Assembly: GCF_024362205.1 (NCBI RefSeq)
Contig: NZ_CP101462.1
Span: forward strand, 1,764,501-1,828,500
Reading direction: 5' to 3'
DNA length: 64,000 nt
Source: Exiguobacterium aurantiacum
Lineage (GTDB): Bacteria; Bacillota; Bacilli; Exiguobacteriales; Exiguobacteriaceae
Shown here: positions 1-64,000 of the stretch, piece by piece
Numbering within the stretch: position 1 is the first letter of the stretch
How the letters are laid out: each line of letters begins with the position of its first letter
Made by a program: the position numbers and the translations under genes
Notes under the pieces: model-generated
The model's database searches: none
Seen by the model: the letters and a program-made list of their open reading frames with translations, nothing else
Told to the model about the DNA's origin: nothing

Positions 1-1
1 G

Positions 2-151
2 GCGACGTTCGAGACGAACGTCGACGGCTTGTTCATCGCCGGTGTCGTCGCCGCCGGAAATGACGCCAATAAAATTTTTATCGAGAATGGCCGCTTCCAC
101 GGCCAAGCGATTGCCGAGACGCTTCGGGAGCGCAACGGTGTGACAACGTAA
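2..151 (+). CDS. ypdA: YpdA family bacillithiol-disulfide reductase, C-terminal end (partial)
   Basis: Only the last 49 codons are inside the window, read in frame 2 to a TAA. The residues include GLFIAGVVAAGN followed by ENGRFHG, the FAD-contacting end of the thioredoxin-reductase-like YpdA family. YpdA is an NADPH-dependent flavoprotein that reduces bacillithiol disulfide in the cytoplasm of Firmicutes. The neighbour is gudB, facing it, exactly as ypdA and gudB adjoin in Bacillus subtilis, which supports the assignment. The rest of the gene lies upstream of the window, so the N-terminal cofactor motifs cannot be checked. Identification rests on a short tail plus synteny. Confidence 0.8.
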   Translation, partial: ATFETNVDGLFIAGVVAAGNDANKIFIENGRFHGQAIAETLRERNGVTT

Positions 152-159
152 TCGACAAA

Positions 160-197
160 AAGAGGGAGAACCTGATACCAGGCTCTCCCTCTTTTTT
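160..197. terminator. Bidirectional intrinsic terminator between ypdA and gudB
   Basis: An inverted repeat (arm AGAGGGAGA pairing with TCTCCCTCT, plus an inner CCTG/CAGG pairing) is followed by six T on the plus strand and has an A-run on the other side. It can stop both the plus-strand ypdA transcript and the minus-strand gudB transcript, which converge here. Confidence 0.85.
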
Positions 198-206
198 GCC
201 GTTTGA

Positions 207-1475
207 TTATACCCAACCGCGGAAGCGAGACGCTTCCGCCATCTTACGTACACCGACCATATAGGCGGCGAGACGCATGTCGACCTTACGGGCCGACGAT
301 GTATTGTATACCGTATTGAACGAGTGGACGAGCACTTTCTCAAGCTTCTCTTCCACTTCCTCTTCCGTCCAATAGTAACCTTGGTTGTTTTGGACCCATT
401 CGAAGTATGAGACGGTCACTCCACCGCTCGAAGCGAGCACGTCCGGAACGAGCAGGATGCCACGTTCCGTCAAGATACGGGTCGCTTCGTTCGTTGTCGG
501 TCCGTTCGCGGCCTCGACGACGATCGATGCCTTAATATTATCAGCGTTGTCTTCGGTGATTTGGTTCTCGATTGCGGCCGGGACCAAGATGTCGCAGTCG
601 AGTTCTAGCATTTCTTTGTTCGAGATCGTGTTCTTGAAGAGCGTCGAGATCGTCCCGAACGAATCTCGACGATCGAGAAGATACGGGATATCGAGGCCGT
701 TCTCATCGTGGATCGCACCGTACGCATCACTGACGGCGATCACTTTCGCCCCGGCGTCATGCATAAATTTCGACAAGAAGCTTCCGGCGTTCCCGAATCC
801 TTGGACGACGACACGCGCCCCTTTCAATTCGATGCCGCGGCGCAGCGCCGCTTCCCGGATCATGATGGCGACACCTTTTGCCGTCGCCGTCTCACGTCCA
901 TGCGAGCCGCCAAGGACAAGCGGTTTACCTGTGATGAAACCTGGTGAGTTGAATTCATCGATTCGGCTGTACTCATCCATCATCCACGCCATGATTTGCG
1001 AGTTCGTGAACACATCCGGCGCTGGGATATCTTTCGTCGGTCCGACGATTTGACTGATGGCGCGCACGTAACCACGGCTCAATCGTTCGATTTCACGGAA
1101 ACTCATCTCACGCGGATCACAGACGATTCCGCCTTTACCGCCACCGTAAGGAAGGTCGACGATTCCGGCCTTCAAGCTCATCCAGACCGACAATGCCTTC
1201 ACTTCGACCTCCGTCACGCTCGGGTGGAAACGAATGCCACCTTTCGTCGGTCCGACCGCATCGTTATGTTGCGCCCGATATCCTGTGAAAATTTTTGTCG
1301 ATCCATCATCCATACGTACCGGGATGCGGACGGTCAACATCCGAAGCGGCTCTTTCAAGAGCTCGTACATCTCTTCTGGATACCCGAGTTTATCAAGCGC
1401 CTCGTGTATCACTTCTTGTGTCGATTCAAGGATGTTTTTTCGTTTTTGATGACCTTTTTCTTGATCCGTAATCAT
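207..1475 (-). CDS. gudB: NAD-dependent glutamate dehydrogenase
   Basis: The 422-residue protein is a hexameric Glu/Leu/Phe/Val dehydrogenase that converts glutamate to 2-oxoglutarate and ammonium. Substrate and catalytic lysines sit in GPTKGGIRFHP (about 75-85) and GGGKGGI (111-117), the catalytic Asp is in PAPDV (151-155), and the NAD-binding Rossmann loop is QGFGNAG (225-231). The length matches Bacillus GudB/RocG. The start ATG follows an AGGGGAGG ribosome site. Residues 92-94 (VKA) occur once. The laboratory B. subtilis 168 gudB carries a 9-bp duplication here that inactivates it, so this copy should be active. A cre-like box lies upstream of the promoter. Confidence 0.95.
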   Translation of the reverse strand: MITDQEKGHQKRKNILESTQEVIHEALDKLGYPEEMYELLKEPLRMLTVRIPVRMDDGSTKIFTGYRAQHNDAVGPTKGGIRFHPSVTEVEVKALSVWMSLKAGIVDLPYGGGKGGIVCDPREMSFREIERLSRGYVRAISQIVGPTKDIPAPDVFTNSQIMAWMMDEYSRIDEFNSPGFITGKPLVLGGSHGRETATAKGVAIMIREAALRRGIELKGARVVVQGFGNAGSFLSKFMHDAGAKVIAVSDAYGAIHDENGLDIPYLLDRRDSFGTISTLFKNTISNKEMLELDCDILVPAAIENQITEDNADNIKASIVVEAANGPTTNEATRILTERGILLVPDVLASSGGVTVSYFEWVQNNQGYYWTEEEVEEKLEKVLVHSFNTVYNTSSARKVDMRLAAYMVGVRKMAEASRFRGWV

Positions 1476-1536
1476 GAAGGTTTCCTCCCCTAAATTGTCA
1501 ATTCTCCCCCAAGAATCAACCTCGTATTCGTTTAAA

Positions 1537-1565
1537 AGTATAGCTGATACGCGCCCAATTTGAAA
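1537..1565 (-). promoter_or_regulatory. Probable gudB promoter
   Basis: On the minus strand a TATACT -10 box (1537-1542) lies about 60 bases upstream of the gudB ATG. The matching -35 region at 17-bp spacing (TTTCAA) is poor, so transcription may need an activator, consistent with the upstream cre-like site. Confidence 0.55.
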
Positions 1566-1582
1566 GGCTTTTACAAAAATAA

Positions 1583-1596
1583 TGAAAGCGTTTTCT
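1583..1596. promoter_or_regulatory. cre-like CcpA site upstream of gudB
   Basis: TGAAAGCGTTTTCT matches the Bacillus catabolite-responsive element consensus at all but the final base. It is centred about 60 bp upstream of the predicted transcription start, a position more usual for CcpA activation than for roadblock repression. The assignment is from consensus match only. Confidence 0.6.
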
Positions 1597-1600
1597 AAAA

Positions 1601-1627
1601 CAAAAAAAGAAGGGTGGTCCCCTTCTT
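1601..1627 (-). terminator. Intrinsic terminator after ddl
   Basis: On the minus strand AAGAAGGGG, a short loop and CCCTTCTT are followed by a run of T. The 5' arm overlaps the ddl TAA stop codon. Confidence 0.8.
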
Positions 1628-2543
1628 ACTTTTCAAGTGCCAATTCGATGAATCGCTCTAACAGCTCACCGTAGGAGATCCCGACGGCGCGGGCGCTGTC
1701 CGGGAACAAGCTGAGCGGAGTCATGCCCGGGAGCGTGTTCGTCTCTAAAATATATGCGAGCCCATCTTCAGAGACGAGGAAGTCAGAGCGGGAATAACCG
1801 CTGCAACCGAGGGCACGGTGCGCTTTGATGGCAGCCGTTTGAACTTCCTCGGTCAACGCGTCCGGCAACTCGGCTGGACAGACGTGAATCGATCCCCCTT
1901 CCGAATACTTCGACTCGTAATCGTAAAACTCATTTTTCGGGATGATCTCGATGACCGGTAGCGCGGCCTCAGTCCCGTGGTTCCCAAGGACTGGTACCGT
2001 CAACTCACGGCCTTTAATATATTGTTCGACCAAGACGGCCGTGTCGCACGCGAACGCTTTATCAATCCCTTCACGGAGCATCGCTTCGTCCATCGCGATC
2101 GTCAATCCGTTCGATGACCCTTCTTGGGCAGGCTTGACGACACATGGGAATTCACCACCCCACTCGACGATTTTCACGTCGATGTCGTCTCCTGTCTCGA
2201 TGAGGACGTCACGGGCGATCCGAATGCCGGCAGCGGCGAAAATGATTTTCGCGCGGGCCTTGTCCATCGCGAGTGCTGACGCCAAGACGCCCGATCCCGT
2301 ATATGGCAATCCGGCCATCTCCAAGAGTGACTGGACGCGTCCGTCTTCTCCGTATTTCCCATGCAGGGCGCTCACGACGACATCGGCTTGAAGCGTCAAC
2401 AGTTCGTCAGCCCGGTCCGGGTGAAAATCAATCGCCACGACCTCATGACCGCGTTCTTCGAGCGCCTCGATCATTCCTTTACCACTCGTGAGCGATACTT
2501 CCCGCTCACCTGATACACCACCATATAATACCGCGACTTTCAT
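1626..2543 (-). CDS. ddl: D-alanine--D-alanine ligase
   Basis: The 305-residue ATP-grasp enzyme makes the D-Ala-D-Ala dipeptide for peptidoglycan precursors in the cytoplasm. Visible family marks are the N-terminal VLYGGVSGEREVSL segment, EGSSNG in the central domain, the omega-loop tyrosine in FYDYESKYSEGG (tyrosine indicates D-Ala rather than D-lactate as second substrate) and ILETNTLPGMT near the C terminus. The length matches the short DdlB type. An in-frame TTG precedes the ATG by one codon, but the AAGGAGAG ribosome site is spaced correctly for the ATG at 2543. It sits between gudB and ypbH, where B. subtilis has no ddl, so it has been inserted relative to that order. Confidence 0.94.
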   Translation of the reverse strand: MKVAVLYGGVSGEREVSLTSGKGMIEALEERGHEVVAIDFHPDRADELLTLQADVVVSALHGKYGEDGRVQSLLEMAGLPYTGSGVLASALAMDKARAKIIFAAAGIRIARDVLIETGDDIDVKIVEWGGEFPCVVKPAQEGSSNGLTIAMDEAMLREGIDKAFACDTAVLVEQYIKGRELTVPVLGNHGTEAALPVIEIIPKNEFYDYESKYSEGGSIHVCPAELPDALTEEVQTAAIKAHRALGCSGYSRSDFLVSEDGLAYILETNTLPGMTPLSLFPDSARAVGISYGELLERFIELALEK

Positions 2544-2584
2544 CAAATCTCTCCTTCGGCTAACATCTCAAAAATTCAAGTTTT

Positions 2585-2613
2585 ATCATACCATGCGACG
2601 GCCGAAAACAATA
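2585..2613 (-). promoter_or_regulatory. Candidate ddl promoter
   Basis: TATGAT at 2585-2590 on the minus strand serves as a good -10 box. A -35 candidate (TATTGT at 17 bp or ATTGTT at 16 bp) is only a partial match. Confidence 0.45.
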
Positions 2614-2639
2614 GAAACAGAACAGTTAAAAAGCCGTAC

Positions 2640-3221
2640 TTACGCGAACGTATCGTACAGCTGTTTCACGGCTTGTTCAGTTTGAATCGTCTTGCCATAC
2701 TCCATCATGACGTACGGGCTGACGGTCGTCGTGCGGCCGTATTCCGACAAGATGGCGGCCAACCGCTCTTCGACGTCTGGTTTGAGCACTTCGACGAAGT
2801 GTAAATAATAGTGCCCGTCATAGTGATAGAGCGCTCCGCCCTGGTCTGTATCCTGCATGTGTGGGAACAGACGGACCGAGGCATTGATGACGTCCTCGAT
2901 ATCGTCAAACTGATAAATCAGATGATGAATCACATCAATCGTCAGACGAATCTCGACTTGTTCTTGATCCGCGTCCGGGACGGCCGCCTCGACTTTTTGA
3001 ACATCGATGACGAGACCGTCGCGCGGAAACATCGTCACGTTCAAGTCGACGGTGCCTTGGGGCATGAAGCCGAATTCCGCTTCCGCGGTCTCGAGCAATT
3101 CCCGCCACAGGTCTTGACCGCTCTCTCCGACGATCGTATCGATGGCGATCCCTCGAGTCGAAAGGTCACTCGCGGTCAAATATACCCTTAAATGTTCTTT
3201 AGTTTGCTTTTCAAATCTCAA
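2640..3221 (-). CDS. ypbH: MecA-family adaptor protein, YpbH type
   Basis: The 193-residue protein resembles MecA/YpbH, adaptors that bind substrates such as ComK and deliver them to the ClpC-ClpP protease. The N-terminal segment has the MecA-like RVYLTASDLSTRGI start and an acidic centre. The C-terminal domain carries the aromatic run YDGHYYLHF and the MMEYGKTI segment typical of the ClpC-binding half. The length (193) equals YpbH rather than the longer MecA, because the acidic linker is short. It starts with TTG, 7 bases after a GGAGG ribosome site. Its position near gudB matches ypbH in B. subtilis. Substrates cannot be read from sequence. Confidence 0.82.
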   Translation of the reverse strand: MRFEKQTKEHLRVYLTASDLSTRGIAIDTIVGESGQDLWRELLETAEAEFGFMPQGTVDLNVTMFPRDGLVIDVQKVEAAVPDADQEQVEIRLTIDVIHHLIYQFDDIEDVINASVRLFPHMQDTDQGGALYHYDGHYYLHFVEVLKPDVEERLAAILSEYGRTTTVSPYVMMEYGKTIQTEQAVKQLYDTFA

Positions 3222-3280
3222 ACGAAAACCTCCAAAGATTAATCAATCCTACTTTATAAGCTACTCTCGTTTGTTCAACC

Positions 3281-3296
3281 TGTCAAATAGTTGACA
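3281..3296. promoter_or_regulatory. Inverted repeat over the ypbH promoter region
   Basis: TGTCAA-ATAG-TTGACA is a perfect 6+4+6 inverted repeat. It spans the stop codon of the MerR gene and contains the TTGACA closest to a -35 box for ypbH, so it may be an operator, a weak hairpin or chance. Confidence 0.35.
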
Positions 3297-4140
3297 ACCA
3301 CTCGGTCCATGCTTCGGGCGTATCTCCGAGGAAGGCCGATTCGAACTCAGAGGCGTGAAGGCTGACGGCATGACCGCCGGCCCCGATAACAAGTTCGGGA
3401 TGGTCGGCTTGGATAAAGCGCATCGCTTCTTTCAAATCCTCAAGATGTTCCGTCAACGTGCATGAGAAAATCAAACACTTGGCGTCGATGTCGTGCAGTG
3501 CCACGTTCAAATCCTCTTTCGGGAAGCCCGCACCGAGGAAGATCACGTCGTATCCATATTGGCGCAAATAAAGCGTCACAAACAATAGGCCAATCTCATG
3601 CATCTCGCCCGGGGCACACACACAAATGATCCGCGGTAAAAATGGGTTCATCGGCATCTGTAGCGAGAGAGTGGACAAGCGAGCCCGCAAAAAAGCGGTC
3701 GCAAAGTGTTCATGCGCAATCGTGATGTCTCCATTCTCCCAACGTGTCCCGATTTCCATCAACAACGGACCAATGATATCTTTCGTGACTTTTTCAAAGC
3801 TGAATGTATTAAAGGCACGATTGATCAAATCGTGCGCCTTGCGTTCGTCAAATGAAAGTAACGCCTCGAGCAACCCCTCCATCAGTTCCTCGTCATAGAG
3901 ACGGGCAGGCTTCGGCTTCGGGGCTTCATGAAGTTGTTGGATCGCTTGGGATACGGTCAGGCCTTCGCGTTGTTTTTCAACAACCCATTTAATCTTTTCG
4001 ACGTCTTGGTCGGAATACAAGCGATGACCGGATTCGGTCCGGCTCGGCACGATGAATTGATAGCGGCGTTCCCACGCTCGAATCGTCGTCGGATTGACGC
4101 CGGTGAGCGACGCGACCGTCTTAATGGAGTACTTCGGCAC
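3283..4140 (-). CDS. MerR-family regulator with cobalamin-binding domain, CarH/LitR-like
   Basis: The 285-residue protein has three parts: an N-terminal MerR winged helix (about 1-70, with TTIRAWERRY), a helical B12-cap domain (about 80-160) and a C-terminal Rossmann-type B12-binding domain (165-285). The cap has W134, nine residues, then E144-H145, the Wx9EH motif of B12 photoreceptors. The B12 domain has E179-x-H181-x-x-G184, supplying the lower axial histidine, and GAGGH near 253-257. In Thermus CarH the equivalents are W131, E141-H142 and H177, so spacing is nearly identical. Such proteins bind adenosylcobalamin, repress in the dark and release DNA in light. The start is GTG after AAAGGAGGGG. 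Photoreception is inferred; the targets may include pigment genes elsewhere. Confidence 0.85.
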   Translation of the reverse strand: MPKYSIKTVASLTGVNPTTIRAWERRYQFIVPSRTESGHRLYSDQDVEKIKWVVEKQREGLTVSQAIQQLHEAPKPKPARLYDEELMEGLLEALLSFDERKAHDLINRAFNTFSFEKVTKDIIGPLLMEIGTRWENGDITIAHEHFATAFLRARLSTLSLQMPMNPFLPRIICVCAPGEMHEIGLLFVTLYLRQYGYDVIFLGAGFPKEDLNVALHDIDAKCLIFSCTLTEHLEDLKEAMRFIQADHPELVIGAGGHAVSLHASEFESAFLGDTPEAWTEWLSTI

Positions 4141-4175
4141 AGCAGCCCCTCCTTTCCTACAGGTTCTTCTTTTTT

Positions 4176-4204
4176 AGTATAGACCCATCTGAAGCGCTTT
4201 ACCT
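4176..4204 (-). promoter_or_regulatory. Candidate promoter of the MerR/B12 gene
   Basis: The minus strand has TATACT at 4176-4181 about 37 bases upstream of the GTG. No good -35 hexamer lies at 16-18 bp, so the promoter is weak as read. The 11-bp-spaced repeats lie just upstream. Confidence 0.5.
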
Positions 4205-4210
4205 GTTTTA

Positions 4211-4243
4211 TTGTGCAATTCTTGTGAGAAATTGGTGAGATGG
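4211..4243. repeat. Three imperfect direct repeats at 11-bp spacing, candidate regulator operator
   Basis: On the minus strand three consecutive 11-bp units read as CCATCTCACCA, ATTTCTCACAA and GAATTGCACAA, sharing the CAC(A/C)A end. They lie upstream of the MerR/B12 gene promoter. CarH-type regulators bind head-to-tail 11-bp repeats, so this fits an autoregulatory operator. The repeats are imperfect and short. Confidence 0.45.
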
Positions 4244-4273
4244 TGCAATCGATTCGACAAAACAAGGAACGTA

Positions 4274-4302
4274 CACAAAAAATACGACGTCCCCGTCGTA
4301 TT
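4274..4302 (-). terminator. Intrinsic terminator after the 67-residue membrane protein gene
   Basis: AATACGACG, a four-base loop and CGTCGTATT form a 9-bp stem on the minus strand, followed by TTTTGTGT. It lies directly after the stop of the small gene and separates it from the MerR gene. Confidence 0.85.
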
Positions 4303-4303
4303 G

Positions 4304-4507
4304 TCAGAAAAATATTGTATGACGACCTATATATAAAAATACGAGAATAATGGCAAACATCGTCAATGTCAGCATCATGGCGAGCGGCCGTTTCAGCCAA
4401 TTGTCGTTTAATTTTTCTTTCCGCTCATGCTCTTGTCGCTCAGCGCGAGACGGCAACGTGTCCACCACTTGTTCACGAAGTGAGTCCGCTTGGTTCCGAT
4501 GTCGCAA
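4304..4507 (-). CDS. Small single-pass membrane protein of unknown function
   Basis: The 67-residue product has a hydrophilic charged N-terminal part (about 1-40, containing LPSRAERQEHERKEK) and one hydrophobic segment at about 43-61, ending IGRHTIFF. It starts with TTG, preceded by AAAGGAGGG at good spacing, and is followed by its own terminator, which supports a real gene. It occupies the position near recS where B. subtilis has ypbE, a LysM protein. The charged N-terminal style is similar, but no LysM domain is present, so I do not transfer the name. A cytoplasmic N terminus with a membrane anchor is likely. Function is not recognised. Confidence 0.7.
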   Translation of the reverse strand: MRHRNQADSLREQVVDTLPSRAERQEHERKEKLNDNWLKRPLAMMLTLTMFAIILVFLYIGRHTIFF

Positions 4508-4548
4508 CGTGTGCCCTCCTTTACCTTTTTTATCATTTTACTATGATA

Positions 4549-5976
4549 TCAATCAAAGGAGAAGATACGAGATAAACGATGTTTCCAATCTGTCACATTT
4601 TTAGACACAATTTGAACCGACGGCGGGAAAACGATTTCCCCACAGACGTCGCAACAATCGGCTTGTTTGACCGGTTGCTCCGAGAAATAGTTCAACAAGT
4701 AATCCCGCCGACACGTCTTGATGAGGGCATAGTCCATCATCTGTCCGAGTTGGCGATAGCGGGCCTGCTTTCTATCTTTTACCCAGTCGATCGCCTCGGC
4801 AAGCGTCCGCTCAGCGAGCATTTGACTCAACAAACCCCAGACCGGGTCTTCCTCGTTCAATCGCAACAGGCGTGGCAGCTGAGCCAAACTCGTGCCGTTG
4901 TCGCGTTCCAAGTAGGCGAGACGGATATCTTTGTCTTTCGGATATTGTTGGTCAATCAAAAACTGTTGGATGCGTTCGTCGCCTTCGGCATAGAGCAAGA
5001 CGGCAAAAGCCGGTTCCCCGTCCCGTCCGGCACGTCCGATTTCTTGCATGTACGCCTCGAGCGTGGCCGGAATCTGATAATGGATGACCGACCGGACGTT
5101 ATCTTTATTCACGCCCATCCCGAACGCGCTCGTACATACCATGATGGCGACTTCATCTCGCAAGAATTGCGACTGCACGAGCCGGCGGTCCTCGGTCGAC
5201 ATGCCGCCGTGATAGAACAAGGCATCGTCGAGATGAAGGGCGAGCGCCTCGGCCTCACGCCGGGTCGCCGTATAGATGACGGCCGGTTTCGGCACATCGT
5301 GGACGAGTTCACTCAACCGCCGCATCTTATCCTCTGATTCGAGGCGTTCGACGATCAGACGAATCTCAGGACGGTTCGCTGAATGGACGAACTGCGATGG
5401 CGAGAACAACGCCAACTTCTCGATGATATCCCGTTTCACCGTCTCTGGGGCCGTCGCGGTGACGGCCATGCATTGCGGACTGCCGAGCTGTTTGCGCAAC
5501 TCGCCTAAGCGCGCGTACTCAGGACGGAACTCGTGCCCCCACTGCGAGATACAGTGCGCCTCGTCGACGACGAGCATTTGAATTTTCGTCCGTGCGAGCG
5601 CCCGCGTCACGTGCGGCACGGCGAGTTGTTCAGGCGATAAATATAAGAAGCGGTAACGTTTCAAATGGTTCAAGATGTCCTGCTTCTCTTCAAGTGTCTC
5701 CATCGACGTCAATCGCGCCACCCCGCGCTCACCTCGTTCGCGGATATGGAGCATCTGGTCCTCGATCAGCGACAAGAGCGGCGACACGATGATGGTCAGC
5801 CCGTCATTCTTAATATAAGACGGGAGTTGGAACGTCAACGACTTGCCGGCCCCGGTCGGCATGATGGCGAGCACGTCTTGCCCGTCGGCGACCGCATCGA
5901 TTACCTCACGCTGTCCCGGACGGAAAGTGTCATAGCCGAACACCCGCTTCAACGTCTTTTCAAACAAATGTCTCAC
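4549..5976 (-). CDS. recS: RecQ-family ATP-dependent DNA helicase (RecS type)
   Basis: The 475-residue superfamily 2 helicase unwinds DNA 3' to 5' during recombination and replication-fork repair. Walker A is MPTGAGKS (39-46), the Walker B/DEAH box 138-141, and motif VI is EIGRAGRDGE. The C-terminal zinc subdomain keeps CRRDYLLNYF and a CCDVC cluster. There is no HRDC domain, which with the short length fits B. subtilis RecS (YpbC) rather than RecQ. The 5' end overlaps ypbB by 17 bases, so the two are translationally linked. The ypbB-recS pair is conserved in bacilli. Confidence 0.93.
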   Translation of the reverse strand: MRHLFEKTLKRVFGYDTFRPGQREVIDAVADGQDVLAIMPTGAGKSLTFQLPSYIKNDGLTIIVSPLLSLIEDQMLHIRERGERGVARLTSMETLEEKQDILNHLKRYRFLYLSPEQLAVPHVTRALARTKIQMLVVDEAHCISQWGHEFRPEYARLGELRKQLGSPQCMAVTATAPETVKRDIIEKLALFSPSQFVHSANRPEIRLIVERLESEDKMRRLSELVHDVPKPAVIYTATRREAEALALHLDDALFYHGGMSTEDRRLVQSQFLRDEVAIMVCTSAFGMGVNKDNVRSVIHYQIPATLEAYMQEIGRAGRDGEPAFAVLLYAEGDERIQQFLIDQQYPKDKDIRLAYLERDNGTSLAQLPRLLRLNEEDPVWGLLSQMLAERTLAEAIDWVKDRKQARYRQLGQMMDYALIKTCRRDYLLNYFSEQPVKQADCCDVCGEIVFPPSVQIVSKNVTDWKHRLSRIFSFD

Positions 5977-6982
5977 CTCGTTTCAATCGTGCGAACACCA
6001 ATCGGATTTGATAATAACTGATTCCGTCGACTTGTTCAAAAATCGGCTTGAGCGCCCAGCTCGACTCGTCACGCAGCTGTTCGACTTGCTTGATTTGCTC
6101 GAGCGGAACGAATTGATCGAGCGGGAACTCGTCTAAATACATCGCCATCTCGACGACGTGGTCCTCGATCGTGCTCGTGCGTAACCGCCGCTGTGACTGG
6201 ACTTGTTGGAACGATCGGCCGGCCAAAAACTGTTCGTACGATCCCCGCGCCGACAACGTCATCCGTTCGCTCGATAGACCGTGAGCGAAGCCGAGCAACT
6301 TGGCGTCCCGCGGCAACTTCCACAGCAGGGCGTTCCATCCGGCCAAAAAGTAGAGCCGGGCTGTCCGCGCATCGACGTCCAAGAGCGCCGCGATTTGTTC
6401 ATACGTGTATCCTGTCTCGAACGCGCCCGTGAACCGATAGACGACGGCGGTCGCATACGGGTCTCCGACTTCCTCAAGTGCCGTCTCGAGCTCTTGATGA
6501 AAGCTACGGATGAGCGGTTGCCACTCCCGCTCGGTCCGAACGATCTGTTTGACCCAACGCTCGGCCAACCGGTCGGCCTGAACCGGGTAGAATGTCCGCT
6601 CATGCTCGAGCGACATGAACGTCTGAACGAACAAGCTGAGCCGCTTCCACGTCATCGTGGTGTAGTCCCGGTACTCACCGCCGAGACGGTCGAACAGCTC
6701 GCTGACGGCCTCCGGGGAAGCGAGCATTTTGCCGGCCTCGGTCAACGTGAAGCTTGAGCGATTGAGCCAGCCTCGCTTTTCGAACGAAGCGAGCAACTTT
6801 TCATAGTCGTACTTCGTATAGGGGAACAATCCGAAAATCGGTTCCAAGTCATAAAAAAAGGCATCTTGCAGCGTTGTCGCCGAACGTTTGCCGTTCAACA
6901 CATGAAACAAACTGCGTTCACTGCGCTCACCTTTCAAGCGCTCGATTGAAAGCAACAACACCCCGTCCGCTAAATGAACCAT
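5960..6982 (-). CDS. ypbB: YpbB family helix-turn-helix protein, RecS partner
   Basis: This 340-residue protein of the YpbB family lies immediately upstream of recS and overlaps it. The C-terminal part (residues about 265-320) has the helix-turn-helix typical of helicase-associated accessory domains (TIEDHVVEMAMYLDEF). The longer frame begins 18 codons earlier, but the ATG at 6982 is preceded by GAGGAGGTGG at ideal spacing and the extra residues overlap the intergenic region, so I use the shorter form. The biochemical role is not established. Conserved pairing with recS suggests a regulatory or loading function for the helicase. Confidence 0.85.
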   Translation of the reverse strand: MVHLADGVLLLSIERLKGERSERSLFHVLNGKRSATTLQDAFFYDLEPIFGLFPYTKYDYEKLLASFEKRGWLNRSSFTLTEAGKMLASPEAVSELFDRLGGEYRDYTTMTWKRLSLFVQTFMSLEHERTFYPVQADRLAERWVKQIVRTEREWQPLIRSFHQELETALEEVGDPYATAVVYRFTGAFETGYTYEQIAALLDVDARTARLYFLAGWNALLWKLPRDAKLLGFAHGLSSERMTLSARGSYEQFLAGRSFQQVQSQRRLRTSTIEDHVVEMAMYLDEFPLDQFVPLEQIKQVEQLRDESSWALKPIFEQVDGISYYQIRLVFARLKRGETFV

Positions 6983-7035
6983 CGTTCCACCTCCTCGGTC
7001 AAAATTATGCTTCCAAAACGTTATTCGTTTCCTCA

Positions 7036-7064
7036 TTGAAATATTTGGGTATGTAGACTACAAT
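7036..7064 (+). promoter_or_regulatory. Sigma-A promoter of fer
   Basis: TTGAAA (7036-7041) and TACAAT (7059-7064) are separated by exactly 17 bp, about 60 bases upstream of the fer start codon. Confidence 0.8.
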
Positions 7065-7080
7065 TACTCATAGTCAGTAG

Positions 7081-7374
<294 letters not shown>

Positions 7375-7378
7375 GCGA

Positions 7379-7413
7379 GACATGTGTGCCATCTCGGCAC
7401 ACATGTCTTTTTT
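7379..7413 (+). terminator. Intrinsic terminator of fer
   Basis: GACATGTGTGCC and GGCACACATGTC form a perfect 12-bp stem with a 5-base loop, followed by six T. Confidence 0.95.
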
Positions 7414-8209
7414 ATCGGGCTGCTTTCCGGAAACCCGCCTCAATCGCCTCTTGTTCTGAACAAAACATCTCTTCCGGGATCGTGCGCTCGTAGCTCGCGC
7501 CACCCGGAACGTGATAAATCTTCTCTCCGTCCCGATTGATATTCCCTTTAATGTCGCACTCGTCCGTGTCCCGTCTTGGCTGGGCCGGCTCGGTCGCCTC
7601 GTGGTCGAAGCCGTTGCCGGTCACATAGTCCTCAAGACTCCAAATCCCGAGCAACTCTTGACGCGCGGTCCGCTCGACGTCTCGGAACGCATCGATGTGT
7701 TGCGTGTTCGGCGCATATACATAGGCGACACGCGCCAACCCGCGACGCAATAATTCCTCGTTCAGCATCGCATCGTCATACCAGACGTAGGCGAGCGTTC
7801 GTTGATAACGATCATAGCGTCCGACGTCATATTCGAGCGTGACTGTATCCCCTTCCGGCAGCCAGCGTTCGACGAACGATTTCGCATCTTCCCCGAACGG
7901 TTGGACCGGCAGTGTCGGATGGCTCGTCTCCGGCGTATCGACGAGCAAGAGACGAATCGATTCGGTCGCTCCGTTCTCGAACTCGACTTTGAGTGTGTCG
8001 CCATCGATGACGCGGTCGAGCGTGACCGTCTCAGTCTTGCCGAGCGGCCGTGCGACTTGTTGCGGGACCGACGCCGACGGGAAGTCGGCCTCGAGTTCGA
8101 CGAGTGATTCCGGCGGGTCGATTTGTTCGGCGAACCAGTCGTCGACGGAGCAACCCGCGAGCGAAACGCTCAGCACGATAGCGATCAGCAGTTGCCACCA
8201 TTTTTTCAA
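7412..8209 (-). CDS. Secreted thermonuclease-like lipoprotein
   Basis: The 265-residue product begins with a lipoprotein signal (KK, hydrophobic stretch, lipobox LAGC with Cys20). A staphylococcal-nuclease fold follows (about 60-210): VIDGDTLKVEF, RLLLVDTPET and GRYDRYQRTLAYVW, giving candidate catalytic R86, E94 and R137 and calcium-site aspartates. The C terminus (about 220-265) is the short cysteine-containing domain often appended to Bacillus nucleases (KGNINRDGEKIYHVPGG). It probably degrades DNA or RNA outside the cell, anchored to the membrane. The frame is open far upstream into the permease gene. TTG at 8209 after AGAGGTGAG is the best start, because the signal peptide begins there. 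Confidence 0.88.
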   Translation of the reverse strand: MKKWWQLLIAIVLSVSLAGCSVDDWFAEQIDPPESLVELEADFPSASVPQQVARPLGKTETVTLDRVIDGDTLKVEFENGATESIRLLLVDTPETSHPTLPVQPFGEDAKSFVERWLPEGDTVTLEYDVGRYDRYQRTLAYVWYDDAMLNEELLRRGLARVAYVYAPNTQHIDAFRDVERTARQELLGIWSLEDYVTGNGFDHEATEPAQPRRDTDECDIKGNINRDGEKIYHVPGGASYERTIPEEMFCSEQEAIEAGFRKAAR

Positions 8210-8234
8210 TTGTCTCACCTCTACACCAGTATAA

Positions 8235-8270
8235 CAAAAAAGGTTGTTTGACTTAAGCGTCAAACAACCT
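8235..8270 (-). terminator. Intrinsic terminator of the nucleoside transporter operon
   Basis: A 12-bp stem (AGGTTGTTTGAC/GTCAAACAACCT, 6-base loop) is followed on the minus strand by six T. The downstream T-run runs into a TATACT that may be the -10 box of the nuclease gene. Confidence 0.95.
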
Positions 8271-8300
8271 GGATGAAATGGACATTTGTCCTTTTGATGA

Positions 8301-9260
8301 TTAGCGTTTCCCTTTAATATATGGGATACCGACCGATTTCGGTGCATCGGCACGTCCAACGACACCTGCGAGGGCGAGGATCGTGAGCGCGTACGGTGCA
8401 ATCAAGAGCAATACTTGCGGCACGTTGCTGATGACCGGCAAATTACTTCCGATGATCGATAGCGCTTGGGCGAAACCAAAGAAGAGGCCGGCCCCGAGCG
8501 CACCGAGCGGATTCCACTTCCCGAAGATCATGGCGGCGATGGCCAAGAACCCTTGACCGACGATCGTCGTCCCACTGAAGTTCGTCGTGACGGTGACAGC
8601 GTACACTGCGCCAGCGAGACCACCGAACGCTCCTGAGAGCATGACGCCCATGAAGCGCATTTTCGTGACGTTGATTCCCATCGTATCAGCCGCCATCGGG
8701 TGTTCCCCGACCGAGCGGAGACGAAGACCGAACGGCGTCTTGAAGATGACGAACCAGACGACGAAGGCAAGAATGATCGCGATGAACGACGTGTATTGGA
8801 CGTTGATGAAGAACATACGAAGCACCGGGATATCCGATAAAATCGGCACGTTCTCTTTCGCGATCCGATACTCGATGAAATCGGTCTGGCCTTTGTTATA
8901 GAGCACGCGGACGACGAAGATGGCGAGACCGATCGCGAGCATGTTGATCGCGACCCCGAGTACCGTCTGGTCGGCCCGCCACAGGATGGCCGGCACAGCC
9001 AAGAAGAGCGAGAAGAGCGCACCGACGACCATGGCGACCAAGAGCGAGATCCATGGGCTGAGACCGCCAAGCCCCATACTTGTCAACGTGAGCGTCGTGA
9101 TGATCCCTGTCGCGGCACCGATGACCATGATACCTTCTAAGGCGATGTTGACGACACCCGAACGTTCACTGAAGATCCCGCCGAGCGCCGCGATGATGAG
9201 TGGAGTCGCATAGGCCAACGCGACCGGAACGACGATATAGAGGACTTCTAAGAAGCTCAT
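8301..9260 (-). CDS. nupQ: Nucleoside ABC transporter permease (second permease)
   Basis: The 319-residue integral membrane protein belongs to the BPD_transp_2 permease family (LivM/RbsC-like, YufQ group). Hydrophobic helices run the whole length. The segment SERSGVVNIALEGIM near residues 32-46 is the family signature, and a second conserved part reads GVMLSGAFGGLAGA. It is the last gene of the four-gene BMP transporter operon, with its start overlapping the stop of the preceding permease by 4 bases. With that partner it forms the transmembrane channel. The B. subtilis counterpart imports guanosine. Substrate here is inferred from operon structure only. Confidence 0.88.
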   Translation of the reverse strand: MSFLEVLYIVVPVALAYATPLIIAALGGIFSERSGVVNIALEGIMVIGAATGIITTLTLTSMGLGGLSPWISLLVAMVVGALFSLFLAVPAILWRADQTVLGVAINMLAIGLAIFVVRVLYNKGQTDFIEYRIAKENVPILSDIPVLRMFFINVQYTSFIAIILAFVVWFVIFKTPFGLRLRSVGEHPMAADTMGINVTKMRFMGVMLSGAFGGLAGAVYAVTVTTNFSGTTIVGQGFLAIAAMIFGKWNPLGALGAGLFFGFAQALSIIGSNLPVISNVPQVLLLIAPYALTILALAGVVGRADAPKSVGIPYIKGKR

Positions 9261-10321
9261 TTTTTCTCCACTCCTTTCTTACGATTTCCTTTGAATTTGT
9301 CGATCACGTAGTTGAACGCATAACCCGACGCCACGAAGATAACGATGGCCGCGATGATGACTTTGACGAGCTCAGACGGAATGTTCGCCCCGAGCTGCAT
9401 CGCGAGTCCCCCGATATTGAGTCCGGCGAACAAGATGGCTGCCAAGACGACACCGACGGCCGTGTTCGCACCGAGAAGCGCGACGGCGATCCCGTCGAAA
9501 CCGACTCCGGTGAATGAGGCACTGAGCGTCATCCCGTTGAACGTACCGAGACCTTCCATCGCCCCGGCGAGTCCTGCGAACATACCTGAGATGACAAATG
9601 ACAAGATGATGTTTCGATTAACGCTCATCCCCGCATATTGCGACGCATGTTTGTTGAAACCGACGGCCCGAAGCTCATAACCGAGCGTCGTCCGTTGCAA
9701 GATGTAGTAATAGACGATCGCCGCGAGCACGGCGACGAGGACACCCCAGTGCAAGCGTGAGAACTGCGTCATTTCTTGGAGCCATGGCGACGCGAGCGAC
9801 GCCGAATCGTTGATTGACTCGGTCCGTTCGTTCGTCACGCCGATGACACTACGCAAAATCGCGTTCGTCGTGTACAAGGCGATATAGTTCATCATGATCG
9901 AGGTGATAACTTCGTGGACGTGGAACTTGGCTTTCAAGAAACCAGGTACGAACGCCCATGCAGCTGCCGCGAACATGGCCGCGAGCAGAGCGAGCGGCAA
10001 GTGGATGAACATCGGCAAATCAAAGTTGATTCCGACGTAAACGGCTGCCACCCAACCGATCAATACTTGGCCTTCGACCCCGATGTTGAACAGGCCAGTC
10101 CGGAACGCGAATGCGACCGCTAAACCTGAGAAGATGAGTGGTGCTGCGGCGCGAAGTGTCTCGCCGATTGCATACGGGCTACCGACCATGCCATCGAACA
10201 GCGACGAGAACCCTCGAATCGGGTCATAGCCGCCGATGAGCATGACGATCGCCCCGACGAGAAGTCCCATCAAGATCGACAAGAGCGGGATGAGCAGTCG
10301 ATTAAAGTTTAACTTATTCAT
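9257..10321 (-). CDS. nupP: Nucleoside ABC transporter permease (first permease)
   Basis: The 354-residue multi-spanning permease (YufP group) opens with a hydrophobic stretch that supplies the first membrane helix. It carries the conserved FRTGLFNIGVEGQ loop (about 74-86) and a FAGLAGAMEGLG repeat-like segment in the second half. It pairs with the following permease as a heterodimer. Start and stop codons overlap the neighbouring genes by 4 bases on both sides, so all three cytoplasmic-membrane components are translationally coupled. A GAGAGGAG ribosome site precedes the ATG. Confidence 0.88.
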   Translation of the reverse strand: MNKLNFNRLLIPLLSILMGLLVGAIVMLIGGYDPIRGFSSLFDGMVGSPYAIGETLRAAAPLIFSGLAVAFAFRTGLFNIGVEGQVLIGWVAAVYVGINFDLPMFIHLPLALLAAMFAAAAWAFVPGFLKAKFHVHEVITSIMMNYIALYTTNAILRSVIGVTNERTESINDSASLASPWLQEMTQFSRLHWGVLVAVLAAIVYYYILQRTTLGYELRAVGFNKHASQYAGMSVNRNIILSFVISGMFAGLAGAMEGLGTFNGMTLSASFTGVGFDGIAVALLGANTAVGVVLAAILFAGLNIGGLAMQLGANIPSELVKVIIAAIVIFVASGYAFNYVIDKFKGNRKKGVEKK

Positions 10322-11844
10322 ACTGTTTCTTCTCCTCTCTTACCGCCGGCCATCAAGAAGCCGAGTTCTTGCTCCGTCGTCTGTTTCGGATCACGGATCC
10401 CGACAATTTTGCCTTCATATAAGACCGCGATCCGGTCCGCGACGTGTAAAATCTCTTCGAGCTCGAAAGAGATCAACAAGACGGCGCGTCCTTTTTCACG
10501 TTCTTTGATGAGCTGTTCATGAATGAATTCGATGGCCCCGACGTCAAGACCTCGTGTCGGTTGCGCCGCAATCAACAAGTCCGGCGACCGGTCGACTTCA
10601 CGGGCGATGATGGCTTTCTGCTGGTTCCCGCCTGATAGGGCACGGGCCGGCACATCGACCGATGGAGTTCGGACGTCAAACTTCTCAATCAGCGCTTTCG
10701 CTTTCTCCGCAACGGCTTTATAGTTCATCAAACCACGCTTCGAAAACGGCTCTTTATAATACGTTTGGAGGACCATGTTGTCCCGAATCGTATAGTCGAG
10801 GACGAGGCCGTGCTTATGACGGTCTTGCGGGATGTGGCCGACACCAGACTCCGTCACTTTACGTGGCGTGAACCCGGTCACGTCTTTCCCATTCAACAAT
10901 ATTTTTCCAGACTCAGGTTTCTTCAAGCCTGAGATGGCTTCAATCAACTCGGTCTGTCCGTTCCCGTCAATCCCGGCAATCCCGAGGATCTCACCTGAAC
11001 GAATCTGTAAATCCAAGCCGTCGACGGCTTCAAGTCCGCGACTGTCTTTGACGACGAGTTTTTGGACGTCGAGGACGACTTGCTGTGGATCTGCCTTGGA
11101 ATATTCCGCATCAAAGTTAACTTCACGCCCGACCATCATTTCTGCCAAACGGTCTTCGTTGACCGTCTCGTCGATATCGATCGTACCGATATAACGCCCG
11201 CGACGGATGACCGTACAGCGGTCGGCGACTTGCATGATCTCTTTCAATTTATGCGTGATCAAGACGATGGATTTACCTTCTTCGATCAGACGCTTCATGA
11301 TTTGAATGAGTTCTTGAATTTCTTGCGGCGTCAGAACAGCAGTCGGCTCATCAAAGATCAAAATCTCGGCCCCGCGATAGAGCGTCTTCAAAATCTCGAC
11401 CCGCTGTTGCATCCCGACCGAGATGTCCTCGATTTTCGCATCCGGATCGATCCGAAGCCCGTACTGTTCCGAGATGTCCATGACTTTTTTACGTGCCGTC
11501 GCCCGGTCGACCGTCAGTCCACTCTTCGGCTCTGAGCCGAGGATGATGTTCTCGGTCACCGTGAACTTCTCGACGAGCATGAAGTGTTGGTGTACCATGC
11601 CGATCCCGAGTTCGTTGGCGATGTTCGGATTCTCAATGTTCACTTTCTCCCCGCGCACGCGGATCTCCCCGCCTTCCGGCTGATAAAGACCGAACAGGAC
11701 GTTCATGAGCGTCGATTTCCCGGCACCGTTCTCGCCGAGCAACGCATGAATCTCTCCTTTGCGCAATTGGAGGGTGATATTGTCGTTGGCAACGAACGTT
11801 CCGAACTCTTTGCGAATATTGAGCATTTCAATTACATATTCCAA
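10318..11844 (-). CDS. nupO: Nucleoside ABC transporter ATP-binding protein (two ATPase domains)
   Basis: The 508-residue protein has two fused ATPase cassettes, as in sugar and nucleoside importers. The first has Walker A GENGAGKS (37-44), signature SVGMQQRVEI and Walker B ILIFDEPTAVL. The second has a degenerate Walker A (GIDGNGQTE), signature ALSGGNQQK and LLIAAQPTRGLD, where the usual catalytic Glu is replaced, as is common in this family. It starts with TTG after AGGGGTGG. It powers uptake through the two permeases. A weak hairpin separates it from the binding-protein gene and could lower its expression relative to that gene. Confidence 0.93.
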   Translation of the reverse strand: MEYVIEMLNIRKEFGTFVANDNITLQLRKGEIHALLGENGAGKSTLMNVLFGLYQPEGGEIRVRGEKVNIENPNIANELGIGMVHQHFMLVEKFTVTENIILGSEPKSGLTVDRATARKKVMDISEQYGLRIDPDAKIEDISVGMQQRVEILKTLYRGAEILIFDEPTAVLTPQEIQELIQIMKRLIEEGKSIVLITHKLKEIMQVADRCTVIRRGRYIGTIDIDETVNEDRLAEMMVGREVNFDAEYSKADPQQVVLDVQKLVVKDSRGLEAVDGLDLQIRSGEILGIAGIDGNGQTELIEAISGLKKPESGKILLNGKDVTGFTPRKVTESGVGHIPQDRHKHGLVLDYTIRDNMVLQTYYKEPFSKRGLMNYKAVAEKAKALIEKFDVRTPSVDVPARALSGGNQQKAIIAREVDRSPDLLIAAQPTRGLDVGAIEFIHEQLIKEREKGRAVLLISFELEEILHVADRIAVLYEGKIVGIRDPKQTTEQELGFLMAGGKRGEETV

Positions 11845-11870
11845 GAAAGTCCACCCCTAACTTTAAGTAA

Positions 11871-11893
11871 AGGGAGACCGCATGGGTCCCCCC
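11871..11893 (-). terminator. Possible attenuating hairpin between the BMP lipoprotein and ATPase genes
   Basis: On the minus strand GGGGGGACC and GGTCTCCC form an imperfect stem with a 5-base loop followed by TTTA. The U-run is short, so partial readthrough is expected. Such hairpins often let the binding protein be made in excess. Confidence 0.5.
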
Positions 11894-11905
11894 TAACTCA
11901 ATGAA

Positions 11906-12991
11906 TTATTTTACTGTTTTCATGAACTCTTCGAACTCAGCGTCAGTTGCTGGAGCCGTGATGTCTCCGTCAATCAACTGAGTACGGTACTCTTCAACTT
12001 TTGCGAGGACGTCAGCTGAAACGTTCTCATCAGATGTTTCAGCAATACCTACACCGTCATCTTTCAATGAGAACTCAACGATTTCGCCCGCTGGGAACTT
12101 ATCTTCCATCGCAAGTTTCGAAACTTCGTAAGTCGCCGTGTCAACACGTTTGACCATTGAAGTAAGCGTTACGTTCTCTGGCAGACCTTCTTCATATTGG
12201 TCACGGTCAACCCCGATGACCCATACATCTTCACCATTTTTGCTACGGTTTTTCGCTTCTGTGAATACCCCTACACCTGTACCGCCTGCTGCGTGATAGA
12301 TGATGTCAGAGCCTGCGCCGTACATACCTGAAGCGATGGCTGTTCCTTTTTCAGCAGAGTTGAAGTCTTCAGCATATTTGACGTCGATCGTCGCATCCGG
12401 GTTAACGGCCATGACGCCGGCTTTGTATCCGTTCTCGAACTTCTTGATCAAGTCAGACTCGACGCCGCCGATGAAGCCGACTTTGTCAGTCGTCGTTGTG
12501 AGACCAGCGACGACACCGACGAGGAATGAACCTTCTTGCTCTTTGAACGTGATTGATGCGACGTTCGGTGCATCCACGACCATGTCGACGATTGCGAAGT
12601 TGTTGTCTGGGAACTGCTCAGCAACTTTTTTGATGTCTTCGCCCATCAAGAAGCCGATTCCGTAAATCAAGTTGAAGTTATCGCGCGCCAATTGTTGCAA
12701 GTTTGGCTGGTAATCTGCTTGTTTTGATGATTGAAGGTATTTGAAGCCTTCGTTCTCAGTCAAGCTGTTGTCTTCCCCGAATTTCGTAAGACCTTCCCAA
12801 GCTGATTGGTTGAACGACTTATCGTCGACACCGCCCGTATCGGTTACCATGGCTACTTTGAAGTCGCTGCCTTCGCCGCCGCCTTCACCGTTTGAAGCTC
12901 CTTCATTGTCATCCCCGCCACATGCTGCGAGTACTGTCGAGAGTGTGAGACCTGCTGCTAAAGCTGAGAGAATTGTTTTTTTCTTGTTCAT
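11906..12991 (-). CDS. nupN: BMP-family nucleoside-binding lipoprotein
   Basis: The 361-residue substrate-binding protein has a lipoprotein signal with lipobox LAAC (Cys about 23), a Gly/Glu-rich linker to about residue 40, then a BMP/PnrA fold starting KVAMVTDTGGVDDKSFNQSA, the family hallmark where the loop binds the ribose of nucleosides. Further marks are GFIGGVES and YHAAGGTG. It delivers the ligand to the NupOPQ-type transporter. The codon choice is richer in T-ending codons than the flanking permeases and like that of rpsB and tsf, suggesting high expression. The upstream region has a promoter, a cre site and a near-palindrome. Confidence 0.92.
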   Translation of the reverse strand: MNKKKTILSALAAGLTLSTVLAACGGDDNEGASNGEGGGEGSDFKVAMVTDTGGVDDKSFNQSAWEGLTKFGEDNSLTENEGFKYLQSSKQADYQPNLQQLARDNFNLIYGIGFLMGEDIKKVAEQFPDNNFAIVDMVVDAPNVASITFKEQEGSFLVGVVAGLTTTTDKVGFIGGVESDLIKKFENGYKAGVMAVNPDATIDVKYAEDFNSAEKGTAIASGMYGAGSDIIYHAAGGTGVGVFTEAKNRSKNGEDVWVIGVDRDQYEEGLPENVTLTSMVKRVDTATYEVSKLAMEDKFPAGEIVEFSLKDDGVGIAETSDENVSADVLAKVEEYRTQLIDGDITAPATDAEFEEFMKTVK

Positions 12992-13011
12992 CGTCGTGTT
13001 TCCCCTTTCGG

Positions 13012-13039
13012 ATCATAACAATTAAGGTTGTCATGTCAT
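13012..13039 (-). promoter_or_regulatory. Promoter of the BMP transporter operon
   Basis: ATGACA (13034-13039) and TATGAT (13012-13017) on the minus strand are separated by 16 bp, each matching the sigma-A consensus at five of six positions. Confidence 0.65.
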
Positions 13040-13048
13040 CAGTAGTCT

Positions 13049-13062
13049 TTACACCGGTATAA
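13049..13062. promoter_or_regulatory. Near-palindrome upstream of the BMP operon promoter
   Basis: TTACACCGGTATAA is a 14-bp near-perfect palindrome about 10 bp upstream of the -35 box. Twelve of 13 bases recur at 8222-8234 beside the nuclease gene. It is a candidate operator, possibly for the adjacent GntR regulator. Confidence 0.4.
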
Positions 13063-13075
13063 GAAAGCGCTTTCA
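13062..13075. promoter_or_regulatory. cre site upstream of the BMP operon
   Basis: On the minus strand TGAAAGCGCTTTCT matches the CcpA cre consensus closely and contains a fully palindromic AAAGCGCTTT core. It is centred about 63 bp upstream of the predicted start of transcription. Confidence 0.7.
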
Positions 13076-13119
13076 CGCTATTCCCCAAAAATAACCGTTT
13101 CCGGAATGAACGAACGTGC

Positions 13120-13839
13120 TTAGACGCGTTTTCGAACGACGTGGAAGTCGAAGCGGTCCGCTCGGAAAAAGTTCGCCGAATCGAGCAGCGGTAAATCGCT
13201 CTCATCGTAATGCAATTGCTTTAATGCCAGTAACGGTTGGTCCGTCTGAAGTTGCGTCGAGATTTCAGCGTTCACACTCGGTTCGATGTGCGTGATCGCA
13301 TATGCGACCCGACGTCCTACCTCTGTTTCGAGCGCATCAAACAACGACTTCCCTTCCGTCAACGCCTTCGGATTCGAGACGAGATGGGCTGGGATTTTAT
13401 CGACACAGTAGACGACTGGTGTCTCATCCGCATATCGAATCCGGACAATCCGATAAATCGGTGAGTTCGGTTCGATTTTCAAACGCTCGGCTTCCCTCTC
13501 GGTCGCTAGAACCTTTTCGGCCACTAACACTTTCGTTCCTGGTGTCATTTTGGCGCGCATAATCATGTCCGTGACGCTGAACAGCTCTTCAATCCCTGAA
13601 GTGAACGGGGGTTTTGAACTGATGAATGTCCCGACGCCATGTTTTCGCACGACAAATTTTTCGTCTTCGAGAATCCGAAGCGCTTCCCGGAGTGTCGCTC
13701 GACTGACTCCTAATTGCTTCGACAACTCGAATTCTGAAGGAAGTTTCTCTCCTTCACGATAGACACCATCGTCGATATCTTGCTTGATTTTCTCAATCAC
13801 GCGAAGATAGAGCAAGCGATGATCGAGCTTGATCGACAT
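13120..13839 (-). CDS. GntR-family (HutC/UTRA) transcriptional regulator
   Basis: The 239-residue protein has an N-terminal GntR winged helix (about 5-70: LPSEFELSKQLGVSRATLREALRILE) and a C-terminal UTRA ligand-binding domain (about 90-235). Members bind DNA as dimers and respond to small metabolites such as sugars or nucleoside-derived compounds. It lies directly upstream of the BMP transporter operon and near ftsK, where B. subtilis has ymfC, and probably controls the transporter. An earlier in-frame start adds four residues, but GGTGGTGAGG is placed for the ATG at 13839. Ligand and targets are not visible. A palindrome in its own leader suggests autoregulation. Confidence 0.88.
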   Translation of the reverse strand: MSIKLDHRLLYLRVIEKIKQDIDDGVYREGEKLPSEFELSKQLGVSRATLREALRILEDEKFVVRKHGVGTFISSKPPFTSGIEELFSVTDMIMRAKMTPGTKVLVAEKVLATEREAERLKIEPNSPIYRIVRIRYADETPVVYCVDKIPAHLVSNPKALTEGKSLFDALETEVGRRVAYAITHIEPSVNAEISTQLQTDQPLLALKQLHYDESDLPLLDSANFFRADRFDFHVVRKRV

Positions 13840-13874
13840 GGGCCTCACCACCTTTACCTATTTCTTACCAGTGC

Positions 13875-13886
13875 TCAGACATCTGA
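13875..13886. promoter_or_regulatory. Palindrome in the GntR gene leader
   Basis: TCAGA-CA-TCTGA is an exact 5-bp-arm inverted repeat lying between the predicted transcription start and the ribosome site of the regulator gene. Confidence 0.35.
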
Positions 13887-13911
13887 CGTATGAATGTCCT
13901 TGCCAATATTA

Positions 13912-13940
13912 AGTATAGGGATATGAGAAATAGAACGCAA
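13912..13940 (-). promoter_or_regulatory. Promoter of the GntR regulator gene
   Basis: TTGCGT (13935-13940) and TATACT (13912-13917) on the minus strand are separated by 17 bp. Confidence 0.65.
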
Positions 13941-14098
13941 TACTTTTTGTTCGGAATCAGGGAAATATTTTAACGTGAAGGGATTATGTACTTTTCATAG
14001 TCTATATTACCTGTTCTGGCAGGCTTTGAAAAGAAATCGTAAAATGAAAACGGTATTAAAAAATGAAAGCGATTCAACAGTTTTAGTAGTATGTCTTA

Positions 14099-14128
14099 AT
14101 GACCCGAATAGGTCAGATGTGCTATATT
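14099..14128 (+). promoter_or_regulatory. Possible plus-strand promoter with overlapping inverted repeat
   Basis: ATGACC (14099-14104), 18 bp and TATATT (14123-14128) resemble a sigma-A promoter. The inverted repeat TGACC/GGTCA overlaps the -35 box and spacer. cre-like sequences at 14045-14058 and 14064-14077 each depart from consensus by one or two bases. Confidence 0.35.
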
Positions 14129-14134
14129 AGTTCG

Positions 14135-14241
14135 TTCCAACATGACTTATTCTTCGTTCATCCTAATCGGGCGATTTTTTACCAAGTTAAATAAAAAACG
14201 AACATTCAGGATAATTTATCCCCAAATGTTCGTTTTTTATT
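14135..14241 (+). ncRNA. Candidate small RNA upstream of ftsK, plus strand
   Basis: The predicted promoter at 14099-14128 is followed about 60 bases later by a strong hairpin with a T-run on the plus strand, which would give a transcript of about 107 bases. There is no ribosome site for the short open frame in it. The terminator also serves ftsK on the other strand, so it is weak evidence by itself. Confidence 0.28.
14190..14241. terminator. Bidirectional terminator downstream of ftsK
   Basis: A 17-bp inverted repeat (14190-14206 with 14225-14241) contains AACGAACATT/AATGTTCGTT with A-run and T-run flanks, and a small inner hairpin GGATA/TATCC. It is a classic two-way terminator. Confidence 0.92.
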
Positions 14242-14242
14242 T

Positions 14243-16429
14243 TTATGCTTCTGGTTGGTTGATAAGCACTTTCCTAGGCTTCGAGCCTTCAGACGGCCCG
14301 ACATACCCGGCTTGTTCGAGTGAATCGATTAAGCGGGCGGCCCGGTTATAACCGATGCGGAATCTTCGTTGAATCATCGAGGTCGAAGCTGTCTCCTGTG
14401 TCAAAATGAATTGAACGACTTCCTCGAACAGTGAATCGTCCGAATCAATGGTCGTGACTTCTTCTTCTTTCGGCATCATGGCCTCGACGTATTGGGCCCG
14501 TTGCTGAGCAATGACATGGTTGACGACCGTTTCGACTTCTTGGTCCGATACGAACGCGCCTTGAACACGAATCGGTTTGTTCATCCCGTTGGCGAGCATG
14601 AGCATGTCCCCCCGTCCAAGCAGCTTCTCGGCCCCGCCCCCGTCGAGGATGGTCCGTGAATCGGTTTGCGACGAGACGGCGAACGCGATCCGTGACGGGA
14701 TGTTCGCTTTGATGACGCCGGTGATGACATCGACCGACGGACGTTGGGTGGCGAGCACCATATGGATTCCCGCTGCCCGAGCCATCTGAGCGAGACGCAT
14801 GATGGCGTCCTCGACGTCGTTCGAGGCAACCATCATCAAATCGGCTAGCTCATCGACGATGACTACGATGAACGGCAGACGCTTCGCGTCCTCATCGTCA
14901 GACTTATCGACGAGTTCGTTATATCCTTCGATATTCCGGACGCCGTAGCGGCTGAACAACTCATAGCGTCGTTCCATCTCGGCAACAACTTGTTTAAGCG
15001 CTTGGGCTGCTTTCTTCGGATCCGTCACGACCGGTGTCAACAAATGCGGGACACCGTTATAGACGTTCAACTCGACCATTTTCGGGTCAATCATCATGAG
15101 ACGGACCTCGTCGGGACGCGTGCGCATCAAGAGCGACACGATCATCCCGTTAATACAGACCGATTTCCCGGAACCGGTCGACCCGGCGACGAGCAAGTGT
15201 GGCATCTTGTTCAAGGCAATCGTCACCGTCTCTCCGCTGATGCTGCGTCCAAGGGCGACGAGGAGTGGCGACTGTTCCCGCTTGACCGGATCGGCCTCGA
15301 GCACTTCACGGAGACAGACCGGGGCCACTTCCTGGTTCGGTACTTCAATCCCGATGGCCGCTTTGCCAGGGATTGGCGCCTCGATGCGGATATCTTTGGC
15401 GGCGAGGGCGAGGGCGAGGTCATCACTTAGCGAGGTGATGCGACTCACTTTGACCCCAATATCTGGCTGTAGTTCATATTTCGTCACCGTCGGTCCGAGG
15501 TGAATTTTCAATACTTTCACGCCGACACCGAACGATTTGAGTGTTTGTACGAGTTTCGTCGCGTTTGCTTTCAAGCGGGCGTTCTCGCCGGACAAATCGG
15601 TCACGACCGGCTCGCTGAGAATCGTGAACGTCGGCAGCTCATACGTGTCCGATACGTCTTGTGACGCCGTCATCATCATGTCCTCGGTTGGTAGCTCGGT
15701 CACTTCTTCCGCCTGTGCCGCTTCTTCCGCTTTCGGACGTTTCTCGGCGACGACTTTCTCGCTGAATCCGACGATCGGAATGTCGTGCATCGTCACCGCG
15801 TCTGCTTCAGCCTCGGCTTCGACCGTGGTCGGCGCAGGCTCGACTTTCGCCGGGGCCGAAACTGCCTTTTTACGATTTGACACCGGGGCCGGTTTGACCC
15901 GTTCCCGGTCGTGCCATTCTTGTTTGATGGCCGTACTCGTCTCCAGTAGTCTAGCCCCGAGTGTCCGCCAAATCGTCGGAGACAACAGCGAGATGCCGAC
16001 GATCATGCAAAGGGCCCCTAAAAAAATAATTCCGAAATCGGAGAGCAAATATTGGTTGAGTCGATAGAGCGCCCCATTTACCTCACCCCGTTCGCCCCCC
16101 CAAACGAGATCACCGAACATGAGAAACGAGACGAACAGGAACAAGATGCCCGTCCGCTGCATCGGGCGAAACTCATTTAGAAAGACGAGCAACGTGAACG
16201 CGATTGCCAAATACGTCAGTGCCCCCCAGCCCCCGAACAACGTCGTTGCGAGGAGCGACGTCTGATTGCCGACCCATCCGAAATCGAACAAGGAGAAGAT
16301 GAACGCCGTGATCGATACGACGAATGCGATCCAGCCATATGTACGTAGTGGGATCGGCTGTTTTTTCGCACGTCTCGTCGTCGGTCGCTTCCGCTTCACC
16401 GGAGTTTTTCTCGTTTTTTGTGCCACCAT
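14243..16429 (-). CDS. ftsK: DNA translocase FtsK/SpoIIIE
   Basis: The 728-residue protein moves chromosomal DNA through the division septum. The N-terminal region (to about 170) has four or five membrane helices after a basic start. A variable acidic/alanine-rich linker follows (about 175-270). The motor has Walker A AGSTGSGKSV, Walker B VVIVDELADL and the QRPS segment. The C-terminal gamma winged helix (TSMIQRRFRIGYNRAARLIDSLEQAGYV) recognises polar DNA sequences. The length fits SpoIIIE-like proteins. As no sporulation genes are nearby and the gene order lacks them, a vegetative FtsK role is likely. Start ATG follows AGGAGGAATCT. Confidence 0.95.
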   Translation of the reverse strand: MVAQKTRKTPVKRKRPTTRRAKKQPIPLRTYGWIAFVVSITAFIFSLFDFGWVGNQTSLLATTLFGGWGALTYLAIAFTLLVFLNEFRPMQRTGILFLFVSFLMFGDLVWGGERGEVNGALYRLNQYLLSDFGIIFLGALCMIVGISLLSPTIWRTLGARLLETSTAIKQEWHDRERVKPAPVSNRKKAVSAPAKVEPAPTTVEAEAEADAVTMHDIPIVGFSEKVVAEKRPKAEEAAQAEEVTELPTEDMMMTASQDVSDTYELPTFTILSEPVVTDLSGENARLKANATKLVQTLKSFGVGVKVLKIHLGPTVTKYELQPDIGVKVSRITSLSDDLALALAAKDIRIEAPIPGKAAIGIEVPNQEVAPVCLREVLEADPVKREQSPLLVALGRSISGETVTIALNKMPHLLVAGSTGSGKSVCINGMIVSLLMRTRPDEVRLMMIDPKMVELNVYNGVPHLLTPVVTDPKKAAQALKQVVAEMERRYELFSRYGVRNIEGYNELVDKSDDEDAKRLPFIVVIVDELADLMMVASNDVEDAIMRLAQMARAAGIHMVLATQRPSVDVITGVIKANIPSRIAFAVSSQTDSRTILDGGGAEKLLGRGDMLMLANGMNKPIRVQGAFVSDQEVETVVNHVIAQQRAQYVEAMMPKEEEVTTIDSDDSLFEEVVQFILTQETASTSMIQRRFRIGYNRAARLIDSLEQAGYVGPSEGSKPRKVLINQPEA

Positions 16430-16440
16430 AGATTCCTCCT

Positions 16441-16474
16441 AAAAAAACAAGGCAAAAGTCTGATGACTTTTGCC
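16441..16474 (-). terminator. Intrinsic terminator after rnjB
   Basis: GGCAAAAGTC and GACTTTTGCC form a 10-bp stem with a 4-base loop. On the minus strand it is followed by TTGTTTTTTT. Confidence 0.9.
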
Positions 16475-16488
16475 TCAATCTCAATTCC

Positions 16489-18156
16489 TTAAATCTCCAT
16501 GATGATCGGCAAGATCATCGGACGACGTTTCGTCTGTTCGAACAAGTAGACGCTGAGCCGCTCGCGGATATTTGATTTCAACTCGGTCCAATCACTTCCA
16601 GCTTGGAGACTCTTCTCGATCTGTTTCGTGACGATGCGGTTCGCTTCTGAGATCATCTCTTCTGATTCACGCATATAGACGAATCCGCGCGAGATGAGTT
16701 CCGGTCCTGAAATCAATTTCTTCTGTTTCCGGTTCAACGTGACGACACAGAGGACGACGCCGTCTTGTGACAAGAGACGACGATCACGGAGGACGATATT
16801 ACCGACGTCCCCGACCCCAATCCCATCGATCAAGACGTTACCGGCCGGTACTTTCCGGGTCATCCGGGCTTTACGTCCCGTGAACTCGACGACATCCCCT
16901 TTTTCGACGATGAAGATGTTGTTCGACTTCACACCGACTTGCTCGGCGAGTTTTGAGTGGGCCATCTGCATCCGGTACTCCCCGTGAATCGGGAGGAAGT
17001 ACTTCGGTTTGACGAGATTCAACATGAGCTTGAGTTCTTCGGCCGAACCGTGTCCCGAAACGTGTACTTTGCGTTGGTTATAGATGACGTTCGCTCCTGA
17101 GCGGAACAGCAGGTCGATCGTCTTCGAGACCGACTTCTCGTTCCCTGGAATCGGTGTCGCCGCAATGACGACCGTATCGTTCAAGCGGATGTTCACTTGT
17201 TTATGGGCGTTGCGCGCCATGCGCGTCAAGGCCGCCATCGGCTCACCTTGCGAACCGGTCGTCAAGATGACAACTTTGTTGTCAGGCAAACGATTCACTT
17301 GTGAGAGCTCGACGAGCGTCTTCGGTTTAAAGCGCAAGTAGTTCAGCTTCTGGGCCACTTCGACGATATTGACCATGCTACGGCCAACGACGGCCACTTT
17401 GCGGTCATTCGCCTCAGCTGCCGCGAACACTTGTTGCAGACGGTGCACGTTCGAAGCGAACGACGCGACGATGACGCGGCCTTCGGCTTGATAGATGACA
17501 TCGTTCAACTCGGCGCCGACGAGCGACTCCGAACCGGTTTGTCCAGGGCGTTCCGCGTTCGTCGAATCTGACAAGAGGCAGAGGACGCCGCGTTGGCCGA
17601 TGGCTGCCAACTTGTTGAAGTCCGACTGTTTCCCGTCGACCGGTGTGTAGTCAAACTTAAAGTCGCCCGTATGTACGATGGCGCCTTGTGACGTTTGGAT
17701 ACAGACACCGACACAGTCCGGGATCGAGTGGTTAACGCGGAAGAAAGTGATGAAATGATCAGCGATAGTCAATTTCGTTTTGGCGTCAATCAAACGGAGG
17801 TCGACTTCTTTCAATAAGCCAGCCTCTTTCAATTTGAGCTCGATCAAACCGAGCGTCAATTTCGTCCCATATACAGGAACATGTTTCAAATCACGGAGTA
17901 CGTAGCTGAGCCCACCGATATGGTCTTCGTGACCATGGGTGATGAAAATCGCGCGTACCCGATCTTTATTTTCTTTCAAATACGTAATGTCCGGGATGAC
18001 GATATCAATCCCGAGCATCTCATCGCCTGGGAACATAAGGCCGGCATCGATGACGAAGATGTCGTCGTCTAGTTCCACGACGTACATGTTCTTCCCGATT
18101 TCGCCTACGCCTCCAAGCGCAAAGACGCTAACGTTCTCTGTCTTCTTCTTTGACAC
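16489..18156 (-). CDS. rnjB: Ribonuclease J
   Basis: The 555-residue metallo-beta-lactamase/beta-CASP RNase works as a 5'-3' exonuclease and endonuclease in mRNA turnover and rRNA maturation. Metal ligands are in THGHEDH (H74, H76, D78, H79), with further His/Asp in VNHSIPD and HTGDFKFD, and the beta-CASP motif HVSGHGSAEE. The C-terminal domain is complete. The length equals B. subtilis RnjB (YmfA) and the gene precedes ftsK/spoIIIE as there, so I prefer rnjB over rnjA. The longer frame starts 14 codons upstream, but GTG at 18156 follows AGGAGGTTTTTGTTA. It has its own promoter and terminator. Confidence 0.9.
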   Translation of the reverse strand: MSKKKTENVSVFALGGVGEIGKNMYVVELDDDIFVIDAGLMFPGDEMLGIDIVIPDITYLKENKDRVRAIFITHGHEDHIGGLSYVLRDLKHVPVYGTKLTLGLIELKLKEAGLLKEVDLRLIDAKTKLTIADHFITFFRVNHSIPDCVGVCIQTSQGAIVHTGDFKFDYTPVDGKQSDFNKLAAIGQRGVLCLLSDSTNAERPGQTGSESLVGAELNDVIYQAEGRVIVASFASNVHRLQQVFAAAEANDRKVAVVGRSMVNIVEVAQKLNYLRFKPKTLVELSQVNRLPDNKVVILTTGSQGEPMAALTRMARNAHKQVNIRLNDTVVIAATPIPGNEKSVSKTIDLLFRSGANVIYNQRKVHVSGHGSAEELKLMLNLVKPKYFLPIHGEYRMQMAHSKLAEQVGVKSNNIFIVEKGDVVEFTGRKARMTRKVPAGNVLIDGIGVGDVGNIVLRDRRLLSQDGVVLCVVTLNRKQKKLISGPELISRGFVYMRESEEMISEANRIVTKQIEKSLQAGSDWTELKSNIRERLSVYLFEQTKRRPMILPIIMEI

Positions 18157-18213
18157 TAACAAAAACCTCCTAGATGTTGCATATTCTGTTTCGTCCACTT
18201 ATCGCTACTAAAT

Positions 18214-18242
18214 ATTGTATCGGAAAACTGCTGATATGCCAA
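18214..18242 (-). promoter_or_regulatory. Promoter of rnjB
   Basis: On the minus strand TTGGCA (18237-18242), 17 bp and TACAAT (18214-18219) form a good sigma-A promoter between the peptidase gene and rnjB. Confidence 0.7.
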
Positions 18243-18251
18243 CATTTCCGT

Positions 18252-18905
18252 TCAATCGACGAGAGGTTTCATCACATCGGCGAGCGGCATCGTCGCTTTG
18301 TTGTCCGGACGTTTCCCGGAAGCGAGCTGACGAATCGACAAGCCAAAGTCCATTTGTAAATGCGGATAGTCCGGGAAACTTCTCCAATCCCCGCCCCATT
18401 CGAAACCGAGCGCTTTGCCGAGCTCCCCTAACTCTTGCCAATCGGGTTCGTCTGACCGGTTGTGATCCGACTCAAGATTGTAGTCGGCACGATTGTCATG
18501 GATGATGACGAAATCGACGGCGAGCCCATAGTTATGGTAGCTCTCGCCTGCTTTGGCGTTCGTCACGACTTGACCTGGTTTGGAGCGGCCTTGAGCGTAG
18601 AGCGCGTTCTGCTCATCTTCCGAACGATAACCCGATGTCAGGCGGACCTCGAGGCCGAGGCACGAGTAGGCCAGGCGTACGAACGACTCACTCCGCTCGC
18701 GTACGTGTGGATGCAGCTTCGCGAACGCCTTTTCACTGCGCTCGACGATGACGTCTTCTGAGCCCGGGTTGCGTTCACACATCCCCGCTTCGAACGTCGG
18801 TTCATCGACCCACGGCATCGGGCCCGAACGTGACAACGTATACGCTAAAAAGATTCCGACTAAAAACGCCGTCATCGCGAACGTCAAAACGCCGGTCCAT
18901 TTCAT
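18252..18905 (-). CDS. Membrane-anchored M15 peptidoglycan peptidase (CwlK/VanY-like)
   Basis: The 217-residue protein has one N-terminal membrane segment (about 5-24) and an extracytoplasmic M15 zinc peptidase domain. Candidate zinc ligands are H124 and D131 in SYHNYGLAVDF and H182 in YPHLQM. The SGYRSEDEQNALYAQGRSKPG and WGGDWRSFPDYPH segments match the CwlK/endolysin branch, which cleaves L-Ala-D-Glu bonds, rather than typical VanY D,D-carboxypeptidases. Its ATG overlaps the femX stop by 4 bases, so it is the last gene of a murE-femX-peptidase operon. It probably trims stem peptides during wall growth. The exact bond cut is not certain. Confidence 0.83.
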   Translation of the reverse strand: MKWTGVLTFAMTAFLVGIFLAYTLSRSGPMPWVDEPTFEAGMCERNPGSEDVIVERSEKAFAKLHPHVRERSESFVRLAYSCLGLEVRLTSGYRSEDEQNALYAQGRSKPGQVVTNAKAGESYHNYGLAVDFVIIHDNRADYNLESDHNRSDEPDWQELGELGKALGFEWGGDWRSFPDYPHLQMDFGLSIRQLASGKRPDNKATMPLADVMKPLVD

Positions 18906-20155
18906 CGGCGCAACCGTTTACGGAGTCCTTTGACGAGCGGTAATCCCGTCTCGAGGGCGAAATAGAGCGGACGATTCAAGACGAGGTCGAACTCGCCGAC
19001 CTTCTCGATCATATCGCTGCCCCAGCCCGACTTGAACGCATAGAGCCCTGCGTATTCATCTTCAGGCTCCGTACTACCCGATACGCCACCGAAATCGTAG
19101 CGTTCGGCACCGCTCGCCTTGGCCGCTTGCATCATCGTCCATTGCATAAGATGGTTCGGCATGAACTCACGGAACTCGTTCGAAGACGCCCCATACAGGT
19201 AATAGGAGCGTCGTCCGGCAAGCGTCAACAGACCGCCCGACAAGACGAGTCCGTTCGGGTATTTCTCGTGCAACTCCGTCAGTTCAGGCAACGCGGCTTG
19301 AATCTTCTCGATTTGCTCACGTGTCTGCTTTTGACGGTTCAACAGGCTCGTCCGTTTCTTCTCGACCGTCTCCGTCTCGAGTGACCGTTCGATTTTTCCG
19401 AGGTCCCGCTCTGCTTTTTCAAGCGTGGCCATCTGCTGGTCGAGTGCGAGTTTCGGTTCAAGTTTTGTCAAGAATAGGCGCGCGTCATCAGGTTGCAGGC
19501 AATCGTATAGGTTCTCGAAATAGTCGAGGCCGCGGATGGCGAAACCGTCACGCTCGCCTGTCACTCTCATCAAGTCGGCGAACGTCTTGAGCCCGTCACG
19601 ACCGACTTCTGTGCAGACGATGCCTTTTCGTTCGGCCAGACGGACGTTATAACGGAATTTATGATGAAATTTGCCGAAGATGTCTTTCTCGCTCGGACGC
19701 AAGTCCGTCTCCATCGTGAACCGGGGCTGGGCGTAATCGAACCCGCCCCCGTATCCTTTATGGACAAAACCGAGACTTGCCATCTCGGTCAAGAGACCAG
19801 GCACTTCCTCCCGATCGATATTCGGGTCGATCTTCACGGCGATCGCTTTGTTCGTCTTGGCGACCCGCTTCGCTTCCTCGGTCAACGCCCGCAAAGAAGC
19901 CACGTCGTCATAGTCGACGACAAAGCCGCGCGGTGCATAGCAAAGCGTGAATGGGAGTTTCGGTACGCGTTTGAACAAGAGTAACGCGACCCCGCTCGTC
20001 ACACCATCGGTCGCGACGGCGATCCGCTCGGCGAACCAGCCGTTTTGTCGTTTGACGTTGGCCCAACTCGAAAGCTGAAGCAAGTCCCCGCGGTCATGTG
20101 TTTTGACGAACTCGTCATGCTCTTTCTCTGTCAAGGTGATCGGTTGTACTGCCAT
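18902..20155 (-). CDS. FemABX-family aminoacyltransferase
   Basis: The 417-residue protein belongs to the Fem family, which transfers amino acids from aminoacyl-tRNA to the lysine side chain of peptidoglycan precursors, building the interpeptide bridge. It shows two GNAT-like halves split by a long charged helical arm (about 237-298, rich in Lys, Glu, Arg), as in FemA. The SWANVKRQNGW start and FHHKFRYNVRLAERKG segment are family marks, and the end includes YDFGGVSGS and GLYAFKSGWG. It lies 3 bases after murE, so it acts on the same pathway. In a wall of L-Lys-Gly type it would add the glycine, but the amino acid cannot be read from sequence. Confidence 0.88.
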   Translation of the reverse strand: MAVQPITLTEKEHDEFVKTHDRGDLLQLSSWANVKRQNGWFAERIAVATDGVTSGVALLLFKRVPKLPFTLCYAPRGFVVDYDDVASLRALTEEAKRVAKTNKAIAVKIDPNIDREEVPGLLTEMASLGFVHKGYGGGFDYAQPRFTMETDLRPSEKDIFGKFHHKFRYNVRLAERKGIVCTEVGRDGLKTFADLMRVTGERDGFAIRGLDYFENLYDCLQPDDARLFLTKLEPKLALDQQMATLEKAERDLGKIERSLETETVEKKRTSLLNRQKQTREQIEKIQAALPELTELHEKYPNGLVLSGGLLTLAGRRSYYLYGASSNEFREFMPNHLMQWTMMQAAKASGAERYDFGGVSGSTEPEDEYAGLYAFKSGWGSDMIEKVGEFDLVLNRPLYFALETGLPLVKGLRKRLRR

Positions 20156-20158
20156 AAA

Positions 20159-21619
20159 TCATGATTCCTCCGTCTTCAAAATTGTCGCTCGGACGATCGC
20201 TTCTTCATCTAGCGGAATTTTCTCATTGCCAATGATTTGATATTTCTCATGCCCTTTGCCGGCCAGGACGACGATGTTATCGGACTCGGCCAATTTGGCC
20301 GCGTAGCGGACCGCTTCTTCGCGGTCCCCGATCTCAACGAAATTGTCGTGGGTCATCCCGGCAGCGATGCCGCTCGTGATCGAGTCGTAGGCTTCAAAGC
20401 GTGGATCATCCGTCGTGATGACGACCGTTCCCGCATACTTCGAGGCCATCTCTCCCATCGTCGGTCGCTTCGTGACGTCCCGATTTCCGCCTGTCCCGAT
20501 CAAGAACACGATCTTCTCTTTCGGCACGCCGACAAGTGACTTCAAGCATTGCTCGATGCCGTCGGGCGTGTGGGCGTAATCCGCATAGACGTTATAGCCC
20601 GGCACATCGAGGCGTTGCATCCGTCCTTTGGCCGGATGGATCGCTTCGAGCGCCTGGACGATTTCAGGCAAACGATACCCAGCCGCGAGTAGGCAACCTG
20701 TCGCGAGCAAGATGTTATACACGTTGAAGCGGCCGATGAATTGAACCGTCAACGGATGGCGTTCGCCTTGATAGTTGAGGCAAAAGCTCGTCTCTGACAG
20801 CGTCTGAACGATATCTGATGCCGTCACGTCTGCCATCGTGTCAATCGCATAAGTAATCACTCGCGCCCCTGTCATCGTCTCATACAGCTTGCTGTACGGG
20901 TCGTCTGCGTTCAGTACGGCGACCTTGTGACGTGACGCCATCTGTCCGAGCTGGGCGAACAGTAAGCCTTTCGCTCGCGCATAGTTCTCGAACGTGCCGT
21001 GGAAATCGAGATGGTCGTGCGTCAAGTTCGTGAATCCGACGATATCAAAGTCCGTCCCGATAACGCGGCCAAGTTCGAGTCCGTGCGATGACACTTCCAT
21101 CATCACATCGGTCACGCCTTCTGCGTGCATCCGGGCGAGCAACTGTTGCAGCTCCGAGCTTTGCGGCGTCGTATTTTTACTCGGGACGACCGTATCGTTG
21201 ATGCGGACCTCGACCGTGCCGATCAATCCGGTGCTATGACCGAGCTCGGTGAGGACGTCGCGCAGAATCGTCGTTGTCGTCGTCTTGCCGTTCGTTCCCG
21301 TGATCCCGAACAGACGCATCTGTTCAGACGGATACTGATAGAACGCCGACGCTAAGAGGCCGACCGATCGTGTGCTGTCGCGCACGATCAAGTTCGGTAC
21401 GCTCAATTCGAGCGGACGCTCACTGACGACGGCTACGGCCCCTTTACTGACCGCCAATTCGGCATAGTCATGGCCGTCGACCGTATAGCCTTTGATGGCG
21501 ACGAACAGCGTCCCAGGGACGACTTCTCTCGAGTCGGTCGTCACATGGGTCACTGGGATGGCTTGTAAGTTTGGTTGATTAATCAATTGAATGTGGTTAG
21601 CTAAATCCGTTAAGTTCAA
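20159..21619 (-). CDS. murE: UDP-N-acetylmuramoyl-tripeptide synthetase MurE
   Basis: The 486-residue Mur ligase adds the third amino acid to UDP-MurNAc-L-Ala-D-Glu. It has the N-terminal TTDSREVVPGTLFVAIKG segment, P-loop GTNGKTTTT (about 108-116), SSHGLELGR and NLTHDHLDFHG with the carbamylated-lysine region, and a C-terminal domain with DDPRFEA. Diaminopimelate-adding MurE usually reads DNPR there. The D in place of N and the adjacent FemABX gene suggest L-lysine specificity. A GTG six codons earlier has little ribosome site. TTG at 21619 follows AAGAAGGG, so I use it. It is the first gene of a three-gene wall operon with its own promoter. Confidence 0.87.
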   Translation of the reverse strand: MNLTDLANHIQLINQPNLQAIPVTHVTTDSREVVPGTLFVAIKGYTVDGHDYAELAVSKGAVAVVSERPLELSVPNLIVRDSTRSVGLLASAFYQYPSEQMRLFGITGTNGKTTTTTILRDVLTELGHSTGLIGTVEVRINDTVVPSKNTTPQSSELQQLLARMHAEGVTDVMMEVSSHGLELGRVIGTDFDIVGFTNLTHDHLDFHGTFENYARAKGLLFAQLGQMASRHKVAVLNADDPYSKLYETMTGARVITYAIDTMADVTASDIVQTLSETSFCLNYQGERHPLTVQFIGRFNVYNILLATGCLLAAGYRLPEIVQALEAIHPAKGRMQRLDVPGYNVYADYAHTPDGIEQCLKSLVGVPKEKIVFLIGTGGNRDVTKRPTMGEMASKYAGTVVITTDDPRFEAYDSITSGIAAGMTHDNFVEIGDREEAVRYAAKLAESDNIVVLAGKGHEKYQIIGNEKIPLDEEAIVRATILKTEES

Positions 21620-21672
21620 GTCTTTCCCTTCTTTCACCTGTTCCTGTCCAAAGTAAAGAATACCTCTTAATC

Positions 21673-21701
21673 AGTGTAGAGAACTTACAATTCGGTTTCA
21701 A
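21673..21701 (-). promoter_or_regulatory. Promoter of the murE operon
   Basis: TTGAAA (21696-21701), 17 bp and TACACT (21673-21678) on the minus strand precede murE by about 50 bases and lie just past the stop codon of the M16 peptidase gene. Confidence 0.7.
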
Positions 21702-21702
21702 G

Positions 21703-22920
21703 TCAGTCTTCGGACGGAAGGACATAAGATTTGGCAGGGGCGTGGCTGAGCACCTCTTTGATTAAGGCGTTGACGTCACGCGTTTCAATGCGGTCGACTT
21801 TGTCGAGCACCTCGTTCAAGTCTTCGACTTCATCGAGCAGGACGAGGTTCCGCCCGTTGCGGTTCATGCGTGCGCTCGTGCTCTCGTTCCCGAGGACGAG
21901 AGACCCTTTCAATTGCCGTTTGCCTTTCTCGATTTCCTCGTCGGACAGCCCGTCCGCTTTCAGCGTCTCGAGCTCACGCGTCATAATCGTCTCGACTTGG
22001 GCGAGCGTATCCGGCGATGTCCCGATATAAATCGTGAACGTCCCGTGATCGTCGAACGTCGTATAGTACGAGTAAATCGAGTAGGCGAGGCCTTCCTCTT
22101 CTCGAATCGACTGGAACAGCCGTGACGACATCGTCGCTCCGATGGCATTGTTCAACAAAGCCAAATGTGGAAGCCGGTCGTCTTTGGCGGCAATCGCCTC
22201 GAAGTTCCAGCACAAATGTGCCTGCTCCGTCTCTTTCTGTTTTTTCACCACGTCGCTATACAAAATCGGCGTCGTCGATTCTTTCGGTGATTCCCCTGAT
22301 GGAAGGTCGGCAAACCTTCTCTTGACCGCCTCGACCAACTCGTCCGGCACGTGGCCGGCGATCGAGACGACAACACGGTTGCCCGTATACGTCGAGGCGA
22401 CGTAGCGGAGCAATTGCTCCCGTGATAGTCCGAGGACACTCGTTTCCGTCCCGAGAATCGGTTCGGCGAGGATATCGTCCTTATAGACGGCTTTCGCGAG
22501 CAGCTCATGCACGAGGTCTTCCGGCGTGTCCTCATACATTTTAATCTCTTCTAAGACGACCCGCTTCTCTTTCTCGAGCTCTGTCTCATCAAATAGCGAA
22601 TCAAACAACATATCGGCAAGGGCATCGAAGGCGATGACCGCGTGTTCGTCGAGCGTCTTCACGTAATAGCACGTGTGATCTTTCGACGTGAACGCGTTGA
22701 CGCTGCCCCCCAGCTCATCGAAGAACGAGGCGATCTCTTTTGCGGTTCTCGTCTTCGTTCCTTTAAATAGCATATGTTCAATCAAGTGACTGATGCCGAT
22801 CTCGGTCATGCCTTCGGTCCGGGTCCCGGCTTTGATGAAGACGCCGGTCGACGTGCTACGCACATCCGCCATCGGTTCAATCACGATGCGGACGCCGTTG
22901 TCTAATGTGATCCATTCCAT
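21703..22920 (-). CDS. mlpA: M16 family zinc protease
   Basis: The 405-residue insulinase-like peptidase has the inverted zinc motif HxxEH as H45-L-I-E48-H49 with a downstream glutamate in VVLEEIKMYED. The family is similar to B. subtilis MlpA (YmxG) and mitochondrial processing peptidase. It probably hydrolyses peptides in the cytoplasm; MlpA affects aprE expression in B. subtilis. The neighbour pnp matches the B. subtilis order, although the intervening ylxY is absent here. The frame extends 16 codons upstream into the pnp terminator. ATG at 22920 after AGGAGTGATAAC is the proper start. Confidence 0.88.
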   Translation of the reverse strand: MEWITLDNGVRIVIEPMADVRSTSTGVFIKAGTRTEGMTEIGISHLIEHMLFKGTKTRTAKEIASFFDELGGSVNAFTSKDHTCYYVKTLDEHAVIAFDALADMLFDSLFDETELEKEKRVVLEEIKMYEDTPEDLVHELLAKAVYKDDILAEPILGTETSVLGLSREQLLRYVASTYTGNRVVVSIAGHVPDELVEAVKRRFADLPSGESPKESTTPILYSDVVKKQKETEQAHLCWNFEAIAAKDDRLPHLALLNNAIGATMSSRLFQSIREEEGLAYSIYSYYTTFDDHGTFTIYIGTSPDTLAQVETIMTRELETLKADGLSDEEIEKGKRQLKGSLVLGNESTSARMNRNGRNLVLLDEVEDLNEVLDKVDRIETRDVNALIKEVLSHAPAKSYVLPSED

Positions 22921-22935
22921 GTTATCACTCCTATG

Positions 22936-22963
22936 AAAAAGGCCATCGCACCAGACGATGGCC
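22936..22963 (-). terminator. Intrinsic terminator after pnp
   Basis: GGCCATCG, a 7-base loop and CGATGGCC make an 8-bp stem followed on the minus strand by TTTTTC. It lies between the pnp stop and the M16 peptidase start. Confidence 0.85.
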
Positions 22964-22970
22964 ATCATGT

Positions 22971-25187
22971 TTAGTTTGTCGAGCGTGGCGGACGACGGTC
23001 TCCGTCACGACGCGGCGGACGGCTGTCACGTGGTGGACGGCTTTCACGCTGCGCTTTGCGTTTGGCTTCGTATGCTTCGCGTTCTTCCGGTGACAATCCT
23101 TCAAGGATCAGCACTTTGTGCGAGGCGTTGACTCGGCCTTTGTCATCGATTTCCGTCACGCGGACTTTAATTGTATCGCCAAGTTTGACGACGTCTTCGA
23201 CGTTCGCGACACGCTCTAAGCTGAACTCAGAGACGTGGACGAGCGCGTCCTTGCCTTTGAACAACTCGACGAACGCGCCGAACTTCTCAATACGACGAAC
23301 AGTCGCATCGAACTCTTCGCCGACGACGACTTCGCGGACGATGTCGCCGATGAGGGCCATCGCCATGTCGATGCCATCTTGATCAGTCGACGCGATGAAT
23401 ACCGTCCCGTCTTGCTCGATATCGATTTTGACGCCCGTTTGGTCGATGATGCTGTTGATCATCTTCCCGCCCGGTCCGATCACGTCACGGATCTTGTCCG
23501 GATTGATCGTCATCGTCACGATTTTTGGTGCATACTTCGACAACTGCGGACGCGGTGCGTCGAGTGTCTCAAGCATATGGTTCAAGATGTGGAGACGGCC
23601 TGAACGAGCTTGTTCGAGTGCCTCTTCCAAAATCTCACGCGTGATCCCAGCAATTTTGATATCCATTTGGAGCGCCGTGATCCCGTCTTTCGTTCCAGCG
23701 ACTTTGAAGTCCATGTCGCCGAGATGATCTTCGAGACCTTGAATGTCCGTGAGGACCGTATAATGTTCGCCTTCCATGATGAGACCCATCGCGATCCCGG
23801 CAACCGGTGCCTTGATCGGGACCCCTGCATCCATGAGAGCGAGCGTCGAGCCACAGATTGATGCCTGTGAACTTGAACCGTTCGACTCGAGTACTTCCGA
23901 GACGAGACGAATCGTGTACGGGAAGTCGGCTTCTTTCGGGATGATTGGCAGAAGTGCACGTTCTCCTAGGGCACCGTGACCGATTTCACGACGACCTGGC
24001 GCACGCACCGGACGAGCTTCTCCGACCGAGAACGGCGGGAAGTTGTAGTGGTGCATGAAGCGTTTGTTCTCTTCTAATCCAATCCCATCGATGATTTGCG
24101 CATCACCGATGACACCGAGCGTCGCGACCGACATGACTTGCGTTTGACCACGTGTGAATAAACCGACACCGTGGGCGCGTGGCAATAAGCCCGTTTCTGA
24201 CGCGAGCGGACGGATGACTTCCGGACGACGACCGTCAGGACGAACTTTATCGACCGTGATCAAGCGGCGGACTTCGTCTTTGACGAACTTGTTCAAGATG
24301 CCAGACACTTCTTTCAACTTGGCTGGTTCGTCAGCGAGCATTTCTTCATAGGCAGCAACGTATTTAGCAATCACTTCGTTGATGGCTTCGTCACGTGCAT
24401 GCTTCTCTTCGACTTGGACCGCGGCGTTGATTTCTGGACGAGCTGCTTCGAGCTCAGCCGTCAAGACGTCATCAAACTTCGATACCGTGTATTCGAACTT
24501 CGGTTTCCCGACAGCTTCCACGATCTCCGTTTGGAACGCGACCAATTTCTTGATCTCTTCGTGACCGAACAAGATTGACTCGAGCATGACGTCTTCCGGT
24601 ACTTCGTTGGCGCCTGCTTCAACCATGTTGATCGCAGTTGCCGTTCCGGCGACTTGGAGCTCGAGGTCTGTCTGTTCGAGCTGAGCTGTCGTCGGGTTGA
24701 CGACGAACTCACCGTTGACGCGTCCGACTGTCGCTCCGGCGATCGGCCCGTCGAACGGGATGTCTGAAATCGAGAGTGCAATCGACGTTCCGAGCATACC
24801 GGCCATCTCAGCCGAGCAGTCCGGGTCGTTCGACATGACGTAAATCATCACTTGGATATCGTGGCGGAAACCGTCCGGGAAAAGCGGACGGATTGGACGG
24901 TCGATGAGGCGCGATGTCAAAATCGCGTTCTCCCCAGGACGACCTTCCCGACGGAGGAAACCTCCTGGAATCTTACCGACCGAGTATAATTTTTCTTCAT
25001 AGTTGACCGTGAGCGGGAAGAAATCTAAATCCTTCGGCGCTTTCGATGCTGTGACCGTGGCGAGCACGACCGTGTCCCCATAACGGACGAGTGCCGAGCC
25101 GTTTGCTTGTTTCGCAAGTTGGCCGACTTCTACAGACAGCGGACGTCCGCCCCATTCTGTAGAAAATACTTGTTTCGTACCTAACAT
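22971..25187 (-). CDS. pnp: Polyribonucleotide nucleotidyltransferase (PNPase)
   Basis: The 738-residue phosphorolytic 3'-5' exoribonuclease degrades mRNA using phosphate. It contains two RNase PH domains (about 1-220 and 310-530), an alpha-helical linker, a KH domain (about 555-610) with IIGPGG-type loop VIGPGGKMI, an S1 domain (about 620-690) and an Arg/Pro-rich tail of about 25 residues. The tail ([12 protein letters not shown]) is a low-complexity basic end that may help RNA binding. A frame starting two codons earlier exists, but AGAGGAG spacing favours the ATG at 25187. rpsO lies upstream, as in nearly all bacteria, but a terminator divides them. Confidence 0.96.
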
Positions 25188-25260
25188 GAACATTCTCCTC
25201 TCAAACCTTATCTAGTTTATTATGTAACTCATTCATATGAATGTCTAATGATTTTCCTTT

Positions 25261-25315
25261 AAAAAAAGAAGAAACGGACTAGGAACAAGTGTCCCAGCCC
25301 GTCACATGGTCCGTT
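25261..25315 (-). terminator. Terminator after rpsO with nested hairpins
   Basis: Minus-strand AACGGAC pairs with GTCCGTT across a 29-base insert that can itself form a second hairpin (GTCCC/GGAAC region). The structure ends in a long T-run. It would reduce readthrough from rpsO into pnp. Confidence 0.75.
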
Positions 25316-25319
25316 CGGA

Positions 25320-25589
25320 TTAACGACGGAGACCAAGGCGTTGAATCAATTCACGGTAACGTGTAACGTCCTTGTTACGAAGGTACGTAAGCAAGTTACG
25401 GCGACGTCCAACCATTTTCAAAAGACCGCGACGTGAGTGGTGGTCTTTCTTGTGTGTACGAAGATGATCGTTTAAAGTGTTGATTTGTTCAGTCAATACT
25501 GCAACTTGAACTTCCGGTGAACCAGTGTCACCTTGTTTTGTCGCGTATTCCGCGATGATTTCGTTCTTACGTTCTTTTGAGAGTGCCAT
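25320..25589 (-). CDS. rpsO: 30S ribosomal protein S15
   Basis: The 89-residue protein starts [12 protein letters not shown] and ends LIQRLGLRR, a standard S15. It binds the three-way junction of 16S rRNA helices 20-22 as a primary assembly protein. The frame is open 79 codons further upstream, but GGAGGTGGAGAGGC precedes ATG at 25589 and the length matches the family. It has its own promoter within the end of ribF and a leader of about 95 bases that may carry an autoregulatory structure. Confidence 0.98.
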
Positions 25590-25682
25590 TGCCTCTCCAC
25601 CTCCATTTAATAGAAAATTGCCGCGTTGCCGAGCCGACGTTGGTGAATCGATCAGCCAAGCGAAGCGGTGTACTTTGCGTAC
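25590..25682 (-). promoter_or_regulatory. rpsO leader, possible S15 autoregulatory RNA
   Basis: The leader can fold a CCGC/GCGG closing stem around an inner CG-C-TTGG/CCAACG stem plus a second GC-rich arm, a branched form similar in idea to known S15-binding leaders of Geobacillus. The fold is drawn by eye and no binding motif was proved. Confidence 0.35.
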
Positions 25683-25688
25683 CAAAAT

Positions 25689-25717
25689 AGGATACCGTAC
25701 CACCCATGCAAAGTCAA
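25689..25717 (-). promoter_or_regulatory. Promoter of rpsO
   Basis: TTGACT (25712-25717), 17 bp and TATCCT (25689-25694) on the minus strand. The -35 box overlaps the ribF stop codon. Confidence 0.75.
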
Positions 25718-26640
25718 GACAGGATTGCCCGAGCGGCCGTCTCATCTTGCTTGAGTTGGGCGATGAGCGAGTCGAGCCCGTCGAACGCCCGCTCGTCCCG
25801 TAAATAGTGCATCCATTCGATTTCAATCAATTGCCCGTATAAATCTTCCGAGAAGTCGAACAGGTGGCTCTCGATCGAGACGTCACCGGTCGCATAAAAC
25901 GTCGGCCGCCGACCGACGTTCGTCATTGCGTCGAACGTCCGGCCGTCTTGAAGCCGTACACGCGTCGCGTAGACACCGAGACGCGGCATGACGTACGACG
26001 CGTCCATGACGACGTTCGCTGTCGGGTAACCAATCGTCCGGCCACGGGCGTCGCCGTGAATGACTTCCCCACAGATGACGTACGGTGTACCGAGCAGCTC
26101 GCTCGCCACATCGACGTCTCCGGCCCCGAGCAATTGACGAATCCGCGTCGATGACACTTTTTCGCCGCCGCTCGTCTGTTCAGCGACGACCGAGGTCGTG
26201 AAGCGACCGCGCGCATGATACGGTAGCGTCTCCATCGTCCCCTCGCCGAATTTACCGTACGAGTAGTCAAAACCTGCCGTCACATGGACCGCACCGGCAC
26301 CAATCAAATAGTCATCCACGAACTGTTGCGGCGACAGGCTCGCCAACTCTTTCGTGAACGTGATGACGATGCACCGTTCGACACCGAGGGCGGCAATCCG
26401 GTTCAATTTCCGCTGGAGCGGTGTGATATAACGGACCGCATCCGGTTTGTTCGATAACACTTGTTTCGGGTGCGGGTCGAACGTGATGACGGTCACGGGC
26501 ACGTCAAGCTGTTTTGCTTGCGCCTGCGCATGCCGAATCACGGCCTGATGTCCAGTGTGCACGCCGTCGAAAAATCCGAGCACCATCACCGAAGGGATCA
26601 GGTCTGGTGTCTCAGGATACGTCAGATGGATCGTTTCCAT
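25714..26640 (-). CDS. ribF: Bifunctional riboflavin kinase/FAD synthetase
   Basis: The 308-residue enzyme converts riboflavin to FMN, then FAD. The N-terminal adenylyltransferase (about 15-170) has [11 protein letters not shown] and a STRIRQLL motif. The C-terminal flavokinase (about 180-305) has [15 protein letters not shown] and TNVGRRPTF, followed by ESHLFDF. The length matches Bacillus RibC. It begins with ATG after AAAGGGGAG, 15 bases past the truB stop, so the two are probably co-transcribed. There is no FMN riboswitch upstream. Only the kinase gene is here, without the rib biosynthesis operon. Confidence 0.96.
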
Positions 26641-26655
26641 ACTTCAATCTCCCCT

Positions 26656-27564
26656 TTAGTCGATGGTCAACATGACCTCGACAGTTGCGTCTGTTGTTCC
26701 GTCAAGCCGTCGATAGAGGGCAAGTGGAATTCCTTCTTCATTATAGACAGTAAACAGTTCAAATTCGAGCGAGACGTCGTTCAAACGACCCCCGTTTCGA
26801 ATATATCGTTCTCGATTGGCTGGAATCGTCATGGCCGGCCAACGCTTGATGACCTCTTCGAGCGGGATGAGATGGTTCATCCGTTCCTCGACCGTCTCGA
26901 GGTCGGCCAGTTGCTGCAACGTGACGGCGGCCGTCTCCTCAAACGAGCCAGACCGGGTCCGTCGCAGGTCACTCATGTGGGCCGGATAGCCGAGCCGCTC
27001 CCCGATTTGAACGGCGAGCGTCCGGATGAACGTCCCTTTGCCACATTCGACGTCGACTCGGAAGCGGCAGACGCCATCTTCCATGACCGGCTCAGTCGTG
27101 CGGACGAGTCGATGGATTTCGACGATGCGGCGCGGCCGTTCGACCGTCTGACCTTTGCGGGCGTATTCGTACAATTTCTTCCCGTTCACTTTGACGGCTG
27201 AGAAGTAAGGCGGGATTTGCTCGATTTTCCCCGTCAACGTCTCGAGGACACGATCGATGTCCGCAGCGGTGAACGCCTCCGGACCGACCTCGCGCGTCTC
27301 GACGATCTCGCCATGGGCATCCTCGGTCATCGTCGCCGTCCCGATGGTGATTTCGGCGGCGTAGCGTTTGCCTTCATCAGTCAGAAACCGTGACAGTTTC
27401 GTCGCCCGTCCGAGACAAATCGGTAGAACACCGGTCACTTCCGGGTCGAGCGTGCCGGTATGTCCGACTTTTTTGGTTTGGAACAATTTACGGAGCTTGA
27501 ACACACAGTCGTGGCTCGTCATGCCGCTGTCTTTATCTAAAATCAGTACACCTGTTGGTTCCAT
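26656..27564 (-). CDS. truB: tRNA pseudouridine(55) synthase
   Basis: The 302-residue enzyme makes pseudouridine at position 55 in the T-loop of tRNAs. The catalytic Asp is D40 in KVGHTGTLDPEVTGVLP, and the family motif SAVKVNGKKLYEYAR follows. The N terminus (PTGVLILDKDSGMTSHDCV) and length are typical. A longer frame starts six codons earlier within the preceding hairpin. ATG at 27564 follows TGGGAGGAATTCAG. It lies between rbfA and ribF as in B. subtilis. Confidence 0.96.
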   Translation of the reverse strand: MEPTGVLILDKDSGMTSHDCVFKLRKLFQTKKVGHTGTLDPEVTGVLPICLGRATKLSRFLTDEGKRYAAEITIGTATMTEDAHGEIVETREVGPEAFTAADIDRVLETLTGKIEQIPPYFSAVKVNGKKLYEYARKGQTVERPRRIVEIHRLVRTTEPVMEDGVCRFRVDVECGKGTFIRTLAVQIGERLGYPAHMSDLRRTRSGSFEETAAVTLQQLADLETVEERMNHLIPLEEVIKRWPAMTIPANRERYIRNGGRLNDVSLEFELFTVYNEEGIPLALYRRLDGTTDATVEVMLTID

Positions 27565-27580
27565 CTGAATTCCTCCCATC

Positions 27581-27608
27581 AAAAAAGGGGAGACGCGAGT
27601 CCCCCCTT
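27581..27608 (-). terminator. Hairpin with T-run between rbfA and truB
   Basis: Minus-strand AAGGGGGGAC, a 4-base loop and GTCTCCCCTT are followed by a T-run, so it is likely to act as an intrinsic terminator or attenuator inside the infB-ribF gene run. Confidence 0.75.
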
Positions 27609-27612
27609 CAAT

Positions 27613-27963
27613 TTATTGGTCGTTCCGATTTAAGTCACGAATCAATGAGTCGATATGGCTACCATATGCGACCGATGAATCGTATTCGAACGACAATTCT
27701 GGCGTTTTCCGAAGACGGATGCGGCTCCCGATCTCGCGGCGAATGAATGCGCTCGCCTTATCGAGACCAGCTTGCGTTTCGGCCTTCACCGTGGCGTCGT
27801 CTCCGAGCACCGTGTAGTAGGCTGTCGCTTGCTGCAAGTCTCCCGTCACATCAACGCTCGTGATTGTAGCGTTCTTCGTACGTGGGTCGTTGACTTCACG
27901 GAGCAAGATATCTGTAATCTCTTTACGCATCTGCTCTGCGACGCGTTGGGCACGAATGTTCAT
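27613..27963 (-). CDS. rbfA: Ribosome-binding factor A
   Basis: The 116-residue KH-type protein starts [16 protein letters not shown] and has the segment [20 protein letters not shown], both standard for RbfA. It binds immature 30S subunits and helps process the 16S rRNA 5' end, notably in the cold. The end includes [21 protein letters not shown], the usual C-terminal motif. It follows infB after 18 bases with no ylxP between them, unlike B. subtilis. Confidence 0.96.
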
Positions 27964-27981
27964 ACGTGTTCCCTCCTCGCT

Positions 27982-30216
27982 TTATTTACGTTCAACTTCT
28001 TTCATGATGAACGCCTCGATGACGTCCTCCACTTTAATATCGTCGAACTTCTCTACTTTAATCCCACACTCGTAGCCTGTCGCGACTTCTTTGACGTCGT
28101 CTTTGAAGCGGCGGAGCGTATCGAGTTTTCCTTCGTACACAACAATCCCGTTACGGATGATGCGGACGCCGGCATCGCGTGAGATTTTACCTTCTGTAAC
28201 GTAACAGCCGGCAATCGTACCGACTTTCGAGACTTTGAAGACGTCACGGACTTCAACTTGTCCTGTGATTTCTTCAACGAACTCAGGGTCGAGCATCCCT
28301 TTCATCGCGCTCTCGATTTCATCGATGGCGTTATAGATGATCCGGTGCAGACGCATTTCAACATGCTCCTGCTCGGCCATCGACCGGGCGTTACCATCTG
28401 GGCGGACGTTGAATCCGATGATGATCGCATTGGCCGCCGAAGCGAGAATGACGTCACCTTCTGTGATGGCACCGACACCTTGGTGGACGATGTTGATTTT
28501 GACGCCTGCGACGTCGATTTTGCGGAGTGAACCAGCGAGTGCTTCAGCCGAACCTTGAACGTCTGCTTTGATGATGACGTTCAAATCTTTGACTTCGCCT
28601 TCTTGAATGCGGCTGAACAAGTCATCAAGACTAACTTTAGCCGATTCGCGACGCTGTGATTCGAGGTAACGTTGGTAACGTTTTTCCCCGATTGCACGTG
28701 CTTTCTTCTCATCTTCGAACACGATGAACTGGTCACCGGCTTGTGGGACATCGTTCAATCCTGTAATCTCGATTGGCGTCGATGGACCGACTTCTTTCAC
28801 ACGACGACCGATATCGTTGACCATGGCCCGGACGCGTCCGAACGTGCTACCGACGACAATCGAGTCACCGATGCGAAGTGTCCCGTGTTGAACGAGAAGC
28901 GTGGCGACAGGACCGCGGCCTTTGTCGAGCTTCGCTTCGATAACCGAACCGCGAGCTGGCATTTCTGGCGTTGACTTGTACTCTTCGACTTCTGAAACGA
29001 GTAAGATCATCTCGAGCAACTCATCGATTCCCTCGTCCTTCAAAGCTGAGATCGGTACGAAAATCGTTTCGCCGCCCCACTCTTCCGGTACAAGACCGAA
29101 CTCTGTCAATTCTTGTTTGACGCGGTCAGGGTTTGCGCCTTCTTTATCCATTTTGTTCACAGCGACGATAATCGGCACGTTTGCCGCTTTCGCGTGTGAG
29201 ATGGCTTCTTCTGTCTGTGGCATGACGCCGTCATCCGCTGCGACAACGATAATCGCGATATCCGTCACTTCGGCTCCACGGGCACGCATCGTCGTAAAGG
29301 CGGCGTGACCTGGTGTGTCGAGGAACGTGATCTTTTTATCGTTGACTTCAACTTGATAAGCACCGATGTGCTGCGTGATTCCACCGGCTTCACCAGCAAC
29401 GACTTTCGTGTTGCGGATCGAGTCAAGAAGGGTTGTCTTACCGTGGTCGACGTGACCCATGATCGTGACGACAGCTGGACGCTCGACAAGCTCATACTCA
29501 GAGAAGTCGATTTCTACTTCTTCAAAGTCCGTCTCATCGATGAGAACTTCTTTCTCGACTTCGTAACCGAATTCAGTTGCAAGCAACTCAATCGTCTCGT
29601 CATCAAGTGTTTGGTTGATTGTCGCCATGACACCAAGACCCATCAACTTCATGATGATCTCGTTTGGCTTTTTATCCATCTTCGCAGCGAGGTCCGATAC
29701 GCTGAGGACATCATCGTACTTGATGACGTTGCCCATTTCAGACTCTTGCGCTAAACGAGCCGCTTTACGTTGACTCGTTTTCGAATTTGGATCCGCTTCT
29801 AATGGCACGGCTGCTTTCGCAGGTTTGCCTTTGAATTTACCACCGCGCTTTTTGTTGCGGTTGTCGTTGCGGTTGTTGCCGAAGCGGTTGCCACCACGGT
29901 TGCCCGCTTGATTGCTTTGACCACCAGACGCTTGTGGGCGTGCTTTCGGTGCTTCTTGCTTGGCAGCAGGCTTCGCGTCAGCCGGTTTTGACTCGGCAGA
30001 CTTCGTTTCAGCCGGTTTCGTTGCAGCTGGTTTTTCTTGCTTGTCAGCCGAGCGGTATTTCTCAGGGTTGAAGACACGGTCGAGTTGCTTGACCGACTCC
30101 TCATCTAAGACAGCCATGTGGTTTTTCACTGGCTTGTTCATTTTCTCGAGCTGAGTAATGACTTGTTTACTTGTTACATTCTGTTCTTTTGCAAATTCAT
30201 AGACGCGTTTTCCCAA
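27982..30216 (-). CDS. infB: Translation initiation factor IF-2
   Basis: The 744-residue GTPase delivers fMet-tRNA to the 30S subunit. An N-terminal IF2_N helix (to about 50) is followed by a low-complexity stretch rich in Lys, Ala, Pro and then Gly, Asn, Arg (about 55-150), a second IF2_N motif, and the GTPase domain with G1 [16 protein letters not shown] and NKMD. Domains II-IV end at KKEV. The first codon of the frame is GTG next to the GGAGG site, and TTG at 30216 is at ideal spacing and gives the usual MGKRVYEF-like start. It is in the nusA operon. Confidence 0.96.
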
Positions 30217-30237
30217 AGCATCCACCTCCGTTAATAG

Positions 30238-30534
30238 TTAAGAGAGAAGTTGCTTAAGCTTGTTCGCAAATCCGGATTCTGTCACAGACACGACGACTCG
30301 CATGTCTTTACCTAAAGCAGCCCCGATCGTATATCGGTCGCTCACTTCAATCAATGGAACACCATACGATGTACATTTGTCGGTAACCCGTTTTCTCGTA
30401 GACGCTCCTGCATCTCCGGCAAGGATGACAAGCTTGGCTCGGCCAGCTCGCACATCCTTCAACACAAACTCTTCTCCCATCGTTACTTTCCTCGCCCGTG
30501 CGGCAAGGCCTAACAATGATTCCCACTGACTCAT
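30238..30534 (-). CDS. ylxQ: L7Ae-family ribosomal protein YlxQ
   Basis: The 98-residue protein has the L7Ae/L30e/S12e/Gadd45 fold: [19 protein letters not shown]-like [16 protein letters not shown] and [10 protein letters not shown]. subtilis YlxQ (RplGA) is a kink-turn-binding protein associated with the ribosome. The start overlaps the ylxR stop by 4 bases, so the two are coupled. No phenotype can be inferred from sequence. Confidence 0.92.
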
Positions 30535-30803
30535 GATTCGGCTCCTGTCACAGCTTGCAACAGCTGCTCATAAAGCGCATCACTCGTCTTGACTTTTAAA
30601 TGATGATCGAGTGTCCGTTTTTTCTCTGCCAAACGAATCACATCCGCATCTTTCGACAAATACGCCCCACGTCCGTTCAATTTACCAGACGTATCAATGA
30701 CGACGTCGCCTTCCGGCGTCCGAACGACACGAATCAACGCTTGTTTCGGTAACATTTCTTGCGTGACCACACATTTGCGCAAAGGAAGTTTCTTTTGCTT
30801 CAT
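30531..30803 (-). CDS. ylxR: YlxR family RNA-binding protein
   Basis: The 90-residue basic protein has the YlxR motif [21 protein letters not shown] and [11 protein letters not shown]. Family members bind RNA and YlxR has been linked to RNase P and glucose-responsive gene control in B. subtilis. The first ATG of the frame is 6 bases upstream, but GAGGAATGACC places the second ATG correctly. The start lies just past the end of nusA, in the conserved nusA-ylxR-ylxQ-infB order. Confidence 0.92.
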
Positions 30804-30805
30804 GG

Positions 30806-31972
30806 TCATTCCTCTTCTTTCACCGTTGTCGGCTCGAGGGCGACGTCAACCGAGTCAGTCTGTTCCATTTCATTGTGAACAATTTCTGGCTCCGGTTCAA
30901 CTTTTTCGGCGTACGTATCATACAAGTCCATACCTTCTGCATCCGTCTCGCTCTTGATATCAATTTTCCATCCCGTCAATTTCGCGGCAAGACGGGCGTT
31001 TTGACCGCGCTTCCCGATGGCGAGTGACAATTGATAGTCTGGCACGACGACCGTTGTCGATTTGTTCGGTTCGTTGACGTACACGTCAACGACTTGAGCC
31101 GGGCTGAGTGCGTTTTTCACGAACTCTTTCGGGTCGTTCGACCAACGAACGATATCGATTTTTTCGCCGTTGAGCTCGTCGACGATCGTTTGAACACGTT
31201 GCCCTTTCGGACCGACACAAGCGCCGACTGGATCGACGATGTCTGAATGGACGGCAATTTTCGAGCGATCGCCCGCTTCGCGTGAGACCGACATGACGTC
31301 GACCGTACCGCTCGCGATTTCTGGCACTTCGAGCTCGAACAAGCGACGCAATAGACCTGGATGCGTCCGCGAGACTTGGATGGCTGCGCCCGAACCTTTC
31401 GTCGTCGAATCGACTTTCGTCACATATACTTTGATGCGGTCATGAATCTGGTACGACTCATTTGGCATCTGCTCGTTCGGTGTGAGCACCGCTTCGATAT
31501 TGTTTTCAAGACCGATATACAAGTTGCGTGGGTCGAATCGTTCCACAATCCCCGTCATGATCTCGTCTTCTTTATCGACGAAATGGTTATAAATCCGTTC
31601 GCGCTCGGCTTCCCGCATCTTTTGCGTGACGACTTGTTTGGCCGTCATCGCCGCGACGCGACCGAAGTCGCTCGGTGTGACTTCTTCTTTATGGAAATCT
31701 CCGAGCTCGTAGTTCGGGTCAATCTCATGCGCTTCTTCGAGCGACAATTGTTGCTCGGGATGCGAGAGACGTTCGACGACTTCGAGAAGTGCAAAGACAC
31801 GAATATCACCAGTCACTTGGTCGAATTCAACTTTTACGTTTTCATTCGGGTTGGCGACGTTTCGGCGATATGCCGAAATGAGCGCCTGCTCAAGCGCATC
31901 GATGATAATCTCTTTCTCGATTCCTTTTTCGTTAGCAATCTGTTCGATTGTTGTGAGTAATTGTGGCCCCAT
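30806..31972 (-). CDS. nusA: Transcription termination/antitermination factor NusA
   Basis: The 388-residue protein binds RNA polymerase and nascent RNA, influencing pausing and termination. The N-terminal domain (1-125) contacts polymerase and is followed by an S1 domain (about 135-200), KH1 (about 205-275; VGACVGPKGQRVQ) and KH2 (about 280-350; LAIGKRGQNARLAAKLTGW). A short acidic tail follows, without the repeats of the proteobacterial form. Length matches Firmicutes NusA. ATG follows GAGGTAAAG. The rimP stop is 12 bases upstream. Confidence 0.96.
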   Translation of the reverse strand: MGPQLLTTIEQIANEKGIEKEIIIDALEQALISAYRRNVANPNENVKVEFDQVTGDIRVFALLEVVERLSHPEQQLSLEEAHEIDPNYELGDFHKEEVTPSDFGRVAAMTAKQVVTQKMREAERERIYNHFVDKEDEIMTGIVERFDPRNLYIGLENNIEAVLTPNEQMPNESYQIHDRIKVYVTKVDSTTKGSGAAIQVSRTHPGLLRRLFELEVPEIASGTVDVMSVSREAGDRSKIAVHSDIVDPVGACVGPKGQRVQTIVDELNGEKIDIVRWSNDPKEFVKNALSPAQVVDVYVNEPNKSTTVVVPDYQLSLAIGKRGQNARLAAKLTGWKIDIKSETDAEGMDLYDTYAEKVEPEPEIVHNEMEQTDSVDVALEPTTVKEEE

Positions 31973-31984
31973 CTTTACCTCTCC

Positions 31985-32455
31985 TTAACTAAACGTGACC
32001 GCTAGGCGGGCTTGTGCAATTTTGTCTACCGGTAGCGATATCGCTTTTTTTCTTGTCTTGATGCGCGTCTCGACGACGGCGGTCTCGCCGTCATATTCCG
32101 TCAAAATTCCTTCGAACTCTTTGGCACCTTCAATCGGGGCGAACGTCTTGATATAGACATTCTTTCCAATCGCGCGTTCAAAGTCGGTCGGCTTCTTCAG
32201 CGGTCGCTCGGCACCGGGACTCGAGACGTCAAGATAATAGGCTTGTTCGATCGGATCGCTATCGTTTAGTTTTTCCGAGAGTTGTTCGTTGATGTTGACG
32301 CAATCATCTAAATCGACGCCCCCCGGCTTGTCGATATAGACGCGCAAGAACCAGTCCGGCCCTTCTTTCACGAATTCGACATCGACCAATTCCATGTTCT
32401 CACGCTCCACGATCGGCAACGCGATCGCTTCGACGACTTCTGTTATTTTGGACAC
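31985..32455 (-). CDS. rimP: Ribosome maturation factor RimP
   Basis: The 156-residue protein helps assemble the 30S subunit. It has the VDVEFVKEGPDWFLRVYIDKPGGVDLDDCV segment (N-terminal domain) with the family motif DVSSPGAERPLKK near the centre. An ATG two codons earlier touches the ribosome site directly. GTG at 32455 is six bases past AGAAGGAGGG and is preferred. It heads the nusA cluster and is separated from polC upstream by a terminator. Confidence 0.93.
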   Translation of the reverse strand: MSKITEVVEAIALPIVERENMELVDVEFVKEGPDWFLRVYIDKPGGVDLDDCVNINEQLSEKLNDSDPIEQAYYLDVSSPGAERPLKKPTDFERAIGKNVYIKTFAPIEGAKEFEGILTEYDGETAVVETRIKTRKKAISLPVDKIAQARLAVTFS

Positions 32456-32483
32456 TCTCATCCCTCCTTCTGGCTTTTACATA

Positions 32484-32513
32484 CAAGAAAGGAGTAGGGT
32501 TCCCTACTCCTTT
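32484..32513 (-). terminator. Likely terminator after polC
   Basis: AAAGGAGTAGGG and CCCTACTCCTTT form a 12-base inverted repeat (inner pairs cannot all form) followed on the minus strand by CTTGTAT, a poor T-run. It may be partly leaky. Confidence 0.6.
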
Positions 32514-32574
32514 CCGTCGTAGTATCCAACATTGTTCGATACCAATATATCATATTTTCCCGATTTTTCGCAAC

Positions 32575-35500
32575 TTACACCCCAAAATCAAAGAACGAGA
32601 GTTGGTTCTCATCCGGTAGGCCTTCGAGACATTTCATCGTATCGAGCGTCTCGACAATCGTCTTCGACAACTTGGCCCGTTTGCGCAAGTCTTCTTTCGA
32701 TAAGAACTGTCCTTCGGCACGTGCATCGACGATTGCTTTCGCCGCGTTCGTCCCGAGGCCATCGACCGCATTGAACGGCGGGATGAGCGTGTTCCCTTCA
32801 ATCAAGAACTCGGTCGCGCTCGAACGATACAAATCGATGTTTTGGAACTTCATACCGCGCTCTAACATCTCGAGTGCAAGCTCGAGCACCGTGTGAAGCC
32901 CTTTGTCTTTCGCCGTGGCTTCAAATCCTTTTTCACGGATATCCGACATCGCTTTACGCACGGCCTGTGATCCTTTGATCATCGCCGACAAGTCGAAGTC
33001 GCCGGCCCGGACCGTGAAGTACGTCGCATAATACAAAATCGGATGATGGACTTTGAAGTAGGCGATGCGAACGGCCATGAGCACGTACGCCGTGGCGTGC
33101 GCTTTCGGGAACATGTATTTGATCTTCTTACAAGACGAGATGTACCATTCCGGGACATCGTTGGCCCGCATCTCCGTCTCCATGTCTTCCGACAAGCCTT
33201 TCCCTTTCCGTACCGACTCCATGATTTTGAAGGCGAATGACGGTTCAAGGCCGGCATAAATCAAGTAGACCATGATGTCATCACGACACCCGATGACGTC
33301 TTTCAGTTCACACGTCCCGTTATAGATGAGCTCGTTGGCGTTGCCGATCCAGACGTCTGTCCCGTGAGACAGTCCCGAGATTTGAACGAGCTCGGAGAAT
33401 GTCGCCGGTTTCGTCTCTTCAAGCATCTGTCGGACGAATTTCGTCCCGAACTCTGGAATCCCTAGTGTTCCCGTCTTCGATTCGATTTGCTCCGGCGTGA
33501 CACCGAGCACGTCCGGCGACGAAAAGATTTTCATGACCGTCGGATCGTCCGTCGGAATCGTCTTCGGGTCGATGCCGGACAAGTCTTGGAGCATGCGGAT
33601 GGCAGTCGGGTCATCGTGCCCGAGGATATCGAGTTTGAGCAAGTTGTCGTGAATCGAGTGGAAGTCGAAATGGGTCGTCTTCCATTCGGACGACTTATCA
33701 TCGGCCGGATACTGAATCGGCGAGATTTCGGCGATATCCATATAGTCCGGTACGACGATGATTCCCCCCGGGTGTTGCCCGGACGTTCGTTTGACGCCGG
33801 TGACACCCGAGACGAGCCGATCGACCTCGGCATTCCGATAAATCTTGTCGTTCTCGGTCGCATAACCTTTCACGTATCCGTACGCCGTCTTATCGGCGAT
33901 CGTCCCGATCGTTCCGGCACGATACACATACTCTTCACCGAACAACACTTTCGTGTAGGCGTGCGCGTGCGGTTGATATTCACCCGAGAAGTTCAAGTCG
34001 ATATCCGGGACTTTATCCCCTTTGAAGCCGAGGAACGTCTCGAACGGGATATCGTGACCGTCCTTCGTATACCACGTCCCGCACTCCGGACATTGTTTGT
34101 CCGGAAGGTCATACCCGGACCCGACCGATCCGTCGTTGAAGAAGTGAGAATGCTGGCACTTCGGACAGACGTAATGCGGCGGCAGCGGATTGACCTCGGT
34201 GATCTCAGTCATCGTCGCAACGAAACTCGACCCAACCGAACCACGCGACCCGACGAGATAGCCGTCGTCAAGCGATTTCTTAACGAGTTTATGCGAAATC
34301 AAATAGATGACCGCAAAGCCGTGACCGATAATCGACTTCAACTCTTTCTCGAGCCGAGCCTCGACGATTTCAGGCAACTCTTCGCCGTAGATTGAACGGG
34401 CCATGTCGTAACTCATGTTCCGGACCTCGTCGTCTGCGCCTTCAATCTTCGGGGTGTACAAGTCGTCCGGGATGATTTGGATCGACTCGATTTGATCGGC
34501 GATCGCATTCGGGTTCGTGATGACGATTTCGCGAGCGAGGTCGTCACCGAGAAACTTGAATTCTTCCATCATCTCTTTCGTCGTCCGGAAATGGGCGTGT
34601 GGCAGTTCTTTCCGCGTATTGATGAAGTTGGCGCCACCTTGCGTCCGAATCAAAATCTCTCGGTACGAGCGGTCCGTCCGGTCAAGGTAGTGGACGTTGC
34701 CGGTCGCACATACCGGGAGACCGGCTTGACCGGCGACGCGAATGATCCGCTTGATGATTTCGCGCAACTCGAGCTCGTTGGCGACAATCTCTTTATCGAT
34801 GAGATGCATATAGAGCGCCGGCGGGTGAATCTCGATGAAGTCGTAGAATGCCATCATCTTCTCAAGCTCGTCGTCGGACTTGTTGAGCGCGGCATCAAAA
34901 ATCTCACCGTTGTCACAAGCCGAACCGATGAGGAGACCCTCACGCCGTTTGATAATCTCCGAACGTGGCATCCGTGCCATCCGGAACAAGTAATCGATGT
35001 GGGACAACGAGATCAACTCGTACAAGTGACGCAGTCCCGGCTTTTTCGTCTTCGCATAAATCGTCGCATGGAACGGACGAATCTTCGAGACGTCACTCCC
35101 GACTTTCGCGTTCAACGAGCGATGCGTCTGCATCTCAAACATCTGTTTGGCGAGTTCGAGCAGTTTCATGAGCAAGTACGCCGTCGCCTCGGCATCATAG
35201 ATGGCCCGGTGATGCTGGGTCAACTCGATATCGAATCGTTTTGCGAGCGTGTTGAGACGGTGGTTCTTGAGCGTCGGCAAAATCGTCCGCGCGAGCTCGA
35301 GCGTATCGATGACCGGATAGTCATCCGGCTCGTGGCCCCCGCTTCGAAGCGTCGCTTCCAAGAAGCCCATATCGAACGAGGCGTTGTGGGCGACGAGAAT
35401 GCCGTCCTCGCACCAGTCGACGAACTGCTTGGCGATGACTTCAGGGTCGGGCTGGCCATGGACCATGTCGTCCGTGATGCCCGTCAGTTCGATCGTCGTG

Positions 35501-36867
35501 GCCGAGAGCGGATGTTTCGGGTCCGCGAACGCCTCGAACCGATCGATGATCTCGCCGTCTTTGATTTTGACCCCGGCGAGCTCGATGATTTTGTTGTAGA
35601 CCGCCGAAAGTCCGGTCGTCTCGACGTCGAAGACGACATATGTCGCATCGTCGAGCGGGACATCGGTCGGGTGATATGCGACCGGGACACCATCATTGAC
35701 GACGTTCGCTTCGACACCATACAACACTTTGATATCATTTTTCTTCCCGGCATAATACGCCTCCGGGAACGACTGGACACCGGCGTGATCGGTGATGGAG
35801 ATGGCGCGATGGCCCCATTTCGCCGCTCGGGCGACGAGCGCCGACACGTTCGTGACCGCGTCCATTTGACTCATCTGCGTATGAGCGTGCAGTTCGACGC
35901 GTTTTTCACCCGCCCATTCGTCACGGGCCGGCTCGACTTTCACTTCTTGCAGTTGCGATGCCATCATGCACAGTTCGCGCATGAAGCTGTCATCCTCGAC
36001 CCGGCCGGCCGCTTGGATCCACATCCCTTTTTTGACGGCGCTGAGCATCCGATCATCGTCGTCATCGCGTGCGAACACTTTGACGATGAGTGAATCAGTA
36101 TAGTCGGTCATCTTGAACGTGAACAGTTTCTTCCCGCTCTTCAGTTCTTTCCGTTCGGCCGAGAAGACGAGGCCACGGATGGCGACACGTCGTTCTTCTT
36201 CGATAATCGTCTTGATTGGGACGATCTCGTCCTTGATCAAGGCACCCATCCGGACCTCGGTGACCGGTTCATCGTTCGTCTCGGTCGCCTTCGCGAACTG
36301 CGCTGCGAGCGCGAGTTTCGCTTGTTCCAAATCTTCTTGCACGACTTGTTCACGGAGCGCCTGGTTCGCTTCTTCATTCTCCGAGAACAGTGCTTGGCAT
36401 GGTTTCTTCATGAAGCCATAAGCGCTATAGAGCGCCTGGACTTCTTGGCACAGCTCTTTATCGACATAGTTCGCCTCAGGGGCCGAGCGTACCGGGATGA
36501 GCAATTTGTTCTGCTCAAAGCGCGGTGAGACCGATGCGAAATAACTGCGCATCGCACCCGACACTTGACTGAGTTCACTGACGATGCGCGGCCAATAGTC
36601 GATATAGTCCTGTTCGCCGCCGCCTGACGTCGTCGTGAAACGAGCGTATACCTCGTCGGCGAACGTCGCGTAACGGCTCTCGATCCGACTCATGAACAGT
36701 TGATACACTTCGTACGGCAACACCCGTTCCAGCTGGAAATAAAACGTCCACGTCCGGCGTTGCTTGTTGACGACAAGTCGTGTCAACTCCGCTCCGTCGA
36801 ACTGATCCGTCTCGGTCGTGATGCCGAGGTCGGTCAAGAGCAATTGCATTTTTTGATTTGCTTCCAC
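32575..36867 (-). CDS. polC: DNA polymerase III alpha subunit, PolC type
   Basis: The roughly 1430-residue replicative polymerase of low-GC Gram-positives has an N-terminal domain, an OB fold (about 225-310), a PHP domain (HAHTQMSQMDAV at about 330) interrupted by a DnaQ-like proofreading exonuclease (DVETTGLSAVYNKIIELAG at about 400), a zinc site (CPKC...CPEC at about 900), and a C-family palm with DIDLNFSGEYQ. The C terminus carries helix-hairpin-helix residues. The longest frame begins 24 codons earlier, but those codons are the proS terminator stem. GTG at 36867 after AAGGGGGG aligns with the usual PolC start. It should be essential. Confidence 0.94.
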   Translation of the reverse strand: MEANQKMQLLLTDLGITTETDQFDGAELTRLVVNKQRRTWTFYFQLERVLPYEVYQLFMSRIESRYATFADEVYARFTTTSGGGEQDYIDYWPRIVSELSQVSGAMRSYFASVSPRFEQNKLLIPVRSAPEANYVDKELCQEVQALYSAYGFMKKPCQALFSENEEANQALREQVVQEDLEQAKLALAAQFAKATETNDEPVTEVRMGALIKDEIVPIKTIIEEERRVAIRGLVFSAERKELKSGKKLFTFKMTDYTDSLIVKVFARDDDDDRMLSAVKKGMWIQAAGRVEDDSFMRELCMMASQLQEVKVEPARDEWAGEKRVELHAHTQMSQMDAVTNVSALVARAAKWGHRAISITDHAGVQSFPEAYYAGKKNDIKVLYGVEANVVNDGVPVAYHPTDVPLDDATYVVFDVETTGLSAVYNKIIELAGVKIKDGEIIDRFEAFADPKHPLSATTIELTGITDDMVHGQPDPEVIAKQFVDWCEDGILVAHNASFDMGFLEATLRSGGHEPDDYPVIDTLELARTILPTLKNHRLNTLAKRFDIELTQHHRAIYDAEATAYLLMKLLELAKQMFEMQTHRSLNAKVGSDVSKIRPFHATIYAKTKKPGLRHLYELISLSHIDYLFRMARMPRSEIIKRREGLLIGSACDNGEIFDAALNKSDDELEKMMAFYDFIEIHPPALYMHLIDKEIVANELELREIIKRIIRVAGQAGLPVCATGNVHYLDRTDRSYREILIRTQGGANFINTRKELPHAHFRTTKEMMEEFKFLGDDLAREIVITNPNAIADQIESIQIIPDDLYTPKIEGADDEVRNMSYDMARSIYGEELPEIVEARLEKELKSIIGHGFAVIYLISHKLVKKSLDDGYLVGSRGSVGSSFVATMTEITEVNPLPPHYVCPKCQHSHFFNDGSVGSGYDLPDKQCPECGTWYTKDGHDIPFETFLGFKGDKVPDIDLNFSGEYQPHAHAYTKVLFGEEYVYRAGTIGTIADKTAYGYVKGYATENDKIYRNAEVDRLVSGVTGVKRTSGQHPGGIIVVPDYMDIAEISPIQYPADDKSSEWKTTHFDFHSIHDNLLKLDILGHDDPTAIRMLQDLSGIDPKTIPTDDPTVMKIFSSPDVLGVTPEQIESKTGTLGIPEFGTKFVRQMLEETKPATFSELVQISGLSHGTDVWIGNANELIYNGTCELKDVIGCRDDIMVYLIYAGLEPSFAFKIMESVRKGKGLSEDMETEMRANDVPEWYISSCKKIKYMFPKAHATAYVLMAVRIAYFKVHHPILYYATYFTVRAGDFDLSAMIKGSQAVRKAMSDIREKGFEATAKDKGLHTVLELALEMLERGMKFQNIDLYRSSATEFLIEGNTLIPPFNAVDGLGTNAAKAIVDARAEGQFLSKEDLRKRAKLSKTIVETLDTMKCLEGLPDENQLSFFDFGV

Positions 36868-36901
36868 GGGTAAGAAGTCCCCCCTTTTATCATTCGATGT
36901 C

Positions 36902-36938
36902 GAAAAATGAAGGTGACGGCAAGAAACCGTCACCTTCA
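36902..36938 (-). terminator. Strong terminator between proS and polC
   Basis: TGAAGGTGACGG, a 7-base loop and CCGTCACCTTCA form a 12-bp stem followed on the minus strand by TTTTTCG. It lies just past the proS stop codon. Confidence 0.92.
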
Positions 36939-36942
36939 TCGA

Positions 36943-38652
36943 TCATTTTGCCTCGTTCAGTTGCGCCGTGATCACACGTGGCAACTCATCTACCGTTGTC
37001 TCAAGGACTTCGCCAGTGGCACGTACTTTCACTTCGACGATGCCTTCGTTCGCTTTTTTCCCGACATTTATGCGAATCGGGAGACCAATCAAGTCAGCAT
37101 CGGCAAATTTGACGCCGGCCCGTTCTTTACGGTCATCATACAACACATCATACGTGGAAGACAGTTCAGCGTACAAGCGGTTCGCCAGTTCGAGCTGTGC
37201 CTCGTCTTTCGTGTTGATCGCAATTAGATGAACGTCGAACGGTGCGACACTCTTCGGCCAGACGATGCCGCGGTCGTCATGGTGCTGCTCGATGACAGCC
37301 GATAGCGTCCGCGAGACGCCGATGCCGTAGCAACCCATGATAAGCGGTTCAGCCCGACCTTCTTCATTCAAGAACGTCGCGCCCATCGCTTCTGAATAGC
37401 GCGTGCCGAGCTTGAACACTTGTCCGACTTCAATCCCGCGGGCGAAGCGCACCGGACCCGACTCGTCGGGTGCCATGTCGCCTTCGACGACGAACCGGAG
37501 ATCGTGATACGTCAAATGCGACAAGTCGCGCTCAGCGTTGACGTGCTTGTAGTGCGTGTTCGCCTCGTTGGCACCACATACCGCGTCGACCAAATATTTG
37601 ACGGCGTAGTCAGCCACGACTTTTACCGGGGCTTGGATCGGCCCGAGCGTACCTGGCTCACAGCCGAACAAGTCGATGATCGTCGCTTCGTCTTCCATTT
37701 GGATGTCGAGTCCGCCGAGGGCGTTCTTCACTTTGACATCGTTCGCTTCGTGATCACCGCGCACGATGGCCATGACCGTCTCCCCATCAACGTTGAAGAG
37801 AACCGACTTGATCGTCGTCTTCGTGTCGATGTTCAAGAAACGTGCCACGTCTTCAATCGTCTTATTGTCTTTCGTGTCGACCTTATCGAGAGCGAGGATT
37901 TCGGCCGCTTGCATGTCATAGCGGTCGAGCGTTTCTGCCATCTCGATATTAGCAGCGTAGTTCGACGTATCCGTGTAGACGATCGTATCCTCACCGATTT
38001 CGGCGAGCGCTTGGAACTCGTGCGTGTCTTTCCCGCCGATGGCACCCGAGTCCGCCACGACCGGACGATATTTCAAGCCGATGCGGTCGAAGATGTTAGA
38101 GTAGGCACGATACATGTTCTTGTACTCCTCGTCCAAATCGTCCTGTGTGGCGTGGAACGAATACGAGTCTTTCATCAAGAACTCACGGCCCCGGAGCAAT
38201 CCGAAACGCGGACGGCGCTCGTCACGGTACTTCGTTTGAATCTGATACAAGTTGACCGGTAACTTTTTATACGAGTTAAGTTCATCGCGCACGATTGATG
38301 TGATGAGTTCCTCGTGCGTCGCACCGAGTGCGAAACGACGATCGTGACGATCCGTCAACCGCATGAGTTCAGGACCATAAATGCCCCAGCGGCCTGTCTC
38401 TTCCCATAGTTCGGCTGGTTGAATCGCTGGCATGAGCAATTCTTGGGCACCGGCCTGGTTCATCTCTTCGCGGATAATCGTTTGAATCTTTTGTAATACG
38501 CGGTGTCCGAGTGGAAGATATGAATAAATTCCAGCGGCATTTTGGCGCATAAAGCCCCCACGGACGAGAAGCTGATGGCTGACGGCTTCCGCGTCGGCCG
38601 GTACTTCTCGAAGTGTCGGCATGAACAGTCTCGATTGTTTCATAGGTATCAA
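36943..38652 (-). CDS. proS: Prolyl-tRNA synthetase
   Basis: The class II synthetase charges tRNA-Pro. It is the bacterial form with an editing (INS) domain inserted between motifs 2 and 3 (about 225-410). Motif 1 is near [18 protein letters not shown], motif 2 contains [21 protein letters not shown], motif 3 [10 protein letters not shown], and the anticodon domain ends ITAQLNEAK. The start is ambiguous: the family usually begins M(K/R)QS, which fits ATG at 38643, but AGAAGGG is better placed for TTG at 38652. The two forms differ by three residues. Confidence 0.95.
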
Positions 38653-38688
38653 CGTTTCCCTTCTATAACCCGATTAGATCTTAATTTA

Positions 38689-39939
38689 TTATTTAAAGAA
38701 TGATTGGATATCATTCCAGGTGACAATCAACATGAGGAGCATGAGCAGAGCGAAACCGATAAAGTGGACGAAGCCTTCCTTTTTCGGATCGATCGGCCGT
38801 CCGCGCACCGCTTCGAACAAGAGGAAAATGAGTCGTCCCCCATCGAGTGCCGGGAGCGGCAACAAGTTGAAAATCGCCAAGTTGACGGATAGAAGTGCCG
38901 TCCAATTGAGGAGCATGATGAATCCGCTCGCCGCCACTTCGTCGGTCATGCGGACAATCCCGACTGGTCCGGCCAATTGATCAACGCCGACTTGTCCCGT
39001 CACCAAGTCACCGACCGCGGAAAAGATGAGCGTCGACATCGTCCACGTCGTCTCGGCCCCGGTCGTAAAGGCTTTCGTCGGTGAGCGCTCAAGTGCGTTC
39101 GTCACCCCTAAAATCCCGACGGTCTCGCCGTTTTGTTCGATTGCTTGAGGAGTGAGCGTCACTGTTTGTTCCGCGTCGTCCCGAATATACGTCACTTCGG
39201 TTGGCGTATCGGCCCGATCGGCCAATACGGTTCGAAGGTCGAGCCAATTATCGATTGATTGTCCCTCAATCGAGACGATTTCGTCACCCGCCATGAGACC
39301 CGCTTGATCGGCAGCCGAATCCGGCTGCACAGTCCCGATTTGGCCATCGTCCGTCGGTGTCCCTTGGACGAGGCCGACGATGACGAGCAAGATGAAGGCA
39401 AGGACGAAATTCATCGCCGGGCCGGCTGCAATCGCGAGCACACGTTTCCATACCGATTGAGCTCCGAACGTGCGATCGTACGGGGCAATTTGAATTTCCA
39501 TGCCTTGGTCGACGAGGAGCGTGTCACGTTCAAGTGCATAGACACGAACCTCATCGTCGACGAGCAACTGGATTTTCAATTCACGAATCGAATCGAACTT
39601 GTCGACCGTCCCGACGACGTGCACGTCTTTTGCCTGATCCGGCTGGAAGTAGACACGATCGACCGTGCCGGCACTCGTCAGGCGCAAGCCTACGTGTTGA
39701 CCAGCTTTCACTTCGATCGGTTCAAAATCTTCCCCGGCCATTTTGACATATCCACCGATTGGCAATAAGCGAATCGTATACAGCGTCTCATTCTTTCGGA
39801 ACGAGAGGATTTTCGGCCCAAACCCGATTGCAAATTCATGACAGAGAATCCCTGCCCGTTTCGCCATGACGAGGTGTCCCCATTCATGCACCGAAATGAG
39901 TACCCCAAACATCAAAACGATGGCGATAAAAGTCGTCAT
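38689..39939 (-). CDS. rseP: RIP metalloprotease RseP/RasP (site-2 protease)
   Basis: The 416-residue intramembrane zinc protease cleaves membrane substrates such as anti-sigma factors (RsiW in B. subtilis) and signal-peptide remnants. The first membrane helix carries the HExxH motif (H18-E19-W-G-H22), a PDZ domain lies at about 195-275 (DSAADQAGLMAGDEIVSIEG), and the NLLPLPALDGGRL segment in a late helix supplies the third ligand. Three or four membrane spans are evident. It lies 16 bases after dxr and before proS, as in B. subtilis. Confidence 0.94.
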   Translation of the reverse strand: MTTFIAIVLMFGVLISVHEWGHLVMAKRAGILCHEFAIGFGPKILSFRKNETLYTIRLLPIGGYVKMAGEDFEPIEVKAGQHVGLRLTSAGTVDRVYFQPDQAKDVHVVGTVDKFDSIRELKIQLLVDDEVRVYALERDTLLVDQGMEIQIAPYDRTFGAQSVWKRVLAIAAGPAMNFVLAFILLVIVGLVQGTPTDDGQIGTVQPDSAADQAGLMAGDEIVSIEGQSIDNWLDLRTVLADRADTPTEVTYIRDDAEQTVTLTPQAIEQNGETVGILGVTNALERSPTKAFTTGAETTWTMSTLIFSAVGDLVTGQVGVDQLAGPVGIVRMTDEVAASGFIMLLNWTALLSVNLAIFNLLPLPALDGGRLIFLLFEAVRGRPIDPKKEGFVHFIGFALLMLLMLIVTWNDIQSFFK

Positions 39940-39955
39940 TGTCTATTCCCCACCT

Positions 39956-41101
39956 TCACTTTCCTTGCTGAATTTGTTCTCGAACCGCTCGGTCGATTTG
40001 AAGGATCTCCTCGAGCGTCGGTTCTGCAATTACCGTATGTGTTTCCATCGCTTGTTCGACGATGCGTTCGATATCAAGGAAGGCGATCTCCCCGTTCAAG
40101 AACAGCTCGACGGCCGCCTCATTGGCCGCATTGAGCACCGTCGGCATCGAACCGCCAGCGCGACCGGCCTCATACGCGAGGCGTAACGCCGGATAACGCG
40201 TCAAGTCCGCTTCCGCGAAGTGAAGCGTTCCGATTTCTCTCAAGTTTAACCGCTTGTTCCCGTCGATTTCAAGACGTTTCGGGGCCGCGAGCGCATAGAG
40301 GATCGGTCCTCGCATATCCGGATTGCCAAGCTGCGCCATGACGGCGGCATCTTTGAATTCGACCATCGAATGAATGATCGATTCGCGATGAAGCACCACT
40401 TCAATATCATTATAATCGATATCGAACAACCAGTGCGCTTCGATGACTTCAAGTCCTTTGTTGAACATCGTCGCCGAATCGATCGTGATTTTCGCGCCCA
40501 TCGACCAATTCGGATGCGCGAGCGCCTCCGCGACGGTCACGCCTTCTAATTCATCACGCGACTTGTCACGGAAACTCCCGCCCGATGCCGTCAAAATGAT
40601 TTTTGAGACATCTTCTCGGCGCTCGCCGTTCAAGCATTGATAGATGGCCGAATGTTCACTGTCGACCGGAAGCAGGCTGACCCCATGCTTCTTGACGGCT
40701 GCGGTGACGAGATGACCCGCCGTGACGAGCGTCTCCTTGTTTGCCAAGGCGATATCTTTCCCCGCCTCGATGGCAGCGAGTGTCGGCTCGAGACCGACAG
40801 CCCCGACGACAGCCGTGACGACGATGTCGGCCCGCTCTGCGGTCGCACATTCGATCAACCCTTCAAGTCCGATAAAAAAGAGTGGTTCGTATGTAAGTCG
40901 TGGCTTGAGCTGTTCGAGCACTTCGATGTCTTTGGCGGACACGTATTTCGGCCGCAGGCGGTTGATCCATTCCTCGGCCACATCTACATTCGTTCCGAAG
41001 GCATAGGCCTCAAGTTCAAACAAGTCGGGGTGCTGTTCGATGACGTCACATGTCTGTACGCCAATCGATCCAGTCGCCCCGATTAAGCTGATTCGCTTCA
41101 T
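39956..41101 (-). CDS. dxr: 1-deoxy-D-xylulose 5-phosphate reductoisomerase
   Basis: The 381-residue NADPH-dependent enzyme makes 2-C-methyl-D-erythritol 4-phosphate, the second step of the MEP isoprenoid pathway. The NADPH loop is [10 protein letters not shown] (8-17). The metal/substrate region includes [20 protein letters not shown] and [26 protein letters not shown]. The C-terminal helical domain is complete. Its product leads to undecaprenyl phosphate made with uppS nearby and to carotenoids. It follows cdsA after 12 bases. Confidence 0.97.
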
Positions 41102-41113
41102 CTTGACACTCCT

Positions 41114-41911
41114 TTATAACAAATTAAATACCCAGATGACCGTGAATACCGCGATCATACTATCAAACCGGTCCAAAATACCACCGTGTCCCGGCAACAG
41201 ATGACCCGAATCTTTTACGTTGAATTGACGTTTATACGCTGATTGCACCAGGTCTCCGAGTTGGCCGACGACTGAAACGACGACCGCGAGTACCAATACT
41301 TCGAGAATCGGCAACACCGGTTCGATGAGCACATAGACAAGGCCGACGACGACCGCGGAAATGATTCCGCCGACCGCCCCTTCAATTGTCTTGTTCGGAC
41401 TGATCGACGGCCAAAGTTTTGTTTTTCCGATCGCTTTCCCCGTGAAATAGGCACCCGAATCGGTCGCCCAAATCATGAAGAGGACGAGCAGCACTTTGAC
41501 GAGCCCGTCTTCTGACAAGCGGACGAGTGCGAAACTCGAGAAACCGATGACAAGATAGACGGCGGATACGAAATAAAAGCTCGCATCTTCATACGTAAAG
41601 CGGTTTTTCGTGACGACCGTCCAAAACAGGAGGAGTATCAAACCGAGCACCATCCATTGATTCGTCGACATCGGCAACTCGCCCATGACAAGCTGCCGCT
41701 CGAGCAACATCAACACGAACGGGAACGCCACAAGGAGCGACGTCACGAGGAACGGGAATGCCATCAACTTGTGGTTGCGCATCATCGTGAATTCGCTCAG
41801 TCCAATCAAGGCGAGCACCCCCATCAAAATGACGAACGGACTGCCGCCAAGGGCGATCAAGCTGACAAAAATGGCACCGGCCCAAAGGCCGGTAATAATT
41901 CGAGTCTTCAT
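41114..41911 (-). CDS. cdsA: Phosphatidate cytidylyltransferase (CDP-diacylglycerol synthase)
   Basis: The 265-residue membrane enzyme joins CTP and phosphatidate to form CDP-diacylglycerol for phospholipid synthesis. About seven hydrophobic helices run through it, and the C-terminal signature SAYKRQFNVKDSG...LPGHGGILDRFD with acidic metal ligands is present. The frame is open 51 codons further upstream inside uppS, but the first hydrophobic helix begins with MKTRIITGL and the ATG at 41911 is one base past the uppS stop, after GGTGGGGTG. Confidence 0.95.
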   Translation of the reverse strand: MKTRIITGLWAGAIFVSLIALGGSPFVILMGVLALIGLSEFTMMRNHKLMAFPFLVTSLLVAFPFVLMLLERQLVMGELPMSTNQWMVLGLILLLFWTVVTKNRFTYEDASFYFVSAVYLVIGFSSFALVRLSEDGLVKVLLVLFMIWATDSGAYFTGKAIGKTKLWPSISPNKTIEGAVGGIISAVVVGLVYVLIEPVLPILEVLVLAVVVSVVGQLGDLVQSAYKRQFNVKDSGHLLPGHGGILDRFDSMIAVFTVIWVFNLL

Positions 41912-41912
41912 G

Positions 41913-42650
41913 TCACACCCCACCAAACCGGCGTGTCCGCGCGTTATACGCCTCGATCGCCTCGACGAAGTGGTCCCGTTTGAACTCCGGCCATAGCACG
42001 TCCGTGAAATGCAGTTCGGCATATGCCCCTTGCCAAAGCAAGAAGTTCGACAGGCGCTGTTCACCGCTCGTCCGGATAATCAAATCGACATCTTGCATGT
42101 TTGTCATCAGACGCTGTCCAATCATGGCGTCGTCGATGTCGTCAGGTCTTATTTTCCCTGCGGCTACATCGCTGGCGATCAATCGCATCGCTCGCACGAG
42201 CTCATCGCGCCCGCCGTAGTTCAAGGCGAAGACGAGATCTAACCCCGTGTTCGTCGCCGTACGCGTACGGGCTTCATCGACTGCCTCCCGCGTGCCACGT
42301 GGCAGTTTTGACACATCACCTGCGACAAGGACACGAACGTTCTGTTCGTCCAGTTCTTTTAAATCGGTCTCCAGAAATTGTTTTGGCAATTTCATCAAGA
42401 AGTTGACTTCTTCTTCTGGACGGGTCCAGTTCTCTGTCGAGAACGCATACAGCGTCAACGAACGGATTCCGAGTTCTTGGGCGGTGCGAACCGCTTCTCG
42501 GACCGATTTCATCCCTTCCCGGTGACCCATGATGCGAGGGAGTCCACGCTTCTTCGCCCAACGGCCGTTGCCGTCCATGATGATGGCGACGTGTTCGGGG
42601 ATGCTCAGTTCCGCCTCGGTCTTCGTTTTAGGATTCACCCATTTAAACAT
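41913..42650 (-). CDS. uppS: Undecaprenyl diphosphate synthase
   Basis: The 245-residue cis-prenyltransferase extends farnesyl diphosphate to the C55 carrier lipid for wall synthesis. D26 in IIMDGNGRWAKKRG is the catalytic aspartate, followed by GHREGMKSV, the SxxNW-like SFTENW variant STENWTRP, and the IIRTSGEQRLSNFLLWQGAYAEL end. The length is typical. ATG follows TCAGGAGGATAGAGT, 19 bases or so beyond a hairpin separating it from frr. Confidence 0.97.
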   Translation of the reverse strand: MFKWVNPKTKTEAELSIPEHVAIIMDGNGRWAKKRGLPRIMGHREGMKSVREAVRTAQELGIRSLTLYAFSTENWTRPEEEVNFLMKLPKQFLETDLKELDEQNVRVLVAGDVSKLPRGTREAVDEARTRTATNTGLDLVFALNYGGRDELVRAMRLIASDVAAGKIRPDDIDDAMIGQRLMTNMQDVDLIIRTSGEQRLSNFLLWQGAYAELHFTDVLWPEFKRDHFVEAIEAYNARTRRFGGV

Positions 42651-42669
42651 ACTCTATCCTCCTGATTGT

Positions 42670-42702
42670 ATGAAAGAGGGACCCTCTCAGTAAAAGGGTC
42701 CC
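42670..42702 (-). terminator. Hairpin between frr and uppS
   Basis: GGGACCCT, a 9-base loop and AGGGTCCC make a perfect 8-bp stem, followed on the minus strand by TCTTTC. The T-run is interrupted, so termination is probably partial. Confidence 0.65.
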
Positions 42703-42733
42703 CACACAGCTTTTTGGTATACCACTTCCGTGA

Positions 42734-43294
42734 TTACACTTCCATGATTTCTTTTTCTTTCGTCGCTGCAGATTCATCAATCTTTTTGATATACGAATCC
42801 GTTAACGATTGAACGTCGTCCGCGTAACCGCGAAGGTCGTCCTCTGTCAAGTCCCCATCTTTTTCAAGCTTCTTCAAGTTTTCGTTTGCGTCACGACGAA
42901 CGTTACGGACAGCGACTTTCGCTTCTTCCGCATATTTCTTCGTCACTTTCACGAGCTCTTTCCGGCGCTCTTCTGTCAAAGCAGGGATGGCGAGACGAAT
43001 GACGGTCCCGTCCGACGACGGCGAGAGGCCGAGATCGGCTTTTTGAATCGCTTTTTCAACGTCAGACACCATCGACTTGTCCCATGGTTGAATCAAGAGA
43101 AGGCGTGCTTCCGGTGTATTGATGTTCGCTACTTGATTGAGCGGTGTCGGTACCCCGTAGTAATCAACTTGAACCGGGTCCAAAATTGACGCGCTCGCAC
43201 GTCCTGTACGAAGTGTCCCGAAGTCACGTTTCAAGGCGGAATGGGCTTTCTCCATCTTTTCTTCAGCAGTTTTCAATACGTCATTTACACTCAT
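42734..43294 (-). CDS. frr: Ribosome recycling factor
   Basis: The 186-residue protein splits post-termination ribosomes with EF-G. It has [23 protein letters not shown] near the N terminus and the standard [14 protein letters not shown] segment in the long helical domain. Its ATG overlaps the pyrH stop (ATGA), with AGGAGGAATCAATTC as ribosome site. The order rpsB-tsf-pyrH-frr-uppS is near universal in bacteria. Confidence 0.97.
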
Positions 43295-44016
43295 GAATTG
43301 ATTCCTCCTACTACCGTCCCGATATGTTCCCCGAGTACGACACGTTTGATGTTTCCTTCTTCAAGCAATGAGAATACAATCAGTGGGATATGGTTGTCCA
43401 TACATAGTGACGTGGCTGTCGAATCCATGACTTGGAGACCGTCCTTTAAGACGTCCAAGTACGTGAGCGTGTCGTATTTGACTGCATCCGGAACGAGTTT
43501 CGGATCGGCCGAATAGACGCCGTCGACGTTGTTTTTCCCCATCAAGATCACATCAGCTTCAATCTCCGCTGCGCGGAGTGCCGCTGTCGTGTCTGTCGAG
43601 AAGTACGGGTTCCCCGTCCCTGCCGCAAAGATAACGACACGACCTTTTTCAAGGTGGCGCATTGCCCGGCGACGGATATACGGTTCAGCCACTTGGCGCA
43701 TTTCGATTGAGGTTTGGACGCGTGTTTGGACACCGTTCGTTTCAAGGCTATCTTGTAGCGCGAGCGAGTTCAATACCGTGGCGAGCATGCCCATGTAATC
43801 CGCATTCGCACGGTCCATACCGAGCTCGCTACCGGTCTTGCCGCGCCAGATGTTTCCGGCGCCGACGACGACGGCTACTTCGACGCCCATGGCGACCAAT
43901 TCTTTAATTTGCCCAGAGATCGAATTGACGATGGCCGGGTCAATCCCGTACCCTTGATCTCCTGCGAGCGCTTCCCCACTCAATTTTAACACAATTCGCT
44001 TATATTTCGGTTCCAT
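43291..44016 (-). CDS. pyrH: Uridylate kinase (UMP kinase)
   Basis: The 241-residue bacterial UMP kinase makes UDP and belongs to the amino acid kinase family. It has [13 protein letters not shown] at the N terminus, [11 protein letters not shown] and the [23 protein letters not shown] segment that binds nucleotide. It functions as a hexamer regulated by GTP and UTP. ATG follows AAGAGGAGG. An intrinsic terminator sits between tsf and this gene, so part of its expression comes from readthrough or an internal promoter. Confidence 0.97.
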
Positions 44017-44035
44017 ACTTTGCCTCCTCTTGCTT

Positions 44036-44093
44036 GAAAAAAGGGAACACGCTCCCTTAACGAACTAACTCAAGGTTATACAGACGTGTTCCC
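44036..44093 (-). terminator. Terminator between tsf and pyrH
   Basis: GGGAACACG and CGTGTTCCC form a 9-bp stem around a 33-base loop. On the minus strand it is followed by six T. The large loop may allow other folds. Confidence 0.75.
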
Positions 44094-44124
44094 AATTTTG
44101 ATTGCACCATGTGAATGATGCAGA

Positions 44125-45006
44125 TTATTTTTTAAGTTGGTTCATTACTTCTTCAGCAAAGTTTTCTTCGCGTTTTTCCATACCTTCTCCAACTTCGAAA
44201 CGTACGAATGAGTTGATACGGCCGCCTTTAGACTCTACGTATTTCCCAACTTTGAAGTCAGCGTCTTTAACGAATGTTTGGTCGACGAGGCAGATTTCCT
44301 CGAAGTACTTGTTCATACGTCCAGCAATCATCTTCTCGACGATGTTGGCAGGCTTGCCTTCGTTGAGGGCTTGCTCAGTCAAGACTTTCTTCTCACGATC
44401 TGCTTCTTCAGCCGATACTTCGTCGCGTGTCGCGTAAAGTGGGCGTGCTGCTGCTACGTGCATGGCAACGTCTTTCGCAACTGTTTCGTCCGTTGTACCG
44501 TCGATGACGACGATCGAACCGATGCGTCCGCCCATGTGGAGGTATGTGCCAAAGACTGCGTCATCAGCTTTTTGAAGGACAGCGATGCGACGGAGTGAGA
44601 TTTTCTCTCCGATTGTCGAAGCTTCTTCTTGGATGTGTGTCTCAAGTGTTTTACCTGCTACGAATTCAGAAGCGAGTGCTGCTTCGACTGAAGTCGCGCC
44701 TGAAGTGAGAACTGCTTTCGCTACGTCTGAAACGAGTGTTTGGAACTTCTCGTTTTTCGCAACGAAGTCTGTTTCTGAGTTGACTTCGACGAGTGTAGCT
44801 TTGTTGCCGTCAACCGCTACTGCCGTCAAACCTTCTGCTGCGATACGGTCGCCTTTAGCTGCTGCTTTAGCGATCCCTTTTTCACGAAGGAAGTCGACTG
44901 CCGCTTGCATGTCACCGTTTGTTTCAGTGAGTGCTTTTTTGCAATCGAGCATACCTGCGCCTGTTTTTTCACGAAGTTCTTTTACCATTGCTGCTGTAAC
45001 TGCCAT
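44125..45006 (-). CDS. tsf: Elongation factor Ts
   Basis: The 293-residue guanine-nucleotide exchange factor recycles EF-Tu. The N-terminal UBA-like domain has [18 protein letters not shown], followed by [16 protein letters not shown] and the core [13 protein letters not shown]. The codon use strongly favours T- and A-ending codons, unlike its neighbours cdsA or polC, in keeping with high expression. It lies after rpsB with a terminator between them. Confidence 0.98.
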
Positions 45007-45073
45007 CGGAAATTCCTCCTTGTAAAACTTACGAATTTTTAAGAAAAAGCACTAAGGCTTTATATACGTGTCC

Positions 45074-45110
45074 TAAAAAAAGGTGATAAAAGGCTTTCCC
45101 TTTATCACCT
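45074..45110 (-). terminator. Terminator between rpsB and tsf
   Basis: AGGTGATAAAGG, a short loop and CCTTTTATCACCT form a stem of about 12 bp followed on the minus strand by seven T. Such a hairpin should limit tsf expression relative to rpsB. Confidence 0.9.
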
Positions 45111-45123
45111 GTTGTCTGACCGA

Positions 45124-45864
45124 TTACTCAGCTTCTGTCGCTTCAGCTTCTGGAGCTACTGCTTCTTCAGCTACTTCTTCTTCGCCTTGCTTCGCTTCGA
45201 TGATCGCATCTGCCATCTTAGAAGTGAGCAATTTAACCGCACGAATCGCATCGTCGTTCGCTGGGATGACGTAGTCGATTTCGTCTGGGTCACAGTTTGT
45301 GTCGACAATCGCAACGATTGGGATGTTCAATTTGTGAGCTTCTGCAATCGCAATACGCTCTTTACGTGGGTCAACGATGAAGAGAGCATCAGGAACACCT
45401 GGCATGTCCTTGATTCCGCCGAGGAACTTCTCAAGACGTGTCATTTCTTTTTTCAAGATGATGACTTCTTTCTTAGGAAGTACTTCGAACGTACCGTCAG
45501 CTTCCATTTTCTCAAGCTGCTTCAAGCGGTTGATACGCTTTTTGATTGTTGAGAAGTTAGTGAGTGTTCCACCCAACCAACGCTCGTTGATGAAGTACAT
45601 ACCTGAACGGAGTGCTTCTTCTTTGATTGTATCTTGAGCTTGTTTTTTCGTACCTACGAAGAGGACGTTTCCGCCTTCTGCCGCGAGTTCACGAACGAAG
45701 TTGTACGCTTCGTCTACTTTTTTGACCGTTTTTTGAAGGTCGATGATGTAGATGCCGTTACGCTCCGTGAAGATGTATTTCGCCATTTTTGGGTTCCAAC
45801 GGCGTGTCTGGTGACCGAAGTGTACACCAGCTTCGAGCAATTGCTTCATTGAAATTACTGCCAT
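45124..45864 (-). CDS. rpsB: 30S ribosomal protein S2
   Basis: The 246-residue protein begins [27 protein letters not shown], the highly conserved S2 start, with [10 protein letters not shown] and an acidic Glu/Ala tail of about 20 residues ([14 protein letters not shown]). S2 binds late in 30S assembly and is needed to recruit S1-like functions. ATG follows AAGGAGGAAATTTATC. It has a clear promoter, and a leader of about 115 bases with conserved-looking hairpins. Confidence 0.98.
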
Positions 45865-45979
45865 GATAAATTTCCTCCTTGTGGTTTAAAAAAGTCCTCC
45901 GCCTCGTTCATCGTTGTATTCCGACCTTTCGGCACCGAGGAATACCATCCCGAGACGTGTGTGATGTGTTTAACACCAA
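45865..45979 (-). promoter_or_regulatory. rpsB leader, candidate S2 autoregulatory RNA
   Basis: The leader contains a hairpin in which GTATT (45939 side) pairs with AATAC (45916 side), enclosing CCGA-AAGG-TCGG, and flanking CCTCG/CGAGG complementarity near the ribosome site. The arrangement could mask translation when S2 is in excess. The fold is by eye. Confidence 0.45.
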
Positions 45980-45984
45980 AAAAT

Positions 45985-46013
45985 ACTATAGCATATGTCC
46001 GTCAATCCGGCAA
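45985..46013 (-). promoter_or_regulatory. Promoter of rpsB
   Basis: TTGCCG (46008-46013), 17 bp and TATAGT (45985-45990) on the minus strand lie just beyond the ylxL stop codon. Confidence 0.75.
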
Positions 46014-46016
46014 CTC

Positions 46017-46382
46017 TCACTTTTTGCGAAGTTTGGCGTATAAGGCGACTTCCCCTTCGCCTTTTCCGAGCAGTCGGGCCGTCTCCCGGACCGAGTGGTG
46101 CAGTAACACATCCTCGACGTGCGGGGCTGATTGCGTTTCATCGTCCGAGCGCTCTCGATCAAGCTCTGCATGGACCGCCTGCGCATCAGCCACCTCCTCT
46201 AAGGACAATGGATGTTTCACGACATCGTTCATCGATTCCATGAACGACAACAGCAGGGCCTCGGTCTCACGCTTCTCGTGCTCGAGTTGCGTGACACGAG
46301 CGGTCAACGCCTGGACTTGACGAAATAAAATCAGCAACCCGTAAGCAACGATACACGCGATTGCGATATATACAACGGTCAT
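46017..46382 (-). CDS. ylxL: YlxL/SwrB-like membrane protein
   Basis: The 121-residue protein has one N-terminal membrane helix (about 1-20), a heptad-like coiled-coil stretch (about 25-50, rich in Gln, Glu, Arg) and a C-terminal part with a helix like a sigma-factor or replication-type HTH (VRETARLLGKGEGEVALYAKLRK). Position after sigD and this layout match B. subtilis YlxL (SwrB), which promotes activation of the flagellar export apparatus. Similarity is mostly topological. ATG at 46382 follows GGAGGG at 6 bases; an earlier ATG touches the site. It is the final gene of the fla/che operon. Confidence 0.72.
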   Translation of the reverse strand: MTVVYIAIACIVAYGLLILFRQVQALTARVTQLEHEKRETEALLLSFMESMNDVVKHPLSLEEVADAQAVHAELDRERSDDETQSAPHVEDVLLHHSVRETARLLGKGEGEVALYAKLRKK

Positions 46383-46395
46383 CTCCATCCCTCCT

Positions 46396-47166
46396 TCACG
46401 ATGTCTTCTCTTCTAAATACGAACGTCCAAGTGCGAGTTTCAACGTCTTCAACGCCTTAGAATGGATTTGGGAGATACGTGACGTCGATAGTTCTAACAC
46501 TTCGCCAATCTCGGTCAACGTCAACTCGTCAAAATAAAATAACGAGACGACGAGACGTTCTTTTTCGGATAAGTGCTCGATTTCGGTCGTCAGCACATCG
46601 AGCAGCTCGCGCTGCAAGAGCGTATCTTCCGGTTTCTCGGAGTCAGGGTCGAAATATGTGACGGACATGACCTTGCCTTCTTCTTGAAGCGTCACCGCCT
46701 CATCGATCGACAACATGTTCGCGAAATACCCTTCCGCCATCGCCTTCTCGATTTCCGACACCGGTAGTTCGCAGGCGCTCGCGAGTTCTTCTTTCGTCGG
46801 GGCCCGGTGCAGCTTCTGTTCGAGCTGCTCGGCGATGTGATCAATCTTCTTCACTCGTTCGCGCACCGAACGCGGTAACCAATCGATTTTCCGTAGCCCA
46901 TCGATGATGGCGCCGCGGATTCGAAACGCCGCGTACGTGTCAAACTTGTTGTTGTGTTCTGGATCATATTTCATGAGGGCATCGTACAATCCCATGTAAC
47001 CCAAACTTTTCAATTCGTCGCGTTCGACGCTCTTTGGGAGCGTCACGATCATTCGTTGCACGTGATAATGGATGAGGAACTCATAGTGCGCCAATAGTTC
47101 ATTCGCTGTATCCATATCGCGGTCAGTGTTCCAACGATCCCACAACTCGGTAAGCTGAGTCGTCAT
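46396..47166 (-). CDS. sigD: RNA polymerase sigma factor SigD (FliA type, flagellar)
   Basis: The 256-residue sigma-28 factor directs transcription of late flagellar, motility, chemotaxis and autolysin genes. Region 2 is about 25-90 (KSLGYMGLYDALMKYDP and FDTYAAFRIRGAIIDGLRKIDWLPRSVR), region 3 follows, and region 4 at about 190-245 (LTLTEIGEVLELSTSRISQIHSKAL) recognises the -35 box. It is the penultimate gene of the operon, which is the feature that makes it depend on full-length transcription in B. subtilis. Start ATG follows AGGGGGGATCGAC. Confidence 0.96.
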   Translation of the reverse strand: MTTQLTELWDRWNTDRDMDTANELLAHYEFLIHYHVQRMIVTLPKSVERDELKSLGYMGLYDALMKYDPEHNNKFDTYAAFRIRGAIIDGLRKIDWLPRSVRERVKKIDHIAEQLEQKLHRAPTKEELASACELPVSEIEKAMAEGYFANMLSIDEAVTLQEEGKVMSVTYFDPDSEKPEDTLLQRELLDVLTTEIEHLSEKERLVVSLFYFDELTLTEIGEVLELSTSRISQIHSKALKTLKLALGRSYLEEKTS

Positions 47167-47177
47167 GTCGATCCCCC

Positions 47178-47663
47178 CTAGATTTCCTTAGTTCCTACGC
47201 TGACCGTTCGAATCGACAGGACGCAAGTCGCCACATCAAATTCGATCGTCCGTCCGTTATGCCCGCCGCAGTCTTCTGCGATGAGCGGGATACGGTGCGC
47301 TTTTAAAGCGTTGCGCACGGCTTCGGCATTCCGTTCACCGATCCGCATCGCCTCATTCTCATACTTGAATTGAAACATTTGGGCGCCGCCGGCCATCTTC
47401 GCTTGAAGCCGACCCGCTCCGGCCCGTTTCAACGAAGCGACGAGCGCTTCGATGGCCGTATCCGCATATTTTCCTACTTCAACCGTTTGATGTTTCCGGG
47501 CAATTGCCGAATCCGGCAGCATGACATGGGCCATCGCCGCGACTTGGAGCCGGACATCATACAAGATGACACCAACGCACGAACCGAGTCCTGCCGTTCG
47601 CAACTTATTCGGCGCCGTCGTCTGCTTCCATTCCGCGATGCCGATTTTAAGGACTTCAGCCAT
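47178..47663 (-). CDS. cheD: Chemoreceptor glutamine deamidase CheD
   Basis: The 161-residue enzyme deamidates receptor glutamines and forms a complex with CheC. The Cys-His catalytic pair is C29 in GLGSC and H46 in AMAHVMLP, spaced 17 residues as in the Thermotoga enzyme, with T23 also present. The protein is standard in length. It overlaps cheC by 8 bases, so the two partners are translated together. In the absence of cheB nearby, CheC/CheD and other parts must carry more of the adaptation. Function as a methyl-accepting-protein modifier is well known for the family. Confidence 0.93.
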   Translation of the reverse strand: MAEVLKIGIAEWKQTTAPNKLRTAGLGSCVGVILYDVRLQVAAMAHVMLPDSAIARKHQTVEVGKYADTAIEALVASLKRAGAGRLQAKMAGGAQMFQFKYENEAMRIGERNAEAVRNALKAHRIPLIAEDCGGHNGRTIEFDVATCVLSIRTVSVGTKEI

Positions 47664-48255
47664 GGCCGATCAACCGCTGTTTAATCCGTTCGAGCGATCC
47701 ATGCGTCGGTAGGAACAACACATGTCCGGCACTTACTTTCTCGTCGATGCGGAACGTCGTATCGATATAGAGTGCCGCATCTTCCTCGGGTTGGACCGAC
47801 GTGACGACAAACTCGACGATCGAACCGGCCATATCGACCGCTGTCGCCGGGACTTGAATCGTGATTGGCGTATCGAGCCAATCTCCAAGCGCACGGGCGT
47901 ACGCGCCGCTCATGATGTTTCCGATCTCTTCCCAGGCTGACTGTCCGAGCTCATCCGCCGTTTGGAACGAGAACGTGCCTCCGATGAGTGATGCGACCAT
48001 CCGTTCAGCATCATCGACGGGAAACAAGATGAGAATCATGCCGTTGATGTCACCGCCGAGTTCTAACAAAACGGACGCGACGTGACGTTCCGGCCCACCG
48101 ACTCGTTCCGGTAAATACGTGATCGGTTCCATCTCCGCTGAGGAGACGGTGATGCTGACCGGTTTGGCCAAGAGCGTCGACAACGCCGTCGCGGCATGGC
48201 CCGAACCGATATTACCGAGTTCTTTCAATAAATCTTGCTCGAACTCACTCAGCAT
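47656..48255 (-). CDS. cheC: CheY-P phosphatase CheC
   Basis: The 199-residue protein dephosphorylates CheY-P and binds CheD. It has two pseudo-symmetric active-site copies: LLKELGNIGSGHAATALSTLLAKP and AWEEIGNIMSGAYARALGDWLDTP, each with the E-x-x-N pattern. Both being intact fits B. subtilis CheC. The reading frame extends 21 codons into cheW but ATG at 48255 follows CGAGGAACAGC and starts the family's usual sequence. It overlaps the cheW end by 11 bases. Confidence 0.93.
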   Translation of the reverse strand: MLSEFEQDLLKELGNIGSGHAATALSTLLAKPVSITVSSAEMEPITYLPERVGGPERHVASVLLELGGDINGMILILFPVDDAERMVASLIGGTFSFQTADELGQSAWEEIGNIMSGAYARALGDWLDTPITIQVPATAVDMAGSIVEFVVTSVQPEEDAALYIDTTFRIDEKVSAGHVLFLPTHGSLERIKQRLIGHG

Positions 48256-48676
48256 GCTGTTCCTCGAACAATGCGTTAGCATCGAGCAGCGAGAACAATT
48301 TATCTTCGCCTTTGGCAATCGCCGTCAAGTGAGCCGACAACATGTCCCGACTCGACTCCGGGATCGGCTCGATGCGAACGTCCTCACTTTCCACGACCTC
48401 GTTGGCCCGGTCGACGATAAATCCGGCATCGCCTTGATTGAGCGAAGCGATCAAAATCCGTGTCTCTTCGGTCGGTTCGACCGCATCATAACCGAGACGG
48501 AGCCGAAGGTCGATGACCGGTGTGACGACACCGCGCAGATTGATGACGCCTTTGACGTGAGCTGGCGCGTTCGGGACGCGTGTGACCGGTTGTACTCGTT
48601 CAATCGAGCGGACCGACTGGACGTCGATCCCGTATGTGTTCGATCCCAATGAAAAGACTACCCATTTTTGTTCCAT
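48245..48676 (-). CDS. cheW: Chemotaxis coupling protein CheW
   Basis: The 143-residue SH3-like adaptor links chemoreceptors to CheA. It has the WVVFSLGSNTYGIDVQSVRSIER start and NLRGVVTPVIDLRLRLG, the receptor-binding core. The length is usual. There is no second CheV gene in view. It lies 12 bases after cheA. Confidence 0.95.
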   Translation of the reverse strand: MEQKWVVFSLGSNTYGIDVQSVRSIERVQPVTRVPNAPAHVKGVINLRGVVTPVIDLRLRLGYDAVEPTEETRILIASLNQGDAGFIVDRANEVVESEDVRIEPIPESSRDMLSAHLTAIAKGEDKLFSLLDANALFEEQHAE

Positions 48677-48688
48677 TCTTCTTCCTCC

Positions 48689-50653
48689 TTAGAACAGATC
48701 GTTGCTGTCGACAATCAAGGCGACACGCCCGTCTCCGAGTATCGTCGCACCAGAGATGGCCGGGATGCCCTCGAGGTATGTTCCGAGTGGCTTCATGACG
48801 ATCTCTTGTTGGCCAATCAAATCGTTGACGACCACACCGACGAGTTTATTTCCTTTGCGGACGACGACGACCGGGAATTGCGTCTTCGTTTCCGTTTCGA
48901 TCGCGAACATTTCTTTCAAGTAAACGAGCGGGACGAGCTGACCTCTGAAGTCGAAGACACGTTCACGATGGGCCGTCAAAATATCGGCCTCGTCGAGGAG
49001 CGTCGTCTCGAGAATCGATGACAACGGGACAGCGTACGTTTCCTCACCGACTTGAACGAGCATCGCTGAGATGATCGACAGCGTGAGCGGTAAGCTGACT
49101 TGGAATTTCGTCCCTTGTCCGACGACCGTTTCGAGCGTGACGACCCCACCGAGTGATTCGATCTTGTTTTTGACGACGTCTAGACCGACGCCGCGACCAG
49201 ACAAATCGGTGACGACCTCTGCCGTCGAGAATCCAGGTGCGAAGATGAGCATGGCCACTTCGTTGTCCGTCATCGTCGTCGCCTCTTCAGGCGTGATGAC
49301 ACCACGCTCGAGCGCTTTCGAACGAACCTTGTCGACGTTGATTCCTGCCCCGTCATCCTCGATCTCGATGAAGACGCGGTTGCCACCATGATAAGCGCGA
49401 AGCGCGAGTCGACCTTGCTCCGGCTTTCCGGCTGCGACGCGTACTTCCGGCAACTCGATGCCGTGGTCGATGGCGTTTCGAATCAAGTGGACGAGCGGGT
49501 CGCCAATCTCATCGATGACCGTCCGATCAAGCTCGGTCTCGGCACCGGTGATGTCGAGTTGGACTTTTTTATGAATATCTTTCGCGACCGAACGCACCAT
49601 GCGCGGGAAGCGGTTGAACACTTGCTCGATTGGCATCATGCGGAGTGTCAGGACGAGCGATTGAAGTTCATTCGTGCCACGCTTGATTTTCTCGACCGTC
49701 TCGTTCAGTTCTGGCTGACCGACTTCATCGGCGAGCCGTTCGAGACGACCGCGATCGATGATGAACTCTTCAAACAAGTTCATCAGACGATCGATTCGCT
49801 CTAAGTTGACTCGAATCGTCTTCGCTTGCGCGACGGCCTGTTCTTTCGGTTCCTCCGTCTCCACCGCTTTCGGTTTCACTTCAGCCACGGCGGCACTGAC
49901 GGCAACTTCCGGCGCACCGGTTGCCGCACTCATGTATGGTGTCACGTGGACGTGCTCGACTTCCGACACTTGGGACACGGCATGTTCAATCACGTCCGCC
50001 GCCTCTTGTGTCACGAACAAGACGTCAAATGAGAGGTCGAACTGTTCTTGCTCGATCGCTTCGGTCTCAGGAACCGTACGGACGACTTCGCCGAGCTCCT
50101 GGAGGCGGTCGAACACCATGTAGGCGCGCGCCGCTTTCAAGACGACGGCATCCGATAGCTTCACGTGAAGTTGAAACGCCTCAAAGCCCGTCTCTTTTGC
50201 TTGTGTGATGACCGAATCGGTATAAAGGTCGGCTGTGAAGACCGTCGCCTCGACCGTCTCGACTGTTTGCGGAGTGCTACCGATGAATGACTGGAACGCA
50301 GACACTGTCGCCGCGACTTCAACGTTTGCACCTCTTCCCCCCGTCTCGATATCCGCGATCATCTCTTCGATTTGTTCCATCGCCGAGAACATCGTGTCGA
50401 GCAACAGTTGGTTGCTCTCTTTCTTTCCGGCTCGAACCAAGTCGAGCGCGCTCTCCATCTCATGCGTCAAGTTGGCCACGCTCTCGTAGCCCATCGTCGC
50501 CGACATCCCTTTGAGCGTATGTGCGGAGCGGAAAATCTCTTGAATCGCTTCCTGGCTTCCCGTCTGTTCTAGTTTCAACAGCTGGGTGTTCACCGATTGG
50601 ATATGTTCTTGCGACTCGTCTAAAAACAATCCTAAGTATTCGTTCACGTCCAT
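48689..50653 (-). CDS. cheA: Chemotaxis histidine kinase CheA
   Basis: The 654-residue cytoplasmic kinase phosphorylates CheY in response to chemoreceptors. P1 HPt carries the phospho-acceptor H45 in SAHTLKGMS. P2 (about 150-240) is the CheY docking region, P3 dimerises (about 285-345, with RIDRLMNLFEEFIIDRGRLE), P4 is the ATPase with N box HLIRNAIDHGIE, G1 DDGAGIN and GFSTAEVVTDLSGRGVGLDVVK, and P5 is CheW-like (about 520-654). The gene starts 19 bases after the flhG stop, where cheB would lie in B. subtilis. Confidence 0.96.
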   Translation of the reverse strand: MDVNEYLGLFLDESQEHIQSVNTQLLKLEQTGSQEAIQEIFRSAHTLKGMSATMGYESVANLTHEMESALDLVRAGKKESNQLLLDTMFSAMEQIEEMIADIETGGRGANVEVAATVSAFQSFIGSTPQTVETVEATVFTADLYTDSVITQAKETGFEAFQLHVKLSDAVVLKAARAYMVFDRLQELGEVVRTVPETEAIEQEQFDLSFDVLFVTQEAADVIEHAVSQVSEVEHVHVTPYMSAATGAPEVAVSAAVAEVKPKAVETEEPKEQAVAQAKTIRVNLERIDRLMNLFEEFIIDRGRLERLADEVGQPELNETVEKIKRGTNELQSLVLTLRMMPIEQVFNRFPRMVRSVAKDIHKKVQLDITGAETELDRTVIDEIGDPLVHLIRNAIDHGIELPEVRVAAGKPEQGRLALRAYHGGNRVFIEIEDDGAGINVDKVRSKALERGVITPEEATTMTDNEVAMLIFAPGFSTAEVVTDLSGRGVGLDVVKNKIESLGGVVTLETVVGQGTKFQVSLPLTLSIISAMLVQVGEETYAVPLSSILETTLLDEADILTAHRERVFDFRGQLVPLVYLKEMFAIETETKTQFPVVVVRKGNKLVGVVVNDLIGQQEIVMKPLGTYLEGIPAISGATILGDGRVALIVDSNDLF

Positions 50654-50672
50654 CTATAATGCCTCCCTGTCG

Positions 50673-51512
50673 TTAGACTCGGTTCCACTGACGTTTCAAG
50701 TTCCCCATCAAGCGTTCCATGAAATGACGCGGTTTCGGCGGCGTCCCGGTCAATGTCGTTAAAATCCGTTCAAGCCGCCAACTGATATCACTTTTTCGGT
50801 CCAGATGGTAAAACGGGACTTGGGCGATGACCGCTCGTCTGACCGTGGCGTCATCTGGTAAATACCCGAGGAATCGAATCGATTTCTTTAAAAACTGCTC
50901 ACATGCAACTTCCATTCGTTCAAAACATTGCAGCGCTTCCTCACCCGATTGGGCTCGATTGACGATCACACCGAGCGGCAAGTCCGGACTTTGACGATGG
51001 ACGAGCTTCGTGTAGGCGTATCCATCCATGAGCGAGGTCGGTTCGGGCGTCAAGATGAGAAACATCTCATCGCACCCCTCGATAAACTGGAGTGACGTGT
51101 CTGTCGCCCCGGCCCCCATGTCGAATAAGACATAATCGTATTCGGTCAGCACTTCGAGTTCACGCATAAAAAATTGCATATCTGCATGTGAGAATTGGAC
51201 TAGTTCGTCGAGCCCACTTCCCCCATGTAATATATCGACACCTTGCACGTTTTTCTGAACCGAGGCAGCGAGCGGAATTCGCGCTTTCACCGAATCCATC
51301 ATCGTCCGTGACCTCGATGCGTTCAATAAGATGTGCACGTTCGCCATCCCGATGTCGAGGTCGACGATCAAGACGCGTTTCCCGAGCTCGACGAGACCGA
51401 TTGCTGTATTGACGCAGACATTCGTTTTGCCGACCCCGCCTTTCCCACTCGCAAAAGCGATTGTCGTCGGTGCGGTCTCCGTTTTCGCTCTCAGACGTCT
51501 TGCTTGGTCCAT
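50673..51512 (-). CDS. flhG: MinD/ParA-like ATPase FlhG (YlxH)
   Basis: The 279-residue ATPase helps set flagellar number and position together with FlhF. The deviant Walker A is SGKGGVGKTN with the signature lysine, followed by DLDIGMANVHILLN. It lacks a long N-terminal FleQ-binding part, as in Bacillus. An earlier GTG in frame adds three residues. The ATG at 51512 is better placed after AGAAGGG. The start overlaps the flhF end by 22 bases. Confidence 0.92.
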   Translation of the reverse strand: MDQARRLRAKTETAPTTIAFASGKGGVGKTNVCVNTAIGLVELGKRVLIVDLDIGMANVHILLNASRSRTMMDSVKARIPLAASVQKNVQGVDILHGGSGLDELVQFSHADMQFFMRELEVLTEYDYVLFDMGAGATDTSLQFIEGCDEMFLILTPEPTSLMDGYAYTKLVHRQSPDLPLGVIVNRAQSGEEALQCFERMEVACEQFLKKSIRFLGYLPDDATVRRAVIAQVPFYHLDRKSDISWRLERILTTLTGTPPKPRHFMERLMGNLKRQWNRV

Positions 51513-52570
51513 TGGGTCCACCCTTCTTTCTCAAGCAAACGATCCGTCAGTCGGTCCGGCTCCCCGGCGACGAGGTCATCCGGCACTTCTTGCCCGTCCG
51601 TCAACCAAGCGACCGGTAGTCCGCTTTCTCGGACCATTCGATACATCGCATGGATGTCGCTCGTCTCATCGGCTTTCGTGAAGATTAGCGACCGAAGCGG
51701 CAACGGTTCAAATTGGCGATAAATCATTTCCATATCCCGCATCTTCGACGTCAAGCTGAGGACGAGTGACAAGCTCGTCTCCGAGAAATCATGATAGCGC
51801 TCGAACTGCTCGACGTACGCCTCGTCGCGGAAGTTGCGACCAGCCGTATCAATCAGGATGATATCTTTCCGTGCGAACAGTTGCTTCGCCCGTTTGAAGT
51901 CATCGAAATCGTAGGCGACCTCGACCGGGATGTCTAAAATCTCGGCGTACGTTTTCAATTGTTCGATCGCCGCGATTCGATACGTGTCTGTCGTGATGAG
52001 GCCGACCGACAGACCGTGCTCGAGCTTGTAATGGGCGGCGAGTTTCGCGAGCGTCGTCGTCTTACCGACCCCGGTCGGACCGACGAGCATCATGTACCGC
52101 TTCGGTTCGGGCACAGGCAAGAAGGAACTCCGGATTTGGTCACGCACGTAGCGTTCGACGACTTCCACCGATTTTGTCGTGTAATACAGCTCATTGATCG
52201 CTTCGTCCCATGTCTCACTGTGAAACGATTCAGAGGCGAGCAGTGATTCGACGTGCGTCAGTGCCGCCGGCAAGCGTCTCGTTGCCGAGAGTTCAGGCGC
52301 AGGAATCGAGACGTTCTTCGGTTGCACTTGACGCTCTGACATCTTCACAGGTTTCGGTGTGGCGGCCGGTTTCACAGCTGCACGCGGTTTGACGGCGAGC
52401 GGCGCTTTCTCGAGCGCGGCGATGACCTCGACGTGTTGCGAGGCAAACAGGCCGAGCCAGCCTTTCTTCACTTGGCGGGAGTTCAAGATGACGGCATCGT
52501 CGCCAAACTCTTGTTTGACTTTCGTCATCGCTTCCGCCATCGTCTTGCCAGTATATTTTTTGATTTGCAT
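51491..52570 (-). CDS. flhF: SRP-type GTPase FlhF
   Basis: The 359-residue protein of the SRP54/FtsY family guides placement of flagella and assembly of the export gate. It has a basic variable N domain with a linker (about 1-120), then an NG domain: P-loop GPTGVGKTTTLAKLAAHY (about 168-185), DTYRIAAIEQLKTYAEI and DTAGRNFRDEAY, followed by FTKADETSDI. It ends inside flhG and directly abuts flhA with no gap. B. subtilis has the same order. Confidence 0.94.
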   Translation of the reverse strand: MQIKKYTGKTMAEAMTKVKQEFGDDAVILNSRQVKKGWLGLFASQHVEVIAALEKAPLAVKPRAAVKPAATPKPVKMSERQVQPKNVSIPAPELSATRRLPAALTHVESLLASESFHSETWDEAINELYYTTKSVEVVERYVRDQIRSSFLPVPEPKRYMMLVGPTGVGKTTTLAKLAAHYKLEHGLSVGLITTDTYRIAAIEQLKTYAEILDIPVEVAYDFDDFKRAKQLFARKDIILIDTAGRNFRDEAYVEQFERYHDFSETSLSLVLSLTSKMRDMEMIYRQFEPLPLRSLIFTKADETSDIHAMYRMVRESGLPVAWLTDGQEVPDDLVAGEPDRLTDRLLEKEGWTQWTKQDV

Positions 52571-54592
52571 TTAAATCACCCCAATACTTTTCACTTCAAT
52601 CGAGCTGAGCAGTTCGTTGTAGGCGAGGACCGGCACGTCCGGATAATACCGTTCGAGCAATTGTCTCACGAACAGACGAATCGTCGGCGAGCAGAGGATG
52701 ACGGCCGAGGCTCCGTAGCGTTCGAACATCGACAGTTGCTCGCCCGAACGTTCGATAATCTCGCGCGCCTGTTCCGGGTCGAGCGCCAAATAGTTGCCGA
52801 ACTCGGTTTTTTGAACGGCGTCTTGAATGAGCTGTTCGGTTTGGCCACCGAGCGTGACGACGTAGAGCGGTCCGTCCGGCGGGCTGACTTGGTCTGTCAA
52901 TTGACGAGACAAGCCTTGGCGGCAATATTCGCCGAGGATGTCGGCATCTTTCGTCACTTTGCCGTAGTCGGCCATCGTCTCGAACAAGAGCGGTAAATTG
53001 CGAATCGAGACGTGTTCTTTCAATAGATGACGTAGCACTTTTTGAATGTCCCCGATTGAGAGGACCGATGGTGTCACGTCTTCGACGAGTACCGGGTGCG
53101 TCTCTTTCAAGTGTTCGACCAACTGCTTCGTCTCTTCGCGACCAAGAAGGTCGGCCGCGTGCTTCTTGAGCGTCTCGGTCAAATGCGTCGCGACGACCGA
53201 CGGCGGATCGACGACCGTGTATCCGCTCATTTCGGCGCGGGTACGCGTCTCTTCATCGATCCAGAGGGCCGGGAGGCCGAACGCCGGTTCCGTCGTTTCA
53301 ATGCCATACACTTCCGGGTCTTCAATGCCAGGGCTCATCGCCAAATAATGATCGAGCAAGAGCTCTCCTTCGGCGACGACGTTCCCTTTCACTTTGATTC
53401 GGTATGCGTTCGGCGACAGTTGCAAATGATCACGAATCCGAACCGTCGGCAAGATGAAGCCGAGTTCAAGCGCGAGTTGACGACGAATCATGACGACCCG
53501 GTCAAGCAAATCGCCGCCTTGCGATTCATCGGCGAGCGGAATGAGCCCGTAGCCGAACTCGAATTCGATGGCATCGATTTGTAAGAGCGACACGACGGTC
53601 TCGGTAGGTGCCGATGGCTCTTCTTCCGGCAACGGTGTATCGATGACTCGTTTCATGTTGCGGCGCATCGTGTACGCCCCGTAGAAAGCGACACCGGCGA
53701 TAAAGAGCGTCACCGGGAGCAAGCTAGGCGAGATGATTCCGAGCATGATGACGATTGAGCCGGCGATATAAAGGAGCGTCGGGTTTTGACCGAGCTGGTC
53801 GACGACGTCTTCCCCTAAGTTCCCATCCGACACGGCACGCGTAACGATGATCCCGGTCGCCGTCGAGATGAGGAGTGCCGGGATTTGACCGACGAGCCCA
53901 TCCCCGATTGTCATGAGCGAGAACGTCTGGAACGCCTCACCGACCGGGAGTCCCATTTGGACGGTCCCGATGATGATCCCGAAAATCAAGTTGATGACGA
54001 CGATGATGATTCCGGCGATGGCATCCCCTTTGACGAACTTCGAGGCCCCGTCCATCGATCCGTAAAAATCAGCTTCACTTTGAATCTTTTTCCGGCGGAT
54101 TTGAGCATCCTTGTCATCGATTAGCCCTGAGTTCAAGTCGGCATCGATCGCCATCTGTTTACCAGGCATCGCGTCGAGTGTGAAGCGGGCCGAGACTTCG
54201 GATACACGCTCGGCCCCTTTCGTGATGACGACGAATTGGATGATGACGAGGATGAGGAAGACGACGAACCCGACGAGCACGTTCCCGCCGACGACGAAGT
54301 TCCCGAACGTGGCGATGACTTCCCCACCGTATCCGGTCGATAAAATCGAGCGCGTCGTCGACACGTTCAATCCGAGCCGGAACAGCGTCACGATCAGTAA
54401 GAGCGAAGGGAAGACCGAGAAGTCGAGTGCTTCGCGCGCGTTCATCGCAACGAGTAGAATCAGCAAGGCGATGAGTATATTAACAATGATTAAAAAATCT
54501 AATATGAACCCCGGTAACGGGATGACGAGCATGACGACGATCATGAGAACGCCAATCAATACCGCGAAATCTTTCGCTTTTACAGCCAACAC
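52571..54592 (-). CDS. flhA: Flagellar type III export protein FlhA
   Basis: The 673-residue inner-membrane export-gate protein has about eight membrane helices (to about residue 310) followed by a cytoplasmic domain that binds chaperone-substrate complexes. It includes the FHIPEP-type region: RFTLDAMPGKQMAIDADLNSGLID is the conserved cytoplasmic loop. The start is a GTG after GGAGGAG. It couples proton flow to flagellar protein export. Neighbours flhB and flhF are 10 and 0 bases away. Confidence 0.95.
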   Translation of the reverse strand: MLAVKAKDFAVLIGVLMIVVMLVIPLPGFILDFLIIVNILIALLILLVAMNAREALDFSVFPSLLLIVTLFRLGLNVSTTRSILSTGYGGEVIATFGNFVVGGNVLVGFVVFLILVIIQFVVITKGAERVSEVSARFTLDAMPGKQMAIDADLNSGLIDDKDAQIRRKKIQSEADFYGSMDGASKFVKGDAIAGIIIVVINLIFGIIIGTVQMGLPVGEAFQTFSLMTIGDGLVGQIPALLISTATGIIVTRAVSDGNLGEDVVDQLGQNPTLLYIAGSIVIMLGIISPSLLPVTLFIAGVAFYGAYTMRRNMKRVIDTPLPEEEPSAPTETVVSLLQIDAIEFEFGYGLIPLADESQGGDLLDRVVMIRRQLALELGFILPTVRIRDHLQLSPNAYRIKVKGNVVAEGELLLDHYLAMSPGIEDPEVYGIETTEPAFGLPALWIDEETRTRAEMSGYTVVDPPSVVATHLTETLKKHAADLLGREETKQLVEHLKETHPVLVEDVTPSVLSIGDIQKVLRHLLKEHVSIRNLPLLFETMADYGKVTKDADILGEYCRQGLSRQLTDQVSPPDGPLYVVTLGGQTEQLIQDAVQKTEFGNYLALDPEQAREIIERSGEQLSMFERYGASAVILCSPTIRLFVRQLLERYYPDVPVLAYNELLSSIEVKSIGVI

Positions 54593-54602
54593 ATACTCCT
54601 CC

Positions 54603-55694
54603 TCAAGACGGTTGTTTCAATTGATAGACGAACGCGAGCACTTCGGCGATCGCCTGATAAAACGACTCGTCAACGACTTCCCCGATGTCCATTTGGGCGT
54701 ACAGGGCACGGGCCAACGGTTTATTTTCCACAATCGGGATGTCATGTTCTTTGGCCGCGTCGCGGATGTTGAAGGCGACTTGGTCGACGCCTTTGGCGAC
54801 GACGAGCGGCGCAAAGTCTTTCGTGTCGTCATAGCGAATGACGACGGCATAATGGGTCGGGTTCGTGATGACGACGTCCGCGTTCGGAATTTCTTGCATC
54901 ATGCGGCGCATCGCCATCTCCCGTTGTTGTTGTTTAATCTTTGACTTGATGAGCGGGTCACCTTCGCTGTTTTTATATTCATCTTTCACGTCTTGTTTCG
55001 ACATGCGAATCGATTTTTCAAAATCGAATCGTTGGTAGAAGAAATCGAGCAGCGCGAGCGCGAGTAAGGCGACACTGACCCATAGTCCGAGTTCGATTGT
55101 GATGCTCGCGAGTGCGATGACCGATTCACGGACATGTTCGACCGCCATCCGGGACAGCTCTTTTTGGTTTTGCCAGAGCACGGCAACAGCAGTCGTCAGG
55201 ATAATCAATAATTTGAATAAGGACTTTAAAAATTCGACGACTGCTTTCATGCTGATAATCCGTTTGACCCCTTTGATTGGATCGATGCGTTCGAGCTTCG
55301 GTTGAATCGCCTCGGTCGAGAACAACGTCCCGATTTGAAGGTAGTTGATCAAAATCCCGAACACGACCGCGACGACGAAGAACGGACCGACAATCAGGCC
55401 GACACGAAGCAACAAATCGGTGAGCATCCCAGACAAGCCATTCGATAAGTCGAACAATAAATAGCTCGTACCGAGCAAATCTTTCGTCAAGCCGAACAGC
55501 TGCTTGCCGAGATACGGCCCAAAAAACGATAACATGAGAAACATCGCGAACAAGGCAAAAGCACCGGTCAAATCGGCCGACTTGGCGACTTGTCCTTTCT
55601 TGCGCGAGTCTTCCCGCTTTCGTGGGGTCGCTTTTTCGGTTTTTTCTCCTGCAAAAAATTGAAGATCGACCGATAAGGTATATAGAGGCTTCAT
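54603..55694 (-). CDS. flhB: Flagellar export switch protein FlhB
   Basis: The 363-residue protein switches the export apparatus from hook to filament substrates. Residues up to about 35 are charged (EKTEKATPRKREDSRKKGQ), four membrane helices follow, and the cytoplasmic domain has the autocleavage site NPTH in VVITNPTHYAVVIRYD. Autocleavage between Asn and Pro is well known for the family. The ATG overlaps the fliR stop by 4 bases, and the order fliR-flhB-flhA fits B. subtilis. Confidence 0.95.
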   Translation of the reverse strand: MKPLYTLSVDLQFFAGEKTEKATPRKREDSRKKGQVAKSADLTGAFALFAMFLMLSFFGPYLGKQLFGLTKDLLGTSYLLFDLSNGLSGMLTDLLLRVGLIVGPFFVVAVVFGILINYLQIGTLFSTEAIQPKLERIDPIKGVKRIISMKAVVEFLKSLFKLLIILTTAVAVLWQNQKELSRMAVEHVRESVIALASITIELGLWVSVALLALALLDFFYQRFDFEKSIRMSKQDVKDEYKNSEGDPLIKSKIKQQQREMAMRRMMQEIPNADVVITNPTHYAVVIRYDDTKDFAPLVVAKGVDQVAFNIRDAAKEHDIPIVENKPLARALYAQMDIGEVVDESFYQAIAEVLAFVYQLKQPS

Positions 55695-56461
55695 GAGGCG
55701 TCTCCTAGCAATGTCATAAAATCACGCAACACTTCTTGTAAGATCGGGATGAACTGACTGATGCCGTTCAAGGTCAAACCCATCATGACGACCATGACCG
55801 AGAATCCCGCAATCAGTTTGAATGAGAATCCGATTGCAAAAATATTGAACTGCGGGGCCGATTTCGCCAAGAACCCAAGCGCCATGTCGACGAGCAAGAG
55901 TGACGCCATGAGCGGAAAGGCAAGCTGCAAAGCGACCATCATCGTCATCGTGACGACCTTGACGGCCATCATGAGCGATGCTTCACTGAAGTCGATGATC
56001 GGCTGGCCCGGCGGATAAATTTGAAAGCTATAATAGATGCCGTCGATTAACAATAAATGTAAGTTACTCGACAACATGATAAACAACGTAAAGATGTAAT
56101 AAAATCGTCCGATTAACGGCGACTGTCCTCCGAACATCGGGTCGTACGCCGATGCCATCGCGAGTCCGAGCTGTAAATCGATGACGCCGCCCGCAATCTG
56201 AGGCGCGAAGAATAAAATGTTAATCAAAATGCCGAGCACCAACCCGATCAACACTTCGTACAAGACTTGCAAGATGTACGCTTGACCGAGATCGAGCGGC
56301 TCTGTCACCGTGAACATCGCATAGTACGCTAAAAAGGCACTGAACGCGACGCGGTGCATGACCGGCAGTTGCCGGGACGAAAATAACGGGACGCTCACGA
56401 AGAAGCCGGAAAGACGGGCGAACGTCAATCCATAGAGACTGATGAAATCGACCGCGTTCAT
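55691..56461 (-). CDS. fliR: Flagellar export protein FliR
   Basis: The 256-residue membrane protein with about six helices forms, with FliP and FliQ, the export pore at the base of the flagellum. The N-terminal LYGLTFARLSGFFVSVPLFSS and central GGVIDLQLGLAMASAYDP segments match FliR. Its start overlaps the fliQ end by 4 bases. ATG begins MNAVDFISLYG. Confidence 0.93.
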   Translation of the reverse strand: MNAVDFISLYGLTFARLSGFFVSVPLFSSRQLPVMHRVAFSAFLAYYAMFTVTEPLDLGQAYILQVLYEVLIGLVLGILINILFFAPQIAGGVIDLQLGLAMASAYDPMFGGQSPLIGRFYYIFTLFIMLSSNLHLLLIDGIYYSFQIYPPGQPIIDFSEASLMMAVKVVTMTMMVALQLAFPLMASLLLVDMALGFLAKSAPQFNIFAIGFSFKLIAGFSVMVVMMGLTLNGISQFIPILQEVLRDFMTLLGDAS

Positions 56462-56730
56462 TTCGAGGCGACCTCGACCATCAGTTCAAAAATCAAACGG
56501 GTGAACCCTTCGATTTGTTGCAGCATCCAAGGCCCAAAGACGACGAGCCCGATAAAGACCGAGACGATCTTTGGGACGAACGATAGTGTCTGCTCTTGAA
56601 TTTGTGTCGTCGCCTGTAAAATCGAAATGACGAGACCGACGACGAGCGAGATCAATAAGAGCGGCATCGAGATTTTCAATAACGTCCACACACTCTCCGT
56701 CGCCAAATAGATGACCATTTCCTGCGTCAT
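56458..56730 (-). CDS. fliQ: Flagellar export protein FliQ
   Basis: The 90-residue protein has two hydrophobic hairpin helices (about 15-40 and 50-75), with VVGLVISILQATTQIQEQTLSFVPKI the conserved centre. It is a small subunit of the export pore. ATG follows AGGAGGAACGAAT. It ends in a 4-base overlap with fliR. Confidence 0.94.
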   Translation of the reverse strand: MTQEMVIYLATESVWTLLKISMPLLLISLVVGLVISILQATTQIQEQTLSFVPKIVSVFIGLVVFGPWMLQQIEGFTRLIFELMVEVASK

Positions 56731-56741
56731 ATTCGTTCCTC

Positions 56742-57407
56742 CTACATACTTCTAAGCAAGGACTCCACAATCAAGTGCCATCCATCCACCAACACAAACA
56801 GTAACAATTTGAACGGCAATGCGATCATGACCGGCGGAAGCATCATCATCCCCATTGACATGAGGACACTCGCCACGACCATATCGATAATCAAAAATGG
56901 CAAGAAGATCATGAATCCGATTTGGAACGCCGTTTTTAACTCGCTAATCGCATAGGCCGGGACCATCGCGAGCAGCGGAACATCTTCGACCGACTCAGGT
57001 TGCTCATAGTTCCCATATTTAATGAATAATTGCAAATCTTCTTGGCGCGTGTATTGGGCCATGAACCGCTTCATCGTATTCCCTGCCTCTTCGAACGCCT
57101 CGTCTTGACTGATCCGGTCGTCCATATACGGCGAGAGGGCCTTGTCATTCAACTCTGATAGCACAGGCGACATGACGAACAACGTGATGAACAGGGCGAG
57201 CCCGATAATCAGCTGGTTCGGCGGCGTCTGTTGCGTCCCAAGTGCCGGACGGATGAACGAAAGCACGACGACGACCCGTGTGAAACAAGTCATCAAGATT
57301 AAAAACGATGGTGCGAGCGTGAGCAAGGTGAGCACGACCAACAATTTGATTGAGGTCGATGTACTGTCTGGCGTCTCCAAGTTGATTAATTGTTCAATCG
57401 TCGTCAT
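56742..57407 (-). CDS. fliP: Flagellar export protein FliP
   Basis: The 221-residue core export-pore subunit has four main hydrophobic helices. Visible motifs are APSFLILMTCFTRVVVVLSF, a family hallmark, and MGMMMLPPVMIALPFKLLLFVLVDGWHL at the C terminus. The N-terminal 20 residues are hydrophilic with no evident cleaved signal, as in several Firmicutes FliP. Its ATG overlaps the fliO stop by 4 bases. Confidence 0.95.
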   Translation of the reverse strand: MTTIEQLINLETPDSTSTSIKLLVVLTLLTLAPSFLILMTCFTRVVVVLSFIRPALGTQQTPPNQLIIGLALFITLFVMSPVLSELNDKALSPYMDDRISQDEAFEEAGNTMKRFMAQYTRQEDLQLFIKYGNYEQPESVEDVPLLAMVPAYAISELKTAFQIGFMIFLPFLIIDMVVASVLMSMGMMMLPPVMIALPFKLLLFVLVDGWHLIVESLLRSM

Positions 57408-57898
57408 CGTTTCTTCCTCACTTCTTCAATCTGGGCCAACTGTTGTTTGAACGTGTCGAGGAAAGCCGACGAGTTCGACTGGTTCAAGGCCGGGGCATCG
57501 AGCGCCGCCTCGTCCATCGCTTCGGCATCAATCCGGTCGAGCAATTGAATCGAGTCACCGACACCGAGCACGTACACTTGTTCACCGAGCTTAACGAGTT
57601 GCACCGAACGGTCTTTGCCGAGCGGGACACCGCCGAGATGGGTCAAATGCTGAGCCGACTTCACGCCTTGCGTCCGTGCGTTCAACCAACGTACGAGGAC
57701 GAGGAACCCACCGATGACGACGACCAGGCTCAAGATGAGCTTGATGGCCGTGCCGACCGATGAGACGGCCGATGTGACCGGTTCGTCTTTCGTGTCTGGC
57801 TGTTGCTGTTCGAACTGTTGGTCGACGGTGGCGGCCTCGACCGTGGCCGGGATGAATAACCCAGCCACGAGAAGGATAATCAACCACCACTTGTTCAT
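57404..57898 (-). CDS. fliO: Flagellar biosynthesis protein FliO (FliZ)
   Basis: The 164-residue protein has a likely signal sequence (1-22, WWLIILLVAGLFIPATVEA), an extracytoplasmic linker, one membrane helix (about 50-70, IKLILSLVVVIGGFLVLVRWL) and a cytoplasmic FliO domain (QHLTHLGGVPLGKDRSVQLVKLGEQVYVLGVGDSI). It helps FliP assemble. In B. subtilis it is called fliZ. The start overlaps the cheY stop by 4 bases. Confidence 0.87.
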   Translation of the reverse strand: MNKWWLIILLVAGLFIPATVEAATVDQQFEQQQPDTKDEPVTSAVSSVGTAIKLILSLVVVIGGFLVLVRWLNARTQGVKSAQHLTHLGGVPLGKDRSVQLVKLGEQVYVLGVGDSIQLLDRIDAEAMDEAALDAPALNQSNSSAFLDTFKQQLAQIEEVRKKR

Positions 57899-58260
57899 TG
57901 TGCGACCGTTTTTGAGACTGCCTCGACAACACGTTCAGCGTTGAACGGTTTGACGATGAAGTCTTTTGCCCCTGCTTGAATCGCATCGATGACCATCGCT
58001 TGTTGTCCCATCGCCGAACACATGATGACTTTCGCGTTCGAATCGAACCCGCGGATTTCTTTCAAGGCTGCCAAGCCGTCCATTTCTGGCATCGTGATGT
58101 CGAGCGTGACGAGATCGGGCATGAGCTCACGATATTTCGCGACTGCATCGACACCGTTCTCCGCTTCTCCGACGACTTCAAATCCATTCTTTGTCAAGAT
58201 ATCCTTAATCATCATGCGCATGAACGCCGCATCATCTACCACTAAAATTTTTGCACTCAT
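57895..58260 (-). CDS. cheY: Chemotaxis response regulator CheY
   Basis: The 121-residue single-domain receiver controls flagellar rotation. D9/D10 and D54 (TLDITMPEMDG) form the acidic pocket, with CSAMGQQ and KDFIVKPF carrying the conserved Ser/Thr and Lys. It is phosphorylated by CheA and dephosphorylated by CheC and FliY. ATG follows TTAAGGAGGAAGAACA. Confidence 0.97.
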   Translation of the reverse strand: MSAKILVVDDAAFMRMMIKDILTKNGFEVVGEAENGVDAVAKYRELMPDLVTLDITMPEMDGLAALKEIRGFDSNAKVIMCSAMGQQAMVIDAIQAGAKDFIVKPFNAERVVEAVSKTVAQ

Positions 58261-58272
58261 TGTTCTTCCTCC

Positions 58273-59379
58273 TTAAACGATGCCAATCCGCTCGTGCGGT
58301 TGGATAATTTCTGTTACACGGACGCCGAAGTTCTCTTCGATGACGACGACTTCGCCGCGGGCGATCCGTTGTTGGTTCACATAAATATCGACCGGCTCAC
58401 CGGCTAGTTTATCGAGTTCGATGATCGACCCTTGCGACAACTCGAGCACTTCGCGGACCGAACGTTTCGTCCGTCCGAGCTCGACCGTCACGCTGAGCGG
58501 GACATCATATAAGAGACCGAGGTTCGCTGGAATCGATTCGTTCGTCGTTGGTGCATGCAATGGCATAAATTCGGCTTGACTGACAGCGACTTCCGGTGCC
58601 GACTTCACTTCTTGACGAACTGGTGGCGGTGGCGCAGCAGCGGCCGGTGCTTTCGGTGCCTCTGGCTTCGGAGCGGCCGCAGCCGGTGCGACCGGTTGTG
58701 GCGCGGTGGCCGTCATCAGTTCATTGACGAGTTGCTTCCCGAATTGAATCGGTGCGATTTGGACGATTTTTGAATCGATTAACGTACCGACTTTCAAGTT
58801 GAACTCGATTAACACCATCGTTTCCCAAAGTTCAAGACGATCGATAATCGTCTGGGTCTTCGTCGCATCGAACACTTCGACGAGCGGCGGTGAGATATCG
58901 ATTTTTTTCGAGAACACGGTCGACAATGACGTCGCCGCTGCTCCCATCATTTGGTTCATCGCTTCTTGCACGGCCGAGAGCCGGATTTCATCCAACCCTT
59001 CCGGATCGACATCGATTCCGTTCCCGCCGAGCATCAAGTCCGAGATGATGGCGGCGTCTTCACGTGTCAACACGAGGACGTTTTCGCCTTTCAAGCCTTC
59101 GGTGTAACCGACGCGAAGCGCCACGTGCGGTGTCGGATAACGCTCACGGAGCGCATCGATTGTGACTTCGCTGACGATCGGGGTCGTGATTTCTACTTTT
59201 TGTTGCAGTAACGTCGATAACGCCGTCGCCGAGTTTCCGAACGAGATATTCCCAATCTCTCCTAAAGCGTCGCTCTCCATCGAGTCAAGATGCTCTTCGG
59301 GCTTCGCCTCTGATTTTGACGAATCGCTCGTCCCTCGCAATAACGCGTCTATTTCATCTTGTGACAACATCTCACTCAT
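58273..59379 (-). CDS. fliY: Flagellar motor switch phosphatase FliY
   Basis: The 368-residue protein combines three parts: an N-terminal EIDALLRG peptide (about 7-14) that binds CheY-P, a CheC-like phosphatase domain with two E-x-x-N sites (LGEIGNISFGNSATALS and EAMNQMMGAAATSLS), a Pro/Ala/Lys linker (about 215-260), and a FliN-type C domain (VTVELGRTKRSVREVLELSQGS). It sits in the motor C-ring in place of FliN and removes phosphate from CheY. The start overlaps fliM by 4 bases. Confidence 0.95.
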   Translation of the reverse strand: MSEMLSQDEIDALLRGTSDSSKSEAKPEEHLDSMESDALGEIGNISFGNSATALSTLLQQKVEITTPIVSEVTIDALRERYPTPHVALRVGYTEGLKGENVLVLTREDAAIISDLMLGGNGIDVDPEGLDEIRLSAVQEAMNQMMGAAATSLSTVFSKKIDISPPLVEVFDATKTQTIIDRLELWETMVLIEFNLKVGTLIDSKIVQIAPIQFGKQLVNELMTATAPQPVAPAAAAPKPEAPKAPAAAAPPPPVRQEVKSAPEVAVSQAEFMPLHAPTTNESIPANLGLLYDVPLSVTVELGRTKRSVREVLELSQGSIIELDKLAGEPVDIYVNQQRIARGEVVVIEENFGVRVTEIIQPHERIGIV

Positions 59380-60365
59380 TGCTCTTCCTCCTTCACCCGG
59401 TGGAGCACTTGGACCGCCATCCGCTTCCCGCTCACACCGACTTGCCCTTTGAACACTTTATTTTCCCCTACCATGATGGATAACGGGTCTTTCGCTAATT
59501 GATCGAGCGTCAAACAATCGCCGACCTCTAAATGTAACAAGTCACCAAACGTGATCGACGTCTCTCCGAGCAGGGACACGACTTCAACCGTCGAGTTCAT
59601 CAATTGGGCTTTGAGCGGTTCTTTGCTGTTACCGCTCGCGTTGCGGCGGTTGGCCTCCTGCATCCAGTAATGGCTCGACAGTTTGGATAAGACCGGCTCG
59701 ATCGTCACGAACGGTAAGCAGACGTTGATCGTGCCGCTCACTTCGCCGATGGTGACACCGATCGAGATGAGGACGACCGTCTCGTTCGGCGAGACGAGTT
59801 GAAGAAACTGGGGATTAACTTCGACCGCGGTCATCTCTGACTTGATCTCCGCAATCGACTCCCACGCCTCCCCGTATCCGGCAAACGCTCGTTTATACAA
59901 CTGGGTCAAGATGCGCATCTCGATTTCGGTGAAGCTCTCGACTTTTTCGATTTCGACCCCGGGACCACCGAGCAGGCGGTCGAGCATCGCGTAGGAGATG
60001 TTCGGGTTGACCTCGATGATGAAGCGGCCGTTGAGCGGCGGAGCCTCAATCAAGTTGATCATCGTCATACTCGGAATGGAATGAATGAATTCATCGTACG
60101 GGAGCTGCTCGACCGAGTTGACCGTGAACTGCACGTACGTCCGGAGCTGCGCCGAAAAGAACGTCGTCAACATGCGTGTGAAATGTTCATGGATTCGGGT
60201 CAGACTTCGGATTTGGTCTTTCGAGAAGCGGACCGCCCGTTTAAAGTCATATTGCCGAACCTTCCGCTCTTCTTCTTGATTTAAAAACGAGTCGGCTTCG
60301 ACGTCCCCGCTGCTTAACGCCGATAGCAAGGCATCAATTTCTTGTTGAGATAAGACTTCTCCCAT
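59376..60365 (-). CDS. fliM: Flagellar motor switch protein FliM
   Basis: The 329-residue C-ring protein begins with the CheY-binding EIDALLSAL peptide (9-17), followed by the CheC-like middle domain and a C-terminal SpoA domain (LGETSITFGDLLHLEVGDCLTLDQ). Motif SLTRIHEHFTRMLTTFFSAQLR is characteristic. It transfers the CheY-P signal to rotor switching. It overlaps fliY and lies 9 bases from fliL. Confidence 0.95.
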   Translation of the reverse strand: MGEVLSQQEIDALLSALSSGDVEADSFLNQEEERKVRQYDFKRAVRFSKDQIRSLTRIHEHFTRMLTTFFSAQLRTYVQFTVNSVEQLPYDEFIHSIPSMTMINLIEAPPLNGRFIIEVNPNISYAMLDRLLGGPGVEIEKVESFTEIEMRILTQLYKRAFAGYGEAWESIAEIKSEMTAVEVNPQFLQLVSPNETVVLISIGVTIGEVSGTINVCLPFVTIEPVLSKLSSHYWMQEANRRNASGNSKEPLKAQLMNSTVEVVSLLGETSITFGDLLHLEVGDCLTLDQLAKDPLSIMVGENKVFKGQVGVSGKRMAVQVLHRVKEEEQ

Positions 60366-60374
60366 GATGCCACC

Positions 60375-60824
60375 TCACTGTATGATTTTCTTCGTCATAT
60401 AGACTCGTTGGACCTCACCTGACTCCAACAGGCCGTTTAATTGTTTACGGAGCGACTGCTCAAACTTCTGCATGTCCTCTTTCGTCGTGAGCTGGGCTTT
60501 CGTCATGCCGGCCAAATCCCCGAGAATGACGTTATGCACCTGGAACTTCCGAAGTTCGAGATCTTCTTTCGTCTCGGCGGCATCGGTCACGATCGTGAAC
60601 TGGACGTTGATGAAACGCTCATCTTGAATGTTCGTTGTCATGTCGTCCGTCGTGAAGCTTCGTTCGGCCAACTCTTCGGCCGTGACCGGTTTTGTCTTCG
60701 CAGTCACGTTGTCACCAAATAAATATTTATAAGTCATGAATCCAGCCCCGCCCATTACGAGCAGGACGACTAGCAGGATGAGCACCATCTTCATGGCGCC
60801 ACCTTTTTGTTTTTCTTCACTCAT
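60375..60824 (-). CDS. fliL: Flagellar basal-body protein FliL
   Basis: The 149-residue single-pass membrane protein has one N-terminal helix (about 13-35, MKMVLILLVVLLVMGGAGFMTY) and an extracytoplasmic domain. The end (LLESGEVQRVYMTKKIIQ) is typical. FliL supports stator function. The frame extends 11 codons upstream; ATG at 60824 has GAGGTGAAGAAG and overlaps the flbD end by 8 bases. Confidence 0.9.
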   Translation of the reverse strand: MSEEKQKGGAMKMVLILLVVLLVMGGAGFMTYKYLFGDNVTAKTKPVTAEELAERSFTTDDMTTNIQDERFINVQFTIVTDAAETKEDLELRKFQVHNVILGDLAGMTKAQLTTKEDMQKFEQSLRKQLNGLLESGEVQRVYMTKKIIQ

Positions 60825-61038
60825 CTTCTTCTTCACCTCGTATGCCTGTCGTTCCAACTAGACCAATCGATGCATAAAATGCGATCGTCCGGTCGATGAT
60901 TTGTTGTTTCGTCTCGCTGACGATATAGGTCTTTCCGTTGTATAGGTGAATGATTGTGTCAGGTTCAGCCTTGACCGTCTCGATGAACAAGGCGTTCAAC
61001 ACGAGTTCTTCACCACGGAGCGTCGTGACGTGAATCAT
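60817..61038 (-). CDS. swrD: FlbD/SwrD family flagellar protein
   Basis: The 73-residue protein begins MIHVTTLRGEELVLNALFIETV and has IVSETKQQIIDRTIAFYASI, the FlbD family pattern. B. subtilis SwrD (YlzI) has the same place between flgE and fliL and is needed for full motor power during swarming. It ends with an acidic tail EEEDE. It overlaps both neighbours by 1 and 8 bases. Confidence 0.9.
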   Translation of the reverse strand: MIHVTTLRGEELVLNALFIETVKAEPDTIIHLYNGKTYIVSETKQQIIDRTIAFYASIGLVGTTGIRGEEEDE

Positions 61039-61829
61039 CAGCGTTTCAAGTTGACGAGTTCTTGTAAAATCTCGTCTGATGTCGTGATGATACGCGTGTT
61101 CGCTTGGAAACCACGTTGCGCGACAATCATTTCTGTGAACTCTTCAGACAAGTCGACGTTTGACATCTCAAGTGCACCCGATACGAGTTCCCCTCGACCA
61201 CCTTGACCAGGAATACCGATTTGTGGTGCTCCCGAGTTTTGAGATTGGATGAAGTTGTTTGCACCGACTTTTGACAACCCGGCGTTGTTGGCGAACGTGA
61301 CGACTTGAATTTGACCGACGACTGTTGAAGCACCAGCGTTATCGACATAACTAACTTGTCCGTCTTTCCCGATCGAGAGTGACTTCGCCCCGGCTGGAAT
61401 GTTAATGCGCCCGCCTCCGATTCGTTGGACGTACGCCCCATCACCGTTGACCAAGTCTCCCGCATTGTCCGTATAGAAGTTACCGGCACGTGTGTATTGG
61501 GTTTGACCATTCACATCTAGGGCGAAGAACCCTTCACCCGAAATTCCGACGTCAAGTGCTCTTCCTGAGTTTTGCATGGCCCCTTGGTTATAGACGTTGT
61601 CGACGGTCGCCATCGTCCCCCCGAGACCGACTTCTTTAGGGTTGACACCACCGCTCAAACCGTTTGCTGCCGTCGCACTACCGACTTGCTGGCTGACGAG
61701 ATCTTTGAACGTGACGCGTCCTTTTTTGTAACCGAACGTGTTGACGTTGGCGATGTTGTTTCCGACGACGTCAAGCTTCGATTGGAAGTTTTTTAATCCA
61801 CTGATTCCTGAGTACATTGCTCTTAACAT
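61038..61829 (-). CDS. flgE: Flagellar hook protein FlgE (short Bacillus type, earlier called FlgG)
   Basis: The 263-residue axial protein has an N-terminal rod/hook motif (MYSGISGLKNFQSKLDVVGNNIANVNTFGYKK) and the C-terminal EFTEMIVAQRGFQANTRIITTSDEILQELVNLKR coiled-coil end that packs the hook. Middle part includes ISGEGFFAL. The length equals the 264-residue B. subtilis FlgE. The codon use is less GC-rich than for the membrane genes, as expected for an abundant structural protein. It follows flgD by 11 bases. Confidence 0.93.
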   Translation of the reverse strand: MLRAMYSGISGLKNFQSKLDVVGNNIANVNTFGYKKGRVTFKDLVSQQVGSATAANGLSGGVNPKEVGLGGTMATVDNVYNQGAMQNSGRALDVGISGEGFFALDVNGQTQYTRAGNFYTDNAGDLVNGDGAYVQRIGGGRINIPAGAKSLSIGKDGQVSYVDNAGASTVVGQIQVVTFANNAGLSKVGANNFIQSQNSGAPQIGIPGQGGRGELVSGALEMSNVDLSEEFTEMIVAQRGFQANTRIITTSDEILQELVNLKR

Positions 61830-61840
61830 GATAATTCCTC

Positions 61841-62272
61841 CTATGCTGATTTGATGGAAGTGATGTTGTACACGTTGACGGACTTTCCGTCTTCAAGGTC
61901 GGCTACGTAGCCGGCTTCGGTTTTTGAAATCGAGAGGACACGTCCTGAACCTTTAATCGTCTCGGTTTCCGTCTCCGTCGTATAATCGACCGTTTTACCG
62001 ATCATATTGCTGAACTCCGAAATCGAGGCCATCTGGCGGTCGACGAGCACAGCGTCGAGTTGTTTCGAGATCGTCTGCATCTGTTCGAGAGAAGAGAACT
62101 GAGCCATTTGGGCGATAAACTCACGATCTTCCATCGGTGACATCGGATCTTGGTTAGCGAGTTGGGCGAGCAATAGTTTCAAGAACATGCTTTGATCGTA
62201 TTGGTTCGTCGCCTTCGGCATCGATTGATCCGGAAGTGTGTAATCATTCGTCTTCGGCTGGATGGTCGTCAT
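61841..62272 (-). CDS. flgD: Flagellar hook assembly protein FlgD
   Basis: The 143-residue hook cap has the N-terminal signature QSMFLKLLLAQLANQDPMSPMEDREFIAQMAQFSSLEQM and a short C-terminal domain, without the Ig-like region of the longer E. coli protein. It is like the short Bacillus form. A longer frame runs 27 codons into fliK; ATG at 62272 after AAGGAGAACCAGAAG gives the usual start. It overlaps the fliK end by 29 bases. Confidence 0.93.
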   Translation of the reverse strand: MTTIQPKTNDYTLPDQSMPKATNQYDQSMFLKLLLAQLANQDPMSPMEDREFIAQMAQFSSLEQMQTISKQLDAVLVDRQMASISEFSNMIGKTVDYTTETETETIKGSGRVLSISKTEAGYVADLEDGKSVNVYNITSIKSA

Positions 62273-63296
62273 CTTCTGGTTCTCCTTTCGGTTGTTCCTG
62301 CTGTTCCGGTTCCGGTTGATCGAACTCGTTGAAGCCAGACCCTTTCGCCTCAAGCGCCTGTTGCGTCAAGTTGATCTCGACGCGGACGTTTTGCGTCAGC
62401 GGTTGGAGCGTCTGTTGCAGCTGTTGGACCTGTGACTGAAGTAACTGCTTCGCTTCTTGGTTGCTCGCAAACAGTTTGACAACGAGTTCCCCGTTTTGAC
62501 GTTCGAGTTTAACGACGAGTTCGCCTAACTGTTCAGGATAGAGCCGGACCGTGAACACTTTAGACCCATCGGCCCCGCTCTTGAACGGCGCGCGTTGCAA
62601 GGCTGCTTCGATTCGAGCCTGCAAGTTCTCCGGTAACGAGCCTTTCGAGGCGTACATCACCATCTCCGAATCGATTTGCGGTTTCGACCAGGTCATCCCT
62701 TTGGGCATCCATTCGGTCTCTTTCAGCGTTGGCTGCAATTGCGCGATTTGCGTTTCGGTTTGAGTAAGACCGGGTAAAGGTTTTGGGGTCTGCCCAAGCG
62801 TTCCTTTAAATTGCGCAACAACTTGCTGGATGATGCGCACGTTCTCTTCGACTTGGTCGGTCGGCACGGGTGTAACGAGTGCTTCCGTTTCCTTCTTCGT
62901 CAGCGTGAACGAAATCGTCGGCGCTGCCACTTGTCCGGTGAGGAGCGTGGGCGGCACGGCCGCTGTCGTCTCGGCTATTGCCGCTGATTGTTCCGGGGCG
63001 ACTTGGTTCAAGATGCCGATGTATGCATCCATGAACTTCCGATAAGCGTCTGCCGGCAGCGATTTCAACCATTGCAGGCTGTCTGGCTGTTGGAGCCATT
63101 GCTCCAATCGGTTCGAGACATTCTCGAGCGGCAGCGATTCCTCGTCTTCCGCGGCGACCGCCATCTCAGGGGATGGCGTCGACGTGCCGAGCATCGTCGA
63201 GAGCAACTCCAAAAACTGGCCGGTCGGGGTCGCAGTCGTTTCCCCGCCTTTTTGCGTCGTCCCTTGTACTGATTGGGCGAGTAAGGCGATATTCAT
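62244..63296 (-). CDS. fliK: Flagellar hook-length control protein FliK
   Basis: The 350-residue secreted molecular ruler has a variable Gln/Thr/Pro-rich N-terminal two-thirds and a conserved C-terminal Flg_hook domain (about 260-330) with VRLYPEQLGELVVKLERQNGELVVKLFASNQEAKQLL. The end is acidic. Three ATG codons occur in a row; GGAGG spacing best fits the third at 63296, though one or two codons earlier are possible. It follows ylxF with overlap. Confidence 0.9.
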   Translation of the reverse strand: MNIALLAQSVQGTTQKGGETTATPTGQFLELLSTMLGTSTPSPEMAVAAEDEESLPLENVSNRLEQWLQQPDSLQWLKSLPADAYRKFMDAYIGILNQVAPEQSAAIAETTAAVPPTLLTGQVAAPTISFTLTKKETEALVTPVPTDQVEENVRIIQQVVAQFKGTLGQTPKPLPGLTQTETQIAQLQPTLKETEWMPKGMTWSKPQIDSEMVMYASKGSLPENLQARIEAALQRAPFKSGADGSKVFTVRLYPEQLGELVVKLERQNGELVVKLFASNQEAKQLLQSQVQQLQQTLQPLTQNVRVEINLTQQALEAKGSGFNEFDQPEPEQQEQPKGEPEDDDHPAEDE

Positions 63297-63316
63297 CATC
63301 ATGTCCTCCTTTCTTG

Positions 63317-63877
63317 TCACTGGAGCAATTGCGTCACGACGGCGGCCTGCTGGGCATCCATCCGTCCTAAAATGTCCGCTTGTTGCTTCGGCGACAATTC
63401 TTTCAGTAAGTTGGCCACTTGTGGGCTCTCGAGCTCGTTCATGATGGCCGCGGCTTGTTTGGCGGACATCTCTTCATAGACGCGAGAGACATCCGATGTT
63501 TCTTCTTCCGTCGCACTTGCCGTCGCCAGTTCCGCGACGAGCCGGTCCCGCTCTTTAATCAACTTTGACACTTCCTCTTGACGCGCCTTTACTTCGTTCG
63601 TCAACTCGACATTGTCTGCCCGAAGTTTCTCAATCTCGGCGTTCGCCACTTTCAAACGATTTGCGGTATCGTTGTCGATCCCGGTCACGTTCACGTTCGT
63701 CTTCACTTTCTCTTCCGGCTCTTGTTTCGCACCGATCTCTAAAAACGGGACCGATAACAACGGACGGTCCATCGCATAGTTCATGACGACGATGCCTCCA
63801 ACGAGTAGAAAGATGGCCGGGACGAGAACGAGCGCGACCAATAGCTGTCTTCCCCGCTTCGAGCTGTCTTTTTCCAT
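63317..63877 (-). CDS. ylxF: YlxF, MotE-like flagellar protein
   Basis: The 186-residue protein has one N-terminal membrane helix (about 12-34), a coiled-coil segment (about 65-110, heptads rich in Lys, Glu, Val) and a C-terminal MgtE_N-like repeat region (about 120-185, KQAAAIMNELESPQVANLLKELSPKQQADIL). It resembles MotE, a chaperone of motor proteins in other bacteria, and has the position of ylxF in B. subtilis. Role in flagellar function is inferred from context. Confidence 0.85.
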   Translation of the reverse strand: MEKDSSKRGRQLLVALVLVPAIFLLVGGIVVMNYAMDRPLLSVPFLEIGAKQEPEEKVKTNVNVTGIDNDTANRLKVANAEIEKLRADNVELTNEVKARQEEVSKLIKERDRLVAELATASATEEETSDVSRVYEEMSAKQAAAIMNELESPQVANLLKELSPKQQADILGRMDAQQAAVVTQLLQ

Positions 63878-63881
63878 CGGT

Positions 63882-64000
63882 TTACTTCCCTTTCCCGTGA
63901 TGAATCACTGCCAGCTCATCGATGAAATGTTGTTCGACGAGCTTCGTCGCAGCCACTTCATGTTGACTGACTTTTTCGTGCAACGTTACATATTTCTTTT
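63882..64000 (-). CDS. fliJ: Flagellar export protein FliJ, C-terminal end (partial)
   Basis: Thirty-eight codons are read before a TAA (63882-63884), beginning KKYVTLHEKVSQHE and ending HHGKGK. They form the end of a charged coiled coil. FliJ is the export ATPase stalk protein that helps deliver substrates, and it precedes ylxF in B. subtilis. The rest of the gene is outside the window. The fragment alone would not identify it without its position. Confidence 0.75.
   Translation of the reverse strand, partial: KKYVTLHEKVSQHEVAATKLVEQHFIDELAVIHHGKGK

Follow-up and report, generated by a model that had tools for sequence, protein, structure and literature searches.

A CarH-type regulator gene, probably B12-dependent and light-responsive, at a conserved address in Exiguobacterium, and a candidate operator in the carotenoid gene cluster

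Introduction

Two motifs, Wx9EH and ExHx2Gx41SxTx26GG, the latter in its general form D/ExHx2G-x41-SxT/V-x22-27-GG, define CarH proteins according to the available parts of PMC8156234 and PMC9304148. In the CarH of Thermus (TtCarH), as the accessible text of PMC10442372 describes it, Trp131 stacks on the adenosyl group of adenosylcobalamin (AdoCbl), and His132 becomes the upper cobalt ligand in the light state. The same text reports that the H132A variant of TtCarH is photolysed, with a hydroxo/aquo-like light state near 352 nm instead of the bis-His form near 359 nm; after light the variant dissociated in an earlier study, whereas a later one found it still mostly tetrameric. From the portion of PMC9304148 at hand, a His follows the Trp in many CarH members, not in all, and many members have an equivalent of the salt bridge Arg176-Asp201. 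Known CarH operators, described in that same portion, are tandem 11-bp repeats of the form nnnnTnnACAn, one of which lies over the -35 or -10 element. The LitR/CarH protein of Bacillus megaterium (CarH_Bm) is presented in excerpts of PMC9758184, PMC8156234 and PMC9304148 as an AdoCbl light-sensitive regulator, and in the latter two as a tetramer that turns into a dimer in light.

A related protein of Exiguobacterium is already in print. In the sections of PMC6016940 that were available, Eab7_1666 of E. antarcticum B7 carries the annotation cobalamin-binding/MerR and has a model based on 5c8a; the CarH repressor is mentioned, and the protein is treated mainly as B12-synthesis-related, with no discussion of motifs, an operator or light switching. 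Here we describe the ortholog encoded in the window, the whole stretch of 64,000 nucleotides of Exiguobacterium aurantiacum DNA that was analysed, which a reading of the letters without database searches (the sequence-only reading) had taken for a likely B12-dependent light sensor. The carH regulon is a testable question in these easily grown, pigmented bacteria.

Results

The carH gene and its product

All window features given below lie on the minus (-) strand. The carH-like open reading frame (3283..4140) encodes 285 amino acids from a GTG start, which is preceded by a ribosome site, AGGAGGGG. Its product combines MerR, B12-binding_2 and B12-binding domains, as assigned by Pfam, structure match and an AlphaFold model: a MerR_1 DNA-binding domain (PF13411, residues 4-68, 3937..4131; E-value 3.3e-16), a B12-binding_2 four-helix bundle (residues 87-158, 3667..3882; 1.1e-16) and a B12-binding Rossmann domain (PF02310, residues 170-268, 3337..3633; 4.2e-16). 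The CarH recognition motif RxWERRY is found at R21-Y27 (R21-A-W-E-R-R-Y27) and shows no variation across 17 aligned rows; our alignment A1 comprised the window protein and 16 of 23 loci, leaving out L033, L035, L036, L039, L042, L044 and L054.

Among solved structures, Thermus CarH/LitR chains come closest, with TtCarH (PDB 5c8d) at an E-value of 1.3e-40, far beyond chance. The AlphaFold model, built from 17 own and related sequences (mean pLDDT 86.5, pTM 0.64), was matched by VIA-align to full-length TtCarH (5c8e_C) with Z 22.8 over 270 aligned residues at 34% identity; the rmsd of 11.8 over the full length results from the two domains standing at a different angle from those of TtCarH. The B12 part of the model alone gave Z about 22 and an rmsd of 2.1-2.2 A against TtCarH entries. 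With the CarH equivalog of NCBIfam (NF052513) the window protein scored 173.7 bits versus a cut-off of 400, a value reached by none of 398 Bacilli and none of 14 controls, Thermus composti among them.

Genomic address and phylogeny

A full-length carH protein is encoded in 19/19 Exiguobacterium genomes (81-100% identity), and close orthologs (80-97%) occur in 15 Exiguobacterium records. Throughout the 19 genomes carH is adjoined by a small upstream ORF and by mecB. In the window, the mecB/ypbH-like gene (2640..3221; PF05389 MecA) follows carH downstream after a gap of 61 nt, with the glutamate dehydrogenase gene gudB at 207..1475; on the upstream side are the 67-aa ORF (4304..4507), with no Pfam or NCBIfam match, and the RecQ-family helicase gene recS (4549..5976). 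Profile matches and synteny thus bear out the neighbours recS, ypbH and gudB as the sequence-only reading had described them.

Outside the family, 21 loci hold an ortholog of the window protein, 20 of them distinct, since L240 and L050 are one contig. By tblastn, the recQ-side gene and mecB were both seen at 15/21, the recQ side only at four (L231, L233, L238, L246) and the mecB side only at two (L047, L054), some stretches ending before the other side. A quick tree without bootstrap was computed from 58 rows (57 different): the own protein, 5 of 18 others of the genus, 3 of 19 from the second genus of the family, 48 further loci and Thermus CarH. With synteny labels assigned before the tree was made, the 30 rows of the recQ-mecB/ypbH-gudB locus, the window's included, formed one side of a branch with SH-aLRT 98, and the crt-linked Bacilli CarH proteins fell outside this clade. 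'Crt-linked' denotes tblastn matches to crt proteins within the stretch, which in L223, L227, L235 and L250 are matches to desaturase-type oxidases only; 40 further Bacilli loci had been picked by hand, non-randomly, from the class list.

One clade at a kept address means that carH is no stray insertion in a housekeeping region. The non-carotenoid setting noted in the sequence-only reading stands as far as the neighbours are concerned, but the place is not an odd one: the address between recQ and ypbH-gudB is old and kept across several Bacilli families. The CarH photoreceptor family has an old Bacilli clade at a fixed address, apart from the crt-linked copies.

Promoter region and operators upstream of carH genes

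The 67-aa ORF is followed by a terminator-like hairpin with a T run (4281..4302), after which carH probably starts a new transcript. TATACT (4176..4181), the probable -10 of the carH promoter, has the same six letters in 19/19 genus genomes. Alignment of the 19 genus upstream regions also revealed the block ATTGCACAATAAAA (4206..4219), of which the last 13 letters, TTGCACAATAAAA, are invariant in 19/19; the base in front of them is A in 13 genomes and T in the other 6. In the window, the TTGCAC of TTGCACAATAAAA lies 31 nt ahead of TATACT. Upstream of second-genus carH this block, TTGCACAATAAAA included, was not seen. As a genome-wide operator ATTGCACAATAAAA was rejected: at up to 2 mismatches its matches ranged from fewer than those of a reversed control to about twice as many (22 versus 11 in the own genome), with individual matches listed for six genomes other than the own one, and the own crt stretch held none at up to 3 mismatches.

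Two blocks in the gap between carH and ypbH (window 3222-3290), ATTTGACA and GAGTAGCTTAT, are conserved in 19/19 genus genomes, the former overlapping the carH stop codon. It may be that ypbH has its own promoter in this gap.

Operators of the known type were counted as exact TnnACA pairs at 11 bp, on either strand, within 300 bp upstream, and expected counts were taken from first-order Markov copies. The Thermus control returned its three known repeats. Same-locus orthologs in other Bacilli had a pair in 11/21 upstream regions versus 0.37 expected (10/20 without the duplicate row). In 9 of these 11 the core TATACAAAnTTTACACA lies 72-77 nt before the start, TTTACA being the probable -35, and these -35-overlapping repeats resemble the known CarH operators. 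Pairs were also present upstream of crt-linked Bacilli CarH genes (6/8; 0.13 expected) and of other Bacilli CarH-like genes (12/19; 0.42 expected). The upstream regions of Exiguobacterium carH contained an exact pair in 0/19; for the second genus, two of the six upstream regions printed had a pair, about 280 nt upstream near the start of the small ORF.

A search of the 19 genomes for three exact units at 11 bp (3x11) found nothing near carH or crt. Its recurrent match consisted of TTATCCACA boxes, which from their letters and contig-end place were read as DnaA boxes of oriC and rejected as operators; repeats of TTATCCACA at 11-bp spacing occur at G000:C1:3042834-3042861 in the own genome, with counterparts in other genus genomes. 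Such DnaA-box-like repeats mimic a three-unit CarH operator and are a trap for operator scans.

A TnnACA array and a candidate structured RNA between crtP and crtM

All 19 genus genomes share the synteny of the crt cluster, which lies, with the array described here, about 480 kb from carH. A strict TnnACA search (three units at 11 bp with at most one mismatch, or four units with at most two) found nothing in seven loci, the crt stretch L079 included. The exact-pair test at 11 bp, which had been fixed beforehand, gave 2 pairs in L079, both in one place, versus 0.24 expected, and no exact tandem pair in the pduO stretch L078. The operator search elsewhere in the genome that the sequence-only reading had suggested thus had a divided outcome: no strict 3x11 match near crt, but exact pairs and an array with 10-12 bp spacing within the cluster.

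The crtP and crtM genes converge, and this array lies in the strongly conserved sequence between their ends. It consists of five TnnACA units at 0, 11, 23, 33 and 44 from L079 7992, spaced by 11/12/10/11 bp. Unit 2 reads TGAACA in 12 and TGAACG in 7 of the 19 genomes, and unit 5 is variable; an unbroken chain of at least four units at 10-12 bp spacing is present in 12/19. We regard the array as a candidate CarH-type operator, unproven as such. Given this candidate in the crt cluster, a carotenoid link of carH is compatible with the distance.

We see an even chance that the array, which lies over the promoter of an RNA, belongs to another factor and that CarH has other targets. Another factor would agree with the empty strict 11-bp searches at crt, the array appearing only when 10-12 bp is allowed, with the degenerate state of the array in the second-genus genome G030 (L259), where the RNA is kept, and with the palindrome formed by units 3-4; DnaA-like boxes, too, give a 3x11 match. 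Against it stand the five units themselves, which make up the sole chain of at least three in the roughly 99 kb scanned from the own genome, whereas shuffles yielded 0.05 such chains per copy and chains of at least four in 0/60, odds that are flattered because the tolerance of 10-12 bp was set after the array had been seen. The excess of exact pairs in the test fixed beforehand also speaks against another factor, as does the conservation of units 1, 3 and 4, which are the same in 19/19 although the spacers between them vary.

We think it unlikely that the protein, as a light sensor, acts directly on the carotenoid enzyme operon as a repressor, in the way known from Thermus and Bacillus megaterium. 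Such control would suit the occurrence of the crt cluster in 19/19 genomes with an array inside it, but the crt enzyme promoter, a conserved sigma-A-like TTGAAC-17-TATAAT, has no TnnACA repeat and was discarded as a target, and the array precedes a noncoding transcript between crtP and crtM. In the available part of PMC6158405 a gene called 'carH' is placed in the crt context of Exiguobacterium SH31; because a single PF02607 gene adjoins mecB in the 19 genus genomes searched, we take this to be a name collision, which is unproven.

The candidate RNA extends over L079 8052-8385 (+), which is G000:C1 2,246,051-2,246,384 in the own genome. It is present between crtP and crtM in 19/19 genus genomes (also L080-L097) and, diverged, in one second-genus genome (L259 5465-5813, -). 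A weak sigma-A-like promoter, TCGACA-17-CATCAT in the own genome, has its -35 on array unit 4; another register reads TTGTCG-17-TAATAT, with TAATAT in 16/19 and TAACAT in 3, the own genome included. The region contains interrupted frames and indels whose lengths are not divisible by three. It folds with z -7.0, and the reverse strand with z -6.7; since both strands fold nearly equally, the strand was assigned by the terminator, an invariant hairpin followed by seven T in 19/19. Changes on both sides were seen in 9/103 base pairs. Of its seven CCCC tracts, five or more fall in predicted hairpin loops, and T[TC]CCC occurs 11 times in the 334 nt, versus a mean of 0.58 and a maximum of 6 in 1272 stretches. 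No Rfam family passes for the RNA, the best being ncr1175 with 28.8 bits versus 60. The second-genus RNA (one genome) has z -6.35, six CCCC tracts and a strong terminator. In one genome only (G011; L090 4827-5931), about 1.1 kb of extra sequence parts the RNA from crtM.

B12 economy of the genus

The B12-binding Rossmann profile PF02310 matches exactly once per genome in 19/19 genus genomes, at carH, and PF02607 (four-helix cap) exactly once per genome in 38/38 family genomes. MetH was not found by the PF02310/PF02607 profiles, nor was a mutase in the genus. Class II RNR was above the cut-off in 0/38 family genomes; the partial matches (best 157.6 versus 399.95 bits) were read as class I enzymes. 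The adenosyltransferase PduO is encoded in 19/19 genus genomes, and TIGR00636 (PduO) is above its cut-off in the own genome. QueG, another cobalamin user, likewise occurs in 19/19; it is a cobalamin enzyme with no known need for the adenosyl form. The pduO gene of the own genome (L078 7499-8098) is not among B12 genes: on one side it has a two-component pair, response regulator and histidine kinase, and on the other genes of ymfF/ymfH/ymfI type.

The control, B. subtilis, gave PduO, QueG and riboswitch matches and no match to PF02310 or PF02607. As B. subtilis keeps PduO without either fold, PduO alone is no proof of an AdoCbl-dependent regulator. In Exiguobacterium, carH encodes the sole protein of B12-binding fold by these profiles, and the AdoCbl made by PduO therefore has no other known reader there; this pattern fits AdoCbl being made for the CarH regulator. 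With one protein of this fold, the genus is a simple host for testing CarH light-state chemistry.

The protein might instead report the AdoCbl level of the cell, the AdoCbl form repressing and DNA being lost when AdoCbl is scarce. This would go with the absence of another known AdoCbl reader and with the literature available in part, in which apo-CarH of Thermus and B. megaterium binds its operator poorly. It would go as well with the cobalamin riboswitch search, which found none in 19 genus genomes, although in 18 of them scoring covered only 79 of the 84-121 first-look candidates and a miss is possible. We nevertheless hold level sensing to be doubtful: the AdoCbl-capping Wx9EH is kept in 19/19 and 19/19 orthologs of the two genera, AdoCbl is light-labile by nature, no B12 gene is among the identified carH neighbours, and the stretch around pduO is without an exact tandem TnnACA pair.

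Predicted B12-binding residues and the missing His132

Alignment with TtCarH confirmed the claim of the sequence-only reading that Wx9EH (W134, E144, H145) and ExHxxG (H181) stand at CarH-equivalent positions. W134 (3739..3741) corresponds to TtCarH W131, E144-H145 (3706..3711) to E141-H142, and H181 (3598..3600) to His177, the lower axial ligand; E179, H181 and G184 align with E175, H177 and G180. The full B12 motif is present as E179-x-H181-x2-G184, a gap of 41, S226-x-T228, a gap of 26, and G255-G256. W134, E144, H145, E179, H181 and G184 are unchanged in 19/19 genus and 19/19 second-genus orthologs, and Trp, Glu, both His and GG are identical in 38/38 family members. All 19 genus and all 19 second-genus orthologs, and 19/21 from further Bacilli, keep the Wx9EH and ExHxxG/P core intact; the motif Ser at the position of S226 is replaced by Ala in 8/19 genus orthologs. 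From domains, motifs, fold and conservation it is well supported that the window protein is a genuine CarH/class I LitR relative. Its earlier assignment to the B12-type CarH family, with predicted AdoCbl binding, is upheld by motifs, fold, conservation and the presence of PduO in 19/19 genomes.

At the position of TtCarH His132 the window protein has E135 (3736..3738), not His, a difference that the sequence-only reading did not mention. Among 86 aligned Bacilli rows, comprising 19 of the genus, 19 of the second genus, 21 other same-locus orthologs and 27 other CarH-like proteins, 80 have Glu at this position (19, 19, 20 and 22 by group) and none has His. The TtCarH dimer salt bridge Arg176-Asp201 is replaced by Met180/Gly205. 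As His is absent from all Bacilli rows aligned, Glu135 is no argument against light sensing there, and since H132A is photolysed, AdoCbl photolysis should proceed without His132. The fate of the light state depends on His132 in Thermus, so that the downstream chemistry must differ in the window protein; from the aligned residues, the Thermus light mechanism cannot be copied unchanged to it. For the Bacilli CarH rows aligned, all without the bis-His ligand, a different light-state chemistry is predicted; with Glu135, the window protein would be expected to show a hydroxo/aquo-like light state near 352 nm, as H132A does, and not the bis-His form near 359 nm.

In the same-locus ortholog of Alkalihalobacillus pseudalcaliphilus (L054) the Trp, the EH Glu and the lower-axial His are all lost, which probably makes it a natural B12-independent version; another same-locus ortholog, L247, has ER in place of EH.

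That the window protein is itself a CarA-like, B12-independent or altered regulator, with the fold kept and another signal such as redox or a partner protein, is very improbable, because Myxococcus CarA, as described in the sources available in part, is without the Wx9EH Trp, while this Trp is kept in 38/38 family members, even though His132 and the Arg176-Asp201 pair are gone and the motif losses in L054 and L247 indicate that B12 sensing does get lost in the clade.

Discussion

From these analyses, we consider that carH probably encodes a CarH-type (class I LitR) AdoCbl repressor, which is bound to DNA in the dark and released by light; the window protein likely senses light. In the dark, the AdoCbl-bound CarH oligomer would bind DNA and block a promoter, and light would break the Co-C bond, remove the adenosyl group and free the DNA. 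Speculatively, the main target in Exiguobacterium may be the promoter of the crt-cluster RNA with its TnnACA array of about 11-bp period, and upon illumination the CCCC (UCCCC) loops of this RNA could pair with Shine-Dalgarno sequences. The sole B12-Rossmann protein of the genus would then be a light-switched repressor of a trans-acting crt-cluster RNA, in a clade able to function with no His132 ligand, a combined proposal that we put forward as tentative and rather unlikely in its entirety. If the link to the RNA is true, a light-controlled small RNA would join B12 photobiology.

The Exiguobacterium ortholog Eab7_1666 is already in print, and the window protein therefore belongs to a known kind. 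Orthology is indicated by product and address, Eab7_1666 lying, in the published part at hand, two locus numbers from the RecQ gene Eab7_1668 and three from the HTH gene Eab7_1669. As far as searched, the locus clade, the Bacilli rows without His132, the economy of a single B12 fold, and the RNA with its array are new; a literature search that covered few subscription journals found no published account of the locus clade or the RNA.

Unpaired UCCC(C) loops, present several times, and a U-rich terminator characterise the UCCC-loop regulatory RNAs of Bacillota (LhrC, RsaA/RsaE type). The crt-cluster RNA shares both features with them, but is longer (about 330 nt) and has seven CCCC tracts.

Among the regulators, Myxococcus CarA, which is B12-independent, shares the domain plan in part; the accessible descriptions give it no Wx9EH Trp, whereas the window protein keeps W134. 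Class II LitR of Pseudomonas, according to the portions of the literature at hand, has the four-helix bundle only, and the window protein retains the Rossmann domain. The LitR/CarH_Bm protein of B. megaterium is, like the window protein, a Gram-positive CarH; the named B. megaterium CarH was absent among the plasmid-collection matches listed. With Thermus CarH (5c8d/5c8e/5c8f) the window protein has in common the arrangement of MerR domain, four-helix bundle and Rossmann domain, a fold that matches over 257-270 residues, and Wx9EH, ExHxxG, SxT/V and the GG region. It differs from Thermus CarH in being about 34% identical, in having Glu135 and Met180/Gly205 in place of His132 and Arg176/Asp201, and in the position of its gene, which is not beside crt genes and has its own promoter without the canonical repeat.
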